Under the pieces are notes generated by a model. The model saw only the letters and a list, made by a program, of their open reading frames with translations, was not told the origin of the DNA and searched no databases. Source: Microgenomates group bacterium (GTDB lineage: Bacteria > Patescibacteriota > Microgenomatia > UBA1406 > GWC2-37-13). From it: 5,199 nt of DNA. Both the position numbers and the translations under genes were made by a program. Location: NCBI GenBank assembly GCA_028276105.1, contig JAPYWZ010000051.1:1-5199 (forward strand), given 5' to 3'. This document shows positions 1 to 5,199 of this stretch, piece by piece (the first letter of the stretch is position 1; the number at the start of each line of letters is the position of its first letter).

Positions 1-866
1 TCACTCAACCCGATAAACCTGTTGGAAGAAAACAAATCTTAACCGAAACACCGGTAAAGAAAATAGCAAAAAAATATCAAATATCAAATATCAAATATCA
101 AATAGACATTAGAAATTTGAAATTAGATATTAGAAATTTTGATTTAGCTTTAATTTATGCTTTTTCCCATATCATCCCCAAAGATTTACTTAACGCCCCA
201 AAGCTTGGTTTTTGGAATATTCACCCCTCACTTTTGCCCAAATACCGTGGTCCCTCTCCCATCGCCTATCCTTTAATCTTTGATGAAAAAGAAACTGGGG
301 TAACGATTATCAAAATGGATGAAAAAATTGATCATGGCCCAATTATCGCCCAGGAAAAATTAAAAATTGAGGACACTGATCGCCGACCGGATTTGGAAAA
401 AAAATTAACTGATTTGGGATTTTTGATGTTTAAAAAACTAATTTTAAATAATTTCAATACTTCAACTTCACTTAGTATAAACCAGTTTCAACTGACGCCG
501 CAAGCGGACCAAAACGCCACCTACACTCGCCTTTTAAAAAGGGAAGACGGCTTTATTCCTTTATCCACTCTTAAAAAAGCCTTAAAAAATAAACCGTTAA
601 AGTTTGAGGAAATGCCACCGATTTTAAAAGAAATTAGAAATTGGAAATTGGAAAAAAGAAGCTCTTTGGAAATAATTTACAATTATTTTCGGGGTTTATA
701 TCCTTGGCCAGGAATCTGGACTCTTCTTCCCAATGGTAAACGCTTAAAAATCATTGATATGAATTTTAACGTTACACGTTACACGCTACACGTTACACGA
801 GTTCAGCTTGAGGGTAAAAAAGAAGTTGACTTTGAGACGTTTAATCAAGCGTATCGGGTGTTTTAA
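1..866 (+). CDS. fmt: Methionyl-tRNA formyltransferase, 5' end missing
   Basis: This enzyme transfers a formyl group from 10-formyl-tetrahydrofolate to the methionine on initiator tRNA, in the cytoplasm. The frame is open from base 3 to a TAA at 864-866 (287 residues visible), so the gene starts left of the window; the TTG at 117 is internal. The first residues, TQPDKPVGRKQ, match the family's N-terminal Rossmann region. The formyltransferase core NIHPSLLPKYRG supplies the catalytic Asn and His, and MDEKIDHGP holds the catalytic Asp. The C-terminal domain shows ATYTRLLKREDGFI and GLYPWPGIWT, both typical of Fmt. Oddities: about 30 extra residues lie between DGFI and the GLYPWPG region, and three seven-base-period repeats fall inside the gene, apparently in tolerant loops. 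It converges on the ATPase gene with a 17-bp gap. Identification is firm from motifs; only the N-terminus is unseen. Confidence 0.96.
   Translation, partial: TQPDKPVGRKQILTETPVKKIAKKYQISNIKYQIDIRNLKLDIRNFDLALIYAFSHIIPKDLLNAPKLGFWNIHPSLLPKYRGPSPIAYPLIFDEKETGVTIIKMDEKIDHGPIIAQEKLKIEDTDRRPDLEKKLTDLGFLMFKKLILNNFNTSTSLSINQFQLTPQADQNATYTRLLKREDGFIPLSTLKKALKNKPLKFEEMPPILKEIRNWKLEKRSSLEIIYNYFRGLYPWPGIWTLLPNGKRLKIIDMNFNVTRYTLHVTRVQLEGKKEVDFETFNQAYRVF
76..138 (+). repeat. Seven-base-period A/T repeat inside fmt
   Basis: Four exact copies of ATCAAAT (76-103) run on in phase into five degenerate heptamers (AGACATT, AGAAATT, TGAAATT, AGATATT, AGAAATT) up to 138. The tract is nine units, 63 nt, so the reading frame is kept and a lysine/isoleucine/asparagine-rich stretch results (YQISNIK, then DIRNLKL and DIRNF). 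It occupies the variable segment between the PVKKIAKK region and the FDLALIYAF strand, where normal Fmt has a non-repetitive stretch of similar length. Confidence 0.85.
630..657 (+). repeat. Heptamer repeat inside fmt, GAAATTR type
   Basis: The units are GAAATTA, GAAATTG, GAAATTG and a degenerate GAAAAAA, encoding the stretch KEIRNWKLEKR just before the GLYPWPG region of the C-terminal domain. It lies in the part of the protein that is extended relative to typical Fmt. It has the same seven-base period as the tract at 76-138 but a different unit. Confidence 0.7.
769..800 (+). repeat. Heptamer repeat inside fmt, ACGTTAC type
   Basis: The units are ACGTTAC, ACGTTAC, ACGCTAC, ACGTTAC and a partial ACGA. 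They encode NVTRYTLHVTR near the C-terminus, after the conserved KRLKIIDM strand. The base composition (more G+C) differs from the surrounding A/T tracts, so this is not simply AT-rich slippage, yet the seven-base period is the same. Confidence 0.85.
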
Positions 867-883
867 AATTTTAATTTTTCCCT

Positions 884-2173
884 TTAAATAAAGTACACCG
901 GTAAAAATAAAATCTTAGTTTGATTAAACTTTTTTTGACCAAAATAGTTTTTTGTTAAAACCACTCCCCTTTTTGGTTTATAAGTATCGCAAAAACTTAA
1001 AAAACTGCGAGAAATTTTTTCTTTATCAAATTCTTGATATTTAACTTCAAAAGGAACCATCTCCCCTTGGTAATCTAAGATAAAATCAACCTCAGCCCCC
1101 ATTTTCGTCCGCCAAAAATAAAGATGACTTAATTCTTTACGATAGTAAAAATTTTGAAAAACAAAGTTCTCAACCATGGCTCCTTTTTCAAAACGAATAT
1201 CAAGCGAACGAAAATCAGCTATCAAAGCATTCCTTAAACCCAAATCTAAAAAATAAACCTTAGGGGCTTTTTTGATTTCTGTCATTTTATTGGAGTAAAA
1301 AGGTGGAATAAGCTTTATCACAAAAGTATTTTCTAAAACCGCCGCTATTTTTTTTATTTCAAAAAGACTAACTCCCATCTCTGAAGCCATCCCTGAATAA
1401 TTCACTAAATTACCAATTTGACTGGCAAAAACTTTGGTAATTTTTTTAAACTCTAAAAAATTACCAATTTTTAAATATTTAATAATGTCTTTTTCAATAT
1501 AGGTTTCAATCAAAGAAAAAAGTCTTTCTTGTTTTTTCTTATTTTCTGACAAAACTATCGCCGGATAACCACCAAAAATCAGATACTCCTCAAATAAATT
1601 TTTTAGCTTTTCCTCAAAAATAAAAGAAGTTTTTGAAAATTTTTTCCCTAATAAAAAGCTATATAAATTTTTATTAAAAGTTTGCCATTGTTTAAAAAGG
1701 CTTTCATCTTTTGCCAAAAGAAATTCAGAAAAACTAAAAGGATAAAGATTAAAAAAAATCGCCCGGCCCACCAAATAAGAAGCAATTTCTCTGATTTGCA
1801 GATTGGATGAACCAGTGATGATAAACTTTGCCTTTTCAAAAAACTGATCAAAAAGAAGTTTTAAAATTTTGCCGGCATTTTTCACATACTGAAACTCATC
1901 AAAAAGAAAGTAGGTTTTTTTGTTTTTGGCAAGCTGAAGACTAACAAAATCTTTTGGTGATTTTAAAAAAGCCTCCAGTTGAAAACTATCTTCAAAGTTG
2001 ACATAAACAACTTTTTCTTTTTTAAGTTTTTCTTTTATTTGAAATAAAAGAGTGGTTTTCCCGGCCTGACGGGGACCATTGATAATAATAATTTCTTTCT
2101 CAAAAAGCCAAGAAAAAACCTTCGGCAAAATCTGCCGTGGTATGAGATTATCTTTACTTTTTTTTATTTTCAT
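884..2173 (-). CDS. AAA ATPase with DUF4143-type C-terminal domain
   Basis: The protein has 429 residues and belongs to the large family of prokaryotic ATPases pairing an AAA_14-type domain with DUF4143. Visible motifs: Walker A GPRQAGKT (33-40); Walker B FLFDEFQ (89-95); a sensor-like IITGSSN (118-124); the family block VGRAIFFNLYPFSFSEFL (135-152); EEYLIFGGYPAIV (195-207), which opens the DUF4143 part; and near the C-terminus GAEVDFIL (359-366) followed by FEVKY (375-379), the spacing of a PD-(D/E)XK nuclease-like fold (E361, D363, E376, K378). The family's cellular role is poorly defined; members are often accessory genes, so no function is assigned beyond ATP hydrolysis and possible nuclease activity. 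The start at 2173 is supported by a promoter whose -10 ends 6 nt upstream. The gene appears intact, with all key motifs present. Confidence 0.9.
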   Translation of the reverse strand: MKIKKSKDNLIPRQILPKVFSWLFEKEIIIINGPRQAGKTTLLFQIKEKLKKEKVVYVNFEDSFQLEAFLKSPKDFVSLQLAKNKKTYFLFDEFQYVKNAGKILKLLFDQFFEKAKFIITGSSNLQIREIASYLVGRAIFFNLYPFSFSEFLLAKDESLFKQWQTFNKNLYSFLLGKKFSKTSFIFEEKLKNLFEEYLIFGGYPAIVLSENKKKQERLFSLIETYIEKDIIKYLKIGNFLEFKKITKVFASQIGNLVNYSGMASEMGVSLFEIKKIAAVLENTFVIKLIPPFYSNKMTEIKKAPKVYFLDLGLRNALIADFRSLDIRFEKGAMVENFVFQNFYYRKELSHLYFWRTKMGAEVDFILDYQGEMVPFEVKYQEFDKEKISRSFLSFCDTYKPKRGVVLTKNYFGQKKFNQTKILFLPVYFI

Positions 2174-2176
2174 ATA

Positions 2177-2195
2177 AAAATAGTAATACTATTTT
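2177..2195. promoter_or_regulatory. Perfect 19-bp palindrome over the -10 box (operator candidate)
   Basis: AAAATAGTA-A-TACTATTTT has two perfect 9-bp arms around one central base. It covers the whole -10 box and the 3' part of the spacer of the ATPase promoter, a position where a bound dimeric repressor would block RNA polymerase. The regulator is unknown; the site differs in sequence from the palindromes around the neighbouring Cas2-like gene. In AT-rich DNA some symmetry arises by chance, but a perfect 9-bp arm is less likely to. Confidence 0.5.
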
Positions 2196-2208
2196 ATAAA
2201 AATGTCAA
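2180..2208 (-). promoter_or_regulatory. Sigma-70-type promoter of the ATPase gene (leaderless)
   Basis: On the minus strand, TTGACA (2208 down to 2203) is followed by a 17-bp spacer and TACTAT (2185 down to 2180). Exactly 6 nt separate the -10 from the ATG at 2173, so transcription probably begins at or next to the start codon and no ribosome-binding site is possible. The rest of the divergent intergenic space (2209-2316) shows no gene, only a short inverted repeat GTAATT-ATA-AATTAC at 2253-2267. Confidence 0.7.
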
Positions 2209-2316
2209 GGAGAAAAAGATTCTATGTCATTAATTGTATTAAAAGTATACTGGTAATTATAAATTACAGCAAATCTTTTAAAACGCTTAATATTTCAAAT
2301 AAAACTAAAACTCAAA

Positions 2317-2418
2317 TTCTGTTTTTTATGCGATAGCAGTTAAAATAGAACTTATTTCTATAACAATCCAAAAATAAACAAAAATTCCATCTTGACAGCG
2401 ATAGCAGAAAAGATAGAA
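2317..2418. repeat. Left 102-bp double-palindrome unit (R1-linker-R2)
   Basis: R1 (2317-2350) and R2 (2385-2418) are each 34 bp, separated by a 34-bp linker. Each is an imperfect palindrome with 12 of 17 positions paired: outer arms of the type TTCT-TTTT / AAAA-AGAA and a core around GCGATAGC. R1 is identical to R3 on the far side of the Cas2-like gene. The whole unit matches the right unit (3053-3154) at 83 of 102 positions without gaps. R2 ends 7 nt before the start codon of the Cas2-like gene and contains its promoter. Confidence 0.9.
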
Positions 2419-2419
2419 T
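2392..2419 (+). promoter_or_regulatory. Promoter of the Cas2-like gene, embedded in palindrome R2
   Basis: TTGACA (2392-2397), a 16-bp spacer and TAGAAT (2414-2419) fit a sigma-70-type promoter. The -10 lies 6 nt before the ATG at 2426, the same geometry as the ATPase promoter, so a leaderless transcript is predicted. The palindrome core CAGCGATAGCAG sits between the -35 and -10, so any protein that binds the palindrome would shut off this promoter. The consensus-like -35 is present only in R2; the matching place in R4 reads TTGAAT and in R1 and R3 it is not promoter-like. Confidence 0.6.
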
Positions 2420-2425
2420 AAAATT

Positions 2426-2998
2426 ATGAGCACAGAAAAAACGTATGGAAAAATCGTTAAGAAAATGATTGATGTCTTTGCTGACCTTCTAATTGCTACT
2501 AAAATCTCCTATCTTCCTAGCCCCTACTATACTTTAGGAAAATTCATTAAAGCTCTTTTAGAAGAAGAAACAAATTTAAGTAAAAAACAGATTAAAAAAG
2601 CTCTTTACGATTTAAAAAAAAGACAACTGATTGATATTATTGAAAAAGACGGTCAAGTAAAAATCTATCTTCAAGAAAAAGGCAAGCAAAAAGTCATTAC
2701 CCGCTCAATCAAACTTCTTTTGGACTACAAGAAAAAAGAAAAAAAATGGGACGGCCGATGGTTTATGGTTTTTTTTGATGTACCAGAAATTGAAAAACAA
2801 AAACGAGAATTTTTAAGAAAATACCTTAAAAAATTGGGATTTTATCGGTATCAAAAAAGCGTCTATATCTTCCCTTTTGAGTGTAAAAAAGAGGTAGAAT
2901 TAATTAAAAAGATTGTCGAAGGCGCTAAATATATGAAATACATAATCGCCGAAGAAATCGAGGAGGAAGAAAAAATAAAAAAATATTTTAACCTTTAA
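2426..2998 (+). CDS. Winged-helix plus Cas2-like domain protein (PaaX-type)
   Basis: The protein has 190 residues. The N-terminal half looks like a winged helix-turn-helix (about 35-90), with helices around YTLGKFIKALLEE and LSKKQIKKALYDLKKRQLI and a wing-like strand pair ending in KIYLQEKGK. The C-terminal part (about 109-178) resembles the Cas2 ferredoxin fold: strand WFMVFFDVP with D118 where Cas2 has its metal-binding Asp, helix KREFLRKYLKKLGF, then YRYQKSVYIFP. This order matches PaaX-family regulators, which have an HTH followed by a Cas2-like domain, but full PaaX proteins are near 300 residues and this one lacks their last domain. There is no cas1 and no true CRISPR array nearby. It is flanked by identical palindromes with its promoter inside one. 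The likeliest role is an autorepressor; a nuclease or mobility function for the palindromes is the alternative. The ATG at 2426 fits the promoter spacing. Confidence 0.85.
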   Translation: MSTEKTYGKIVKKMIDVFADLLIATKISYLPSPYYTLGKFIKALLEEETNLSKKQIKKALYDLKKRQLIDIIEKDGQVKIYLQEKGKQKVITRSIKLLLDYKKKEKKWDGRWFMVFFDVPEIEKQKREFLRKYLKKLGFYRYQKSVYIFPFECKKEVELIKKIVEGAKYMKYIIAEEIEEEEKIKKYFNL

Positions 2999-3052
2999 CA
3001 CTAAAATCTCCAAATTATTCAAAAAATCATTCAAAGTTTCTTTGTAAAAAAA

Positions 3053-3154
3053 TTCTGTTTTTTATGCGATAGCAGTTAAAATAGAAAGTATTTTCACAAC
3101 AATCTAAATTAAAATAAAAATTCTATCTTGAATGCGATCGCTGTTAAAACAGAA
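3053..3154. repeat. Right 102-bp double-palindrome unit (R3-linker-R4)
   Basis: R3 (3053-3086) is identical to R1 over all 34 bases. The linker (3087-3120) matches the left linker at 24 of 34 positions and shares the block ACAATC. R4 (3121-3154) matches R2 at 25 of 34. R4 carries the perfect core GCGATCGC at 3134-3141. It lies 54 bp after the stop codon of the Cas2-like gene. R4 is followed by TTTT, so it could add some transcription termination, but its pairing is too imperfect to call it a terminator. The remaining 3155-3205 is a T-rich tract with no gene. Confidence 0.9.
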
Positions 3155-3205
3155 TTTTAAACTTTTTATCTTTTTATTTTAATCTTTGTTTTTTTCCTTT
3201 TCTCC

Positions 3206-3682
3206 TTATCTATAATACTCCTTCACCTGAAAAAGAACATACCAGGAAAGTAAGATACCAATAATCATCCCCACCCAATCGCCACCTAAAAATCCAGAAA
3301 CAACATTCACCAAAGAGGCATAAAACAAAAAGCGCCAAGCTTTTTCTTCTCTTTTAAAAAGACCAGGGACAGCCATTGCCGCCAAAACAATAACAACTGC
3401 CAAAGCAACCATCGATAAAACATAATTAAAACTGTAAGATGGAGCATATCGTGGACCTAAAAATGCGGTAAATGGTGAAACTAAAGCGCCAAGTCCTAAA
3501 ACCGCAAAAACTGCTGGTACACTAACAATAATTCTCAAAATTGTCAAATACGGTACAAACTGGACAATTAACTCCTTCCAGTTTTTTGGGATAGAAAATG
3601 GCGTTTTTTTTACCATATAAGTCTCCAAAGTCTCCTCAAGCTGCCCCAAAGCTTGTTTTAAATCCAAATTTTTTTCTGCCAT
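3206..3682 (-). CDS. Four-helix membrane protein of unknown function
   Basis: The family is not recognised. The 158-residue protein starts with a hydrophilic, amphipathic segment (MAEKNLDLKQALGQLEETLE, 1-20) and a basic/proline stretch (KKTPFSIPKNWKE). About four hydrophobic segments follow, near 45-68, 83-106, 115-131 and 133-151, and it ends with a short charged tail (KEYYR). The glycine/alanine/valine-rich helices and the motif FLGGDWVGMIIGILLSW indicate an integral membrane protein of the cytoplasmic membrane with the N-terminus probably inside. There are no conserved catalytic or metal-binding residues that would suggest a transporter or enzyme. Its codon use and composition are richer in G/C than the flanking intergenic DNA, consistent with a real, expressed gene. 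It lies downstream of tgt on the same strand with a 49-bp gap but has its own promoter, and the ATG at 3682 fits that promoter. No Shine-Dalgarno is visible. Confidence 0.8.
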   Translation of the reverse strand: MAEKNLDLKQALGQLEETLETYMVKKTPFSIPKNWKELIVQFVPYLTILRIIVSVPAVFAVLGLGALVSPFTAFLGPRYAPSYSFNYVLSMVALAVVIVLAAMAVPGLFKREEKAWRFLFYASLVNVVSGFLGGDWVGMIIGILLSWYVLFQVKEYYR

Positions 3683-3712
3683 AGGATTTTTAAAGAATTT
3701 TTAATTAACTTA

Positions 3713-3740
3713 ATTATATAAAGATTTTTCATTAAATCAA
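3713..3740 (-). promoter_or_regulatory. Promoter of the membrane-protein gene
   Basis: On the minus strand TTGATT (3740 down to 3735), a 16-bp spacer and a consensus TATAAT (3718 down to 3713) lie 30 nt before the ATG at 3682. The predicted leader is about 24 nt and contains no Shine-Dalgarno-like sequence. The -35 box overlaps the stop codon end of tgt (3732-3734), so the membrane gene can be transcribed independently of the queA-tgt operon. Confidence 0.5.
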
Positions 3741-5015
3741 ATCTTTTTCAATCATCTTCCTTATCCAGATAAAAAATTTTTCCATCACAAAAAGATTATG
3801 ATAAGTTGCTAAAGTATAAGCCAAAAGCTCGCGGTTTTTGAAAAGATGATGAAGATAACTTTTCGTAAAATGCTGACAAACATAACAATCACAGTTTTCG
3901 TCAACTTTTGACAAATCATTGCGATAAACCCCTTTTAAAATATCAATTTTTTCAATTTTAAATTTTGAATTTTGAATTTTATATATTATTCCCATCCTCG
4001 CCAATCTTGTTGGCTCAACACAGTCAAAAGTATCAATTCCATACTTTACCAAATCCAAAATATCATCAAACTCCCCAACACCCAAAAGATGAACTGGCCG
4101 ATCCTCTGGCAAAAAAGGCGAAACCCAGGCAACTTGCGCCCTCATTTCCTTTTTACTTTCCCCAACTGATACTCCACCAATGGCCACTCCATCGGTATTT
4201 TGAGAAACAACAAATTCTGCCGATTTTTTTCTTAGATCCTCAAACACCCCACCTTGAATCACGCCATATAGATATTGATTTCTTTTTAATTTTGAATTTT
4301 CATTTTGATTTTTGATTTTTAATTTTTGATTTTGCTTAATACATCTTTCCAACCACCGATGCGTCCTTTCTGTTGCCTCTTTTGTATACTCGTAACTTAC
4401 TCCATACGAAATACACTCATCAAAAGCCATTATCATATCAGCACCAATTTTTTTCTGATACTCAATTGATTTTTCTGGGGTAAACTCCAAAACTGTCCCA
4501 TCAAAAACTGAACGAAACCTCACTCCATCGTCAGAAATTTTTATTAAGGCTGGTTTTTGATCAAAAAACGAGGGGGAGAAATTTTTTCGAAAGTGGATGT
4601 TTGACGAGCCCTCCGATTTGGAGGGCGAGGAGTTCACTTGAGATAAAAATTTCGACCCTGAGTTTTTACTTTTGGCCAGCGAAAAAACCTGAAACCCACC
4701 CGAATCACTCATTAAAGGTAGATTCAAATTAGCATACTGATGTATCCCACCCGCCTTTTCAATCACCTCAACTCCAGGATGAGTCACCAAATGATAAGTA
4801 TTAACAAAAGCCACTTGTGTTCCAATTTCTTTTAAAAGCCAAGGTAAAAGACTTTTAACTGTTCCTTTTGTTCCAACAGCCACAAAAGAAGGTGTTTTTA
4901 TTTTTCCGTGGGAAGTTTTTATCTCCCCCAATCTCGCCTTTGACCCTTTCTTTTTAGAAGAATATAAAACTTTAAAAAATTTTGAATTTAATAATTTTGA
5001 ATTTTGGAGTTTCAT
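3732..5015 (-). CDS. tgt: tRNA-guanine transglycosylase with internal insertions
   Basis: Tgt swaps guanine-34 of GUN-anticodon tRNAs for preQ1 in queuosine synthesis. The 427 residues exceed the usual 370-380 because of inserted segments. Key residues are intact: SDSGGFQ with D104 (general acid/base), FDEC (D199, C201) in the substrate pocket, VIQGG (252-256), the nucleophile D331 in FDCVEPTRLARMG, and the zinc ligands C375, C377, C380 and H406. Insertions relative to the family: residues about 116-157, mostly encoded by a 104-bp palindrome, between QVFSL and the DGVRFRS block; a lysine/asparagine-rich stretch at about 229-246; IQNSKFKIEKI at 347-357; and an N-terminal QNSKLLNSKF. All catalytic parts are retained, so the enzyme is probably active. 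It follows queA by 22 bp in the same direction, as in many bacteria. There is no Shine-Dalgarno; the ATG at 5015 is the plausible start because the conserved domain begins near residue 15. Confidence 0.95.
   Translation of the reverse strand: MKLQNSKLLNSKFFKVLYSSKKKGSKARLGEIKTSHGKIKTPSFVAVGTKGTVKSLLPWLLKEIGTQVAFVNTYHLVTHPGVEVIEKAGGIHQYANLNLPLMSDSGGFQVFSLAKSKNSGSKFLSQVNSSPSKSEGSSNIHFRKNFSPSFFDQKPALIKISDDGVRFRSVFDGTVLEFTPEKSIEYQKKIGADMIMAFDECISYGVSYEYTKEATERTHRWLERCIKQNQKLKIKNQNENSKLKRNQYLYGVIQGGVFEDLRKKSAEFVVSQNTDGVAIGGVSVGESKKEMRAQVAWVSPFLPEDRPVHLLGVGEFDDILDLVKYGIDTFDCVEPTRLARMGIIYKIQNSKFKIEKIDILKGVYRNDLSKVDENCDCYVCQHFTKSYLHHLFKNRELLAYTLATYHNLFVMEKFFIWIRKMIEKDLI
3954..3981 (-). repeat. Heptamer repeat inside tgt, CAAAATT type
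   Basis: Four contiguous units on the coding strand, TAAAATT, CAAAATT, CAAAATT, TAAAATT, encode the lysine/phenylalanine/asparagine-rich segment within IYKIQNSKFKIEKI (344-357), between the PTRLARMG motif and the YRNDLS segment before the zinc site. In typical Tgt this loop is non-repetitive. Confidence 0.8.
4288..4334 (-). repeat. Degenerate 7/6-bp repeat inside tgt
   Basis: Seven units of the form CAAAAAT, CAAAAT or CAAAATT (lengths 6,7,7,7,6,7,7 on the coding strand, total 47 nt) encode QNQKLKIKNQNENSKL (about 228-243). This hydrophilic loop precedes the YGVIQGG strand and is longer than in typical Tgt. The unit is nearly the same as in the repeat at 3954-3981, which suggests a common origin. 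Confidence 0.75.
4564..4667. repeat. 104-bp imperfect palindrome inserted in tgt
   Basis: The centre is a perfect GC-rich hairpin, GCCCTCC-GATTT-GGAGGGC (4608-4626). The flanks continue as imperfect inverted repeats out to AAAAAC (4564-4569) and GTTTTT (4662-4667). Paired blocks include GAAATTTTT on the left with AAAAATTTC on the right, and AAGTG with CACTT; one arm is 3 nt longer. It encodes residues 117-151 of Tgt, serine-rich and unlike the rest of the protein, exactly where family alignment shows an insertion. It looks like a MITE- or REP-type element that entered the gene in frame. Confidence 0.8.
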
Positions 5016-5035
5016 TTTGAGATTTGAAATTTGAA
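4978..5035 (-). repeat. A/T repeats around the tgt start codon
   Basis: A 12-bp direct repeat AATTTTGAATTT (4978-4989 and 4993-5004) encodes the N-terminal QNSKLLNSKF of Tgt, and two copies of ATTTGAA (5022-5035) fill the short queA-tgt gap. The sequence family matches the repeats inside the gene. Because the gap is made of repeat, no Shine-Dalgarno is left in front of tgt. Confidence 0.65.
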
Positions 5036-5037
5036 TT

Positions 5038-5199
5038 TTAAATTACTAACATCGCATCACCAAAAGAATAAAAACGAAAATCATTTTTAATTGCTATATT
5101 ATACAACTCAACCAAATGTTTTTTTGCTCCTTTATATTGTAAAAACGCCTCAACCAACATCATTAAAGATGACTTGGGTAAATGAAAATTAGTAATCAT
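5038..5199 (-). CDS. queA: S-adenosylmethionine:tRNA ribosyltransferase-isomerase, C-terminal end
   Basis: QueA adds the ribosyl moiety of S-adenosylmethionine to preQ1 at tRNA position 34 to form epoxyqueuosine, the step after Tgt. Only the last 53 residues and the TAA (5038-5040) are in the window; the gene continues beyond the right edge, so the ATG at 5199 is internal. The visible sequence begins ITNFHLPKSSLMMLVEAF, the conserved QueA motif, and ends RFYSFGDAMLVI, matching the family's usual C-terminus (Y/F-RF-SYGDAML). It lies 22 bp upstream of tgt on the same strand, the usual queA-tgt pairing, so the two are probably cotranscribed. Identification from these two end motifs is strong although the fragment is short. 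Confidence 0.93.
   Translation of the reverse strand: MITNFHLPKSSLMMLVEAFLQYKGAKKHLVELYNIAIKNDFRFYSFGDAMLVI

Follow-up and report, generated by a model that had tools for sequence, protein, structure and literature searches.

The window analysed here is a stretch of 5,199 nucleotides (positions 1 to 5,199 of contig JAPYWZ010000051.1, assembly GCA_028276105.1) from a Microgenomates group bacterium. It contains one short gene coding for a protein with a Cas2-like domain, and each side of this gene carries a pair of palindromes. What could a Cas2-like protein be doing between two palindrome doublets? The original prediction, made from the window alone, had put forward two models, a mobile unit whose ends are palindrome pairs recognised by the protein, and an autorepressor with paired operators. 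The features of the locus are as follows.

2317..2350, plus strand: R1, outer upstream palindrome of the upstream doublet (12/17 pairs; identical to R3)
2351..2384, plus strand: upstream linker, 34 bp (24/34 identical to the downstream linker)
2385..2418, plus strand: R2, inner upstream palindrome, predicted operator (12/17 pairs)
2392..2397, plus strand: predicted -35 box TTGACA, within R2 (consensus scan)
2414..2419, plus strand: predicted -10 box TAGAAT, right edge of R2, 6 nt before the ATG (consensus scan)
2426..2998, plus strand: gene for the 190-aa PaaX_M/Cas2-like protein (ORF; Pfam; predicted model and fold search)
2741..2971, plus strand: Cas2-like domain (PaaX_M, residues 106-182; Pfam; Asp118 conserved)
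3053..3086, plus strand: R3, inner downstream palindrome, identical to R1 (12/17 pairs)
3087..3120, plus strand: downstream linker, 34 bp (24/34 identical to the upstream linker)
3121..3154, plus strand: R4, outer downstream palindrome, core GCGATCGC (12/17 pairs)

The palindrome doublets and the protein

The 34+34+34 units were borne out. R1 and R3 are the same sequence, the linkers agree at 24 of 34 positions, R2 and R4 match at 25 of 34, and the distance from R1 to R2 and from R3 to R4, centre to centre, is 68 bp on either side of the gene. All four palindromes are imperfect. As direct repeats the 106-bp flanks of the gene are 82% identical, and the best ungapped score of the upstream against the downstream flank is 68, against a maximum of 25 in 300 sequences generated from these flanks by a first-order Markov model. 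The linkers are alike across six aligned units. It should be noted here that the exact doublet is not universal in the protein family, as among 31 loci a single palindrome per side was more frequent than a doublet. A gene for an AAA_14/DUF4143 ATPase (884-2173, minus strand) adjoins the palindrome-flanked element.

A Pfam scan of the 190-aa protein gave two matches above the cut-off, PaaX_M (PF20803; 2.1e-20) and Cas2 (1.5e-6). The same scan gave no match to PF01797 (HuH Y1 transposase) and none to a C-terminal PaaX family. The sequence contains zero histidines and therefore no HUH motif. Against the PaaX equivalog TIGR02277 the protein scores 34.6 bits, below the cut-off of 264.55. The AlphaFold model has a mean pLDDT of 71, and per block of ten residues the values run from 73 to 96 in residues 101-190 and from 43 to 67 in residues 1-100. 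The top Foldseek match of the predicted model was E. coli PaaX (8a39, E 2.7e-4), followed by Cas2. In 155 aligned family proteins the conservation (rounded) is 1.00 for Asp118 and Trp108 and 0.99 for Trp112. Asp118 stands at the position of the active-site aspartate of Cas2.

Relatives of the protein are also encoded elsewhere in the window genome (G000, 86% complete). One on another contig is a 57% identical paralogue (G000:C49:1149-1760) that has its own TTTACCATCTT-type palindromes, one upstream and two downstream. Of two distant relatives on contig C117, one (G000:C117:9462-10085) lies between two genes that by eye resemble parts of comEC, and the other (G000:C117:10953-11687) has 244 aa and corresponds to proteins of about 250 aa in several further genomes of the family.

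The gene was found in 31 of 144 genomes (E <= 1e-20) and in 105 of 380 genomes of the phylum (E <= 1e-15), its own genome included each time. A genome can contain up to eight matches, where at most eight candidates were scored in most genomes. A scan of genome contigs gave 408 loci with a family gene; the titles of the best 80 of 408, which were retained, name Roizman-, Nomura-, Harrison- and Nealsonbacteria and others, with one Nanoarchaeota label and several entries called only 'bacterium'. The former names we take to be Patescibacteria lineages. Among the best 120 of 436 homologues most are unnamed, and the name given by several sources is 'CRISPR-associated endonuclease Cas2'. Metagenomes contain relatives with 83-95% identity. 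One scan of viral contigs found no relative.

Matched palindromic flanks across the family

Gene-specific, mostly palindromic sequences flank most of the family members tested. Among the 132 unique genes whose flanks could be read, 103 had an upstream sequence that was matched downstream, a match being a score above the 99% level of mismatched pairs, with palindromy not required. By set the counts were 67/87 for the discovery set and 22/28 and 14/17 for two later sets, the latter two (36/45) having been fetched after the pattern was first noticed. As many as 91 of the 103 matches lay above every null value. At least 12 of 17 palindrome pairs were present in 87 of the 103 matched flanks and in 12 of 103 random stretches of the same length from the same loci; for at least 13 of 17 pairs the counts were 75 and 6. 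The remaining 16 of the 103 matches fall under 12/17 pairs.

Palindromes were also counted beside family genes and beside control ORFs. Those with at least 13/17 pairs occur upstream of 64/148 family genes vs 21/1000 control ORFs and downstream of 70/155 vs 37/1005. When at least 16/17 pairs were required, the counts were 28/148 vs 6/1000 other ORFs of the same loci upstream and 35/155 vs 10/1005 downstream. A strict detector of zero-loop palindromes with a G+C-containing core, which the imperfect palindromes of the window themselves fail, found 32 palindromes in 47 kb around the genes of 42 loci vs 10 in the other 448 kb. When the core was defined a little more loosely, 51 loci (an earlier locus being repeated among them) gave 38 in 53 kb vs 18 in 356 kb, and in 29 later loci there were 18 in 15 kb near the genes vs 3 in 68 kb. 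Many loci of the Parcubacteria type have perfect 34-bp palindromes. The arms vary between genes, and the commonest central four bases are GATC (27/79) and GGCC (24/79).

The association of this protein family with palindromes had initially been an inference from a single locus. It is now strongly supported by the matched flanks. Orthologues without palindromes, which had been named as evidence that would speak against the idea, are not the rule; yet in 29 of the 132 genes there is no flank match above the threshold.

Palindromes away from the gene

Palindromes matching those of a gene also occur dispersed in the same genome. With a model of the 102-bp unit, six complete copies were detected in the window genome, of which two flank the gene and one each lies on contigs C38, C52, C68 and C117. 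Partial units are present on C38 (at the contig end), C73 and C94. The model has matches in six of 70 genomes of the family, with genome G017 second only to the window genome. In G017 the palindromes come as pairs 68 bp apart (L310, L311), as one pair 75 bp apart (L313) and as singles. In this 90% complete assembly there are doublets, but the search for the gene gave no more than a distant relative of 255 aa (E=2.2e-11), which is the main result against a strict link between gene and palindrome. Palindromes found widely with no link to the protein family had been thought of as a second kind of contrary evidence. Such a state is not the rule, and yet G017 has its doublets and no close gene.

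A model of the perfect-type palindromes matched 13 of 15 gene-bearing genomes vs 1 of 14 gene-free ones (Fisher 2e-5 at the search threshold), in a set of 30 hand-picked genomes where the model was built partly from genomes that were then searched, and where relatedness is uncontrolled because the gene-free genomes, all of the window's class, are nearer to the window than the more distant gene-bearing ones. The gene-bearing genomes with no match to this model are G165 and G435. The window genome was set aside from the count for its imperfect palindromes and scored none; with it included the figure is 13/16 (6e-5). Gene-free here means no gene in the searches at E <= 1e-20 or E <= 1e-15; four of these genomes were searched again, and three of them have a distant PaaX-like relative.

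In genome G355 (scored 100% complete, 8 contigs) the palindrome before gene C6 occurs at five other sites, identical up to orientation, and the palindrome of gene C4 is found again on C1. Dispersed palindromes of the type under study lie in the tRNA-modification gene tsaD, in another long ORF and close behind the stop codons of ORFs.

Some further observations on repeats were made in these genomes. At some dispersed palindromes of G355 complementarity continues between the two flanks for up to about 12 bp past the 34 bp, and the sites L244:356-389 and L275:2012-2045 have one flank in common in opposite orientation. An inversion, target choice or an assembly effect could account for this. Genome G043 contains a 110-bp dispersed repeat (L085:5461-5567) in about a dozen copies, most of 87-93% identity and one near a family gene on C3; it was rejected as a palindrome of the type studied here and belongs to another family.

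Insertions in tsaD and the gene-bearing copies

Perfect palindromes are present as in-frame extra sequence in the tsaD gene of three genomes. Different palindromes of 36, 40 and 44 bp occupy one position in G244, G321 and G492, where the stretch measures 126, 132 and 123 nt vs 84 nt in four measured palindrome-free relatives. The excess is thus +42, +48 and +39 nt, and the reading frame is kept in all three. The alignment covers 11 of the 16 genomes with a match, and in its eight other members no palindrome of this type was found at the site. The G244 insert is one of the TCCTCG palindromes, which occur also beside a family gene on contig C9. A 20-bp palindrome of type CCTGCCTGCCGGCAGGCAGG recurs in the genomes of L047, L051, L072 and L300, and a variant of it forms another, 21-nt in-frame insert in tsaD of G400, one of these eight relatives.

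Between gene-bearing copies in unlike contexts homology stops at the palindromes, for example at -54 and +24 in L087/L094. Among 864 gene pairs with matching DNA, 36 have flanks in common. In some cases the copies of different species lie between the same flanks, and these were therefore inherited in place. Neither a target-site duplication nor a clean empty site was found for the gene-bearing copies compared. The insertions that were seen are composite, as in G068, which carries a second stretch matching G070 elsewhere, or sit within a rearranged region, as in G071/G067. In the cases compared, the ends of the copies do coincide with the palindromes. The mobile-unit model gains support in part. 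Doublets are dispersed without the gene, as are palindromes, which also lie in frame in tsaD, but ends defined by palindrome pairs are not supported as a general feature, many relatives having single palindromes.

Palindrome anatomy and predicted autorepression

The anatomy of the palindromes was studied in 79 aligned pairs of copies from 158 genes, in which pairs 1-3 are palindromic by selection. Upstream and downstream copies agree at the core (pairs 1-4) and in the outer arms (pairs 10-16), and pairs 5-8 are variable. Such a pattern would be expected if a dimer reads the core together with two arms at a distance of one helical turn. The median distance from the centre of the upstream copy to the gene start is 30 bp, and the downstream copy lies at a median of 27 nt past the stop codon.

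R2 of the window contains TTGACA and TAGAAT at a spacing of 16 bp, and the end of TAGAAT is 6 nt from the ATG. On the same strand a centred promoter score of at least 9 of 12 was reached by 28/79 upstream copies vs 5/79 downstream copies; on the other strand 7/79 downstream copies reach it. A palindromic operator placed over a promoter fits these data at the sequence level. As the upstream copy often overlaps a promoter, and R2 holds a predicted one in the window, autorepression is predicted, and the autorepressor model gains support to this extent.

Co-variation of proteins and palindromes increases with relatedness, the identity going from 0.52 to 0.93 for the core and from 0.32 to 0.77 for the arms. 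Such co-variation would be compatible with co-evolution and with common descent alike.

Comparison with known systems

The nearest likeness is to the REPtron, that is, a RAYT (TnpA-REP) gene together with its REP sequences. According to PMC2817692 and PMC8266576, the RAYT protein is a HuH Y1 transposase, and the REPs, which bear a GT(A/G)G head, stand inverted to each other on the two sides of the gene. As in the REPtron of PMC2817692, two palindrome copies enclose the gene here, further copies are scattered over the genome, every gene has a palindrome of its own, and palindromicity is retained while the sequence drifts. The protein here differs in being PaaX_M/Cas2-like without histidine, unlike a HuH Y1 transposase. 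The GT(A/G)G head was found at 1 of 316 palindrome edges, where about 11 are expected. For 81 pairs the orientation is clearly direct in 11, clearly inverted in 5 and undecided in 65, against the inverted REPs of RAYTs (PMC2817692). Without the HuH transposase and the GTAG head, membership in the REPtrons fails; the likeness in working stands.

The REPIN, as described in PMC3116915, consists of two palindromes and a spacer as the repeated unit, the halves being mostly inverted and forming one long hairpin. The doublet is likewise a repeated unit, with about 68-75 bp between the centres in the window genome and G017. It differs in that each half is itself palindromic and does not have to pair with the other.

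Rickettsia palindromic elements are palindromes inserted in frame into protein genes, and they are longer than the palindromes described here. The in-frame inserts in a conserved gene are common to both, tsaD being with the palindrome in 3 and without it in 8 of the 11 aligned genomes. The present palindromes differ in being shorter and tied to a dedicated gene family. With the PaaX repressor the protein shares a helical N-terminus (predicted with low confidence) and the Cas2-like middle domain PF20803. It differs by the lack of a C-terminal PaaX domain in the Pfam scan, by its score of 34.6 of 264.55 bits for TIGR02277, by several copies per genome and by palindromes on both sides. With the Cas2 of CRISPR systems it shares the domain fold and the conserved aspartate at the active-site position. 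Here the difference is that no Cas1 was found in the window genome and no array was seen. Of 12 genomes tested two had a Cas1 match, G017 and G467. No array of repeats with variable spacers was found, the six aligned units being doublets with similar linkers.

Weighing the explanations

An explanation by autorepression only would make the protein a PaaX-like repressor and the palindromes the operators of its own and other genes, with no part in their spread. The promoter in the upstream palindrome, the best fold match to a repressor and the conservation pattern like that of a dimer site all speak for it. It leaves little place, however, for the matching second copy past the stop codon in 103/132 genes, where high promoter scores are rare on either strand, or for palindromes dispersed in tsaD, in another long ORF and behind stop codons, or for the identical copies at five scattered sites of G355, and we regard it as rather unlikely. 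It could also be that another enzyme, for example a RAYT-type Y1 transposase, moves the palindromes, with the Cas2-like gene as a passenger, or as a regulator which has adopted them. PF01797 gave a match in 9 of the 12 genomes tested, where such a protein could be the mover; G017 has such a match with its doublets and no close Cas2-like gene, and CGTC-type REPs are said to be without a dedicated transposase in PMC3733652. Such a mover appears improbable, as PF01797 has no match in the window genome (86% complete), G256 and G467, all of which have palindromes or doublets, the GTAG head is rarer at the edges than expected, 0 of 13 listed G355 sites are within 5 kb of the three Y1 matches of that genome, and it is the Cas2-like gene that the palindromes flank.

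The palindromes might instead act in RNA, as terminators or stabilisers. Downstream copies do lie close past the stop codon, and in 19 near-perfect pairs 34 of 55 changed pair positions have paired changes that preserve self-complementarity; these pairs were selected for palindromy, the paired changes are partly a product of this selection, and they are therefore not taken as proof of hairpin function. No downstream copy (0/79) has at least 7 T in the next 10 nt, and the terminator reading was rejected. G-T mismatches stand to A-C mismatches as 35 to 37 upstream (no excess) and as 29 to 18 downstream (a slight excess), so the G-U signal is not clear and the RNA-hairpin reading was rejected too. 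With no T-tract, G-T not clearly above A-C and the upstream copy often on a promoter, a role in transcripts is very improbable. Least credible of all is a CRISPR-like adaptation in which an orphan Cas2 serves repeat-spacer-repeat units. The 34-bp palindromic repeats, the 34-bp linkers and a Cas2-like domain with its conserved Asp had made it worth considering. It is largely refuted and was rejected, as 10 of 12 genomes tested, the window genome included, have no Cas1 match, the units are doublets with similar and non-variable linkers, many relatives have no doublet, and no arrays were found in the loci examined.

The account that we hold to be moderately probable is that of a gene placed between two copies of a doublet which also occurs gene-free elsewhere in its genome. 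A dimer of its protein likely binds the palindromes, would use the upstream copy to repress the promoter of the gene, and is predicted to promote the spread of the palindromes. Our best reading is thus of a probable REPtron-like system built on a Cas2-fold protein. The N-terminal wHTH of the dimer would contact the outer arms and the core of the palindrome. Binding at the upstream palindrome, inside which the promoter lies, would repress transcription of the gene. The protein may then help to copy palindromes to other places, the part that RAYT proteins are thought to play for REPs, and the Cas2-like domain, by a chemistry that is likewise conjectural, could be directly involved in copying or moving them. 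Relatives of the protein carry the label 'CRISPR-associated endonuclease Cas2', but the window genome gave no Cas1 match. If this reading holds, orphan Cas2 genes of this kind in Patescibacteria would belong to palindrome families that shape very small genomes and may even insert in frame into conserved genes. The Cas2 fold would here be linked to palindromic repeats in a context other than CRISPR, and a REP-like system would have arisen by a second, unrelated route. In the open-access literature searched, no report of such a system of Cas2-like gene and palindromes was found.

A bolder proposal goes beyond this REPtron-like reading, and we offer it tentatively, as possible but doubtful. The Cas2-fold protein would be the enzyme that mobilises dispersed palindromes of a new class, and many orphan 'CRISPR Cas2' genes of Patescibacteria would each drive their own REP-like family, copying it through DNA hairpins with Asp118 in the active site. 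If the proposal is true, Cas2 would be associated with palindromic repeats outside CRISPR too, in a selfish system that may be related to the one which CRISPR took over.
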